Shown one piece after another: positions 1 to 42,550 of a stretch of 42,550 nucleotides of DNA; positions within the stretch are counted from its first letter, which is position 1, and the number at the start of each line of letters is the position of its first letter. This stretch comes from Cellulomonas sp. B6 (GTDB lineage Bacteria; Actinomycetota; Actinomycetes; Actinomycetales; Cellulomonadaceae), in the NCBI RefSeq assembly GCF_001462455.1, contig NZ_LNTD01000063.1, forward strand, positions 1 to 42,550, written 5' to 3'. The notes beneath the pieces were generated by a model, which saw nothing but the letters and a program-made list of their open reading frames with translations, ran no database searches and was not told the DNA's origin. The translations under genes were made by a program, and so were the position numbers.

Positions 1-841
1 GGGCGGCCGGAGCCCCGTCGAGCTCCACGCCGTGCGCCGCGGCGTCGTGCGTCCCGATGCCGGTGGTCCCCGCGAGCGCAGCGGCGTCGGGGGCCGCCAG
101 GCCCGGAGCGCCTCGGTCGACCGACGCGAGGTCGCCCTGCGCGGGGGTGGGCTCCGACGCCCCGGGCGCCGCGTCGCCGGCGTCCGGCGCGCGGTCGGGC
201 GTGACGAAGAACGCCGCGGGGTCCTCGTCCTGCCCGGCGTGACGCGGCGCCGTCGGCTCGGTGAGCGCGGTGACCGCTGCCGCCCACGCCGCGTCGTCGG
301 GCGACGGGTGGTCGAGCGGTGCGTCCGGCAGCGCGTGGGCGCCGTGCCGTGCGGTCGGCTGCTCGGGGGAGCGGTGCGGCGTCGGCACCCCCGGCGCGGC
401 CGCGAGCAGGTGGGCCGTCGCGCGCGCGACGTAGTCGACGGTCCAGGCGGGCACGCGCGCACGGCGGCGCGCCTGCGCGTCGAGCACGGGCAGCACGGGC
501 ATGTGGGGGCGCTGCTCGTGCAGCACGCCGGGCGTGGCGCCCTCGGGGCCCGGGCACATCATCCAGAGCGCGCCCGGCACCGTGGACACCAGCAGGTCGC
601 CGACGGCGATGCCGATCGCCGCCGCGACGCCCTCCGGAGCCGGCGCGTCACCCGTGGCGCCCAGCAGCCGCGTCCACCGCGCGTCGAGCGCGGCAGGGTC
701 GTGGCCGTCGACCCCGTCGGTGCGCAGCCAGGTGCGCAGCCGCTCGAGGTGCGACCACTCGGCCGGGGTGAGCACGCGCGCGAGCACGGGGCCCTCGGGC
801 TCCGTGGACCTCGTCGCGAGCGCGGGCGAGACGATGTCCAT
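1..841 (-). CDS. DUF3806-like protein (3' end outside window)
   Basis: Reading the minus strand from an ATG at 841 gives at least 280 codons without a stop up to the window edge, so the C-terminus is missing. The N-terminal half starts with LTPAEWSHLERLR, followed by a helical region containing AIGIAVGDLLVSTVPGALW and VPAWTVDYVARATAHLL. This layout parallels the DUF3806 protein at 24338-24982 (NPAELLFLAQQR, AFGVALGDLVRAQAPALDW, YPIAAVAQYWES), so I place both in one family by motif order. The C-terminal half is rich in Ala, Pro, Asp and Glu and looks disordered. There is no signal peptide or membrane segment. Function unknown. GGAG lies about 15 nt upstream of the chosen start, so the start is not certain. 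Confidence 0.72.
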   Translation of the reverse strand, partial: MDIVSPALATRSTEPEGPVLARVLTPAEWSHLERLRTWLRTDGVDGHDPAALDARWTRLLGATGDAPAPEGVAAAIGIAVGDLLVSTVPGALWMMCPGPEGATPGVLHEQRPHMPVLPVLDAQARRRARVPAWTVDYVARATAHLLAAAPGVPTPHRSPEQPTARHGAHALPDAPLDHPSPDDAAWAAAVTALTEPTAPRHAGQDEDPAAFFVTPDRAPDAGDAAPGASEPTPAQGDLASVDRGAPGLAAPDAAALAGTTGIGTHDAAAHGVELDGAPAA

Positions 842-1118
842 GCCGTGGCATCGGCGCTCCGTCGCGTCCCCTTGAGTCCCCGGAACGTGTGATCCCACGC
901 CTCGATCCTGCCCCACGCGGCGGCGGTCCCGCGGCCCGGCGGGCTCTGCACGACGACCGGGCGCACCGTGCGGCGTCCTCGGCGTGGGCGCGCACGTCGG
1001 GGGCGACCCGGGGCCTCGTGCGCGGACGGTCGCGCCGCAGCGGGCCGGCCGGGCTCCGCTCCGCCGCTGGCGGTGCGGCGGGGGACGGCTAGCGTGGTCG
1101 AGGTCCCGAGGAGGTCGT
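842..1118. promoter_or_regulatory. Divergent intergenic region with a -10 box for the VanY gene
   Basis: This 277-bp stretch lies between the divergent DUF3806-like and VanY-like genes and shows no credible gene. On the plus strand TAGCGT at 1090-1095 resembles an actinobacterial -10 box. AGGAGG at 1109-1114 is the ribosome binding site of the GTG at 1119. No clear -35 or operator was seen. Confidence 0.45.
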
Positions 1119-2159
1119 GTGCGCCGTACCGCCGTCGCCGTCGTCGTCGCGGCGACGGTCGCGCTGGGCGGCGGCGCGGGCACCGTGGCGTGGACCGACC
1201 GGCAGCGGCAGAGCGCCGACGCCCGCCTGTCCGCGGCCGTGGCACGCGTCGAGGACGCGCGGGTCGCGGTGGTGGACGACCACGCCGGCCGCGGCGCGTC
1301 GGCGGCCGACGCCGACGCCGCGCACGCCACCGCCCTGCTGGGCGGTGCCCGGGCGGCGCTCGCCGCGGCGGTCGAGCGCGCGCGGCAGACCCTCGACGCC
1401 TCGGCGGGGCAGGTGGGGGACGACGACGCGCCGCGCGCCGCGCTCGCCGACCGTCTCGACGCCGCGGTCGTCGCCGGCCCCGCCGCCTCGCCCGCCCGCG
1501 CGCGCGGGCTCGCCGCCGAGGTCGCCGCCGCCGAGCAGGGTGTGCTCGACGCGGTCGCCGCGCAGCGGGCGCGCGCCGAGGAGCAGGAGGTCGCGGCCCG
1601 CGCGGCCGCGCGACGCGCCGCGGCCGCCGCCGGCACGTCCCCGCCCGGCGCGTCGGCCCCGGGGGCGGGGACGTCGCGCGACCGGTGCACGACGACGTAC
1701 TCGGGCCCGGCGTTCTACACGTCCACGCCGACCGACGGCGGCGACGGGTCGAACGGTCGGCTCCCGGCGTCGGCGCTGGCAGCGGTCTCCTGGACGGCCG
1801 ACTCGCGCGGCACCCCGTTCTACCTGCGCTCCGACGCCGCCGCGGCGCTCGAGCGGCTCAACACGGCGTTCCGCGGCGCGCTCGGCCACGACCTGGCGCT
1901 CGACCTCACGTACCGGGACCTCGACACGCAGGTCGCCATGCGCGAGGCGCTCGGCACGGTGGCGGCCGTCCCCGGGACGTCGTCGCACGGCACCGGCCTC
2001 GCGATCGACGTCCCGGAGCTGCCGTGCGACTACGGCTGGGACTCGGCAGCGCGCGCCTGGCTCGTCGCGTACGGCCCGGCGTACGGGTGGGTGTCGCCCG
2101 GCTGGGCCCGCCAGGGCGGGTCGAACCCCGAGTACTGGCACTACGAGTACCGCGGCTGA
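1119..2159 (+). CDS. D-alanyl-D-alanine carboxypeptidase, VanY/M15B-like
   Basis: 346 residues. The GTG start follows AGGAGG by 4 nt and immediately begins a membrane segment or uncleaved signal (about residues 4-25), so the catalytic part should lie outside the cell. Residues 30-175 are Ala-rich and probably a coiled stalk. The C-terminal M15 zinc-peptidase domain has the conserved SSHGTGLAIDV (His and Asp zinc ligands) and terminal YWHYEY (catalytic Glu region, third zinc ligand). The family trims the terminal D-Ala from peptidoglycan stems. It converges on the MFS gene across 34 bp. A paralog with the same architecture lies at 30268-31566. An upstream in-frame start at 984 is possible but would precede the ribosome binding site with low-complexity sequence. 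Confidence 0.9.
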   Translation: MRRTAVAVVVAATVALGGGAGTVAWTDRQRQSADARLSAAVARVEDARVAVVDDHAGRGASAADADAAHATALLGGARAALAAAVERARQTLDASAGQVGDDDAPRAALADRLDAAVVAGPAASPARARGLAAEVAAAEQGVLDAVAAQRARAEEQEVAARAAARRAAAAAGTSPPGASAPGAGTSRDRCTTTYSGPAFYTSTPTDGGDGSNGRLPASALAAVSWTADSRGTPFYLRSDAAAALERLNTAFRGALGHDLALDLTYRDLDTQVAMREALGTVAAVPGTSSHGTGLAIDVPELPCDYGWDSAARAWLVAYGPAYGWVSPGWARQGGSNPEYWHYEYRG

Positions 2160-2193
2160 GCGCCGCCGTCCGCGGCGCGCGCGGTCCACGCCG

Positions 2194-3645
2194 TCACGGC
2201 GCGGCGGGGTCGGTCCCGGCCGGCTGCGTGGTGCGGCCGTCGGGCGGGCGCACCGCGACGCTCGACGACGGCACGGTGCGCCACGCGACCGCGGCCCCGG
2301 CGACGAGGAGGCCCGCGCACACGAGCATCGCCGTGCGGTGGGCGGGGGCGAGCCGGGCGGCGTCGGTGAGGGACCCCCCGACCCCGGCGACGAGGGGCAG
2401 CACCGCGACCGCGAGCAGGCTCGCGACGCGCGCCACGGCGTTGTTGACGCCGCTCGCGACACCCGCCAGGTGGTCGGGCGCGGCGGCGAGCGCGGTCGTC
2501 GTCAGCGGCGCGACCGTCATCACCAGGCCCACGCCCTGCAGCAGCACGCCCGGCAGCACGTGGGTGACGTACGGCGCGGCCGGCCCGATGCCGGCGAGCA
2601 GCGCGGTGCCCGCGCCCGCGACGAGCGGACCGACCGTCATCGGCAGCCGTGGCCCGACGCGCACGCCCCACGCGCCCGCCCGGGGCGAGAGCACCAGCAG
2701 CAGGAGCGTGACCGGCAGCTGGGCCACGCCGGCCGCGAGCGGCGTGTACCCGGCGACGACCTGCAACGTGACCACGAGGAAGAACCCGACCCCGCTGAGC
2801 GCGGCGTAGACGAGGAACGTCGCGCCGTTGACGCCCGCGAAGGGCCGCCACCGGAACAGGTGCGGGGGCACCAGCGGTGCGCGCGAGCGGGCCTCGACGC
2901 GGACGAACAGGCCCAGCGCGACGGCACCGACGCCGAGCGCCGCGGCCACCGCGGCACCGGAGCCGTGCGGCTCGGCCCACACCGTGAACCCGTACGTGAG
3001 CCCGGCCAGCCCGAGCGCCCCGAGCACGGTCCCGGCGACGTCGACGCGTGGCTGCGCCCCGGGGTCGGTGGACTCCGGGACGTGCCGCAGCGCCACCACG
3101 ACGACGACGGCCGCGAGCGGCACGTTGATGCCGAACACCCACCGCCAGTCCGCGACCTGCACGATCCACCCGCCGACGAACGGTGCCGCGGCACCCGCGA
3201 GACCGCCCAGCCCGGACCACGCGCCGATCGCCCGGCCACGGTCGTCGCCCGTGAACGTCGACTGCAGGATCGCGAGCGACCCGGGCGTGAGGAGCGCGCC
3301 GCCGACGCCCTGCAGCACGCGTGCGGCGACGAGCGCACCGACCGTCGGGGCGAGCGCGCACGCGACCGACGCGATCGCGAACCACACGACCCCGACCAGG
3401 AACACGCGCCGTCGGCCGAACCGGTCGCCGAGCGCGCCGCCCAGCAGCAGGAACGCCGCGAGCGTGAGCGCGTACCCGTTGACCGTCCACTGCAGGTCGG
3501 CGGTCGTCGCGTCGAGGTCGGCGGCGATGCGCGGCAGCGCGATCGTGACGACGGTCGCGTCGATGAACGCGAGGGCCGACCCCAGGACGGTCGCCAGCAG
3601 CACCCACCGTCCGGCGGCGGAGCGGTACGCGACGGCCCCGGTCAC
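2194..3645 (-). CDS. MFS transporter, DHA2 (EmrB/QacA-like) drug exporter
   Basis: 483 residues with about 14 hydrophobic segments, the DHA2 size. The first segment ends in FIDATVVTIALPRIAADL; the loop after the second segment has GALGDRFGRRRVF (motif A); RVLQGVGGALLTPGSLAI is motif-B/C-like. Proton-coupled efflux of hydrophobic or cationic compounds is expected from the family; the substrate cannot be told. It starts 22 bp after the stop of the PolDom gene and is probably last in a four-gene minus-strand operon (7947 to 2194). No strong ribosome binding site or own promoter was evident in the 22-bp gap. Confidence 0.9.
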   Translation of the reverse strand: MTGAVAYRSAAGRWVLLATVLGSALAFIDATVVTIALPRIAADLDATTADLQWTVNGYALTLAAFLLLGGALGDRFGRRRVFLVGVVWFAIASVACALAPTVGALVAARVLQGVGGALLTPGSLAILQSTFTGDDRGRAIGAWSGLGGLAGAAAPFVGGWIVQVADWRWVFGINVPLAAVVVVVALRHVPESTDPGAQPRVDVAGTVLGALGLAGLTYGFTVWAEPHGSGAAVAAALGVGAVALGLFVRVEARSRAPLVPPHLFRWRPFAGVNGATFLVYAALSGVGFFLVVTLQVVAGYTPLAAGVAQLPVTLLLLVLSPRAGAWGVRVGPRLPMTVGPLVAGAGTALLAGIGPAAPYVTHVLPGVLLQGVGLVMTVAPLTTTALAAAPDHLAGVASGVNNAVARVASLLAVAVLPLVAGVGGSLTDAARLAPAHRTAMLVCAGLLVAGAAVAWRTVPSSSVAVRPPDGRTTQPAGTDPAAP

Positions 3646-3667
3646 GGGCGGGTCGCCCCGGGCCCGG

Positions 3668-4732
3668 TCATCGCGGCCGGTCGCGGTCCTTGCTCGGCTG
3701 CACGCGCTTGGGCTCGCCGGGCATCTTGGGGTACTCGGGCGGGTAGGGCAGGTCGCCGTGCCCGTCGTCGCGCTCCTGGCGGTCGGCCAGCTCGAGCAGC
3801 GAGTCGAGCCGGTACCGCGGCGCCGCGTGCGCGACGAGCCCTGCGAACAGGTCGCCGACCTCGGCGAACCGGGCCGGCATCGTGGTGACGTCGAAGTCGT
3901 CGGGGTGCGCGTCGGCGACCTCGTCCCACCTGAGCGGGGCCGAGACCGTGGCGCGCGGGTTGGAGCGGATCGAGTACGCCGACGCGATCGTGCGGTCGCG
4001 CGCCATCTGGTTGTAGTCGACGAAGATCCTGCGGCCCCGCTCCTCCTTCCACCACTTCATCGTCACCTCCTCCGGCAGACGCCGTTCGAGCTCGCGCCCG
4101 AACGCGATGGTCGCCCGCCGCGCCTCGACGAACGTCCACGCGGGCTCGATCGGCACGAACACGTGCAGACCGCGCCCGCCGGACGTCTTGGGCGTGCCCT
4201 CCAGGCCGTGCTCGGCGAGCAGCTCGCGCACGTGGGGGGCCACGCGGGCCGCGTCGGAGAAGTCGGTGCCCGGCTGCGGGTCGAGGTCGATGCGCACCTG
4301 GTCCGGGCGGTCGACGTCGTCACGGACCACGGGCCACGGGTGGAACGTCAACGTGCCGAGGTTCGCGGCCCACGCGACGACCGCGAGCTCGGTCGGGGCG
4401 ACCTCGTCCGCCGTGCGACCGGACGGGAACGCGATGCGCGCGGTCTCGACGTAGTCGGGTGCGCCCTGCGGGACGCGCTTCTGGTAGAACGCGTCGCCCG
4501 ACGAGTCCTGCCGGGTCGACATGCGCGCGCCCTCGAAGACGCCCTTGGGCCAGCGCTCGAGCGTCGTCGGCCGGTGCAGCAGCGCCCCGAGGATCCCGTC
4601 GCCCACGGCGAGGAGGTACTCGACGACGTCGAGCTTGGTCAGGCCGCGTGCCGGGAAGACGACACGGTCGGGGCTGGTCACGCGCACGGTGCGGCCGCGC
4701 ACGTCGAGCTCCACCGCCGGGGTCTGTGCCAT
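3668..4732 (-). CDS. LigD-like DNA polymerase/primase domain protein (PolDom)
   Basis: 354 residues forming a stand-alone archaeo-eukaryotic-primase-type polymerase like that of bacterial LigD. Visible motifs: FPARGLTKLDVVEYL near residue 26, the catalytic metal-binding RIDLDPQPG (D149, D151), TSGGRGLHVFVP, and a late MARDRTIASAYSIRSNP resembling the family's RxxTASAPYSxR segment. The family acts in non-homologous end joining, gap filling and ribonucleotide incorporation. No ligase or Ku gene is adjacent. The ATG at 4732 lies 3 nt after the stop of the LuxR-type gene, suggesting co-translation. The C-terminal 25 residues are charged and Pro-rich. Confidence 0.92.
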   Translation of the reverse strand: MAQTPAVELDVRGRTVRVTSPDRVVFPARGLTKLDVVEYLLAVGDGILGALLHRPTTLERWPKGVFEGARMSTRQDSSGDAFYQKRVPQGAPDYVETARIAFPSGRTADEVAPTELAVVAWAANLGTLTFHPWPVVRDDVDRPDQVRIDLDPQPGTDFSDAARVAPHVRELLAEHGLEGTPKTSGGRGLHVFVPIEPAWTFVEARRATIAFGRELERRLPEEVTMKWWKEERGRRIFVDYNQMARDRTIASAYSIRSNPRATVSAPLRWDEVADAHPDDFDVTTMPARFAEVGDLFAGLVAHAAPRYRLDSLLELADRQERDDGHGDLPYPPEYPKMPGEPKRVQPSKDRDRPR

Positions 4733-4735
4733 GCC

Positions 4736-7705
4736 TCACACGGTAGGGCCGGGGGCGGACACCCGCCCCTCGCGCGCGGCAGCCGTGCCGAGCAGCCCGC
4801 GGCGGTGCGCGATCGCGACGGCCTCGGTGCGGCCCGACGCCCCGAGCTTGGCCAGCACGTTCGACACGTGCACCGACACGGTCTTGCCGGAGATGAACAG
4901 CCGCTCGCCGACCTGCCGGTTGGACAGCCCCTGCGCGACGAGCGCGAGCACCTCGGTCTCGCGCGCCGTCAGCACGTCGCCCCCGGCGGCGGGCCGGGGC
5001 GTGGCCGGTGCGCCGCCGGCGCCCGCGAGCCGTGCGCGCCGCACGAGGTCGGCGACGGCGTCGGCCAGCGGCCGGGCCCCGATCGCGCGCGCCTCCGTGA
5101 GCGCGAGCGCCGCCTCGGGGGCCGCGGCCTCGCGGTCACCGGCCGCGACGAGGGCCTCGGCGAGCCGCCACCGCACGCGCGCGGTCTCGTAGCGGTGCCC
5201 GTACGCCAGCTCGACGAGCGCGGACCGCCACACCTGGGCGTCGCCGCGCCCCGCCGCGCGCGCGTGCTCGGCACGGGCGCGGGCGAGCCAGGCCCGCCCC
5301 TCGGGCCCGAGGGCGCCGCCGCGCGGGCGCCCGGCGGCGGCCGTCCGTTCCACGCGCGCGAGCCGGGCGTCCGCGTCCGCGACCAGGGCAGCGTCGTCCT
5401 GGCCCGCGGACCGGCGCGCCGCGGCGGCGTCCGCGACGGCGGCGAGCGTGAGCGCGCCGAGCCAGATCCCGCCCAGGTACTCGGGCGACCACACCGCGCG
5501 CACGTGCGCGTCGACCCGGTCGGCGTGCGCCACCGCGCGCTCGGGCTCGCCCCGCCACGTCAGCGCGTCGACGGCGTTGCCCCCGGCGATCTGCGTGAGC
5601 AGCGGGTCGCGGGGCCACCACGGCTCGAGCGCCGCGGCCCGCTCCACGACGTCGTCGTCGCCGCGCGCCACCGCGGCGTACAGGCCGACCGACGTGAGGA
5701 ACGCGCGCGCGTACCCGGGGCCGCCGGCGGTTCCCGCGTCGGCGTCCGCGAGGTCCCCGCGGACGTACCGCACGAGCACGCGGAACATCTCCAGGTCGAC
5801 GCCGTACGGCGCCCACGACATGCCGAGCGTGACGGCCCGGGCCCGACCCTCGTCGGCCTCGCGCGCCGCGCGCGGCAGGTCGCCCGCGTAGTAGGCGGTC
5901 GAGGCGAGGTTGTAGCGCGTGCGCAGCTCCGTCGTGTGGTCGCCCGACGCCACGGCGCGCGCCAGCGCCTGCGTGAGCAGCTGCGTCGACCGCTCGTGGT
6001 CGATCCGCTCGCCGACGGCGGCCGTCGTCAGGGCGTCGGACTCGGCCGCGACGTCGCCCACCTCGCGCGCCACCTGCGCGGCGCGGGCGGCGATCTCGGT
6101 GGCCTCGTCCTCGCGTCCGGCGTTGAGCGCGGCGCGCGCGTACGTCGCGAGCGCCCACGCGCGCTCGCGCGACGGGGCGTCCGGCAGCTCGGCGAGCGCG
6201 GTCGACACCTCGGCGAGCGCCGCGTCGATGCCCTCGGCCGCCAGCAGGTGCCGTGCGAGGTCGGTGCGCGCGCCGCCGCGCGCGACCGGGTCGTCGCCGG
6301 CCGCCGCGACGCCCCCGCGCGCGAGCTGCACGGCGCGCTCCGACTCGCCCGCGCGGCTCGCGGCACCGGCGGCGGCGCGCAGCACGGCGGCGTGCGACGT
6401 CGGCAGCTCGGCCGCGACCTCGGGCAGGGCGTCCCAGAGCCGCAGCACCACCTCGAGGTGGCGCAGCTCCTCGGCCGGGGCGAGGACGCGGCGCGCCTGC
6501 AGCGCGGCCTCCCACGACGCCCGCAGCGCCACGGGGAGGTCCGGCACCCGCAGCGCGTGCGCGGCCCGCTGGGCGGCCGCGCCGGGCGCCGGGGCGGCGT
6601 CGAGCGCCGCGAGGAACGCGCGGTGCGCCGCGGCGGCCTCGCCGGGCAGCAGGTCGGCGTAGACGGCCTCGGCGAGCAGCGCGTGCCGGAACGCGATGCG
6701 CCCGTCCTCCACCACGAGCACGTGCTGCGTCACGGCCTCGCGCAGCGCGGCGTCGACGCCGCCGGCGGGGCTGCCGGGGTCCGCGAGCGCGGCCGCGCGC
6801 AGCAGCGGCTCGTCGACCCGACGTCCCGCGGCCGACGCGAGCTGGACGAGCCGCACCGTCGCCGCGTCGAGCCGCTCGACGCGCGTGCGCAGCACGTCGG
6901 CCAGCGACCAGGGCAGCGCGTCGGCGTCCGCGCCCGCCTCGATGAGCTCCTCGGTGAAGTACGCGTTGCCCTCGGCGCGCTCGCGCAGCCGGTGCACCTG
7001 GTCGTCGGGCAGCCGGCGCCCGGCCACGGCCGCGGCGAACTCCCGCAGCTCGTCGTCCGTGAACGGCGCGAGCGTCAGGTGGCTCGCGCGGGGGTGCCGC
7101 ACGAGCTCGGCGGCCACGGGACGCCACGGGTGCCGGCGGTGCAGGTCGTCGGTCCGGTAGGTCGCCACGACGAGCAGCGGCTGGTCCTGCAGCCGCGACA
7201 CGACGAACCGCAGCAGGTCGCGGCTCGACGCGTCGGCCCAGTGCAGGTCCTCGAGCACGAGCAGCAGCGGGTGCTCGCGCGACGCGCACGCCGCGAGCAC
7301 CTCGACGACACCCTCGAACAGCTCGCGGCGCTCGTCGGCCGCGTCGGCCGGCGACGCGTCGTCGATCCGCGTGCCGCCGCTCCCGCCACCCAGCAGCCGC
7401 GCGAGCGCGGGGCGCGCGGCGACGGCGCGCGCGACCGTCTCGGGGGCGGCCGTGCGCAGCACGCCCAGCGCCTCGGCGAACGGCAGGTACGGCAGGCCGA
7501 TCTCGCCGAGGTCCACGCAGTGGCCGGTGACGACGCGTGCGCCGTCGGCCGCGACGACCTCGCCGACGTGCCGCAGCAGGCGCGTCTTGCCGACGCCCGC
7601 GTCCGCGCCGAGCAGCACGAGCGTGGGCGCGCCGGAGCGCGCGCGGTCCAGGGCCTCGGCGAGCCGGGCGACCTGCTCCGCGCGTGCGACGAACGGCGTG
7701 CTCAT
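4736..7705 (-). CDS. LuxR-family transcriptional regulator with N-terminal AAA/STAND ATPase (LAL type)
   Basis: 989 residues. The N-terminal ATPase has Walker A GADAGVGKT (residues 33-41) and Walker B LLLVLEDLHWAD. A long Ala-rich helical middle (about 350-890) looks like TPR-type repeats. The C-terminus carries a LuxR/GerE helix-turn-helix with LTARETEVLALVAQGLSNRQVGERL cut here as LTARETEVLALV and SNRQVGERLFISGKTVSVHV. Large ATP-dependent LuxR regulators of the MalT/LAL type sense a ligand and activate transcription; the ligand is unknown. The ATG at 7705 overlaps the stop of the upstream small gene as ATGA, fixing the start and implying coupling. It is followed after 3 bp by the PolDom gene. 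Confidence 0.93.
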   Translation of the reverse strand: MSTPFVARAEQVARLAEALDRARSGAPTLVLLGADAGVGKTRLLRHVGEVVAADGARVVTGHCVDLGEIGLPYLPFAEALGVLRTAAPETVARAVAARPALARLLGGGSGGTRIDDASPADAADERRELFEGVVEVLAACASREHPLLLVLEDLHWADASSRDLLRFVVSRLQDQPLLVVATYRTDDLHRRHPWRPVAAELVRHPRASHLTLAPFTDDELREFAAAVAGRRLPDDQVHRLRERAEGNAYFTEELIEAGADADALPWSLADVLRTRVERLDAATVRLVQLASAAGRRVDEPLLRAAALADPGSPAGGVDAALREAVTQHVLVVEDGRIAFRHALLAEAVYADLLPGEAAAAHRAFLAALDAAPAPGAAAQRAAHALRVPDLPVALRASWEAALQARRVLAPAEELRHLEVVLRLWDALPEVAAELPTSHAAVLRAAAGAASRAGESERAVQLARGGVAAAGDDPVARGGARTDLARHLLAAEGIDAALAEVSTALAELPDAPSRERAWALATYARAALNAGREDEATEIAARAAQVAREVGDVAAESDALTTAAVGERIDHERSTQLLTQALARAVASGDHTTELRTRYNLASTAYYAGDLPRAAREADEGRARAVTLGMSWAPYGVDLEMFRVLVRYVRGDLADADAGTAGGPGYARAFLTSVGLYAAVARGDDDVVERAAALEPWWPRDPLLTQIAGGNAVDALTWRGEPERAVAHADRVDAHVRAVWSPEYLGGIWLGALTLAAVADAAAARRSAGQDDAALVADADARLARVERTAAAGRPRGGALGPEGRAWLARARAEHARAAGRGDAQVWRSALVELAYGHRYETARVRWRLAEALVAAGDREAAAPEAALALTEARAIGARPLADAVADLVRRARLAGAGGAPATPRPAAGGDVLTARETEVLALVAQGLSNRQVGERLFISGKTVSVHVSNVLAKLGASGRTEAVAIAHRRGLLGTAAAREGRVSAPGPTV

Positions 7706-7947
7706 CGGGCCACGTGCCACGCACCCGATCCTCGCAGCGACCACTGACGTCCGGGAGCGCGGACCACCGGTCGGCCCGTCGTGCCGGTCGCGCCCGTCGT
7801 CCCCGGCGTGCTGCGTACCCCGCCGCGCGCCCCGCGTGCGACACCGGGGCGACGCACCTCCCGCGCGCGCCGCACCCCGGCGGCGACCTGCTCGCGCCGG
7901 TACGCGACCTCGGCGTCCAGCGCCGGACCCCACAGCTCGATCCCCAT
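7702..7947 (-). CDS. Small hypothetical protein translationally coupled to the LuxR regulator
   Basis: 81 residues, ATG at 7945-7947 preceded by GGGAGA at good spacing. The N-terminal third (GPALDAEVAYRREQVAAGVRR) is helical and charged; the rest is basic and rich in Gly, Thr and Arg. It has no membrane segment and I do not recognise the family. The stop TGA at 7702-7704 overlaps the ATG of the LuxR gene (ATGA), so it is very likely the first gene of that operon. Function unknown; a small regulator or partner of the ATPase is only a guess. Confidence 0.6.
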   Translation of the reverse strand: MGIELWGPALDAEVAYRREQVAAGVRRAREVRRPGVARGARGGVRSTPGTTGATGTTGRPVVRAPGRQWSLRGSGAWHVAR

Positions 7948-8272
7948 GGTCGTCTCCCGTCCCCGTGGTCCGCGGGTTCGGTCCGTGCCGGTCGCGGACC
8001 CCTCCCCGGCACGGCACCCACGCTCGTCCTGAGGCCCCGCCCGGCGGATCGGACGGCTGCCCACACCCGCGCGACCGACGCCGTCTGAGGTACCTCAGAC
8101 GCGCCGTGAGCGGCACGCCTCCTCGGGCCGACGGCGACGCCGACCGAGGTGTCGACCCGGGTCGACCCGGGCCGGCCTCGGGGTCGGGCCAGGGTCGGGT
8201 CCGGGCCGGGCCCGGAGGTGCCGCGCGGCGCCGGGCCGCATGCTGGAGGCCACGACGACGGAGGAGGACGGC
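7948..8272. promoter_or_regulatory. Divergent control region between the LuxR operon and pspC
   Basis: 325 bp without a gene. It contains the 20-bp perfect palindrome at 8082-8101 and, further right (about 8140-8220), GC-rich repeated blocks such as GTCGACCCGG. The ribosome binding site AGGAGG at 8262-8267 belongs to the gene starting at 8273. Confidence 0.5.
8082..8101. promoter_or_regulatory. 20-bp perfect palindrome, candidate operator
   Basis: CGTCTGAGGTACCTCAGACG reads identically on both strands. It has no loop, so it is more like a dimer binding site than a terminator. It sits 134 bp upstream of the small gene/LuxR operon start (7947) and 171 bp upstream of the pspC start (8273), so it could serve either. 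The binding protein is unknown. Confidence 0.5.
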
Positions 8273-8506
8273 ATGGACGGGGTGCGCGCGGCGTTCGCAC
8301 GGGCAGGACTGGTCAGGACGTACGAGGGGCGCTGGCTCGCGGGGGTGTGCTCCGGCGTGGCGGCCCGGCTGGGCGTCGAGGCGTGGGTCGTCCGGCTCGT
8401 GCTGCTGCTGCTCCTGGTGCTGCCCGGCAGCCCGTTCCTCGTCTACGCGGTGCTGTGGATCTGCATGCCGCCGCAGGGGTGGGTCGCCCCCGTCCGCGAC
8501 GCCTGA
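8273..8506 (+). CDS. PspC domain protein
   Basis: 77 residues. The ATG at 8273 follows AGGAGG by 5 nt. YEGRWLAGVCSGVAARLGVEAWVVRL matches the PspC signature (RxxxGVCGGLAxxxGxxxxxVR), here cut to GRWLAGVCSGVAARLG, followed by one hydrophobic helix (LVLLLLLVLPGSPFLVYAVL) and a short Pro-rich tail. PspC domain proteins are inner-membrane components of envelope stress responses; stand-alone single-domain versions are common in actinobacteria. The next gene, an RsbW-like ATPase, is on the same strand and may be co-transcribed. Confidence 0.88.
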   Translation: MDGVRAAFARAGLVRTYEGRWLAGVCSGVAARLGVEAWVVRLVLLLLLVLPGSPFLVYAVLWICMPPQGWVAPVRDA

Positions 8507-8623
8507 TCGCGCGGGCCCGGCACCGCGGCACGGTGCGTGGACGGGCCGGGTGCGCGTCCCGTCCGTGCGTCCGGACCGTGGCCCGAGCGGCGAGGTCCGT
8601 CCGCGTCGGGCACCCTGGTGCTC

Positions 8624-9058
8624 GTGGGTGACGTCCGAGACCTCCGTAGCCGGCGCGGCGCGCCGCCTCCGCTGCTCGACGACGAGCTCGTGGTGGTGGC
8701 GGAGCGCAGCGCTCCCCGCGCCGCGCGCCACTGGGTCATGCGCTCGGTCGCCGTCGCGGGCGTCGGCGGTGCGTGCAACCAGGTCATCGAGCTGCTGACG
8801 GGCGAGCTCGTCTCCAACGCGGTCGTGCACGGTCCGTCCGGCGAGCCGGTGCGGGTCGCCGTGCGGGTCGACGGCCCGCGCGTGCGCGTCGCGGTGACCG
8901 ACCGGGGCGGCGGCGTCCCGCAGGTCCGGCACGCGGAGCCGACCGCGCCGAGCGGGCGCGGCATGTCGCTCGTCGAGGCGCTGTCGACCACGTGGGGCTC
9001 GGCGCGGCTGCCCGACGGGGGCACGACCGTGTGGTTCGAGGTCGACACCGACGAGTGA
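8624..9058 (+). CDS. RsbW-like HATPase (anti-sigma regulatory factor type)
   Basis: About 144 residues from the GTG at 8624; a GTG at 8537 would add 29 residues but that stretch has poor codon-position GC bias, so I prefer the shorter form. GHKL ATPase motifs are visible: N box ELLTGELVSNAVVHG, G1 VTDRGGGVP, G2 SGRGMSLVEAL. There is no histidine-kinase dimerisation domain. The family contains serine kinases such as RsbW and SpoIIAB that hold sigma factors. No anti-anti-sigma STAS gene is adjacent; the ECF sigma factor about 1.8 kb downstream is not a usual RsbW partner. Confidence 0.82.
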   Translation: MGDVRDLRSRRGAPPPLLDDELVVVAERSAPRAARHWVMRSVAVAGVGGACNQVIELLTGELVSNAVVHGPSGEPVRVAVRVDGPRVRVAVTDRGGGVPQVRHAEPTAPSGRGMSLVEALSTTWGSARLPDGGTTVWFEVDTDE

Positions 9059-9235
9059 CGCGCTCCCCGCCGACGTCACACGGTCGGCGGTCGCGGCGTG
9101 ACGTGTGCGCCCGCTGTGCGTTCGCGTCCTGCTGACGATACGTTCGTCCAGGATGTGGCGTGCTCGCGCCTGCGGCGTGCCCGGTCACCGGCAGTCGCGG
9201 TCGAGCCGCCGTGGTGCAGCACGAAGGAGCGGACC

Positions 9236-10735
9236 ATGAGGGACAGCGGCGGCGACGTGGCGACGGAGCCGGGCACGACGACCGGGACGGTCGCGGCCGT
9301 GGACGGGGCGGACGCCGTGGCGAGCCTGCCGCAGATCCAGGCGGAGGTCCGCGAGGACGGCACGGGCGAGATCTCGGTCGACGGCGTGCGCGAGCAGATC
9401 GCGATGGCCGACCTCGCCGAGGCGGGCGCCGCGATCACCGCGCGCATCGCCGCGCTCGCGGCCGACGCGGGCCGTGCGCTGCCCGTGGAGGTGCGCGACC
9501 CCGACGGCCTGTGGGCGCTGCTGATCCACCCCGACGGTCGCGTCGACGAGGCGAACGACGCCGACCTGCCGCCCGCGAGCACGCCCGTGCCCGTCGTCGA
9601 CCCCGCGTGGTCCGCGCCGGCGTCGACCACGACGCCCGTGGCCGCGCCGCCGTCGACCCCCACGCCCGTCGTCGCGCCGCCCTCGGGCGCGGTGCCCGTC
9701 GCACCCGTCGAGCCGACGCCCGCGACGGGGTCGGTCCCCGCGACGCGCTCGGCGACCCGCACCGAGGCGCGCGCCGAGCGCGCACCGTCCGACGGCTCGT
9801 CCCTGCCGACGCTCGACGACCTGCTCGCGGCGCGCCACCCCGCGCACGAGGGCCCCGCCGAGCAGGGCTGGCAGCGCGCCGTGCGTCGCCTGACGTTCGG
9901 CGCCGTGGCACCCCGCCCGGGCGCCGCCGAGCGCCGACGCCGCTCGCAGGTCGACGCGGTGCGCCGCACGTTCGACGGGCCCCGCACGGTCGTCGTCGTC
10001 AACCCCAAGGGCGGTGCGCACAAGACCACCGCGACGATGCTCCTCGCCTCGACGTTCGGCCTGTCCCGCGGCGGCTACACGCTCGCGTGGGACAACAACG
10101 AGACGCGCGGCACGCTCGGCTGGCGCTCGCAGCACGGGGACCACCAGCGGACCGCTGTGGACCTGCTGCGCGCGCTGCCCGACCTGACGCAGCGCGGCAC
10201 GGTGCGCATCGGTGACCTCGACGCGTTCGTCCGCACGCAGCAGGACGAGCAGTTCGACGTGCTCGCGTCCGACGAGAACGCGGCGTCGGTGTCGAGCGTC
10301 GACGCCGCGTCGTACCACGCGCTGCACGACGTGCTCTCGCAGTTCTACCGCGTGCTCGTCGTGGACACCGGCAACAACATGCGCGCCTCGAACTGGCAGG
10401 CGGCCGTGCAGTCCGCCGACCAGCTCGTGGTCGTCTCGACGCTGCGCGAGGACACCGCGCAGTCGGCCGCGTGGGCGCTGGACGCGCTGCGCGCCACGGG
10501 GCAGGAGGAGCTCGTGCGCAAGGCGGTGACGATCCTGTCGTTCCCCGAGCCGAAGGTCGACAAGGACCTGCGCCAGCGCCTGCGCACGCACTTCGGTGCG
10601 CTGACGCGCGGCGTCGTCGAGGTGCCGCACGACAAGGCGCTCGTCGCGGGCGGACCCATCGACCACGCGGCGCTCAAGCCCTCGACGCGCGACGCGTGGC
10701 TGCGTGCGACCGCCGTGGTGGCCGACGGCCTCTGA
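9236..10735 (+). CDS. ParA/MinD-family ATPase with long N-terminal extension
   Basis: 499 residues; ATG at 9236 behind AAGGAG with 6-nt spacing. Residues 1-110 form a small acidic domain, followed by a Pro/Thr/Val-rich linker with repeated TPVVAPP-like phrases (about 115-180). The C-terminal half is a ParA/MinD P-loop domain with deviant Walker A VNPKGGAHKTTA and Walker B RVLVVDTGNNMR. Such proteins organise replicons, poles or type VII secretion-associated machinery; no ParB, ESX or chemotaxis gene is nearby, so the role is open. The catalytic Lys of KGGxxKT is present. GATACGTTCG at 9137-9146 upstream may contain its -10 box. Confidence 0.85.
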   Translation: MRDSGGDVATEPGTTTGTVAAVDGADAVASLPQIQAEVREDGTGEISVDGVREQIAMADLAEAGAAITARIAALAADAGRALPVEVRDPDGLWALLIHPDGRVDEANDADLPPASTPVPVVDPAWSAPASTTTPVAAPPSTPTPVVAPPSGAVPVAPVEPTPATGSVPATRSATRTEARAERAPSDGSSLPTLDDLLAARHPAHEGPAEQGWQRAVRRLTFGAVAPRPGAAERRRRSQVDAVRRTFDGPRTVVVVNPKGGAHKTTATMLLASTFGLSRGGYTLAWDNNETRGTLGWRSQHGDHQRTAVDLLRALPDLTQRGTVRIGDLDAFVRTQQDEQFDVLASDENAASVSSVDAASYHALHDVLSQFYRVLVVDTGNNMRASNWQAAVQSADQLVVVSTLREDTAQSAAWALDALRATGQEELVRKAVTILSFPEPKVDKDLRQRLRTHFGALTRGVVEVPHDKALVAGGPIDHAALKPSTRDAWLRATAVVADGL

Positions 10736-10771
10736 GGTCCCGGCCGGGGCGGGTGGAGCTCGTGCCCGGCG

Positions 10772-10800
10772 ACGTGCAAGATCCGGCCGGGTCGCGACAC
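10772..10800 (+). promoter_or_regulatory. Putative ECF-type promoter upstream of the sigma gene
   Basis: ACGTGCAAGA (10772-10781), then 15 nt, then ACAC (10797-10800). The same ten bases with the same spacing to ACAC recur at 11537-11565 before the next gene. A bipartite element shared only by a sigma gene and its neighbour suggests autoregulation by the encoded ECF sigma factor. Inference from two copies. Confidence 0.55.
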
Positions 10801-10875
10801 CGGGAGGGTGAGGGCGGTGGCAGCACCACGCCGCCGCCCGGTCCGCCCGTCCGTCCGCCCGCCCCGGGAGCCGCA

Positions 10876-11502
10876 GTGCCCGCGCACCCTCAGCACGAGC
10901 CCACCGCCCGCCCCGCCCTGCGCGCCGTCGACGCGCCCGGGGACGCCGTGCCCGACGCGTCGGGCGACGACGCGGCTGCGGGGACGCACGACCCGAGTCC
11001 GCCGTCCGCTGCCCTCGCGGACCGCGACGCCGCCTGGTTCGAGGGCCTCGTCACCGACCACGCCACCGCGGTGCACCGCTACCTCGCGCGGCGCGTGGCC
11101 CCGTCGGACGTCGAGGACCTCGCGGCGGACGTGCTGACGGTCGCGTGGCGGCGCCGCGCCGACGTGCCCGCCGGCGCGGAGCTCCCGTGGCTGTACCGCA
11201 CCGCCGGTTACGTCGTGTCGAACCACCGGCGCAAGGGCCGGCCGGTCCCGGTGGCCGACGTGCCCGAGGAGGTCGACGCCGACGACCCGGCGCTGCGTGC
11301 CGTCCGCGACGAGACCGTGCGCGGCGTGCTGGCGGGGCTGTCGCCGCGCGACCGCGAGGTCCTGCTGCTGCACGCGTGGGAGGGCCTGACGGGCGACGCG
11401 CTCGCGGCCGTGCTCGGCGTCGGCCGCGGTGGCGCCGACGCGGCGCTGTCACGTGCGCGCAGCAGGCTGCGCGCCGCGTTCGACGAGGCCGGCGTCTCCT
11501 GA
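10876..11502 (+). CDS. ECF-family RNA polymerase sigma factor
   Basis: 208 residues from the GTG at 10876, which follows GGGAG by 5 nt; the upstream frame is low-complexity. Region 2 includes FEGLVTDHATAVHRYLARR and SDVEDLAADVLTVAWRR; the gap to region 4 is short; region 4 has LSPRDREVLLLHAWEGLTG and a helix-turn-helix ending ADAALSRARSRLRAAF. This is the two-domain sigma2-sigma4 architecture of group IV sigma factors. The N-terminal 50 residues are Ala/Pro/Asp-rich and probably disordered. The next gene encodes a single-pass membrane protein, the usual arrangement with an anti-sigma or target gene. Confidence 0.9.
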   Translation: MPAHPQHEPTARPALRAVDAPGDAVPDASGDDAAAGTHDPSPPSAALADRDAAWFEGLVTDHATAVHRYLARRVAPSDVEDLAADVLTVAWRRRADVPAGAELPWLYRTAGYVVSNHRRKGRPVPVADVPEEVDADDPALRAVRDETVRGVLAGLSPRDREVLLLHAWEGLTGDALAAVLGVGRGGADAALSRARSRLRAAFDEAGVS

Positions 11503-11536
11503 CGCACCCGCCCGCGCGGCGGGCGCGGCCCGGGGT

Positions 11537-11565
11537 ACGTGCAAGAGCCGCGGCCCCGGGCACAC
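11537..11565 (+). promoter_or_regulatory. Second copy of the putative ECF promoter element
   Basis: ACGTGCAAGA (11537-11546), 15 nt, ACAC (11562-11565), matching the element at 10772-10800. It lies 49 bp upstream of the ATG at 11615. Confidence 0.55.
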
Positions 11566-11614
11566 AGACGGGGTGGAGGGCGGCGACGCCCGGCGACCGG
11601 CTCGGAGGGACACC

Positions 11615-13108
11615 ATGAACGACACGCGCGAACCCCGCGGCACGTCCAGCGACGACGAGGGAACGGCCGCGGCCGGCGACGCGGTGACCGCGGCCGAGGA
11701 CGCAGCGGTCGCGCGCGTGCGCGCGGCCGACCCGGCCGCCGACGCGACGCCCGACCTGCCGCGCCTGCAGGCGCGCCTGACCGGCACCACGGGCGTGGCC
11801 GTCGGCGGTGCCGTGCACGGCGACGGCCACGTCGACGAGGACGGCGACGAGCTCGCGGCCGCGCGGCGACGCCGACGCGGACCCGCGCGCTGGCTGCAGG
11901 TCGCGGCCGTCGCGGTCGGCGTCGGCCTGGTCGGCGGCGGCGGGTACGCGGTCGGGGCGGCGGGCGGCGACGCGCCGGCGGCCCCGCCGATCGCGCTGCA
12001 GGGGGTCTCGCCCGCGTCGGGCCCGGCCATGGAGATGGGCGCGGGAACCGCGCTCGCGGACCGCGCGAAGATCGCCCCCGGCTGGTTCGGCGGGCGCACG
12101 GTCTTCACCGCCGACGGGCTGACCGGTGCCGCCGGGACCGGGCGCGCGTGGGCGTTCGACGCCACGGGCACCGCGACGCGTGAGACCGCGGCGCGGGTCG
12201 CCGAGGTGCTCGGGGTCGACGGCGAGCCCCGGCAGGAGTGGGGGCAGTGGGTCGTCGGCCCGAACGACGGAACGGGCGCGACCGTGTCGCTCGGCATCGA
12301 CGGGCAGGCCGGCATGTGGTTCTACGACCGCGCGTGGGACCCGTCGCTGTGCGGGCTGGACACCCCGGGGTCGGCCCCGTCGGTCGAGCCCGCGCCCGAC
12401 CCCGCGGGCGGCGACCTCGCCACCACCGAGCCCGGCCTCGCGATCGCGCCCGTCCAGCCCGAGGAGGTCGCCCCCGCCGACCCGAGCGTGTGCGACCCCG
12501 CGTCCACGCCGCGCGGCGACGCGGCGCGGTCCGCCGCGCGCGACCTGCTCACGCGCCTGGGCGTGGACCTCTCGGGCGCCGAGCTCACCGTCTCGGAGGA
12601 CACGGGCGTCGACGGGCTCGTCTCCGTCATGGCCGCGCAGGTCGTCGACGGCACGCAGACCGGGCTCGTGTGGTCGGTGCAGCTCGCCGGCACGGGCGTG
12701 CAGTCCGTGTCGGGTGCGCTCGCCCCGCTCGTCGAGCTGGGGACGTACGACGTCATCAGCGCCGACGCGGCCGTCGAGCGGCTCAACGACCCGCGGTTCG
12801 GCGCGAGCTACGGCGGGGTCGTGCCGCTCGCGGTGCGCATGATGGACGACGCGTCCGCGCCGATGACGTCGGACGTGGCGCCCGAGCCCGCCGAGCCCAC
12901 CGTGCCGCCCGTGCCGGCCGCGGGCGACCCGATCGCGTGGCCCGTGCAGCAGGTGACGATCACCGGCGCCCGCCTCGGGGTCACGCTGCTGACGGCACCG
13001 GACGGCGCGAGCCTGCTCGTGCCCGCCTGGGAGCTGAGCGACGCCGACGGCGGGACGTGGAGCGTCGTCGCGGTCGTCGACGACCAGCTCGACCTCAGCG
13101 CGGGCTGA
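11615..13108 (+). CDS. Single-pass membrane protein co-located with the ECF sigma factor
   Basis: 497 residues; ATG at 11615 behind GGAGGG. The cytoplasmic N-terminus (1-92) is acidic, then basic just before one membrane segment (about 94-117, VAAVAVGVGLVGGGGYAVGA). The large outer domain contains two Cys in WDPSLCGLD and PSVCDPAS, which could form a disulphide, and two similar alpha-beta halves (TAARVAEVLGV and SAARDLLTRLGV). Position directly after the sigma gene and a shared promoter element suggest an anti-sigma factor or main regulon target. No recognisable zinc anti-sigma HxxxCxxC motif is present, so that role is unproven. Confidence 0.8.
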   Translation: MNDTREPRGTSSDDEGTAAAGDAVTAAEDAAVARVRAADPAADATPDLPRLQARLTGTTGVAVGGAVHGDGHVDEDGDELAAARRRRRGPARWLQVAAVAVGVGLVGGGGYAVGAAGGDAPAAPPIALQGVSPASGPAMEMGAGTALADRAKIAPGWFGGRTVFTADGLTGAAGTGRAWAFDATGTATRETAARVAEVLGVDGEPRQEWGQWVVGPNDGTGATVSLGIDGQAGMWFYDRAWDPSLCGLDTPGSAPSVEPAPDPAGGDLATTEPGLAIAPVQPEEVAPADPSVCDPASTPRGDAARSAARDLLTRLGVDLSGAELTVSEDTGVDGLVSVMAAQVVDGTQTGLVWSVQLAGTGVQSVSGALAPLVELGTYDVISADAAVERLNDPRFGASYGGVVPLAVRMMDDASAPMTSDVAPEPAEPTVPPVPAAGDPIAWPVQQVTITGARLGVTLLTAPDGASLLVPAWELSDADGGTWSVVAVVDDQLDLSAG

Positions 13109-13167
13109 CGGACGCCCCGGGCCACGGCCCGGGTGGCACGCGGGCTGAGGGGCCCGCGGGACACGGT

Positions 13168-13204
13168 GGGGCCGGGCGGCGCTGGAGGGGCGTCGCCCGG
13201 CCCC
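13168..13204 (+). terminator. GC-rich hairpin after the sigma/membrane-protein pair
   Basis: Perfect 11-bp arms GGGGCCGGGCG (13168-13178) and CGCCCGGCCCC (13194-13204) around a 15-nt loop, 60 bp after the stop at 13108. There is no T-tract, which is common for actinobacterial terminators. Confidence 0.55.
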
Positions 13205-13261
13205 GCCGTCGCGCCCGGGGCCGGCGCGGGCGCACCGGGGGTGCGCGGGGGCCGCGGTGGG

Positions 13262-13267
13262 TAGCGT
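13262..13267 (+). promoter_or_regulatory. Original -10 box of the exonuclease gene (now stranded)
   Basis: TAGCGT ends 6 nt before the ATG at 13274, the spacing expected for a leaderless transcript. It would now drive only the 19-codon stub. The element brings an equivalent box at 22701-22706. Confidence 0.5.
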
Positions 13268-13273
13268 GCCCCC

Positions 13274-13333
13274 ATGGCTGCCACCGCCGGTCCTGCGGGA
13301 CGTCTGCTGCTGCTCGACTCCGCCTCGCTGTAG
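13274..13333 (+). pseudogene. Severed 5' end of the 5'-3' exonuclease gene
   Basis: Nineteen codons (MAATAGPAGRLLLLDSASL) followed by TAG. The last nine residues RLLLLDSASL versus KLLLLDSASL match the start of the exonuclease at 22714, and the reading is cut precisely where the flanking 17-bp repeat ends. This is the native N-terminus left behind when the element integrated. The stop codon comes from element sequence. Confidence 0.85.
13311..13327 (+). repeat. attL core repeat
   Basis: TGCTCGACTCCGCCTCG, identical to 22745-22761. Identity continues after one mismatch (C here, T at right) with TGTA. Confidence 0.8.
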
Positions 13334-13349
13334 GCGTCCAATAGACACA

Positions 13350-13945
13350 TTGAGCAATACCAAGCCCCGCCGCGTCGTCAGATACGTCCGCCTCTCTCGC
13401 GCCGATGACGACTCGACCTCGGTTCCGCGTCAGCGCCAGATCATCACGGCCGTTGCCTCGGTGCGCGGCTGGGACCTCGTCGAGATCGTCGAGGACGTCG
13501 ACGTATGCCCATCGAAGCGGCGCCTCGATCCGCCCGGGGCTCGGCCGCGTGCGCGCGCTCGTCCGCGACGGTGCCGCGGACACCGTCCTCGTCTGGCACC
13601 TCGACCGGCTCGAGTGCTCGGTCGTTGACTTCGGTCTCCTCCTCGACGAAGGGCTCGACGTCGTCTCGGAAACGGAGCCGCTCGACACGACCTCTTCCAT
13701 GGGCCGTGCCACGGCCGAGCGAGGTCGACGTCCGCCGTGTACTACTCGCGGGCGTAGTCGACGGTCCAGTAGTGCTCCGCCCCGGCGTCCGCGGCCGGCG
13801 CGGCGTTGACGCCGCCCGGGTCGATGTCCTTTGGCGCTGGCTCGACGAGTCGGCTGCATCCCACGTAGACGCCTGTCCGCGCACCCCAGAGGGCCGAGTG
13901 AACCATGCGCCGGGGTGCGGTCGGCCTGACGCCGAGAGTGTCTAG
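13350..13945 (+). pseudogene. Serine integrase (large serine recombinase), decayed
   Basis: A TTG at 13350 opens a resolvase-type N-terminus: VVRYVRLSRADDD contains the catalytic Ser, then SVPRQRQIITAVASVRGWD and VEDVDVCPSKRRLD. A frameshift near 13530 moves the frame by one: RPGLGRVRALVRDGAADTV, VWHLDRLECSVVDFG and VSETEPLDTTSSMGR continue the catalytic domain. A further shift and large deletion follow; the stop at 13943-13945 comes after VDAARVDVLWRW, resembling the C-terminal strand of serine integrases. Full-length enzymes have 450-600 residues; only about 190 codons remain. Location directly inside attL fits an integrase. It cannot be functional. Confidence 0.85.
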
Positions 13946-13990
13946 ACGACGAGAAGCCCCCGACCGGTTATCGTTGGGGGCCTTCGTCGT
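13946..13990 (+). terminator. Integrase terminator
   Basis: Near-perfect stem: ACGACGAGAAGCCCCCGAC (left arm) pairs with GTTGGGGGCCTTCGTCGT (right arm) with small bulges around a short loop CGGTTATC. It starts right after the integrase stop codon. Hairpins with CCCCC/GGGGG arms in this position are typical of actinobacterial phages and integrative elements. Confidence 0.75.
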
Positions 13991-14084
13991 GATGCAGGAC
14001 GAGTAGCGGTGCGCGGTGCGTGGGGCGCGTCGCGTCTCTGACACCGGTTGGTGCGAGACGGTTCGGGAATGATGCTTGCTGCCG

Positions 14085-14669
14085 ATGCTTCAACCACGCA
14101 TACCGGCATGGACTGGAGCGACGCTCTACCGTGGAATCGCGGCGATCGTCGGGACGACGACCCTCCTGCTCTCGGTATGGAATCGCCACGTCGAGCAACT
14201 CCTCGCGAGGACCCGCGTAACGGCCTGGGCAGTCCCGGTTGACCTCAGCGGCGACATCGCCGACACGGGGGCCATCTTGTGGGTTCGGAACGGGACCGGC
14301 GTCGCGCTCCAGGGGGTGAGGGTGTTCGTTAAGCCTCGCAACATCGAGCCCACGACCGTCGCGCCCGGAGCGCCAAAGTACGGGATGAGCACGGTGCCGG
14401 TGCCATTCGTCGTGCCGCCTCATGAGACGATCCGGAGCGTGGTCCCGGGTCACAGTTTCAGCGCCTGGATAGGGCAGTCGGACTACGAACTGATCACCGA
14501 GGTGTTCTTTCAGGACGCGCTCGGCACCTGGTGGGTGCGCACCGCGGCGGGTCGAGTGGTACGCCATGACCGCATGAGGCAGTACCTGATCGGTCCACCT
14601 TCGTTCGGTTCGCCGCCCAGCCGCTGGACACGATGGCTGCCGCGACGCGGATTTCGGCACCCGGGGTGA
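14085..14669 (+). CDS. Hypothetical membrane-anchored protein of the element
   Basis: 194 residues from ATG 14085 (a TTG at 14076 is in frame). One N-terminal membrane segment (about residues 15-31, YRGIAAIVGTTTLLLSVW) precedes a beta-rich domain with phrases such as ILWVRNGTGVALQGVRVFV and FVVPPHETIRSVVPGHSF. That looks like an immunoglobulin-like fold, but no family is recognised. Codon use is less GC3-biased than the host genes. It is the first of three small plus-strand genes between integrase and IS remnants. Function unknown. Confidence 0.65.
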   Translation: MLQPRIPAWTGATLYRGIAAIVGTTTLLLSVWNRHVEQLLARTRVTAWAVPVDLSGDIADTGAILWVRNGTGVALQGVRVFVKPRNIEPTTVAPGAPKYGMSTVPVPFVVPPHETIRSVVPGHSFSAWIGQSDYELITEVFFQDALGTWWVRTAAGRVVRHDRMRQYLIGPPSFGSPPSRWTRWLPRRGFRHPG

Positions 14670-14726
14670 CCGGTCTTGCGCGGCGCGGTCTTGTCCGCCG
14701 TGATTGGGCCCGGCAGGGTCAGCGGC

Positions 14727-15140
14727 ATGGGTCTCTTCTCCCGCTCGACCTCGCCGATTGTTGTGCTCTCACGCCGCAAGGACGGCTCGGTGCTTCGCGG
14801 TCGGCGTCTGCCCTTCGCCGAGACGCTGTACGTGGCCGGGACGCCGCCGATATGGGGTCTCGCGGCGCGTCCCGAGCCGAGTGAGCGCGTCGCGCGGGTC
14901 CGGATCGACGACGTACTCTCGGTCGAGCGCGACGAACGCGGGTGGACGGTGTCTGACGCGGCCGGGGTGCTAGGGCGTGCTCGATGGCGGGCCGGCGACG
15001 ACGGCAAGGTCTACGCCCGGACGGGTGCGGTCATCGCATATCCGGACCATGGAACGCTCGTCGTGTCGCAGCTGCTCCAGCGGGACGGGCACGTCGTCGA
15101 CTTCGGCGGCGTCGTGACGCCGACTGCTGGGGACGGCTAG
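14727..15140 (+). CDS. Hypothetical protein of the element
   Basis: 137 residues from ATG 14727; an upstream TTG at 14676 is in frame but the sequence from MGLFSRSTSPIVV reads as the natural start. No signal peptide, no membrane segment. The middle (RVARVRIDDVLSVERDERGW) and end (VVDFGGVVTPTAGDG) look beta-rich. It follows the previous gene by 57 bp on the same strand. Family not recognised. Confidence 0.55.
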   Translation: MGLFSRSTSPIVVLSRRKDGSVLRGRRLPFAETLYVAGTPPIWGLAARPEPSERVARVRIDDVLSVERDERGWTVSDAAGVLGRARWRAGDDGKVYARTGAVIAYPDHGTLVVSQLLQRDGHVVDFGGVVTPTAGDG

Positions 15141-15248
15141 GAGATTGCCGCGTCTTCTAGTGCGAAGCGACGCTTCCTCGCGCAAGGCGGTTGCCCCGGA
15201 CTCGCCAAAACGCGCACGCCAGAGCACCGGACGCGGCAAGATCGCGAC

Positions 15249-15782
15249 GTGGAACTTGGGACGTGGGGTGAGTGGGCCGGCGCAATCGGGACGACGGCGG
15301 CGACGGCCGTTGCCCTCGGACTCGGCCTGCGCGACGACGACGCGCGACGAAGCCGCAATGCCGCACGCAGGCGTCTCCACGCTGCGGCCGGAGCCCTCGT
15401 CGTCGATCTGGACCGTCGCGAGGACCGAATGGACGAGTGGGACGGCGGCGACGAAATGACGACGATGCTCGGGCGCGCAGCCGAATGCGCGCCGCTGTAC
15501 GGAGCAGCGTTGGAGTTGGGGCCCGTCCGTCGCTGGCGCTCGCTTCGTCTCCTGACGCGGCTCTACGGTGCCGAGGTCGTGCGCTACATCAGGGTTGCAC
15601 GCGGTCCACTCGACGCTCTCGACGGCGGCGACGACGCCGCAAGGTGGTTCCTTGCTGATCCTCAGCGGCTCCATGACGCGAGTCGCCGTGTGCCGCTGCG
15701 GCAGAGCGGCGCCTGCGATGACGCGCGGAGACGTGACCGCGAGTCGTTGCGGAGCGTCCTTCAGCGGATCAGTCGGGTTTAG
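15249..15782 (+). CDS. Hypothetical membrane-anchored protein of the element
   Basis: 177 residues from a GTG at 15249. The start WGEWAGAIGTTAATAVALGLGL is a membrane segment typical of short phage- or island-encoded actinobacterial proteins, followed by a basic, helical cytoplasmic part (DDDARRSRNAARRRLHAAAG). No catalytic motif seen. The 3' end abuts an IS481 remnant, so the original C-terminus may have been altered. Function unknown. Confidence 0.6.
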   Translation: MELGTWGEWAGAIGTTAATAVALGLGLRDDDARRSRNAARRRLHAAAGALVVDLDRREDRMDEWDGGDEMTTMLGRAAECAPLYGAALELGPVRRWRSLRLLTRLYGAEVVRYIRVARGPLDALDGGDDAARWFLADPQRLHDASRRVPLRQSGACDDARRRDRESLRSVLQRISRV

Positions 15783-16013
15783 CGGCTCGACGGTACGCGC
15801 CGTTGGGCTTCGGCTGCCCCGACAGGTCCCACCGCTTCACCGTCGGCCGCGAGCCGAGCTGCAACCTCACCGATGGGGGCCTGCTGATCGAGCACCAATG
15901 GAGCGACGGTGAGCCGGGCGCGGGGCGTCAGGGCGGCGTTAGCGTGGACAACGAGGGCCTCCTGTGAGCGAAGCGGATACCTGGGCAGTTCCACTCCACT
16001 GTGGGAGGCCCTC
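15783..16013 (-). mobile_element. IS481-family transposase remnant
   Basis: On the minus strand VVHANAALTPRARL and PIGEVAAR reproduce the N-terminal helix-turn-helix of IS481 transposases. A small deletion then shifts the frame, after which SRPTVKRWD continues the motif in another frame. Only about 60 codons survive of about 300; no DDE domain is present. A 10-bp inverted repeat, GAGGGCCTCC (15953-15962) with GGAGGCCCTC (16004-16013), lies at the transposase 5' side and could be part of its leader. Inactive. Confidence 0.7.
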
Positions 16014-16074
16014 CTCGCGCATCACTGCGTCAGCGCGTCCCACCTCACTCGATCAATGATTCCCTGTCGGTACA

Positions 16075-16240
16075 GCTAGGGCATGTCTCCTATAGCTGAT
16101 GGTGGTGGTCGGGCAGGCTGGCCCGGTGGTTTCGTCTTCCCGGGATCGGCTGTTCTCCGACGAGCAGAGGGCTCGGGTCGAGCCGTTGCTGCCCTCGAAC
16201 GACGGGCGACGGGCGACGGGCGACGGAGACACGCCCTAGC
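16075..16240 (+). mobile_element. Internally deleted IS5-like element with both terminal inverted repeats
   Basis: GCTAGGGCATGTCTCC (16075-16090) is inverted at 16225-16240 as GGAGACACGCCCTAGC, one mismatch in 16. CTAG at both outer ends fits a duplicated target, as known for the IS427 group of the IS5 family. Between them an open frame at 16126-16239 encodes SRDRLFSDEQRARVEPLLPS, the typical IS5-family transposase N-terminus, then a short tandem GACGGGC repeat and a stop. It is a 166-bp MITE-like derivative that could be moved in trans. Confidence 0.7.
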
Positions 16241-16444
16241 CGCTGAGCGGCCGAGCCTCGAACCGCGGCCACGGTCGGGGGTTCGGCGGGCCGACTTGCG
16301 GCACGGTCACGCGGCACGGGCGCCGCGCCGCGCACCCGGGGTGCACGCGGCGCGGCCAGTGACTGACCTGCCGAAACCTGCCCCGCGGGGTGCGGCGGTA
16401 CGGCACGATCGAATCACCCCGATCCGACGTCCCTGGAGCGGCCC
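16241..16444. other. Non-coding gap upstream of the helicase gene
   Basis: 204 bp between the IS5-like remnant and the helicase. GGAG at 16435-16438 is the helicase ribosome binding site. The promoter was not identified with confidence; nothing else was recognised. Confidence 0.4.
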
Positions 16445-19400
16445 GTGCCGTACATGACCGCACCTGTGTGGGCGCGCGCCGTCTCCGTGGGCGCGCACGA
16501 GGTCCGGCAACTCATCGTTCCCCCGCACGAGGGCATCGAAGTGCGCACCACGGATGACGGTGAGTTCGCGTTCAGCGCGCGAGGGCGGTGGCCGGTGGTC
16601 CGCGGCGTGCACCGGACACCGCAGGACCCGATGGCCGCGGTGCTCCCGGTCCTCGCCTCGACGAACAGGCTCACCTGGACCGGGAACCTCGACTCGATGA
16701 GCACGAAGTCCGCGGTGCTCGACTCCTACGTGGACGCGGTCTCGTTCCAGATCCACGGCGCCGGCGGAGGTCTGCGTCGCCCACAGGTCGGCGCGCTGCA
16801 CTCGATCATCGGCTACCAGGCGTCGGGAGTCACCGACCCGGCGATCGTCGTCATGCCGACGGGCACCGGGAAGACCGAGACGATGGTCGCCTGGATGGTG
16901 GCGACCCAGCCCGAGGCCGTGCTCGTCATCGTGCCGTCGGACGTCCTGCGTGAGCAGATCGCCGGAACGTTCGAGACGCTGGGAATCCTCCAGGAGGTCG
17001 GCGCCGTGGCCCCCGGCGCGCTACGCCCCCGGGTCGTGCGCCTCGGTCACCGGATCGCCGACGAGGACGAGGCCCTCGAGCTCGTCGCCTCCGCCAACGT
17101 CATCGTGGCGACGCCGAAGGTGCTCAGTCACTGCGAGCCGGAAGTCCGACAGGCGCTGTTCGCGGCGTGCAGCCACCTCGTCGTCGACGAGGCGCACCAC
17201 GCACCCGCCCGGACCTGGTCGGAGATCATCGACGCGTTCGCCGGCCGGCCCGTTCTGCTGTTCACCGCCACACCGTTCCGCACGGACCGTCGTGTCATCC
17301 CGGGCCGGACGATCTTCCGGTTCCCGTTGCGGCTCGCTCAGGAGCAGGACTACTTCAGCAAGATCGACTTCACGGCCGTGCTCGGGACGGGTGACCCGGA
17401 CGAGGACCTCGCCGCGGCCGCCGTCCAACGGCTGCGGTCGGACCGCGCAGCCGGACTTGAGCACGTCATGCTGGCCCGCGCCCGTGATCGCGCGCACGCC
17501 GAAGAGCTCCACGACCTCTACACCGAGATCGCCCGTGATCTGCAGCCCCGAATCGTCCACGAGGGCCTGACGAAGAAGGCCATCAAGTCGAACCTGGCCG
17601 ACCTGCGCTCCGGGATCTGCAAGATCGTCGTGTGCGTCGACATGCTCGGCGAGGGGTTCGACCTGCAGACCCTGAAGGTCGCGGCGTTCCACGAGGCTCG
17701 GCGGTCGCTGAGCCCGATGATCCAGCTCATCGGGCGGGTCGCGCGCGTCTCCACGAAGCACAAGGTCGGCACCGCGTCGGTTTTCGTCAAGCGCGAACCC
17801 GAGATCGCGTGGTCGCCGATGCGGTACCTGCTGCGCGAGGACGCGGACTGGAACAGCGTGCTGAGTAACATCTCCGAGCAGGAGACCGCACGCGCCGAGG
17901 AGGAGCGGGAGTTCGCGAACTCGTTCCCAGACCACCCGGCTGATATCCCGGTCGGCCTGCTCGAGCCGAAGATGAGCGCCGTCGCGTTCGAGACCTCGGT
18001 GGCGGACTGGGCTCCTGAAGCGGCGCGCACCGCCTACGGTGACCGGATCCTCGACGGCGTCGTCAGCACGAGCCGGCACGGCGACCTGGCCTGGTTCGTC
18101 CTTGAGGTGCCCGCGGAGCTGCGGTGGGGGCGGATCCCCTCGCTCCAGGTCGCGAGCTACAACCTCGTCATCATGTTCCTCGACGTCCGGCACGGGCTGC
18201 TGTTCGTGCACGGCTCGGACACCAAGAAGGACTACGCACCCCTGGCGGAGGCAGTACTCGGACACCCCGCCGTGGCGCTCAAGGGAAAGCCCACCTTCCG
18301 GGTCTTTGGCGGTGTCGACCGCGTGGTGCCCACGAACGTGGGCCTGCTCGACCCACGTGACCGGGAGGCGCGGTTCGCCCTGTTCGTCGGATCGAATGTC
18401 GAGAACGCGATCCGCCCGGCCAACGGGCAGCCGAAGTCCAGGACCCACATCGCCGCCTCCGGCTACGACACCGGCAACCGCGTCACCATCGCGGCCGCGA
18501 TGTCCGGACGGTTCTGGTCCATGCGCGCAGCTAACGGCCTGCTCGAGTGGCGCAACTGGTGCGTGCAGCAGGGCGCCCGGCTGACCGACCGGACGATTGA
18601 CGTCGACGCCGTCTTCGGTGGGATGCTCGTCCCGACGCCCGTGACGGCGCGCCCCGCGCACCCGCTGCTCGCGGTCGAGTGGCCCTGGGAGCTGTACCTC
18701 GGCAACGGCACGGCGCTCCGGTTGGAGCACGACGGGAAGAGCGTCATGATCACCGACGCCGACTTCGAGATCGACGACCACGGCACCACTGGGCCGTTCC
18801 GCTTCACCGTGGTGACCCCGGACTGGCGCCTTGGCTACACGGCCAGCGTCGGGCAGGACGGCGTCCATTACCTCCCTGTGTGCGACGAGGCCCAGGTCAG
18901 CGCGCGTCGTGGGGAGCCCGTCCCGCTGTCGGACTGGCTTAACGCGCACAAGCCGACCCTGTACCTGTCGGGAGACCGCATGATCACCGGCGACGACCAC
19001 CTGGTCGACGCCAGTGACAGCGTGGAACCTTTTGACCGCAACCGTCTCGAGGTGCGGACCTGGGACGGGGTCGACATTCGCGTTGAGTCGCAGGGCGACG
19101 CCCGGCGTGCGGACTCCATCCAGGCGTACGTGGCCCGTGAGCTGCTCGCCGAGCAGGACTTCGACGTCCTCATCGACGACGACAGGGCGGGCGAGGCCGC
19201 CGACCTGGTCGGGCTGCGCATCGACGGTTCCGACCTGGTCATCACCCTCGTGCACTGCAAGTATTCCGTGGGGAGCACCCCCGGCGCGCGGGTCGACGAC
19301 CTGTACGACGTCTGCGGGCAGGCCACTCGCGGAGCCCGCTGGCGCGACCACGGCGGGCTGCCTCTGCTGAAGCACCTCGACCGTCGAGTCCGGGCCTACT

Positions 19401-19624
19401 ACCGACGGCACAACCGCCACCCGCTAGAGGTGGGCACGATCGAGGACCTGTACCGCGTCGTGTCCCTCGCCCCGCAGCTGTACCCGCGCTTCGTCACCGT
19501 CGTCGCGCAGCCGGGCATCAGCAAGGTGCGGTGCTCGGCCGAGCAGCTCCGGCTCCTCGCCGGGGCCGAGAGCTACCTGCGCGCTATCACCAAAGGTCCG
19601 CTGCGTGTGCTGGTGTCCGAGTAG
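16445..19624 (+). CDS. SF2 DEAD/DEAH helicase with C-terminal PD-(D/E)xK-like nuclease domain (candidate defence effector)
   Basis: 1059 residues; GTG at 16445 follows GGAG by 6 nt (ATG 16454 is an alternative). Helicase motifs: I VMPTGTGKTE (about 138-147), II VVDEAHH (about 245), III LFTATPFR, V VCVDMLGEGFD, VI IQLIGRVARV. The region 500-880 is beta-rich with no known domain. The C-terminus (about 895-960) has a helix SIQAYVARELLAEQDFDV, then GEAADLVGLRI and ITLVHCKYSVG, then ARVDDLYDVCGQA: the Asp-x(n)-(E/H)xK layout of PD-(D/E)xK nucleases with His-Cys-Lys in place of Glu-x-Lys. Fused helicase-nucleases on islands are commonly anti-phage or restriction effectors; no methylase is adjacent. 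Named system unknown. Confidence 0.88.
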   Translation: MPYMTAPVWARAVSVGAHEVRQLIVPPHEGIEVRTTDDGEFAFSARGRWPVVRGVHRTPQDPMAAVLPVLASTNRLTWTGNLDSMSTKSAVLDSYVDAVSFQIHGAGGGLRRPQVGALHSIIGYQASGVTDPAIVVMPTGTGKTETMVAWMVATQPEAVLVIVPSDVLREQIAGTFETLGILQEVGAVAPGALRPRVVRLGHRIADEDEALELVASANVIVATPKVLSHCEPEVRQALFAACSHLVVDEAHHAPARTWSEIIDAFAGRPVLLFTATPFRTDRRVIPGRTIFRFPLRLAQEQDYFSKIDFTAVLGTGDPDEDLAAAAVQRLRSDRAAGLEHVMLARARDRAHAEELHDLYTEIARDLQPRIVHEGLTKKAIKSNLADLRSGICKIVVCVDMLGEGFDLQTLKVAAFHEARRSLSPMIQLIGRVARVSTKHKVGTASVFVKREPEIAWSPMRYLLREDADWNSVLSNISEQETARAEEEREFANSFPDHPADIPVGLLEPKMSAVAFETSVADWAPEAARTAYGDRILDGVVSTSRHGDLAWFVLEVPAELRWGRIPSLQVASYNLVIMFLDVRHGLLFVHGSDTKKDYAPLAEAVLGHPAVALKGKPTFRVFGGVDRVVPTNVGLLDPRDREARFALFVGSNVENAIRPANGQPKSRTHIAASGYDTGNRVTIAAAMSGRFWSMRAANGLLEWRNWCVQQGARLTDRTIDVDAVFGGMLVPTPVTARPAHPLLAVEWPWELYLGNGTALRLEHDGKSVMITDADFEIDDHGTTGPFRFTVVTPDWRLGYTASVGQDGVHYLPVCDEAQVSARRGEPVPLSDWLNAHKPTLYLSGDRMITGDDHLVDASDSVEPFDRNRLEVRTWDGVDIRVESQGDARRADSIQAYVARELLAEQDFDVLIDDDRAGEAADLVGLRIDGSDLVITLVHCKYSVGSTPGARVDDLYDVCGQATRGARWRDHGGLPLLKHLDRRVRAYYRRHNRHPLEVGTIEDLYRVVSLAPQLYPRFVTVVAQPGISKVRCSAEQLRLLAGAESYLRAITKGPLRVLVSE

Positions 19625-19946
19625 GAAGGCCGGGCGGCACAGCGAACCTGCAGAGATGCCCCGACTCGATAAGCGGCACGCGGACCTGATTCCTGCGTCG
19701 GGTAACGCGATCCGGCAACGTGTGTGGACGCCCACAACGACACCTGTCCTGCAACCGCACGATCTGCTCCGGCGCGCGTCTCGGCGGAAGCGCACGGCGA
19801 GGGCACCCGTCGGCCTCGAGCGCGCGTTCGAAGTGGTCTCAGGGACTGCCCGGGCTTGTAACGGCGTCGATGTCGCGCATCGCTGGGTCGGGAAAGTGAC
19901 ACCCGGATCCGGGGGCGGCGGCTCGTGCGCCCGCACGCGCAGCCGA
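19625..19946. other. Intergenic stretch without recognisable gene
   Basis: 322 bp between the convergent helicase and the DUF4411 remnant. Open frames on both strands are short, Arg/Ser-rich and lack ribosome binding sites. No repeats or RNA genes were recognised. It holds GCCCGGGCTTGTAAC (19848-19862), which nearly repeats at 22642-22656. Confidence 0.4.
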
Positions 19947-20359
19947 TTAGCGTTGTTCCCGCCGCAGCAACCCTGACATGCCAGTGGTGTGTATCCCGAA
20001 CTCCGCGCACGCGAACGGGATATTCGGACGGGTGCGGGAGGGGGTAGATCCTTCACTGCGTTCGAGGGATATCACGGTCAGGTCGTGCACGCCCGCGAGT
20101 GTGATGACCATGAGATCGCCGAGGTAGTGGCGGTCCCGGCCGTAAGCGGGGCACCTGTTGACGATCGTCTTCGCGAGGGCGAGCTGCTCCGTCGTAGGGC
20201 CCCGGAATTCGTGGTGAGGCGCTCGAACACCGCCCACTGCGTAGCGAACACGTCGGAGCCGTAGAACTCGTCGTCGCCGCGACTGAGGAACGACACGATC
20301 ACGTTGGTGTCGATGCAGTAGCGGGGTGTGACGCCGAACAGCGAGGGTCGCGACGTCAT
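19947..20359 (-). pseudogene. DUF4411 (PIN-like) toxin remnant
   Basis: Starting at ATG 20359, TPRYCIDTNVIVSF is the PIN/DUF4411 N-terminus with the first catalytic Asp; FATQWAVFERL follows. Near 20200 the frame shifts, with apparent loss of about 30 residues, and continues as TTEQLALAKTIVN, HYLGDLMVITLAGVHDLTVIS and PNIPFACAEFGIHTTG, matching the second half of DUF4411 proteins (GDxxVIxLA, then the xPxIPxxCxxxGI motif). Stop TAA at 19947-19949. DUF4411 ribonuclease-like toxins are usually encoded just downstream of an XRE-ImmA/IrrE antitoxin, as here. The frameshift makes it inactive. Confidence 0.75.
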
Positions 20360-20518
20360 CCAGCGGCACCGTTCGACAGACCTCTCGGGCAAAAAGCCTT
20401 CCGACACGGTTGATCTGCGTGGGGTAGTAGCTTCCGCTGGGCTCGATTCGGACCGACGGCGCTGGCGGCGCGCGTCGAGGGCGTCGAACATCGGCAGGCT
20501 GAGGATGCCTCGGTCGCG

Positions 20519-21376
20519 CTACCTGATCAGGATGACAGCCTGGTTGACCCCCTCGAGGCGGCGCAGGTCTTGGAGGTGGGCGTCGTCCTCCTCAGGGTCG
20601 TTCCCCCCACGCCCATGCTCGCTCGGCCTGAACCGTAGCCGCCGGGAGGAGCGTGGCCGCGGCCACCGCGTTGCAGAAGCGTTCGACGCTGGCGTGGTCG
20701 TCGAGGTCGCACACGCGGGTCGCGTGCATCAGGACGTGAACGTATTCGTGCACCAAGGAGAACACCCGAGCGCAGGGCGGTCGCCCGTGTCAACGGCGAC
20801 GATGCACCGAGCATTGCGGCGCAGACTGAACGCCCGCACGGTCGGGTCGTCCAGCCGGCGTTGCGAGACGTACACATGCTGGTCGTGCAGCGCAGCGAGC
20901 CACAATCGCAAATAACCGTACTGACCTCGTGGCGCGCGTTGCTGCCCGACTGAAACTCCGAGGGCCTCACGCACCGGGCGGCCGGCGGCTTCGACGTCGG
21001 AGTCCGGGCGATGATCACGGCTGGCAACCGCGTGCGCGCCTCCGGGAACAGATCCGCGGAGGCTTCGAGCGTGCGTTCGGCGGCTTCAAGCTCGTGGATG
21101 AGCGCCGCGCTGAGGCCGCTACGTCGGTTCGTGACGGTGCGGTGGTCCTGATCGGTCGGGGGAGGGTTCCGGGTCGTCGATCAGAAGGTACGGCCACGGC
21201 TGCTTCACGACAACCGCGATCGCGATTAGGTCGTCGAGGTCGACTTCCGAGTCCTGCTCGACGATGGCGCCGAGGTCGACAGGGCGCGTGATCCGGGTCG
21301 CGACGTCCGCGGCGATCATGCGCCGGTTCGCCAGCACGCCTTGGATGCGTACTGCGCTGACACTAACGAGCGGCAT
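20519..21376 (-). pseudogene. XRE-ImmA/IrrE family antitoxin remnant (COG2856-like)
   Basis: The frame from ATG 21376 gives an XRE-like start (AVRIQGVLANRRMIAADVATR ending VDLDDLIAIAVVVKQPWPYLLIDDPEP, quoted in part). After a frameshift near 21140 the minus strand continues LSAALIHELEAAERTLEAS; a second shift near 20960 gives VREALGVSVGQQ and YLRLWLAALHDQHVYVSQRRL; a third near 20770 gives FSLVHEYVHVLMHATRVCD with the HExxH zinc motif, and VERFCNAVAAATLLPA. Stop TAG at 20519-20521. Order and motifs match ImmA/IrrE antitoxin proteins, but at least three shifts inactivate it. Its start overlaps the end of the GIY-YIG gene by 14 bp. Confidence 0.75.
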
Positions 21377-22265
21377 AGTCGAAAGGTAACCGTTCACCGC
21401 TCGCGTCCGATCCGTGGAGGCGGCCAGACACTGAGGAGCGGGTGCTGGACTCCAGGTAGTTGCGAGCCGTCATCCGGGCGATTCGTTCGGTGTTGAACGC
21501 GTCGGCGAACAGTGCCCGGCCGCGAGCGGTGTCCAACAGCCGCGCTCGGATCTCCGTGTTGCCGGCCGGGGCGTCGGTCGCCGACATCAACGCCTGCGTT
21601 CGCGCAGGGTGCAGCAGGTCCATCTCGAACTCGCACGCCTCGTCGTCGGTCCACAGCTCGCGGATCGATCGGCGAGCGACGAACAGGTTGTCGGTGGCGC
21701 CGGTGAGCAGCGCAATGAGTGATGCCCCGATTCCTCCTTTGGCCTGCCCGGCGCCCGTCCTGCTGCCGCCGACCTTGTTCCACCGAGGGAGGGCGCCGGT
21801 GCCTAGACGTGAGGCCTCGATGAGCTGACCCTCGAGGGTGGCTATCGCGTCTCGAGAGTCCTGGTCGTATGCGAACTCCTCGGACCAGTCGACGTCACCG
21901 TCGATCGCCTTCTTGAACCGTGCGACGTGCGCCTGATCGAGCGGCGACTGCACGAAGGTCGCGAACCCGAGGCGCTCGTGCTCGGTGAACCAGTGTGCGA
22001 TTTGCTCACGCTTGCAGGACCGTGCCGGCGTCGGGTAGAGGGCATTGTGCTGCGCGAACCGGTTCGGTACGTCGACAGCGAGGCCGATGTACAGGAGCGG
22101 GTCGACGCCGTTGCGCGTGCCGGTGCGGCCCGGGTCGTAGAACGCGTAGACCGCGGTGCTCGCCCAGCCGTAGTTGTCCTCGGCGCTGGCCACTCCGTCG
22201 AGCGCTCTATGGACCTCAGGAGTCTGGTCGCGCGTGTACACATCCCACAGAACGGTGCCGAACAT
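21363..22265 (-). CDS. GIY-YIG nuclease domain protein
   Basis: 300 residues, ATG at 22265 behind AAGGA with 7-nt spacing. The domain spans about 38-165: VYAFYDP (GIY strand), LLYIGLAVDVPNRFAQHN (YIG at 59-61, catalytic-type Arg69, His73), TLEGQLIEAS (metal-binding Glu145) and LPRWNKVGG (conserved Asn163). All core residues of GIY-YIG endonucleases are present. The 130-residue C-terminus is helical, of unknown function, possibly target recognition. It is intact while the two genes downstream on the same strand are decayed, which suggests separate selection. Roles could be restriction, homing or repair. Confidence 0.85.
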   Translation of the reverse strand: MFGTVLWDVYTRDQTPEVHRALDGVASAEDNYGWASTAVYAFYDPGRTGTRNGVDPLLYIGLAVDVPNRFAQHNALYPTPARSCKREQIAHWFTEHERLGFATFVQSPLDQAHVARFKKAIDGDVDWSEEFAYDQDSRDAIATLEGQLIEASRLGTGALPRWNKVGGSRTGAGQAKGGIGASLIALLTGATDNLFVARRSIRELWTDDEACEFEMDLLHPARTQALMSATDAPAGNTEIRARLLDTARGRALFADAFNTERIARMTARNYLESSTRSSVSGRLHGSDASGERLPFDYAAR

Positions 22266-22700
22266 GTCCGCATCCTTGCGTCGGTGCGCGTTGCCGCGAG
22301 CCGGTTTCGCTCACCGTCACCCGTTCGCTAGCACGTGCGAACGCCAGAAAGACCTAGCGCGCCCGCTGCCTGGGCGACGCCAGCCTAGTCTCGCCCCTCA
22401 GGTAGAAAAGGAGACGCCCGGGGTTTGGAGCCCCAGCGTGACCACGTCGACGCTCCCCTCCGGATCGCGCTCGATCGACGCACCCGTCCCCGGAGAACGC
22501 GGCGCCGACGTGGCGCGGGTGTGAGCCTGGGAGGGACACCTGCGGGAGTAGGTCAGCCGGACCCGCGATAGCTACGCCCGCGATAGGGGGTCGTGCGGGC
22601 GGGACGAAGCCGTCCATCCACTCGGAAGAGTGCTTCGTCAGGCCCGAGCTTGTAACAGGCGAGTCCGGGTGAAGGCGGGCGGGCGTGGTCGGTCAGGTCG
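22266..22700. other. Right-end non-coding region of the element
   Basis: 435 bp. It carries the upstream region of the minus-strand GIY-YIG gene and leads into the element-supplied exonuclease promoter. A 28-codon frame at 22438-22524 (GTG start, GGAG 7-8 nt upstream) is possible but unsupported. No tRNA or excisionase gene was recognised. Confidence 0.45.
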
Positions 22701-22706
22701 TACGCT
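22701..22706 (+). promoter_or_regulatory. Element-supplied leaderless promoter for the exonuclease
   Basis: TACGCT ends 7 nt before the ATG at 22714 and no ribosome binding site is present, so transcription probably starts at the ATG. It replaces the native TAGCGT at 13262-13267. A -35 box is not obvious. Confidence 0.5.
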
Positions 22707-22713
22707 CCAACTC

Positions 22714-23685
22714 ATGGGCACATCGCGGCAGGAGAAGTTGCTTTTGCTCGACTCCGCCTCGTTGTACTTCCGCGCCTACTTCGGGGTCCCGGACTCGGTG
22801 CGTGCCCCCGACGGGGCACCCGTCAACGCGGTGCGGGGCTTCCTCGAGATGGTCGCCCGGCTGGTCGCGGAGCGTCGCCCGACGCGGCTCGTCGCGTGCT
22901 GGGACGAGGACTGGCGGCCCGCGTTCCGCGTCGAGGCGGTGCCGTCGTACAAGGCGCACCGCGTCGCGCGCGAGGTGCCGGGCACGACGGGCGTCGAGGA
23001 CGTGCCGGAGGCCCTGACGGCGCAGGTCCCCGTGATCGTCGACCTGCTGGCCGCGCTCGGCGTCCCGCGGCTCGGGGCACCCGGGTACGAGGCCGACGAC
23101 GTCATCGGCACGCTCGTCGCGCGCGAGTCCGCGCGCCCGGCGGGGGAGCGCTCGGCGGTCGACGTCGTCACGGGCGACCGCGACCTGTTCCAGCTCGTCG
23201 ACGACGACGTGCCGGTGCGCGTGCTCTACCCGGTCAAGGGCGTCAAGGACCTCCTGGTCGTCGACCAGGGCGTGCTCGACGAGCGGTACGGCGTGCCCAC
23301 CGGGCGCGCCTACGCCGAGATGGCCGTGCTGCGTGGCGACCCGAGCGACGGCCTGCCCGGCGTGCCGGGCATCGGTGAGAAGACCGCGGCGGCGCTGCTG
23401 CGCCGGTACGGCACGCTCGCCGGGGTGCTCGCGGCGCGTGACGCCGGCGACCGCGGCCTGACGGCGACGCAGCGGACCCGCCTGACCGACGCGGCCGACT
23501 ACCTCGCGGTCGCGCCGCGCGTCGTCACGGTCGCGCCCGACGCACCCGTCGCCGAGGTCGACGACCGGCTCCCGCAGGCACCTGCCGAGCCCGACGCCCT
23601 CGTCGGGCTCGCGGAGCGCTGGGGGGTGGCCTCGAGCGTCCGGCGCGTCGTGGACGCGTTCACCGAGGCGGCCTCGGCCCGCTGA
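22714..23685 (+). CDS. 5'-3' exonuclease (PolA N-terminal type), 5' end rebuilt by the element
   Basis: 323 residues. N-terminal PIN-like fold with LLLLDSASLYFRAYFG, YEADDVIGTLVA and DVVTGDRDLFQLVDD (acidic metal-binding residues), then the helix-hairpin-helix GDPSDGLPGVPGIGEKTAAALL. The architecture matches stand-alone flap/5'-3' exonucleases that remove RNA primers and flaps. Codons 1-8 (MGTSRQEK) come from the element; from LLLLDSAS on it is host sequence. The native start survives at 13274. The rebuilt N-terminus differs only before the first catalytic strand, so activity should be kept. Expression now depends on the element's promoter. Confidence 0.93.
   Translation: MGTSRQEKLLLLDSASLYFRAYFGVPDSVRAPDGAPVNAVRGFLEMVARLVAERRPTRLVACWDEDWRPAFRVEAVPSYKAHRVAREVPGTTGVEDVPEALTAQVPVIVDLLAALGVPRLGAPGYEADDVIGTLVARESARPAGERSAVDVVTGDRDLFQLVDDDVPVRVLYPVKGVKDLLVVDQGVLDERYGVPTGRAYAEMAVLRGDPSDGLPGVPGIGEKTAAALLRRYGTLAGVLAARDAGDRGLTATQRTRLTDAADYLAVAPRVVTVAPDAPVAEVDDRLPQAPAEPDALVGLAERWGVASSVRRVVDAFTEAASAR
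22745..22761 (+). repeat. attR core repeat
   Basis: Second copy of TGCTCGACTCCGCCTCG (first at 13311-13327), lying in codons 11-16 of the exonuclease gene. Confidence 0.8.
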
Positions 23686-23703
23686 GCGCGGACCCGTCGG
23701 CCG

Positions 23704-24234
23704 TCAGCCCGCGGCCGGGGGAGCGGGCAGCACCCACACGTTCGACCCGGCGGGCTGCCACTCCTCGCCCGCCGGGGGCGGGGGAGCGTCGTCCGCGCCG
23801 AGCCGCACGCTCGACCCGTCCTCCGCCGTGAGCGTGGCCACGGCCCGCGGCTTGGGCGCGGCGCACGACACGCGGGGCTCGTCGCCGTCCGGCACGAGGA
23901 GCAGGCACAGGGCCCCGTCCCAGCGCAGCGCGGCGAAGTGCTGCCCCTCCGAGGTGCGCACCGCGAACCGTGTCGTCGCGGGGTCGACGCCCGTCTCCTG
24001 CGCCACCTCGGCCGTGACGTCGTCGGTCGGCTCCTGCCGGCGGTCGAGCAGCTCGACCGCCATGCCGTCGGCGCGCGGGGCGGCGGCCTGCGCACGGGCG
24101 ACCAGGAGCCACACGACCCCGGCGACCACCAGGGCGGCCGCCACGGCGAGCACGACCCCCACGCGCCGGCCGGGGCGGGGGCCGGGGGCGTCCTCGACGT
24201 GGTCGAACAGGTCGCTGTCGTCGAACGTGGTCAC
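23704..24234 (-). CDS. Hypothetical single-pass membrane protein
   Basis: 176 residues from the GTG at 24234. GATAAT (complement of 24241-24246) ends 6 nt upstream, so a leaderless transcript is likely. An acidic cytoplasmic tail (1-24) precedes one membrane segment (about 25-46, VGVVLAVAAALVVAGVVWLL), then an outer domain with two Cys (GALCLLLV, VSCAAP) and a Pro-rich end. It converges on the exonuclease gene with an 18-bp gap. Family not recognised. Confidence 0.75.
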   Translation of the reverse strand: MTTFDDSDLFDHVEDAPGPRPGRRVGVVLAVAAALVVAGVVWLLVARAQAAAPRADGMAVELLDRRQEPTDDVTAEVAQETGVDPATTRFAVRTSEGQHFAALRWDGALCLLLVPDGDEPRVSCAAPKPRAVATLTAEDGSSVRLGADDAPPPPAGEEWQPAGSNVWVLPAPPAAG

Positions 24235-24337
24235 GGGACGATTATCCGCACGGGACGCCGTGGGGTGAGACGGACACACCGGGCGCGGCGGTCCGACGCC
24301 CCGCGGACGGCCCGGGAGGTCACGCGCCGACGCCCGG

Positions 24338-24982
24338 TCAGTCCTCGACGGCGGCCGGCGCGCGCGGGACGACGCCGTGCACGACGTCCGCGAGGTGACG
24401 CACGAACCAGCCCTGCGCGGCGGACTCCCAGTACTGCGCGACCGCGGCGATCGGGTAGACGAGCACCTCGGGCGTGCGCTGCGCCAGCACGATCTCGGTG
24501 CCGTACCGGTCGCTGCACACCGCCCAGTCCAGCGCGGGGGCCTGCGCCCGCACGAGGTCGCCCAGGGCGACGCCGAACGCGTCGGCCAGCGAGCGCGGGT
24601 CGGGTCGGTCCTCGGCCTGCGCCCACTGCTCGCGGACGCGGTCGAACAGCGCGCCGACCGCTGTCGCGTCGCCCGGGTCGTCGCAGAGCCCGGCGACGAG
24701 CGCCCGCTGCTGCGCGAGGAACAGCAGCTCGGCGGGGTTCAGCCCGTCGATCGTGTGCCGGGTGTCGGAGAGCGCCGCGGCGACGGGACCGACCTCGGCG
24801 GCCACGGTGCCGTCGCCGCCCGACGCCCCGTCGGTCGTGCGCTCGTCGTCCGGAACGTCCTCGAGATGCTCCACGACCCGCTGCAGCGCGCCCTCGTCCG
24901 GTGCTCGGCCGTCCGCCACGGTCGGGTGCGCGCCGTCGTCGGCGAGGTGCGCATCGGCCGGCCCGTGGGGGGTGGGCAGCAC
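24338..24982 (-). CDS. DUF3806 family protein
   Basis: 214 residues from GTG 24982, which follows GGGAG by 7 nt; ATG 25021 would add 13 residues. The acidic N-terminal 75 residues look disordered. The domain has LNPAELLFLAQQRALV, LADAFGVALGDLVR, DWAVCSDRYGTEIVLA and VLVYPIAAVAQYWES, the order typical of DUF3806. Function of the family is unknown. A second member cut by the window lies at 1-841. The neighbouring minus-strand genes are separated from it by a terminator on one side and 103 bp on the other. Confidence 0.75.
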   Translation of the reverse strand: MLPTPHGPADAHLADDGAHPTVADGRAPDEGALQRVVEHLEDVPDDERTTDGASGGDGTVAAEVGPVAAALSDTRHTIDGLNPAELLFLAQQRALVAGLCDDPGDATAVGALFDRVREQWAQAEDRPDPRSLADAFGVALGDLVRAQAPALDWAVCSDRYGTEIVLAQRTPEVLVYPIAAVAQYWESAAQGWFVRHLADVVHGVVPRAPAAVED

Positions 24983-25062
24983 GGGTCCGCTCCCTTGCGG
25001 CGTCCGTCGGTCCAGTCCCATACGGCTCTCATCGGCCGCCCCGCGAGAGGTCTTGACGCACG

Positions 25063-25105
25063 CGAGCGGGTGTCGCCCGGACGGACGCCGGACGACACCC
25101 GCTCG
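25063..25105 (-). terminator. Terminator of the subtilase gene
   Basis: Perfect 13-bp arms CGAGCGGGTGTCG (25063-25075) and CGACACCCGCTCG (25093-25105) around 17 nt, 15 bp past the stop of the minus-strand subtilase gene. Confidence 0.75.
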
Positions 25106-25119
25106 TCGCGGGACGGATG

Positions 25120-28100
25120 TCAGCGAGCGCTGATCACCTTCGCGGTGACGGTCGGCAGGTAGTTGCCGTCACCGAGGTAGAGCGCGGTGACCACCGACGA
25201 CGACCGCAGCGCCGGCAGCGTGACCGCCGCGGCCCCGTCCTGCAGGGTGTACGTCCCGACGGGCCGCAGCCCCAGCAGGACCGTGACGCGGCCGGTCGCG
25301 GCCGGTGCGCCCTCGCCGCCGCCGACGCGCACCGTGACGCTCGGCGTGCTGCCGCGCGGGACGGTCCACGACTCGGTCTCGAGCGTCGCGGTGGACGTGC
25401 CCGGCACCACGGCCACCTGGGACTGCCCCTCGGACCGTGCGACGTCGGCCGTGCCGTCGAACACCGCGGTGAGGCGGTGCGTCCCGGTGGCCAGGTCGCG
25501 CGGCAGGGGGATCGTCGCGGTCCCGGTGAGGCCGTCGACGACGAGCTCGCCCGACGCGACCACCTTGCCGCGCTCGCGCACGGTGACGGTGCCCGCCGGC
25601 GCCCAGCTGGCGCCCGTGACCGTGACGGTCGCGGTCGCCGGCTTGCCGTAACGGACGAGCGACGGGCTCACCCGCAGCGTGGTCGTCGAGGCGGACGCCT
25701 CGATCGTCAGCTCCACGACCGCCGACGACGACGCCGTGTACAGCGGCGAGTCCGGCGTGTACTGGACGCGCAGCGCGTGCGTGCCCGCGTTCAGCGTCGA
25801 CGTGGCCAGCACCCCGGTCCCGTCCGTCACGGCGGCCGTGCCGAGCTCGACCTCGCCGTCGTAGAACGTGAACGTGCCCGTCGCCTCCGGCGGGGTGACC
25901 GCGGCCTGCAGCAGCGTCTCCTCGCCGGCGGTGGACGAGGACTCGACGTCGAGCGTCGTGACGGTCTCGACGGCGTCGGGCACCGTGACGTCGACGACCT
26001 GCGCGCGGTCGCCCGTGCCGTTGGAGTGGTGCAGCACGAGGACCTTCTGGTCCGCCGCGCCGGGTCCGCCGTGCGCCTCGACCGTGGCGCCGTCGAACGT
26101 CTGCGAGACGAAGTCCGAGCCCACGTTCGAGCCGAACCACAGCGGCGGGTCGTACGGGTCGACCGTGAACGGCCCGACCTCGTCGACGATCCCGTCGGCG
26201 GGGAAGGCGTAGGTGCTGCGCATCTGCGCCCACACCGAGACCGGCGTGCCGGGCTCGACGCCGAGCGCCGCGAGCGGCACCGGGACGACGACGGTGCTGT
26301 TGTCGAACGCGCCCATCTCGATGTTCCCCCCGAAGGGGTACAGCAGCTCGGGCCCGGCGATCAGCTCGTTGGTGTCGTAGTCGTAGGTCTGCACGACCGT
26401 GTAGTCGGTCTCGTCGAGCTTGGCGACGACGGACATCACGTCGGGCTCGCCGTCGCCGTCGGTGTCGACGAGGACGAACGGCTTGAGCGCGTGGCCCAGG
26501 GCCGCCCAGTCGCCGTCCGTCGCGATCCCGACGCCCAGGTAGCCCTCGGCGGGGTCGCCGCCGTCGGCCGCGAGCGCGGGCGCCGTGGACGCCCACCCGA
26601 CGTGCCGGATGTCGCCCGCCTTGATCGTCGAGGCCGAGGTCTCGGCACCCGGCGGCAGCTCCTCGAGCCGCGGCGAGTCGGCCGCGTGCACGAGCGGCGT
26701 GGCCAGGCCGTACCAGCCGAGCGACTGCACGTCGCGCCCGCTGAACGCGAGCTCGGCGGTGGCGGCCGACGGGTCGGGGAACGCGAGCGGCGCGGCCTCG
26801 AGGTCGGACGTCGGGCGCGGCGTGCCCTGCACGGGCAGGCGCCACTCCTTGTCGCCCGACGTCAGCACGAGCCGGCCGGAGACCTGCGAGACGAACTCGC
26901 GCGGCAGGCCCGCGATCTGCTCGGCCTGCATGGTCGGGTCGATCTCGCGCTGCACGGTGGCCGGGTCGGCCGTGAACGTCAGCGTGACGACGCCCGTGCC
27001 GCCCGCGGGCACCCGCAGGTTGGCGGGTGCGGCCGTGATGGTCGCGCCGCCGGACGTGGTGCTCGACGTGACCTTCGTGGCGTAGGTGCGCGCCGTCGAG
27101 CCGAGGTTCTGCACCGTGACGGCCTTGCGGATCGTCACGGTCTTGTCCGCGAGCGGGACCAGGCCGAAGCTCACCGAGGTCTGCTGCGGCCGCTCGGCGT
27201 TGTAGACGAGCGTGTCGTTGGTGACCGCGGCGAGCGTGTCGACGCGGCCCGAGCCGACGCGCGGCGGGCCGAAGAAGACGTCGCCGCCGGGCTCGGTCGC
27301 GACGTCGTGCGTCGCGGTGTTGACGATCGCCGCCTTGATCTGCGCGGCCGACCAGCCCGGGTGCGCCTCGCGGACGAGCGCCGCGATGCCCGCGACGTGC
27401 GGCGAGGCCATCGACGTGCCGTTGCTGCTGGCGCCGCCGTTGCCGGAGCCGACGTTCGCCGACACGATCTGCTGACCGGGTGCCGCCACGTCGGGCTTGC
27501 CCCAGCCGAGCGAGCCGTGCACGCCGCGCGACGACGACGTCGAGAGCGTGTCGGGGGCGACGTCCTGCCGGGTGCTCAGCGCGAGCGACGGGCCCATCGT
27601 CGTGACGAGCGTGCCCGCCTCGATCTCGGGGAGCAGCGCGTCGGTCGAGGCGGCCGTGAGCTGGAAGCCGGGGATCGTCGCGTTGCCGCCGATGCCGGCG
27701 GAGAACACCGCGAGCTCGGTGGGCAGGAGCACGCCGACCGCACCCGCGGCCTCGGCGTTGTTGAACCGTGCGACCGAGCCGCACGCGCGGGTGGCGTCGT
27801 CGTCGTCCCACCACAGGTAGGCGATCTTGCCCGCGACGGTCGACGCCTGCTCGGGCGTGAAGGGGGTGCAGCCGTCGAACGTCGCGCCGACGTAGGCGAC
27901 GGGCGCGGTGACGTCGGGGCCGCTGTAGTTGACCGAGTTCTGACCGGCGTGCCGGCCGACGAGCGCCGGGTCGGACGCCTCGGTCACCTCGGTCGCGTCG
28001 AACGCGAGGTCCTTGCCGACCGACCACGCGACGGTCAGGCCCGCGAAGCCGTTGCCGGGCGAGCCGCCGACGTCCTCGATGTCGCCCTCGTTGCCGGCCG

Positions 28101-29256
28101 ACAGCACGACGGTCGTGCCGAGCGCGGTGAGCTCGGAGACCTGCAGCGACTCGGGGTCGTCGGCCGGCGCGCCGGCGGCGCCGAGCGACAGGTTGAGCAC
28201 GTCGATGCGGTCGTCGAACGATCCGTCGCCGTTGGGGTCGGCCGCCCAGTCGAGCGCGAGCGACGACAGGCTCGTGGAGCCCGCGACGTCGCCGAACACC
28301 TTGAGCGCGTACAGCTTGGCCATCGGCGCGGTGCCGGGGCCGACGGGCCAGTCGAGGACCGACTCGAGCGTCGAGTAGTCGCCGTCGAACGTCGTGCCGT
28401 CGGGCGTCACGCCGTAGCCGGCGGCGGTGCCGGCGACGTGCGTGCCGTGGCCGTGGACGTCGATGGGGTTCTCGTCGGGCACCGGGACGAGCTCGGCGGG
28501 GTCGGTGCCGTCCGCCCGGTAGTTGGTGCCGGCGAAGTCGTAGCCGCCGAGGAACTTGTCGGGGTCGAACGAGCCGGCCGGCACCGGGGCCGTGCCGTCC
28601 TCGCCGTACGCGGCCTCGTAGGCCTCGACCGTGCCGGGGCCGCCGAACGCGGCGTGCGTGTAGTCGATGCCGGTGTCGATGACGCCGACCGTGATGTCGG
28701 TGCCGAGCACGCCCGTGCTCTGCCACGTCGCGAGGGCCTTGGTGAACTCCACCTGCGCGGCGTTGTCGAGCGTGCGCTCGGCGACCAGGCGCACGGACCG
28801 GACGTTCGGGTCGTCGGCGAGCGTGCGCAGCTGGTCGGCGTCGCCCAGCACGAGCGCGCCCGACACGAGGTTCGTGACGGTGGCGAGGCGCTGCGGCTGC
28901 GCGGCGGCGGTGCGCGCGGTCGCGGTCGACGCCTCGGCCGGCACGACGTCCGCCGCGGCCGCCTCGGTCGTCGCCGCGGCCTCGCGGACCTGGGCCGGGG
29001 TGCCGCCCTCGGCGGCGACCTCGACGCCCGACGGGGTGTCGAGCTCGACGAACGCCGTGACGGTCCCGCTGGCCTCGGCGAGCGCGTCGCCGACGCCCTC
29101 GACCTTCGTGACCGGGACGTCGCCCGCGACGAGCAGGCCGGACAGGTCGTCCGGTGGTGGGGCGGCGCTCGCGGCCGGTGTGCCGAGCAGGGCGCTGGTG
29201 AGGACGACGGACGCGGCGGTCAGGCCGGCGAGCAGGCGACGTGGCATGGAATCCAT
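25120..29256 (-). CDS. Secreted S8 (subtilisin-like) serine peptidase with PA insert and Ig-like repeats
   Basis: 1378 residues. Signal peptide about 1-34 (RRLLAGLTAASVVLTSALLG, then ASAAP). A propeptide follows. Catalytic triad: Asp in GVIDTGIDYTH (about 194), His in GHGTHVAGTAAG (about 270), Ser in NGTSMASPHVAG (about 615). A PA-type insert with AGKIAYLWWDDDD lies between His and Ser. Residues about 1080-1378 hold three bacterial Ig-like domains of about 95 residues, probably for binding polymers or the cell wall. Architecture resembles large actinobacterial exoproteases. ATG 29247 is an alternative start with GGATGGA 5 nt ahead. Followed by a strong terminator. Confidence 0.92.
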   Translation of the reverse strand: MDSMPRRLLAGLTAASVVLTSALLGTPAASAAPPPDDLSGLLVAGDVPVTKVEGVGDALAEASGTVTAFVELDTPSGVEVAAEGGTPAQVREAAATTEAAAADVVPAEASTATARTAAAQPQRLATVTNLVSGALVLGDADQLRTLADDPNVRSVRLVAERTLDNAAQVEFTKALATWQSTGVLGTDITVGVIDTGIDYTHAAFGGPGTVEAYEAAYGEDGTAPVPAGSFDPDKFLGGYDFAGTNYRADGTDPAELVPVPDENPIDVHGHGTHVAGTAAGYGVTPDGTTFDGDYSTLESVLDWPVGPGTAPMAKLYALKVFGDVAGSTSLSSLALDWAADPNGDGSFDDRIDVLNLSLGAAGAPADDPESLQVSELTALGTTVVLSAGNEGDIEDVGGSPGNGFAGLTVAWSVGKDLAFDATEVTEASDPALVGRHAGQNSVNYSGPDVTAPVAYVGATFDGCTPFTPEQASTVAGKIAYLWWDDDDATRACGSVARFNNAEAAGAVGVLLPTELAVFSAGIGGNATIPGFQLTAASTDALLPEIEAGTLVTTMGPSLALSTRQDVAPDTLSTSSSRGVHGSLGWGKPDVAAPGQQIVSANVGSGNGGASSNGTSMASPHVAGIAALVREAHPGWSAAQIKAAIVNTATHDVATEPGGDVFFGPPRVGSGRVDTLAAVTNDTLVYNAERPQQTSVSFGLVPLADKTVTIRKAVTVQNLGSTARTYATKVTSSTTSGGATITAAPANLRVPAGGTGVVTLTFTADPATVQREIDPTMQAEQIAGLPREFVSQVSGRLVLTSGDKEWRLPVQGTPRPTSDLEAAPLAFPDPSAATAELAFSGRDVQSLGWYGLATPLVHAADSPRLEELPPGAETSASTIKAGDIRHVGWASTAPALAADGGDPAEGYLGVGIATDGDWAALGHALKPFVLVDTDGDGEPDVMSVVAKLDETDYTVVQTYDYDTNELIAGPELLYPFGGNIEMGAFDNSTVVVPVPLAALGVEPGTPVSVWAQMRSTYAFPADGIVDEVGPFTVDPYDPPLWFGSNVGSDFVSQTFDGATVEAHGGPGAADQKVLVLHHSNGTGDRAQVVDVTVPDAVETVTTLDVESSSTAGEETLLQAAVTPPEATGTFTFYDGEVELGTAAVTDGTGVLATSTLNAGTHALRVQYTPDSPLYTASSSAVVELTIEASASTTTLRVSPSLVRYGKPATATVTVTGASWAPAGTVTVRERGKVVASGELVVDGLTGTATIPLPRDLATGTHRLTAVFDGTADVARSEGQSQVAVVPGTSTATLETESWTVPRGSTPSVTVRVGGGEGAPAATGRVTVLLGLRPVGTYTLQDGAAAVTLPALRSSSVVTALYLGDGNYLPTVTAKVISAR

Positions 29257-29580
29257 CCCGGGGGTCGGACGTCGGGGGCACGACGACGTCACGGCAGGCC
29301 GCAGACGGCCCCCCCGGACGTCATACCCGACGTTGGCTGTGGTCACAGCCGCCGGGCACCCTGTGCACGCTACTGACCGGTAGGGGCTTTCGTCACCCCT
29401 TCTCCACAACTTCTTCTTCGTCCGGTTCGCCGTCTTCGCGAGTGCTTCACGGACGAGTCGGTGTCCCGTCCAGGTCGCACGACCTGCCGGTCGCCGCGGG
29501 CGCGCGGCGACCGGGGGTCGCGCGGGCGTGCGGCAGCGGGGCCGCGCGGGGGTGTGCCGCAGCGGGGTCGCAGGTGCGCG
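29257..29580. promoter_or_regulatory. Upstream region of the subtilase gene
   Basis: 324 bp between two minus-strand genes. TAGCGT on the minus strand (complement of 29367-29372) with GACGAA about 17 bp upstream is a plausible promoter, giving a leader of about 100 nt. GGCTGTGGTCACAGCC (29335-29350) is a 7-bp-arm palindrome downstream of it. No gene seen. Confidence 0.4.
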
Positions 29581-30138
29581 TCAGCGGGGCGAGAGCGCCT
29601 CGGTGCCGTGGGGCGGCGTCGGCAGCGGCCCGCCCCGCCGCCCGCCCAGCGGGCTGCCCGGAGGCGGGACGACCGGGATGGCGCCCGTGCGTGCGGTGAC
29701 GACCGGGATGGCGCCGGTGCGCGGCGGGACCACCGGGATCGCGCCCGTGCGTGCGGTGACGACGGGGATGGCGCCGGTGCGCGGCGGGACCACCGGGATC
29801 GCGCCCGTGCGTGCGGTGACGATCGGGATGGCGCCCGTGCGGGGCACGTCCGCCGCGGCGGGGGCGGCGGTGAACCGCGGCTTGCGGCCGGGGCGGCGGC
29901 GGAAGCGCCGCTGCTCGATGCCCTCGAGGGTCGTCGCGCGCCACACCGCGCCACCGTTGAGGCGACCGTCCGGCGGGGGCAGCCACGGCACCTTGCGGGA
30001 CAGCCAGACGCGGATCGTCGCGTGCTCGACGTCGAGCCGGCGCGCGAGCCGGGCGATGTCGTACAGGTCGTCGAGGCCGTTGCCGTCGGGTGCGGGGTCC
30101 ACGCCGCGCGCCGGGGGGCGGGCGTCGTCAGCGGTCAC
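29581..30138 (-). CDS. Helix-turn-helix protein with Pro-rich tandem-repeat tail
   Basis: 185 residues from GTG 30138; TACCCT (complement of 30146-30151) ends 7 nt upstream, so leaderless. Residues 22-80 form a MerR/excisionase-like helix-turn-helix: LDDLYDIARLARRLDVEHA, TIRVWLSRKVPWLPPPDGRL and AVWRATTLEGI. Residues 100-159 are six 10-residue repeats, RTGAIPVVTA alternating with RTGAIPVVPP. The tail ends Gly/Pro-rich. DNA binding is likely; the repeat tail has no known role and may vary in copy number between strains. Adjacent genes give no clear clue. Confidence 0.8.
   Translation of the reverse strand: MTADDARPPARGVDPAPDGNGLDDLYDIARLARRLDVEHATIRVWLSRKVPWLPPPDGRLNGGAVWRATTLEGIEQRRFRRRPGRKPRFTAAPAAADVPRTGAIPIVTARTGAIPVVPPRTGAIPVVTARTGAIPVVPPRTGAIPVVTARTGAIPVVPPPGSPLGGRRGGPLPTPPHGTEALSPR
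29662..29841 (-). repeat. Coding minisatellite: six 30-bp units in a 60-bp higher-order pattern
   Basis: Six 30-bp units encode RTGAIPVVTA or RTGAIPVVPP in alternation, so the true period is 60 bp (three copies). Units two to six are nearly identical; the first differs (Ile for Val). All units keep frame. Confidence 0.9.
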
Positions 30139-30254
30139 GGGAGCCAGGGTAGTGCGGGGCGGCGCGCCGAGGTGTGACGGTCCGGTAACAGGATGTGCAC
30201 ACGATCTTCGCGCGCTGAACCGCTCAAGCCGACTGGGCGACCGTCCGACTCACT

Positions 30255-30260
30255 TAACGT
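30255..30260 (+). promoter_or_regulatory. -10 box for the second VanY-like gene
   Basis: TAACGT ends 7 nt before the GTG at 30268 and there is no ribosome binding site, suggesting a leaderless transcript. Confidence 0.5.
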
Positions 30261-30267
30261 GTTTCGC

Positions 30268-31566
30268 GTGAGTGACAGATTGCCGAGCCGTCGGCGTCGG
30301 TCGGGCGGCGGCAGGCACGTCGCGCCACGTCCGCAGCCGGCCGCCAGCCCCCGTACCGTGCGCGCCGCACGGGTCCCGCAGCGCGTCGCCCAGGGCGGCG
30401 TCGCACTCGGCCTCGTGCTGAGCATGGGCGCCGTCGTCGCGGCCGCCGACGCCGAGCCGAGCATCGCCGAGGACGTCGCGGCACTCGTGCACACCGCGAC
30501 CACGGACACGCACGACGCGCGCACCGAGCAGCTGCGCGCGCAGGCCGTCCAGGCCGCGCAGGGCGTCGTCGAGCAGGTGTCGGTCGTCCGGTCCGACGCC
30601 GAGCAGGCCGCGGTCCCCGGCGAGGTCCTCGCCGAGCTCGACGCCGCGACGGCCGAGCTCCAGGCCGCGATGCAGGACGTCGACGCGCCCGCCGCCGCGT
30701 CGGACGTCGACCGCACGCCCAACGTGTCGCGCGACCTCGAGCGCACGTCCGCCGAGCAGGGCGCCGCGCCCGACGCCGCGGCGACGCCGCAGCCCTCCGC
30801 CGACGTGAGCGCCGCCGCGACGGACGCCGCAGCCGCGAGCCCGTCGCCGAGCGCCTCCGCGACCCCGTCCGCGACCGACTCCGCGACCGCAGCCGCCGCG
30901 CCCGCCCCGGGCACCTCCTCGACGCCCGCGCCGACGACCGGTGCGACCGGCGACCCGATCGCCGACGCGACGCTGCCCGACACGTCCGACCCCGCGACCA
31001 CGCCGCTGCGCGCCGCGCTCGACCGCGTCAAGCAGGCCGCCGAGGTCGTCCGCACGACGACCGAGCAGAAGAAGGCCGAGGCCGCCGCCGCCGAGGCCGC
31101 CGCCGCGGACGCCGCGCGCGTCGCCGCCGAGCAGGAGGCGCAGCGCGCCGCGTGGAAGGCGTCCCTGCAGGGGTACGCCAACGGCAAGATCCCGAGCTCC
31201 GCGCTGTGCGGCGTCGGGTTCGACGACCGGGCGATGCTGCGCTGCGACGCCGCCGAGGCGCTCGACGCGCTCGACGCCGCGTTCTTCGACCGCTTCGGCA
31301 CGCACCTGGCCGTCTCCGACTCGTACCGCTCGTACGCCGCGCAGGTCGCGTGCCGCGCCGCCAAGGGCTCGCTGTGCGCGACGCCCGGCACGTCGAACCA
31401 CGGCCTGGGCGTCGCGGTCGACCTCGGCGGCAGCGTGCAGACCTTCGGCACCGCGCAGCACCAGTGGATGCGCGAGAACGCCCCCGCCTACGACTGGACG
31501 CTGCCCGAGTGGGCGCGTGCGTCCGGCAGCAAGCCCGAGCCGTGGCACTGGGAGTACACCGGCTGA
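30268..31566 (+). CDS. Membrane-anchored VanY-like D-Ala-D-Ala carboxypeptidase
   Basis: 432 residues from GTG 30268. Basic N-terminus, one membrane segment (about 42-61, QGGVALGLVLSMGAVVAAA), then a 200-residue Ala/Asp/Pro/Thr-rich helical stalk with an AEAAAAEAAAADAAR coiled run. The C-terminal M15B domain has SDSYRSYAAQ, TSNHGLGVAVDLGG (zinc His and Asp) and the terminal PWHWEY (catalytic Glu, zinc His). Same plan as the protein at 1119-2159 but with an extra Cys pair (LCGVGF, RCDAAEA). Expected to trim peptidoglycan stem peptides at the cell surface. It is 17 bp upstream of the next gene, which has its own -10 box. Confidence 0.92.
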   Translation: MSDRLPSRRRRSGGGRHVAPRPQPAASPRTVRAARVPQRVAQGGVALGLVLSMGAVVAAADAEPSIAEDVAALVHTATTDTHDARTEQLRAQAVQAAQGVVEQVSVVRSDAEQAAVPGEVLAELDAATAELQAAMQDVDAPAAASDVDRTPNVSRDLERTSAEQGAAPDAAATPQPSADVSAAATDAAAASPSPSASATPSATDSATAAAAPAPGTSSTPAPTTGATGDPIADATLPDTSDPATTPLRAALDRVKQAAEVVRTTTEQKKAEAAAAEAAAADAARVAAEQEAQRAAWKASLQGYANGKIPSSALCGVGFDDRAMLRCDAAEALDALDAAFFDRFGTHLAVSDSYRSYAAQVACRAAKGSLCATPGTSNHGLGVAVDLGGSVQTFGTAQHQWMRENAPAYDWTLPEWARASGSKPEPWHWEYTG

Positions 31567-31583
31567 GTCCTACGATCGGCTGC

Positions 31584-32738
31584 ATGACGGAGCCGACGTC
31601 ACCCGTGCGCCCGCTGGTCGGGCGCGGTGCCGAGCTCGACGACCTCGACGACCTGCTCTCCGCGGTGTCCACGGGCGGCGGGGCGACCGTGCTGATCGAG
31701 GGCGAGGCGGGCGTCGGTCGCACGCGGCTCGTCGAGGCGCTGCAGGGGTCGGCGGCGCTGCTGGGGGTCGGCGTGTGCGCGGGGCGTGCGGCCGGCCCGG
31801 ACGGGTCGCCGTACGCGCTGCTCGCCGACGTCCTGCTCGCACCGACGCCACGCCGCGACTCCCGCGGCCCGGTCGTCGCCGAGCTCGACGCGCTGCTCGA
31901 CGTCCTGCCCGCCGAGCGCACCGCCGCGCCCGCGCGGTACGCGCGCGCCGACGAGCTGTTCGCGGCGCTGCTGCGCCACCGCGGCGAGCAGGGCCCGTGG
32001 GTGCTCGTGCTGGAGGACCTGCACCGTGCGGACGCGTGCTCGCTGCACCTGCTCGCCGAGCTCGCGGGCGAGGGCGCGCTGCCCCACGCCCTGACCGTGA
32101 TGACGTTGCGGGGCGTGCCGCACCGCACCGAGCTCGACGCCGTCGTGGCCGCGTGGACGCGCGCCGGTGCGCGGTACCTCGAGCTCGCGCCGCTCGCGCC
32201 GGCCGCGACGGTCGAGCTCGCGCAGCACCTCCTGCGGGCGACGGTGGGCCCGGCGCTGCGCGGCGTCCTCGCCACGACGGGCGGCAACCCGAGCCTCGTC
32301 GTGGAGGTGCTGCGGACCGCGCAGGCGTGCGGCGTGCTCGAGCGCTCGCGCGGCACGGTCGAGACCGTCGGGTCGACGTGGTTGGACCAGCTCGACGACG
32401 TGGGACGCGCGCACGTCGCCTACCTCGACGCGGACGTGCTGGACCTGCTCGGCACCGCGGCGGTGCTCGGGGCGTCGTTCGTCGTCGGGGACCTCGCGGC
32501 GCTGGCCGACGAGCCCGTCGCCGACTGCTGGCGGACCCTGCGGCACGCGCTCGCGGCGGGTGTCGTGCACGCGCGCGGGGACCGGCTCGTGTTCCGTCAC
32601 GACGTCGTCCGCACCGCGCTCTACGCGGGGCTGGGCGCCGAGCGGCGGCGCGCGCTGCACGCACGCGCGGCGTGGGCGCTGCGGGCGGCGGGAGCGCCGT
32701 CGCACGTCGTCGCGGGGCACCTCGAGCGCGCCCGCTGA
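31584..32738 (+). CDS. AAA/STAND ATPase resembling the N-terminus of a LuxR regulator, variant Walker A
   Basis: 384 residues; ATG 31584 with TACGAT (31571-31576) 7 nt upstream, so leaderless. LVGRGAELDDLDDLL is the usual opening of these ATPases. Walker A reads GEAGVGRT (residues 40-47) with Arg46 where Lys is expected; Walker B is VLVLEDLHRAD. The sequence then follows the helical STAND part (ATTGGNPSLVVEVL, VFRHDVVRTALYAGLG) and stops before any TPR repeats or LuxR helix-turn-helix. Compared with the 989-residue relative at 4736-7705 it is truncated but ends cleanly. Possibly a nucleotide-sensing partner or a decaying regulator. Confidence 0.82.
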   Translation: MTEPTSPVRPLVGRGAELDDLDDLLSAVSTGGGATVLIEGEAGVGRTRLVEALQGSAALLGVGVCAGRAAGPDGSPYALLADVLLAPTPRRDSRGPVVAELDALLDVLPAERTAAPARYARADELFAALLRHRGEQGPWVLVLEDLHRADACSLHLLAELAGEGALPHALTVMTLRGVPHRTELDAVVAAWTRAGARYLELAPLAPAATVELAQHLLRATVGPALRGVLATTGGNPSLVVEVLRTAQACGVLERSRGTVETVGSTWLDQLDDVGRAHVAYLDADVLDLLGTAAVLGASFVVGDLAALADEPVADCWRTLRHALAAGVVHARGDRLVFRHDVVRTALYAGLGAERRRALHARAAWALRAAGAPSHVVAGHLERAR

Positions 32739-32757
32739 GGGTGCGGACGTCCGTGCC

Positions 32758-33384
32758 CTACGGACGCGCCCGCAGGCGCCCGCGCCGGGGTCGCGCGGCG
32801 AACAGCGCCACGACGACCACCGCGCCCACGACGAGCAGCGGCACGTCCGGCAGGGTGCGCCACGGCGCCAGCGGACGTGCCCACGCCTCGACCGTCCCGT
32901 CGGCCGACGCTCCCCCGAAGAGGCAGCACCCCAGGTAGCCGAGCGCCGCCGCGAAGCCCGCCGTCGTTCCGGCCACGCGCGCGGCCGTCAGCGCGAGCGC
33001 GGCGACGACGACGAGGGTGCGCACCGCGGCGGCGGACGTCGCCGCGTCACCGCCGCGTGCGAGCGCGCTCGCCGCGACCAGGGCCGACGTCGCGACCAGC
33101 AGCAGCACGCCGAGCCCCGCGCGCAGCGCGCGCACGGGGCGGGGCGACCGCTCCTCGAGGGCGAGGTCCCCCGCGGTGAGGGGCGGGACGAGGCACGTCG
33201 CGACGACGAACGACGTGAGGACGGCCGTCGCGGTCTCGAGCGCCCCGCCGCGCAGCTGCGGCGTGCCCAGCGTCGCCGGGAGCAGCGCGGCGAGGGCCGC
33301 GACCCCGGTGGCCGCGAGCAGGGCCGGGCCGACCAGGCGCCGCGCGCACCACGTCGCGACGGGCCGGTCAGCACGCACGGGCAC
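32758..33384 (-). CDS. Hypothetical integral membrane protein of the ABC operon
   Basis: 208 residues from GTG 33384 with about five hydrophobic segments (for example GPALLAATGVAALAALLPA, LGVLLLVATSALVAASALA, LLVVGAVVVVALFAA). Its start overlaps the end of the preceding gene by 17 bp. Probably a subunit of the ABC exporter encoded upstream; no family recognised. Confidence 0.7.
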   Translation of the reverse strand: MPVRADRPVATWCARRLVGPALLAATGVAALAALLPATLGTPQLRGGALETATAVLTSFVVATCLVPPLTAGDLALEERSPRPVRALRAGLGVLLLVATSALVAASALARGGDAATSAAAVRTLVVVAALALTAARVAGTTAGFAAALGYLGCCLFGGASADGTVEAWARPLAPWRTLPDVPLLVVGAVVVVALFAARPRRGRLRARP

Positions 33385-34579
33385 GTCGCAGCGCCGGGCC
33401 CAGGTCCTCCGACGAGCCGTCGTCGGCCGCGCGCAGCAGCGCGTCGTGCAGCGTCGGCAGGAGCGTCGGGTCGTCGGCCGTGCCCGTGCACCGGTCCGTC
33501 CACCGCTGCGCGTACGCCGCGACCATCTGCGCGCGCACGTCGGCCTCCCCGACGTGCCCGGGCGGGGTGTCGACGGGCACCGCGGTGTCGTCGGACGGCA
33601 GGCCGTGCTGCACGAAGCGGAGGTCGGCGGGTGCGCCGGCCCGCTCGACGGCGGCGCGGACGCGTCGCTCGGCGGCCTCCAGGACCGGCAGCGTCCTGCG
33701 GGAGCCGCCCCACACGCACACGCGCCCGTCGGCGGAGCACGCCGGGCCGGACGGGTCGGGTCGCGCGAACCCGTTCGGCGACCACCCCGCCGTCACGAGG
33801 CCCGCGCACGCCACGACGGCGGCCGCGGGCAGCAGGACCGTGGCGGCGTGCGGGCGTGCCGCGTGCAGCCGCGCCCCGAGCAGCACGACGAGGGCCGTGC
33901 CGGCGGTCGCCGCCACGGCGAGGCAGTACGCCGCGAGCACCAGGAGGGGACCGGCGGCGGGCACGAGGCTCGGGTACCACGCCTGGTCGACGAACGGTGC
34001 GACGAGCTGCTGCACCTCGGGGCGCGACGACACGGCCACCTCGCCCGCGAGCAGCGTGGCGGCGTAGGGCGCCGGTGCGACGAGCACCACCCCGAACGGG
34101 GTGCGCAGCGCGGCGCCCACGACGGCGGCCACCACGTAGCAGGACGTCGCGGACGCCAGGCCCAGCACGCTCAGCGGCCAGCCCGACAGCGGCGCGGACG
34201 CACCGAGCGCGGCGCTCCGCCCGAACGCGACGAGGTGCACCAGCAGCAGCGCGCCGACGAGCCACACGAGGTCGCCCGCGACCGACACGAGGACGACGCG
34301 CGGCAACCCGGGCACGCTGCGTCGCAGCGGATACCCGCGGTCGTGCGACCAGCGGGCGCCCGCCAGGTACCCGACCACCGCGAACAGGCAGCCGCCGACC
34401 GCGAAGGACAGGACCGACAGGAAGAGCCCTGTGTCGGGCGTCGCGCCGAGCCACCGGCTGGTCGCCGGGTCCTCGGCGAGGACCAGCACCGCACCGGCCG
34501 CCGTCAGGAGCAGCGCGGCGGCGGGCGCGCCCGACACGGCCGCGGCGTCGAGCACCTCACGCGTGCGTGGATGCGTCAC
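33368..34579 (-). CDS. ABC-transporter-associated membrane protein
   Basis: 403 residues. The GTG at 34579 overlaps the ATPase stop as GTGA. About seven hydrophobic segments (SGAPAAALLLTAAGAVLVL, LFLSVLSFAVGGCLFAVVGY, LVWLVGALLLVHLVAF, AGPLLVLAAYCLAVAA among them) are followed by a C-terminal soluble domain of about 130 residues with Cys residues (GPACSADGRVCVWGG, DRCTGTADD). It is probably the permease of the adjacent ATPase, with an outward domain. Substrate unknown; the type resembles uncharacterised actinobacterial ABC-2-like systems. Confidence 0.75.
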   Translation of the reverse strand: MTHPRTREVLDAAAVSGAPAAALLLTAAGAVLVLAEDPATSRWLGATPDTGLFLSVLSFAVGGCLFAVVGYLAGARWSHDRGYPLRRSVPGLPRVVLVSVAGDLVWLVGALLLVHLVAFGRSAALGASAPLSGWPLSVLGLASATSCYVVAAVVGAALRTPFGVVLVAPAPYAATLLAGEVAVSSRPEVQQLVAPFVDQAWYPSLVPAAGPLLVLAAYCLAVAATAGTALVVLLGARLHAARPHAATVLLPAAAVVACAGLVTAGWSPNGFARPDPSGPACSADGRVCVWGGSRRTLPVLEAAERRVRAAVERAGAPADLRFVQHGLPSDDTAVPVDTPPGHVGEADVRAQMVAAYAQRWTDRCTGTADDPTLLPTLHDALLRAADDGSSEDLGPALRRARAC

Positions 34580-35334
34580 CGCACGCCGCCGAGCAGCCGC
34601 TGCACCGTGACCGCACCGTCGCCGGTGACGGACCCGACGAGGCGTCCCGCGTCGAGGACGTGGTGGGTCGCTCCCGGGTACCGGTTGAGCTCGTGGTCGT
34701 CGTGGGACGCGACGACCACGACCGCACCCGAGTCGACCGCCGTGGTCACGACGTCGTGCACGGCGTCCCGCGCCTCGAAGTCCAGGCCGGACGTCGGCTC
34801 GTCGAGCAGGTACACGTGCGGGTGGTTCGCCAGCTCGACCGCCAGGCCGAGCCTGCGCTGCATCCCGCCGGAGAGGCGGCTCGCGCGCGTCTCGGCCCGG
34901 TCGGCGAGCCCCACCGCGTCGAGCACCTCGTCCGCACGGGACCCGACCTCGTCGCGCGCCACGCCGCGCAGCCACGCCCCGTAGCGCGCGTACGCCCGGA
35001 CGCTCGCCCGGCCGCGCACCGCGAAGTCCTGGTGGAGGTACCCCGAGGCCGCGCGGTACGCCCGCCACGCGTCCGCGCCGACGACCTCCGCGCCGTCGAG
35101 CCGCAGCGTGCCCGCCTGCGGGCGCTCGAGCCCTGCGAGCACGCGCAGCAGGCTGCTCTTGCCCGAGCCGTTGCGCCCGACGAGGAAGTGCACGCCCGCG
35201 GGCAGCGCGAGGCGGTCGACGGCGAGCGTGAACCCCGCGCGGCCGTACCGGAGCACGAGCCCCTCGACGTCCAGCCGGTGCGACGGCAGCGGCGACCCCG
35301 CCGCGAGGGCGTCCGACCCGCGGACCGATGACAT
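34576..35334 (-). CDS. ABC transporter ATP-binding protein
   Basis: 252 residues from ATG 35334. Walker A LVGRNGSGKSS, Q-loop region GYLHQDFAV, signature ASRLSGGMQRRLGLA, Walker B VYLLDEPTSGLD and switch His in VVASHDDHE are all intact. It is first in a three-gene minus-strand operon with two membrane proteins and so most likely powers their export function. TAGGGT on the minus strand (35411-35416) is a plausible -10 box. Confidence 0.93.
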   Translation of the reverse strand: MSSVRGSDALAAGSPLPSHRLDVEGLVLRYGRAGFTLAVDRLALPAGVHFLVGRNGSGKSSLLRVLAGLERPQAGTLRLDGAEVVGADAWRAYRAASGYLHQDFAVRGRASVRAYARYGAWLRGVARDEVGSRADEVLDAVGLADRAETRASRLSGGMQRRLGLAVELANHPHVYLLDEPTSGLDFEARDAVHDVVTTAVDSGAVVVVASHDDHELNRYPGATHHVLDAGRLVGSVTGDGAVTVQRLLGGVR

Positions 35335-35521
35335 CGCGTGCGCCCCCTGCGCCTCGTGGACCGTCTCGCACGTGTCGCGTCGGCCACGTCGCCGGCCCGG
35401 CACGACCGCGACCCTAGCGCGGCGGCGCCCTGTCGCGTGGCCGGGTGGGGGAGCCGGCCAGCGCCTAGGCTCGGACCCGGGGCGCTGCCCGCGCCCGGCA
35501 CCCGACGCACGAGGAGTGGAC
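35335..35521. promoter_or_regulatory. Divergent promoter region between the ABC operon and osmC-like gene
   Basis: Minus-strand -10 candidate TAGGGT (complement of 35411-35416) for the ABC operon; plus-strand TAGGCT at 35466-35471 for the OsmC gene, whose ribosome binding site GAGGAG is at 35511-35516. Confidence 0.45.
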
Positions 35522-35962
35522 ATGCCCACGCGCACCGCACGGACCGCCTGGAACGGCACGCTGCAGGACGGCGGCGGCCAGGTCGAGCTGTCGAGCTCGA
35601 AGGTCGGCACGTACGACGTCTCCTTCCCGAAGCGCGCGGCCGACGAGGCCGGCGGCACGACCAGCCCCGAGGAGCTCATCGCGGCGGCGCACTCGTCGTG
35701 CTTCGCGATGCAGCTGTCGGCCGACGTCGCCGAGGCGGGCGGCACGCCCGTCGCCCTCGAGGTGACCGCCGACGTGAGCCTCGGCCCGGACCCGGCGGGC
35801 GGCTTCCGCCTCACGGGCATCGCGCTGCACGTGCGCGGCGAGGTCGAGGGCCTGGACGCCGACGGGTTCCGCGCGGCGGCCGAGAAGGCCAAGGCCGGCT
35901 GCCCGGTGTCGAAGGCGCTCACGGGCGTCGAGATCACGCTGGACGCGACGCTCGAGCACTGA
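35522..35962 (+). CDS. OsmC family peroxiredoxin
   Basis: 146 residues, ATG 35522 with GAGGAG 5 nt upstream. RTARTAWNGTLQDGGGQV opens the domain; the two redox cysteines are in AAAHSSCFAMQLS and AKAGCPVSKAL, and TSPEELIAAAH is the typical helix start. Family members reduce organic hydroperoxides, usually with lipoyl or thiol partners. Monocistronic, followed by a strong hairpin. Confidence 0.93.
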   Translation: MPTRTARTAWNGTLQDGGGQVELSSSKVGTYDVSFPKRAADEAGGTTSPEELIAAAHSSCFAMQLSADVAEAGGTPVALEVTADVSLGPDPAGGFRLTGIALHVRGEVEGLDADGFRAAAEKAKAGCPVSKALTGVEITLDATLEH

Positions 35963-35975
35963 CCCCCTGACCCGC

Positions 35976-36014
35976 CGCGAGGGCGGTCCGGCCGCGCGCC
36001 GGTCCGCCCTCGCG
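35976..36014 (+). terminator. Terminator of the OsmC gene
   Basis: Perfect 11-bp arms CGCGAGGGCGG (35976-35986) and CCGCCCTCGCG (36004-36014) with a GC-rich loop, 14 bp after the stop. Confidence 0.7.
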
Positions 36015-36042
36015 CACGTCCGGGCCCGGGACCTGGGTCCCG

Positions 36043-36061
36043 TGAGGTGAGCCTTGCCTCA
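36043..36061. promoter_or_regulatory. IdeR/DtxR-type iron box upstream of feoA
   Basis: TGAGGTGAGCCTTGCCTCA is an imperfect 19-bp palindrome that matches the DtxR/IdeR consensus TTAGGTTAGSCTAACCTAA at about 14 positions, including the AGG and CCT cores. It ends 4 bp before the -10 box TACGTT (36066-36071), so bound repressor would block RNA polymerase. Iron-dependent repression of the feo operon is expected. Confidence 0.75.
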
Positions 36062-36065
36062 GGTC

Positions 36066-36071
36066 TACGTT
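36066..36071 (+). promoter_or_regulatory. -10 box of the feo operon
   Basis: TACGTT ends 7 nt before the GTG start at 36079 with no ribosome binding site between, so the feo mRNA is probably leaderless. Confidence 0.55.
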
Positions 36072-36078
36072 CGGCGAC

Positions 36079-36348
36079 GTGGACCTGTGCACGCTGCCGC
36101 CCGGAGCGGCCGCCCGCGTCGTCGCCGTCGACCTCGAGGACGGGCCGCGCGTCCGTCTCCACGAGCTGGGGCTGCGCCCCGGCGGGGACGTCCGCGTGAC
36201 GCACCGCGCCGCGTTCGGCGGGCTCGTGGTGGCCGTCGGCGCCGACCGGTTCGCGGTCGACGCGCGCACCGCCGCGCGCATCCGGGTCGCGGTCGGTCCC
36301 GTCGACGTCGCCCCCGCCCACCCCTCCCCGGCGGGGGCGACGTCGTGA
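36079..36348 (+). CDS. feoA: Ferrous iron transport protein FeoA
   Basis: 89 residues. SH3-like FeoA fold: LPPGAAARVVAVD, VRLHELGLRPGGDVRV, FGGLVVAVGADRFAV and ARIRVAV follow the family pattern. FeoA is a cytoplasmic partner of FeoB. The stop overlaps the FeoB start as GTGA, so the two are co-translated. Controlled by the iron box at 36043-36061. Confidence 0.9.
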   Translation: MDLCTLPPGAAARVVAVDLEDGPRVRLHELGLRPGGDVRVTHRAAFGGLVVAVGADRFAVDARTAARIRVAVGPVDVAPAHPSPAGATS

Positions 36349-38297
36349 GCTGCCACGAGCAGCCCGCGGGCGCCACGACGACGCTCGACGCACCGCTCGT
36401 CGTTCTCGTGGGCAACCCCAACGTGGGCAAGTCGACGCTGTTCAACGCGCTCACCGGCGCCCGGCAGCGCGTGGTCAACGCCCCCGGCACGACCGTCGAG
36501 CTGCAGACCGGCACGTGGCGCCCGGGGCCGTCCGCGGCCCGTGCCGAGCTGCGGCTCGTCGACCTGCCCGGCGCGTACTCGCTGGTGGCCCGCACGCCCG
36601 ACGAGCAGGTGACCGCCGACGTCGTCGCCGGGGGCGGTGACCTCGGCCGGGCCGACGTCGCCGTGGTCCTGGTCGAGGCCGGGGCGCTCGCGCGCTCGCT
36701 GTACCTGCTGGGGCAGGTCGCGCGGCTCGGGCTGCGCGTCGTCGTCGGGCTCACGATGGTCGACGTGGCGCGCTCGCGCGGCATCGACGTGGACGCCGAC
36801 GCGCTCGCGGGGCGCCTGGGCGTGCAGGTCGTGGCCGTGCACCCGCGCAGCGGCCGCGGCGCCGACGCGCTCGCGCAGGCCGTGCTGACGACGCTGCGCG
36901 ACCCCGACGCGGGCCACGTGCTGCTGCCCCCGGCCGCGCCCGCCGACGCCGTGGCGGGCGCCGAGCCCTCGCCCGACGAGGTCGAGGCCCTGTTCGCGTG
37001 GGTCGACGAGCACGTCCGCGCCGTCGGCGGCACGCCGCCCGCGGGCGTGCGGACCCGCTCGGACCGCATCGACCGCGTGCTGCTGCACCCCGTCGCGGGC
37101 GTCCCCGTGTTCCTCGGGGTCATGTGGCTGCTGTTCCAGCTCGCGACCGCGGCCGCCGCGCCGATCATGGACGGCGCGGAGCGCCTGGTCACGGGGCCGC
37201 TGGCCGACGGCGTGACGGCCGGGCTCGACGCGCTGCACGCACCCGCGTGGCTCGTCGGCCTGCTGGTCGACGGCGTGCTCGCGGGCGTCGGCACGGTCGC
37301 GTCGTTCGTGCCGCTCATGGCGATGATGTTCGTCGCGGTCGCGCTGCTCGAGGACTGCGGGTACCTCGCGCGCGCCGCGTTCGTCGCCGACCGCGCGATG
37401 CGCGCCATCGGGCTCGACGGGCGCGCGATGCTGCCGTTCGTCGTCGGGTTCGGCTGCAACCTGCCCGCGCTCGCGGCGACGCGCACGCTGCCCCACGCGC
37501 GCCAGCGGCTCATGGTCGGTCTGCTCGTGCCGTGGACGTCCTGCCCCGCGCGCCTGACCGTGTACGTCCTGCTGTCCTCGATCTTCTTCCCCGGGCAGGC
37601 GGGCACGGCGAACTTCCTCATGTACGTCGCGAGCATCGGGCTGGTCGTGCTGGGCGGGCTGCTGCTGCGCGTCACGCTGTTCCGCGACCTGCGGCGCGAG
37701 CCGCTCGTGCTCGCGCTGCCCGCCTACCAGCGCCCGCGGCTGCGCGCGCTGGCGGTGTCGACGTGGACGCGGGTGCGGTCCTTCCTCACCAAGGCCGGGC
37801 AGGTCATCGTCGTGACGCTCACGGTCGTGTGGGTCGCGCTCGCGGTCCCGGTGGTCGGCGGGCACGCGGTCGGCGACGTGCCGGTCGCCGACTCGCTGTA
37901 CGGGCGCGCGGCCGAGGCGGTGGCGCCCGTGCTGGCGCCCGCCGGGTTCGGCGACTGGCACGCGTCGGCCGCGCTCGTCACGGGCTTCGTCGCCAAGGAG
38001 GTCGCGGTCGGTGCGCTCGCGCAGGCGTACGCGGTCGACGAGCCCGACGACCCCGCCGCCTCGGGGGACCTGGGGGACCGGCTGCGCGCGACGTTCGAGG
38101 AGTCGTCGGGCGGGCACGCGGCCGCGGCCGCCGCGGCGTTCATGGTCTTCGTGCTCGCGTACACGCCGTGCCTCGCGACGGTCGCCGAGCAGTGGCGGCT
38201 GTTCGGGGCGCGCTGGACGCTCGGGTGCGTGGGGGTGCAGCTCGCGGTCGCGTGGCTGCTGGCGGTCGCGGTGTTCCGGGTCGGGGCGCTGCTGTGA
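36345..38297 (+). CDS. feoB: Ferrous iron transporter FeoB
   Basis: 650 residues. N-terminal G domain: G1 GNPNVGKST (23-31), G2 Thr in NAPGTTVE, G3 DLPGAYSL; the G4 motif reads LTMVD, with Thr in place of the usual Asn of NxxD. Two Gate-type membrane halves follow, including GFGCNLPALAATRTL and PWTSCPARLTVYVLL, plus late segments AAFMVFVLAYTPCLATV. This is the GTP-dependent Fe(II) uptake channel of the inner membrane. It overlaps FeoA and FeoC by 4 nt each. Somewhat shorter than E. coli FeoB (773), normal for actinobacteria. Confidence 0.95.
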   Translation: MSCHEQPAGATTTLDAPLVVLVGNPNVGKSTLFNALTGARQRVVNAPGTTVELQTGTWRPGPSAARAELRLVDLPGAYSLVARTPDEQVTADVVAGGGDLGRADVAVVLVEAGALARSLYLLGQVARLGLRVVVGLTMVDVARSRGIDVDADALAGRLGVQVVAVHPRSGRGADALAQAVLTTLRDPDAGHVLLPPAAPADAVAGAEPSPDEVEALFAWVDEHVRAVGGTPPAGVRTRSDRIDRVLLHPVAGVPVFLGVMWLLFQLATAAAAPIMDGAERLVTGPLADGVTAGLDALHAPAWLVGLLVDGVLAGVGTVASFVPLMAMMFVAVALLEDCGYLARAAFVADRAMRAIGLDGRAMLPFVVGFGCNLPALAATRTLPHARQRLMVGLLVPWTSCPARLTVYVLLSSIFFPGQAGTANFLMYVASIGLVVLGGLLLRVTLFRDLRREPLVLALPAYQRPRLRALAVSTWTRVRSFLTKAGQVIVVTLTVVWVALAVPVVGGHAVGDVPVADSLYGRAAEAVAPVLAPAGFGDWHASAALVTGFVAKEVAVGALAQAYAVDEPDDPAASGDLGDRLRATFEESSGGHAAAAAAAFMVFVLAYTPCLATVAEQWRLFGARWTLGCVGVQLAVAWLLAVAVFRVGALL

Positions 38298-38524
38298 GCC
38301 TCCTGGCCGACGTCGTCGCGGAGGCGGGTCGGGGTGCCGGGCCCGCGACGGTCGCGCGGCGGCTCGGCGTCGACGTCGGGCTCGTCGAGACCGTGCTCGA
38401 CCACGCCGCGCGGGTCGGGCTCGTGCAGACGTCGTCGTCCGCGCTGGGGCGCACCGCGTGCCCGACGTGCCCGCCGCGCGAGCAGCGACCCGTGTCCTGC
38501 GCGGGCTGCCCGCTGACCCGCTGA
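38294..38524 (+). CDS. FeoC-like small Fe-S / winged-helix protein
   Basis: 76 residues; GTG 38294 overlaps the FeoB stop (GTGA). N-terminal winged-helix-like part GAGPATVARRLGVDVGLVE and VLDHAARVGLVQ; the C-terminus has two CxxC pairs, CPTC and CAGC, nine residues apart, suitable for a metal or Fe-S cluster. This matches FeoC-like proteins that follow feoB and are thought to sense iron or oxygen or to modulate FeoB stability. Confidence 0.8.
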   Translation: MSLLADVVAEAGRGAGPATVARRLGVDVGLVETVLDHAARVGLVQTSSSALGRTACPTCPPREQRPVSCAGCPLTR

Positions 38525-38594
38525 CGGTGCTCGTGCCGGACAGCGCGTGGACGCGGGTGTCGGGTCCTACGCGGGGGGTGGGACACTGCCGGGC

Positions 38595-41500
38595 GTGGCT
38601 GTGACGACCGGAACGCCCCCTGTCCGGGACGTCGTGCACGCGCTGCGCGACGTCGTGCGCGGGAGCGTCGACGACTCCTCCCGCCGGCGCGCCGAGTACT
38701 CGACGGACGCGTCCAACTACCGCGTCGTGCCGCAGGTCGTGGTGTTCCCGCGGGACACCGACGACGTGCTCGCGGCGCTGCAGGTCGCGCGCGAGACCGG
38801 CACGCCGCTGACCTCGCGCGGCGGCGGCACGTCGGTCGCGGGGAACGCCGTGGGCACCGGCATCGTCCTCGACTTCTCGCGGCACGTGAACCGCGTCCTC
38901 GAGATCGACCCCGACGCACGCACCGCACGTATCGAGCCCGGCGTCATCATGGCGCACCTGCAGAAGGCCGCCGCGCCGCACGGCCTGCGGTTCGGGCCCG
39001 ACCCGTCGACGCAGGCCCGCGCGACGCTCGGCGGCATGATCGGCAACAACGCGTGCGGCCCGCGGGCCGTCGCCTACGGGCGCACGGCCGACAACGTCGT
39101 CGACCTCGACGTCGTCGACGGCACAGGACGACGCTTCACGGCGCGCGCCGGGGCGGGGTCGCTCGACGTCGTCCCCGGGCTCGACGGCCTCGTGCGTGCG
39201 CACCTCGACGTGATCCGTACCGAGCTCGGCCGGTTCCGCCGCCAGGTGTCGGGGTACTCGCTCGAGCACCTCGCGCCCGAGCACGGCACCGACCTCGCCA
39301 AGATGCTCGTCGGCACCGAGGGCACGCTCGTCACGCTGCTCGGCGCGACCGTGAACCTCGTGCCCGTGCCGTCGGCGCCCGTACTCGTCGTCCTCGGCTA
39401 CCCCGACATGCCGACGGCCGCCGACGCGGTGCCCGCGCTGCTCGCGCACGCCCCGCTCGCGATCGAGGGCATGGACTCGCGGCTCGTCGACGTCGTGCGG
39501 CGCGTCAAGGGCGCGTCGGCCGTGCCCGACCTGCCGCCCGGCGCCGGCTGGATGATGTGCGAGGTCGGCGGCGCGACCCTCGACGAGGCGATGGCCACGG
39601 CGCGCGCGCTCGCGGCCGACGCCGGCACCGACGCCGTCGGCATCTTCCCGCCCGGGCCCGAGGCCGCGGCCATGTGGCGCATCCGCGAGGACGGTGCGGG
39701 CCTGGGCGGACGCACGCCGTCGGGTGCGCAGGCGTGGCCCGGGTTCGAGGACTCGGCCGTGCCGCCCGAGCGGCTCGGCGCGTACCTGCGCGAGCTCGAG
39801 GCGCTCATGGCCGACCACCGCGTCGACGGGCTCGCCTACGGGCACTTCGGCGACGGCTGCGTGCACCTGCGCATCGACATGCCGATGGAGCGCTCGGGCG
39901 GGCCGCTGCGCGCGTTCATGGAGGACGCCGCGACGCTCGTCGCGAAGCACGGCGGCTCGCTCTCGGGCGAGCACGGCGACGGGCGTGCGCGCTCCGAGCT
40001 GCTGCCCGTCATGTACTCGCAGCGCGCGATCGACCTGTTCGGCGCCGTCAAGGACCTGTTCGACCCGCGCGACCTGCTCAACCCGGGCGTCCTGGTGCGG
40101 CCGCGGCCGCTCGACGCCGACCTGCGCCGGCCCGCGGCGCGCGCGCTGCCCGCCGCGTCGGGCTTCTCGTTCGCGCACGACGGCGGGGACCTGACGACCG
40201 CCGTGCACCGGTGCGTCGGCGTCGGCAAGTGCCGCGCCGACAACCACGCCGCGGGCGGGTTCATGTGCCCGTCGTACCTCGCGACGAAGGACGAGAAGGA
40301 CTCGACGCGGGGCCGCGCGCGCGTGCTGCAGGAGATGGCCAACGGGTCGCTCGTGTCGCGCGGCTGGTCGTCGGCCGAGGTGCACGAGTCGCTCGACCTG
40401 TGCCTGAGCTGCAAGGCGTGCTCGTCGGACTGCCCGGCGGGCGTCGACATGGCGCAGTACAAGGCCGAGGTGCTGCACCGCACCTACCAGGGCCGGCTGC
40501 GCCCCGTGAACCACTACGCGCTGGGCTGGCTGCCGCGCTGGGCGCGCCTGGTCACGGGCGTGCCGGGGCTCGCGGCGCTCGCCAACGCGGTGCTGGGCGT
40601 GCGGCCCGTCGCGAAGCTCGTGCTCAGGCTGGGCGGCATGGACACCCGTCGGAAGATGGTGTCGTTCGCGCCCGTGCCGTTCCGTGCGTGGGCCCGCCAG
40701 GACGGGCGGCGCGCGGGCGACGTGCGCGTGGTCGGGCGTCGCGACGCCGAGCGCGTCGCGCTGCCGGCCGAGACCGCGGGTGCCGGGGGTGCGGCGGCGG
40801 CCGACGACGCGACGGGCGGGGCCCGTGCCGAGCACGGTGCGCCGCGTCCGCCCGTGCTGCTGTGGACCGACTCGTTCAGCGACACGCTCGCGCCGTCGGT
40901 CGCGCACGCGGCCGTGGCGGTGCTGCGCGACGCCGGCTACGACGTGCTGGTGCCCGACCACGACGCGTGCTGCGGCCTCACGTGGATCAGCACCGGTCAG
41001 CTCGACGGTGCGCGCCACCAGCTCGAGCACCTGCTCGAGGTGCTCGGGCCGTTCGCGGTCAACGGCATCCCGATCGTCGGGCTCGAGCCGTCGTGCACGG
41101 CCGTGCTGCGCAGCGACCTCGTCGACCTGCTGCCCGACGACCCGCGGGCGACGGCCGTCTCCCGCGCGACCCGCACGCTCGCCGAGCTGCTGACCGCGCC
41201 CGCGCCGATCGGCCCGGGGGACCGGTGGCAGGTGCCCGACCTGTCGGACGTGACGGCCGTCGTGCAGCCGCACTGCCACCACTACTCGGTCATGACGTGG
41301 ACCGCGGACCGTCGCCTGCTCACCGACGCGGGCGCGCAGTTCTCGACGCTCGCCGGGTGCTGCGGGCTCGCGGGCAACTTCGGCATGGAGAAGGGGCACT
41401 ACGACGTGTCGGTCGCGGTGGCCGAGAACGCGCTGCTCCCCGCGCTGCGCGCCGCGGCGCCGGGCGACGTCTACCTGGCCGACGGGTACTCGTGCCGCAC

Positions 41501-41600
41501 GCAGGCCGACCAGCTCGCGGGCGTGCAGGGCGTGCACCTGGCCGAGCTGCTCGCGTCCCACCTGCCCGCCGCGGCGTCGTCACCCGCCGCCACCGACTGA
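38595..41600 (+). CDS. FAD- and Fe-S-binding D-2-hydroxyacid dehydrogenase (YdiJ/D-2-hydroxyglutarate or D-lactate type)
   Basis: 1001 residues from GTG 38595; GACACT ends 7 nt upstream (leaderless). N-terminal FAD_binding_4 domain: TSRGGGTSVAGNA and LGGMIGNNACGPRAVAYG. FAD-oxidase C-terminal domain: YGHFGDGCVHLR, GSLSGEHGDGRARSELL, DPRDLLNPGVLV. Fe-S part: CVGVGKCR then CPSYLATKDE, and CLSCKACSSDCP. C-terminal CCG domains: DHDACCGLTW and LAGCCGLAGNFGMEKGHYD. The family oxidises D-2-hydroxyglutarate or D-lactate and passes electrons to an acceptor. A variable, Ala/Gly-rich linker is near 725-760. It follows the feo genes but has its own promoter-like box. Confidence 0.92.
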   Translation: MAVTTGTPPVRDVVHALRDVVRGSVDDSSRRRAEYSTDASNYRVVPQVVVFPRDTDDVLAALQVARETGTPLTSRGGGTSVAGNAVGTGIVLDFSRHVNRVLEIDPDARTARIEPGVIMAHLQKAAAPHGLRFGPDPSTQARATLGGMIGNNACGPRAVAYGRTADNVVDLDVVDGTGRRFTARAGAGSLDVVPGLDGLVRAHLDVIRTELGRFRRQVSGYSLEHLAPEHGTDLAKMLVGTEGTLVTLLGATVNLVPVPSAPVLVVLGYPDMPTAADAVPALLAHAPLAIEGMDSRLVDVVRRVKGASAVPDLPPGAGWMMCEVGGATLDEAMATARALAADAGTDAVGIFPPGPEAAAMWRIREDGAGLGGRTPSGAQAWPGFEDSAVPPERLGAYLRELEALMADHRVDGLAYGHFGDGCVHLRIDMPMERSGGPLRAFMEDAATLVAKHGGSLSGEHGDGRARSELLPVMYSQRAIDLFGAVKDLFDPRDLLNPGVLVRPRPLDADLRRPAARALPAASGFSFAHDGGDLTTAVHRCVGVGKCRADNHAAGGFMCPSYLATKDEKDSTRGRARVLQEMANGSLVSRGWSSAEVHESLDLCLSCKACSSDCPAGVDMAQYKAEVLHRTYQGRLRPVNHYALGWLPRWARLVTGVPGLAALANAVLGVRPVAKLVLRLGGMDTRRKMVSFAPVPFRAWARQDGRRAGDVRVVGRRDAERVALPAETAGAGGAAAADDATGGARAEHGAPRPPVLLWTDSFSDTLAPSVAHAAVAVLRDAGYDVLVPDHDACCGLTWISTGQLDGARHQLEHLLEVLGPFAVNGIPIVGLEPSCTAVLRSDLVDLLPDDPRATAVSRATRTLAELLTAPAPIGPGDRWQVPDLSDVTAVVQPHCHHYSVMTWTADRRLLTDAGAQFSTLAGCCGLAGNFGMEKGHYDVSVAVAENALLPALRAAAPGDVYLADGYSCRTQADQLAGVQGVHLAELLASHLPAAASSPAATD

Positions 41601-41668
41601 CCCGCCCACCGCCGATCATGTGCCGCGCGCCCAGCGCGCGCTACGCCGCCGAGTGCGGCAGAACGCCA

Positions 41669-41700
41669 CCGAGCGCGCCGGAAACGAGTACCGCGCTCGG
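41669..41700. terminator. Bidirectional terminator between the dehydrogenase and tetR
   Basis: CCGAGCGCG (41669-41677) pairs with CGCGCTCGG (41692-41700) around a loop containing GGAAACGAG. It lies between two convergent genes and could serve both. Confidence 0.65.
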
Positions 41701-41715
41701 CGGGGCGCGGCGGGG

Positions 41716-42231
41716 TCAGGCCTGGTCGAGCAGGGTGCGGACCGCGTCCTTGACGCGTGCGTCGAGCGGGGTGTCGCCGCTGCCCAGCAGGGCGTGCAGG
41801 AACAGGCCGTCGCCCACGAGCTGCACGAGGCGCGCGGTCACGGGGTCGCCGATCGCCCGGCGCAGGCCCGCGGCCCAGTCGTCGAGGTAGCGGGCCATGC
41901 GGTCGCTCGCGGGCGGGTAGGTGCCGAGCAGGCGCAGCGCCGCGAGCAGCGTGCGCTCCTCGGGACCGTCGGCGGTCTGCGAGCCGTCGAGGAACCAGCG
42001 CGCCGCGCCGTCGGGGTCGGGCGGGCACTGCGCGTCCGCTGCGGCGCCGCCCGCGTCGAGCCGGTCGAGCAGTCCCTCGAACAGGTCGTCCTTGCTGCGG
42101 AAGTGGTAGAGCAGCCCGCCCTTGGAGACGCCCGCGCGCTCGGCGACCGCGTCGAGCGTGGCGCCGCCGGGGCCGTCCTCGAGGAGGACGTCCTGCAGCG
42201 CGTCGAGGATGCGGTCGCGGGTGGGGGCCAT
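41716..42231 (-). CDS. TetR family transcriptional repressor
   Basis: 171 residues from ATG 42231. N-terminal helix-turn-helix: RDRILDALQDVLLEDG, ATLDAVAERAGVSKGGLLYHF and RSKDDLFEGLLD, a textbook TetR DNA-binding domain. The C-terminal ligand domain is helical (LLAALRLLGTYP, ARLVQLVGDGLFLHALLG), resembling the BetI/TetR_C group. AGCCTA (42240-42245) gives a minus-strand -10 box 8 nt from the ATG. It is divergent from the gene at 42417 and very likely controls both from the operator at 42287-42308. Confidence 0.93.
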   Translation of the reverse strand: MAPTRDRILDALQDVLLEDGPGGATLDAVAERAGVSKGGLLYHFRSKDDLFEGLLDRLDAGGAAADAQCPPDPDGAARWFLDGSQTADGPEERTLLAALRLLGTYPPASDRMARYLDDWAAGLRRAIGDPVTARLVQLVGDGLFLHALLGSGDTPLDARVKDAVRTLLDQA

Positions 42232-42260
42232 GGGCGTCGAGCCTAGCGACGGAGATCACC

Positions 42261-42290
42261 TTGTGCACCGTCCGGACGGTCGACTACTAT
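42261..42290 (+). promoter_or_regulatory. Promoter of the TetR-controlled gene
   Basis: -35 TTGTGC (42261-42266), 18-bp spacer, -10 TACTAT (42285-42290). The spacer is filled by the perfect palindrome ACCGTCCGGACGGT (42267-42280); the -10 overlaps the operator at 42287. Confidence 0.65.
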
Positions 42291-42308
42291 ACCGGCTGGA
42301 CGGTATAG
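42287..42308. promoter_or_regulatory. TetR operator
   Basis: CTATACCG (42287-42294) and CGGTATAG (42301-42308) are perfect 8-bp inverted arms around GCTGGA. The site overlaps the -10 box of the divergent gene and lies next to the tetR gene, so it is the likely binding site of the repressor. Confidence 0.75.
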
Positions 42309-42416
42309 CCGTTGTCGGGTGACGAGCCCGGCGACCCGGTCCGGGGAGTGGACCCGGCCCGTGTGCCCGACCCCCGGACCCGCCCGGTCAGCGCGGAACC
42401 GTGAAAGGACGTCACC

Positions 42417-42550
42417 GTGCCCACGCACGCGACCTCACCCACCCCCGACGCCGAGCGCGTCACCGACGCGGCGACCGCTACGACGTCCGGCACCGCGAGG
42501 CGCAGCGCGGCTGCGGCGGAGCGGAGCGCGGCGGCCGACCCGTCGTCCGT
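42417..42550 (+). CDS. Start of a TetR-divergent gene (3' end outside window)
   Basis: GTG 42417 follows AAAGGA with 7-nt spacing; 44 codons are open to the window edge. The visible N-terminus is Ala/Thr/Ser-rich and hydrophilic (TDAATATTSGTARRSAAA) with no domain yet. By position opposite tetR behind its operator, an efflux pump or other membrane protein is likely, but nothing seen here proves it. Confidence 0.65.
   Translation, partial: MPTHATSPTPDAERVTDAATATTSGTARRSAAAAERSAAADPSS

Follow-up and report, generated by a model that had tools for sequence, protein, structure and literature searches.

This locus raises the question of what has interrupted the 5' end of an exonuclease gene, and by which start the part of the gene beyond the interruption continues. 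The window, i.e. the whole stretch of 42,550 nucleotides that was analysed, comes from Cellulomonas sp. B6. The gene beyond the interruption (22714..23685, + strand) encodes a DNA-repair enzyme, a 5'-3' exonuclease / flap endonuclease, of which residues 9-316 match PDB entry 6c33, which we take to be mycobacterial FenA, with an E-value of 3e-89, indicating near-full-length homology. A second match elsewhere in the genome lies in a 911-codon, PolA-like frame, so this gene is separate from PolA. The gene name fenA follows its use in the available part of PMC11551767.

A preliminary description held that the left boundary keeps the native -10, the ATG and 18 more codons, and this is how it reads. 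A leaderless-type -10, TAGCGT (13262..13267, + strand), lies six bases 5' of an ATG and now precedes a stub alone; the same motif with identical spacing is present in the sister genome G028 and in most of its clade. The stub (13274..13333, + strand) is the original fenA start and resembles the native start of G028: ATG at 13274, MAATAGPAGRLLLLDSASL, in total 19 codons including the ATG, and then TAG at 13331-13333. The native ORF on its left flank (559 aa, 11429..13108, + strand), without a Pfam match, is collinear with relatives as far as the insertion point. The right boundary likewise has the proposed new -10, new ATG and new codons fused in frame. An element-supplied -10-like hexamer, TACGCT (22701..22706, + strand), is found seven bases 5' of an ATG at 22714, which is followed by MGTSRQEKLLLLDSASLY and a frame that is open until the stop at 23683-23685. 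The first codons of this hybrid fenA are element-derived and the gene is native from the end of LLLLDSASLY onwards.

The two boundaries share the repeat TGCTCGACTCCGCCTCG, at 13311-13327 and 22745-22761, followed by one mismatch (C/T) and then TGTA, giving an attL core at 13311..13332 and an attR core at 22745..22766 (both + strand). When both boundary stretches were randomised 5000 times with a first-order Markov model, they never shared a word longer than 13 bp, so the 17-bp repeat exceeds all shuffles. A short repeat may also join unrelated sequences during assembly, and the genome of the window was assembled in 279 contigs. Such an artefact is nevertheless hardly conceivable here, since the join is in frame, the gene is open, and the layout of a stub plus a restarted gene recurs at the same motif in four other genomes.

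The state before insertion could be examined in element-free relatives. The sister genome G028 contains an uninterrupted exonuclease gene starting MAATPGPAGRLLLLDSASLYF, with a single 5' end within 1.8 kb, and in blastn searches against G028 the left flank of the window stops at 13332 and the right flank starts at 22739, the two overlapping by 28 bp in G028. The flanks are collinear across the empty site in G028 and in seven further relatives among the matches listed. The duplicated 5' end was not seen in an element-free relative, nor was the N-terminus MGTSRQEK in an uninterrupted gene; among 74 fenA loci of the genus it is unique to the window. Thus, as in the dusA- and prfC-type elements, the insertion lies in a 5' coding region that is uninterrupted in relatives, and the element supplies a new start codon and an in-frame N-terminus. 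At the level of sequence, these comparisons confirm that the element splits the 5' end of fenA and carries its own replacement start. The dN/dS of hybrid fenA against the G028 gene is 0.102, compared to 0.106-0.169 for the other ten pairs computed, which suggests that fenA stays open under purifying selection after the insertion.

The element spans approximately 13333-22762 (9.4 kb), with a GC content of 0.685 versus 0.795 and 0.77 in the flanks. Serine recombinase homology starts 18 bp past the attL core, in a remnant of a large serine integrase (13350..13719, + strand) that retains the catalytic domain only (approximately residues 1-118 of 470, Liebe numbering) and contains a frameshift near 13.53 kb. 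Pfam Resolvase was found in two frames of this remnant, the first piece just below the cut-off, and its translation contains YVRLS, presumably the serine recombinase catalytic motif. In tblastn searches with five phage integrases, separate pieces of the remnant showed 44-71% identity, the best being that of Liebe (67% and 71%). Integrase C-terminal domains gave no match in the element with E < 0.03, and the Recombinase domain PF07508 gave none anywhere in the genome of the window. The neighbour of the attachment site is therefore a serine recombinase remnant and not a tyrosine integrase as in published dusA/prfC-type examples, although the mode of action does not require the latter; dusA-family integrases are tyrosine integrases. 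Of the earlier claim that this is a serine-integrase element, the adjacency to attL holds, but because the integrase is a truncated, frameshifted remnant, its part in the insertion is deduced from its position.

The remaining content of the element gives few functional clues. Three ORFs on the + strand, of 197 aa (14076..14669), 154 aa (14676..15140) and 177 aa (15249..15782), belong to no Pfam or PHROGs family, and a 300-aa ORF on the - strand (21363..22265) has a weak GIY-YIG match (E = 0.014) below the Pfam cut-off. The largest cargo gene (16445..19624, + strand) encodes a helicase of 1059 aa with ResIII, DEAD and Helicase_C domains. A search of 287 genomes gave near-full-length homologues with 55% identity in 2 others, and its PADLOC matches are weak (best E 1.1e-9); a role in defence is a guess.

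To judge the replacement start, we compared it with the fenA starts of the genus. A motif scan gave a -10-like hexamer for 49 of the 74 starts, with a spacing of 6 in 33 and of 7 in 16; the restarts in the window, G013 and G021 are among the 49. In sequence, TACGCT-N7-ATG resembles the leaderless-type fenA starts of the genus. In DNA of matching composition, the probability of a TANNNT at one of these two spacings is 0.0067. A -35/-10 pair was not detected in the vicinity of the new start. A weak terminator-like hairpin (22725-22741) lies inside its first codons (1 found versus 0.1 in shuffles). TACGCT may act as a leaderless promoter for hybrid fenA. The suggestion that the arm mimics the 5' end of the gene including promoter spacing was borne out for the layout, but the spacing is 7 versus 6 in the native start, and the N-terminus is two codons shorter. 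As a separate observation, the fenA start of a Cellulomonas cellasea record (L184) is like the starts in two genomes (L297, L298) of another genus of the family.

It had been proposed to search for the same insertion site in other genomes, and 5 of the 74 genus loci, i.e. those of the window, G013, G029, G021 and G011, indeed combine a stub with a gene restarted at the identical motif. These occupy five positions in the tree, each beside insert-free relatives, and the labels cluster no more than shuffled ones (500 of 500 shuffles were as low); the five changes in the tree may include losses. In insert-free species, EK-type starts follow a clade; they might be traces of elements since lost, or simply inherited. 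The four inserts other than that of the window are 0.3-0.5 kb long with one ORF each. The restart signals are TACGCT-N7-ATG in the window, TAGGTT-N6-GTG in G013 and a native-like CAGACT-N7-ATG in G021, while G029 and G011 have a Shine-Dalgarno sequence in place of a -10 (GGAGG-N8-ATG and GGAGG-N4-ATG, respectively). The arm of the window matches that of G013 at 20 of 21 bases, the top score among 73 loci, the next being 18 for the element arm of G011 and the native start of G005.

None of the small-insert ORFs matched Pfam, PHROGs or NCBIfam. The 148-aa ORF of G013 occurs in that genome only among 81 genus genomes and matched no phage record, the ORF of G011 is 125 aa long, and an 82-aa ORF is present at this site in both G021 and G029 among the 81 genomes. 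The dN/dS of this shared ORF is 0.32 (bootstrap 0.15-0.67), by which it looks to be under purifying selection. A weak 38% match to it in G068 was judged unrelated from the reading frames.

The five loci also bear on whether a recombinase was involved at all, since a duplicated 5' end could arise from tandem duplication or homologous recombination, with the gap later filled by unrelated DNA. In G021 the last start also has a native-like promoter, and approximately 76 bp are common to stub and restart, as expected from homologous exchange, and no recombinase was seen in the small inserts. On the other hand, the switch from stub to gene lies in the same motif, and in the window an integrase remnant lies next to attL. 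In the window, G029 and G011 the restarted gene begins to resemble its nearest relatives within approximately 10 bases of the codons for LLLLD. In G013 this holds for the nearest among the matches listed; with others, the resemblance begins approximately 30 bases earlier. We therefore consider an origin without a site-specific recombinase quite improbable. Site-specific integration of an element into the 5' end of fenA, with a substitute start from the element, is in our judgement the very probable explanation.

In this site-specific integration, the element would recombine at the Ser-Leu-Tyr codons of LLLLDSASLY. The native -10 and 19 codons, counted from the ATG, are thereby cut off as a stub, and the left attachment arm of the element brings TACGCT-N7-ATG and MGTSRQEK, which are fused in frame to the remaining gene. 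The crossover would be the work of a large serine integrase encoded by the element, of which a truncated remnant now adjoins attL. TACGCT would serve as a leaderless promoter and a functional hybrid FenA would be produced, and because the arm copies the coding motif of the target, the host would keep the gene despite the integration. The integrase would have decayed later, leaving the element unable to move by itself. The other inserts in the genus use the identical motif, with a restart by a leaderless-type -10 or by a Shine-Dalgarno sequence adjoining the inserted ORF.

What the small inserts represent is a separate matter. We somewhat favour the view that those of G013, G029, G021 and G011 were left by deletions in larger elements and are not mobile one-gene units, as the element of the window, with its broken integrase, is a remnant, and in G021 the decayed and the intact start lie more than 100 bp apart, with no recognised gene between them. 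This fits less well with the fact that three different inserts each contain one ORF, with an assumed GTG start 16-32 bp past the start of the Tyr codon, whose end coincides with the new fenA start or lies within it, and with the dN/dS of 0.32 of the shared ORF, which points to purifying selection. A more speculative proposal, which we regard as rather unlikely, is that the fenA start is a landing site for single-gene cassettes: a recombinase supplied in trans would insert circles of 0.3-0.5 kb, each carrying a single ORF and an arm copying the fenA start. Every such circle would restart fenA in its own way, the native fenA promoter would drive the captured ORF, as happens in a cassette array, and the 9.4-kb serine element would occupy the same spot.

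Searches for an intact element, a free phage or an attP with this arm in genus, family, order, viral and phage sequences found none. The 76-aa integrase fragment was found in the window only, among 81 genus (1e-6), 150 family (1e-8) and 396 order (1e-10) genomes. Collection scans with this fragment (593 and 56 stretches) confirmed no relatives, a weak test because the peptide patterns were derived from the remnant's own letters. Of the 81 genus genomes, 23 have PF07508 and 75 have fenA; for the 150 family genomes the numbers are 63 and 122. In genus and family, where many contigs are short, inspection by eye located no PF07508 match on the fenA contig in the 60 kb upstream of the gene; a match in G068 lies approximately 29 kb downstream, an unsuitable position for an element at this site. 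The exact core pattern occurs in 61 of 396 order genomes, and twice only in the genome of the window. In genome contigs, the core pattern not followed by C was found in 44 stretches, 37 of them intact genes with a TAT codon. Among the 7 others, L198 and L202 have a stop directly after the core, like the stub of the window, and no fenA start was seen within their 8 kb.

Viral contigs gave 0 matches to the core pattern, and their exonuclease homologues are distant, none of the best 80 of 132 exceeding 39% identity; those in 173 phage records are under 60% identical. A 23-residue start peptide had no phage match, and the window's own start peptide gave 8 weak ones (E 1-9). The serine integrases of the Arthrobacter phages Liebe and Maureen (GenBank records) are among the closest relatives of the remnant among the matches listed. 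A fenA-like arm upstream of the integrase gene is absent in Liebe and four other phages with integrases resembling the remnant, which implies a different attachment site for these phages; since none of the five carries the arm, the link between integrase and site rests on adjacency.

Regarding precedent, SXT in prfC had been cited correctly, and the principle of an element bringing a promoter and N-terminus for its target is published for dusA and prfC elements with tyrosine integrases; what differs here is the serine-integrase remnant, the leaderless-type start, the fenA target and the tiny inserts. According to the accessible text of these reports, many different elements use the dusA site (IMEVchUSA3, PMC8409611; dusA integrase family, PMC4482086), and the dusA integrases group with IntI and XerCD in a tree (PMC4482086). 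As far as described there, these elements belong to Proteobacteria, alter the N-terminus over 35 residues and were examined for expression with lacZ fusions. SXT/R391 ICEs target the 5' end of prfC and provide a new promoter and N-terminus (as cited in PMC8409611; PMC2791158), but, from the portions available, they have a tyrosine recombinase, nearly identical attP and attB, conjugative transfer and a size of approximately 100 kb, unlike the element of the window. One of three vectors described for Mycobacterium abscessus, pIF05, uses a serine integrase; the prophage system behind it is predicted, in the sections at hand (PMC10654092), to integrate at codon six of a gene for a SpoU-like methyltransferase. 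This system is actinobacterial like the window, its target gene differs, and its authors were unsure whether expression is reconstituted (PMC10654092). Bifidobacterium dnaJ2 prophages are also actinobacterial and, in the excerpted text (PMC6109161), rebuild a coding gene at their attachment site on integration, but at the 3' end and with a tyrosine integrase, versus the 5' end and a serine remnant in the window. Among the open-licence papers listed in the literature searches, none reporting integration in fenA or a 5'-3' exonuclease gene was found.

Our findings would extend promoter and N-terminus replacement from tyrosine-integrase elements of Proteobacteria to an actinobacterial element with a serine-integrase remnant, at a gene start that looks leaderless. 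With four kinds of insert and two kinds of restart signal at a single site, the genus provides a natural series for comparison. Should the small inserts be mobile, they would constitute a cassette system outside integrons, and the fenA site may be useful for integration vectors in this genus.

The hybrid 5'-3' exonuclease gene at the right boundary (22714-23685, + strand) begins MGTSRQEKLLLLDSASLYFRAYFG, and residues 9-316 of its product align with 6c33 (E 3e-89), a 5'-3' exonuclease of known structure that we take to be mycobacterial FenA. TACGCT lies seven bases ahead of its ATG, so that the new -10 and in-frame start anticipated in the preliminary description are present, as are the native -10 and ATG expected at the left boundary, where TAGCGT lies six bases ahead of a stub ORF (from 13274, + strand) that begins MAATAGPAGRLLLLDSASL and then meets a stop. 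Both boundary stretches contain the proposed repeat, TGCTCGACTCCGCCTCG followed by one differing base and TGTA, which exceeds anything in 5000 first-order Markov simulations of these stretches (longest shared word ≤13 bases). This core encodes LLLLDSASLY, the Asp of which is presumably a metal-binding residue.

In the closest genome, G028 (93% identity), fenA is uninterrupted, begins MAATPGPAGRLLLLDSASLYFRAFFG, with TAGCGT and a six-base gap ahead of the ATG, which is the kind of start that had been named beforehand as a test. When the flanks were compared with G028 by blastn, the left match ended at 13332 and the right match began at 22739, with a 28-bp overlap in G028, and the same two window limits were found with seven further relatives listed. 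Seventy-five loci, comprising the window and 74 others and representing every genus genome in which the gene was found, were scanned for starts, and a fenA start was identified in 74 of these 75 (the exception being L121). MGTSRQEK occurred in the window only, and no uninterrupted exonuclease beginning in this way was seen. The empty site in G028 and the restriction of MGTSRQEK to the window indicate, at the sequence level, that the stub is the native start and that the right start arrived with the element.

A -10-like hexamer was present at spacing 6 (33 starts) or 7 (16 starts) in 49 of the 74 gene starts (among them the restarts in the window, G013 and G021), using a scan that accepted TANNNT and three GACT variants and left out near-variants such as CACACT. 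The chance of TANNNT at either spacing in DNA of the same composition is 0.0067. The vicinity of the new window start yielded no sigma-70 -35/-10 pair, and a weak terminator-like hairpin of five pairs lies within its first codons. We infer promoter function at this start (TACGCT-N7-ATG). In a further relative, G018 (L003 and L061), fenA lacks the usual -10 and ATG.

The element has a GC content of 0.685, compared with flanks of 0.795 and 0.77. The catalytic domain of a serine recombinase begins 18 bases past the attL core, and to this extent the proposed serine-integrase element was borne out, but only a frameshifted catalytic remnant is left: Pfam detects the domain in two frames, the first piece just under the cut-off, and comparison with phage integrases shows that the remnant corresponds to roughly residues 1-118 of the 470 and is frameshifted near 13.53 kb; a C-terminal portion was not found within the element. 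PF07508, the Recombinase domain of large serine recombinases (LSR), had no match in this genome, which is assembled in 279 contigs, the window being the whole of contig C63 (42,550 bp). The integrase of Arthrobacter phage Liebe is 67% and 71% identical to the two pieces, and those of four other phages 44-71%; none of the five phages carries a fenA-like arm before the integrase. No intact element or attP was found; LSR positions in the genus and family were compared by eye. The cargo includes a 300-aa ORF in which a GIY-YIG signal stays below threshold and a 1059-aa helicase (16445-19624), with near-full-length homologues of 55% identity in 2 other genomes of the order (287 searched; the order and family sets are samples from larger groups). 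Each homologue (L320 8022-11244; L321 8122-11344) adjoins an open frame of ~1090 codons in the opposite direction, and the pair may make up a two-gene system, one half of which is present in the window. The insert is an integrative element in a decayed rather than active state.

The proposed search for the same insertion site in other genomes returned a stub and restarted gene in 5 of 74 loci, with stub-to-restart distances of 9434 bp in the window, 503 in G013, 484 in G021, 441 in G011 and 315 in G029. No further case was found in a wider scan of 140 loci, in which genomes were repeated and many loci had little upstream sequence, and 22 family-search loci. Read against the sister genome, the stub-to-gene switch in G029 lies after the Ala codon and before the Leu codon, and in G011 within the interval bounded by the third bases of the Ser and Leu codons. 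In the window, TGTA is the simplest placement, and in G013 every position in the 18 bases of identity that precede the Tyr codon is compatible; the switch was not readable in G021. The readable switches are all compatible with the 8-bp stretch TCGCTGTA, at a resolution coarser than a dinucleotide. On a fenA tree (74 rows, 423 columns), insert-free sisters accompany the window (G028), G011 (G088), G029 (G080) and G021 (G098), and the neighbours of G013, namely G006 and G010, also lack an insert. The well supported branches require five gains or losses, and the insert label clusters no more than shuffled labels, as separate events would give.

The restarts differ in their signals. G013 has TAGGTT-N6-GTG; G029 has GGAGG, eight bases and an ATG one base past the stop of the inserted ORF; and G011 has GGAGG, four bases and an ATG within the end of that ORF. 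The last start of G021 has a native-like CAGACT-N7-ATG, downstream of a decayed start. G021 (L097 9420-10100) shows three fenA starts in a row, the stub, a decayed GTG start and the intact one, which suggests two events at one site. Of the 21 bases that precede the core, the window and G013 arms share 20; the next-best matches to the window among 73 loci have 18 bases (the G011 element arm and the native start of G005), and native EK-type starts match at 17-18. The two arms may share descent, or may have originated in hosts of the EK-type clade.

Each small insert contains one ORF in the direction of fenA, which ends at the next fenA start, inside it or close to it (fenA turned to the + strand; the ORF start assumed to be a GTG shortly past the stub): 148 aa in G013 (L073 9544-9990), 82 aa in G029 (L086 9742-9990) and G021 (L097 9570-9818), and 125 aa in G011 (L123 9581-9958). 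None matched Pfam, PHROGs or NCBIfam. Between G029 and G021, the dN/dS of the 82-aa ORF was 0.32 (bootstrap 0.15-0.67; 0.2% of resamples ≥1) versus 1.56 and 1.15 in the remaining two forward frames, indicating that it is probably a real gene. The dS of these two inserts, 0.33, is close to that of their fenA start (0.38). The pair may reflect separate gains or a single gain and several clean losses. The GC3 of the small-insert ORFs (0.68-0.76, versus 0.96 for the window fenA) suggests foreign DNA. One-gene cassettes moved in trans would be an alternative to leftovers of larger elements; we lean modestly to leftovers, because the window element is itself one.

Single-gene targeting has precedents in several papers: dusA-associated islands and prophages have their integrase gene at one site in >200 bacteria (PMC4482086), a single site in a prolyl isomerase gene is targeted by 33 diverse serine recombinases (PMC10083194), and another system is predicted to insert at codon six of a methyltransferase gene, with reconstitution unclear (PMC10654092). 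Among the open-licence papers listed by literature searches, none reported fenA as an integration target. Two genome contigs, from an Actinomycetota MAG (L198 ~4030) and Mycobacterium triplex (L202 ~3467), also have the core pattern with a stop after it, which recalls the stub of the window; no fenA start was found in the 8 kb covered for each, and these matches are probably due to chance.

In M. smegmatis, fenA (MSMEG_3883) encodes a flap endonuclease, and a fenA-deleted strain has been used (PMC11551767). A second exonuclease match elsewhere in the B6 genome is PolA-like and lies within a 911-codon frame. The hybrid fenA is open and has a dN/dS of 0.102 against G028, with values of 0.106-0.169 for ten further pairs. 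Its open frame and these ratios indicate that fenA is kept.
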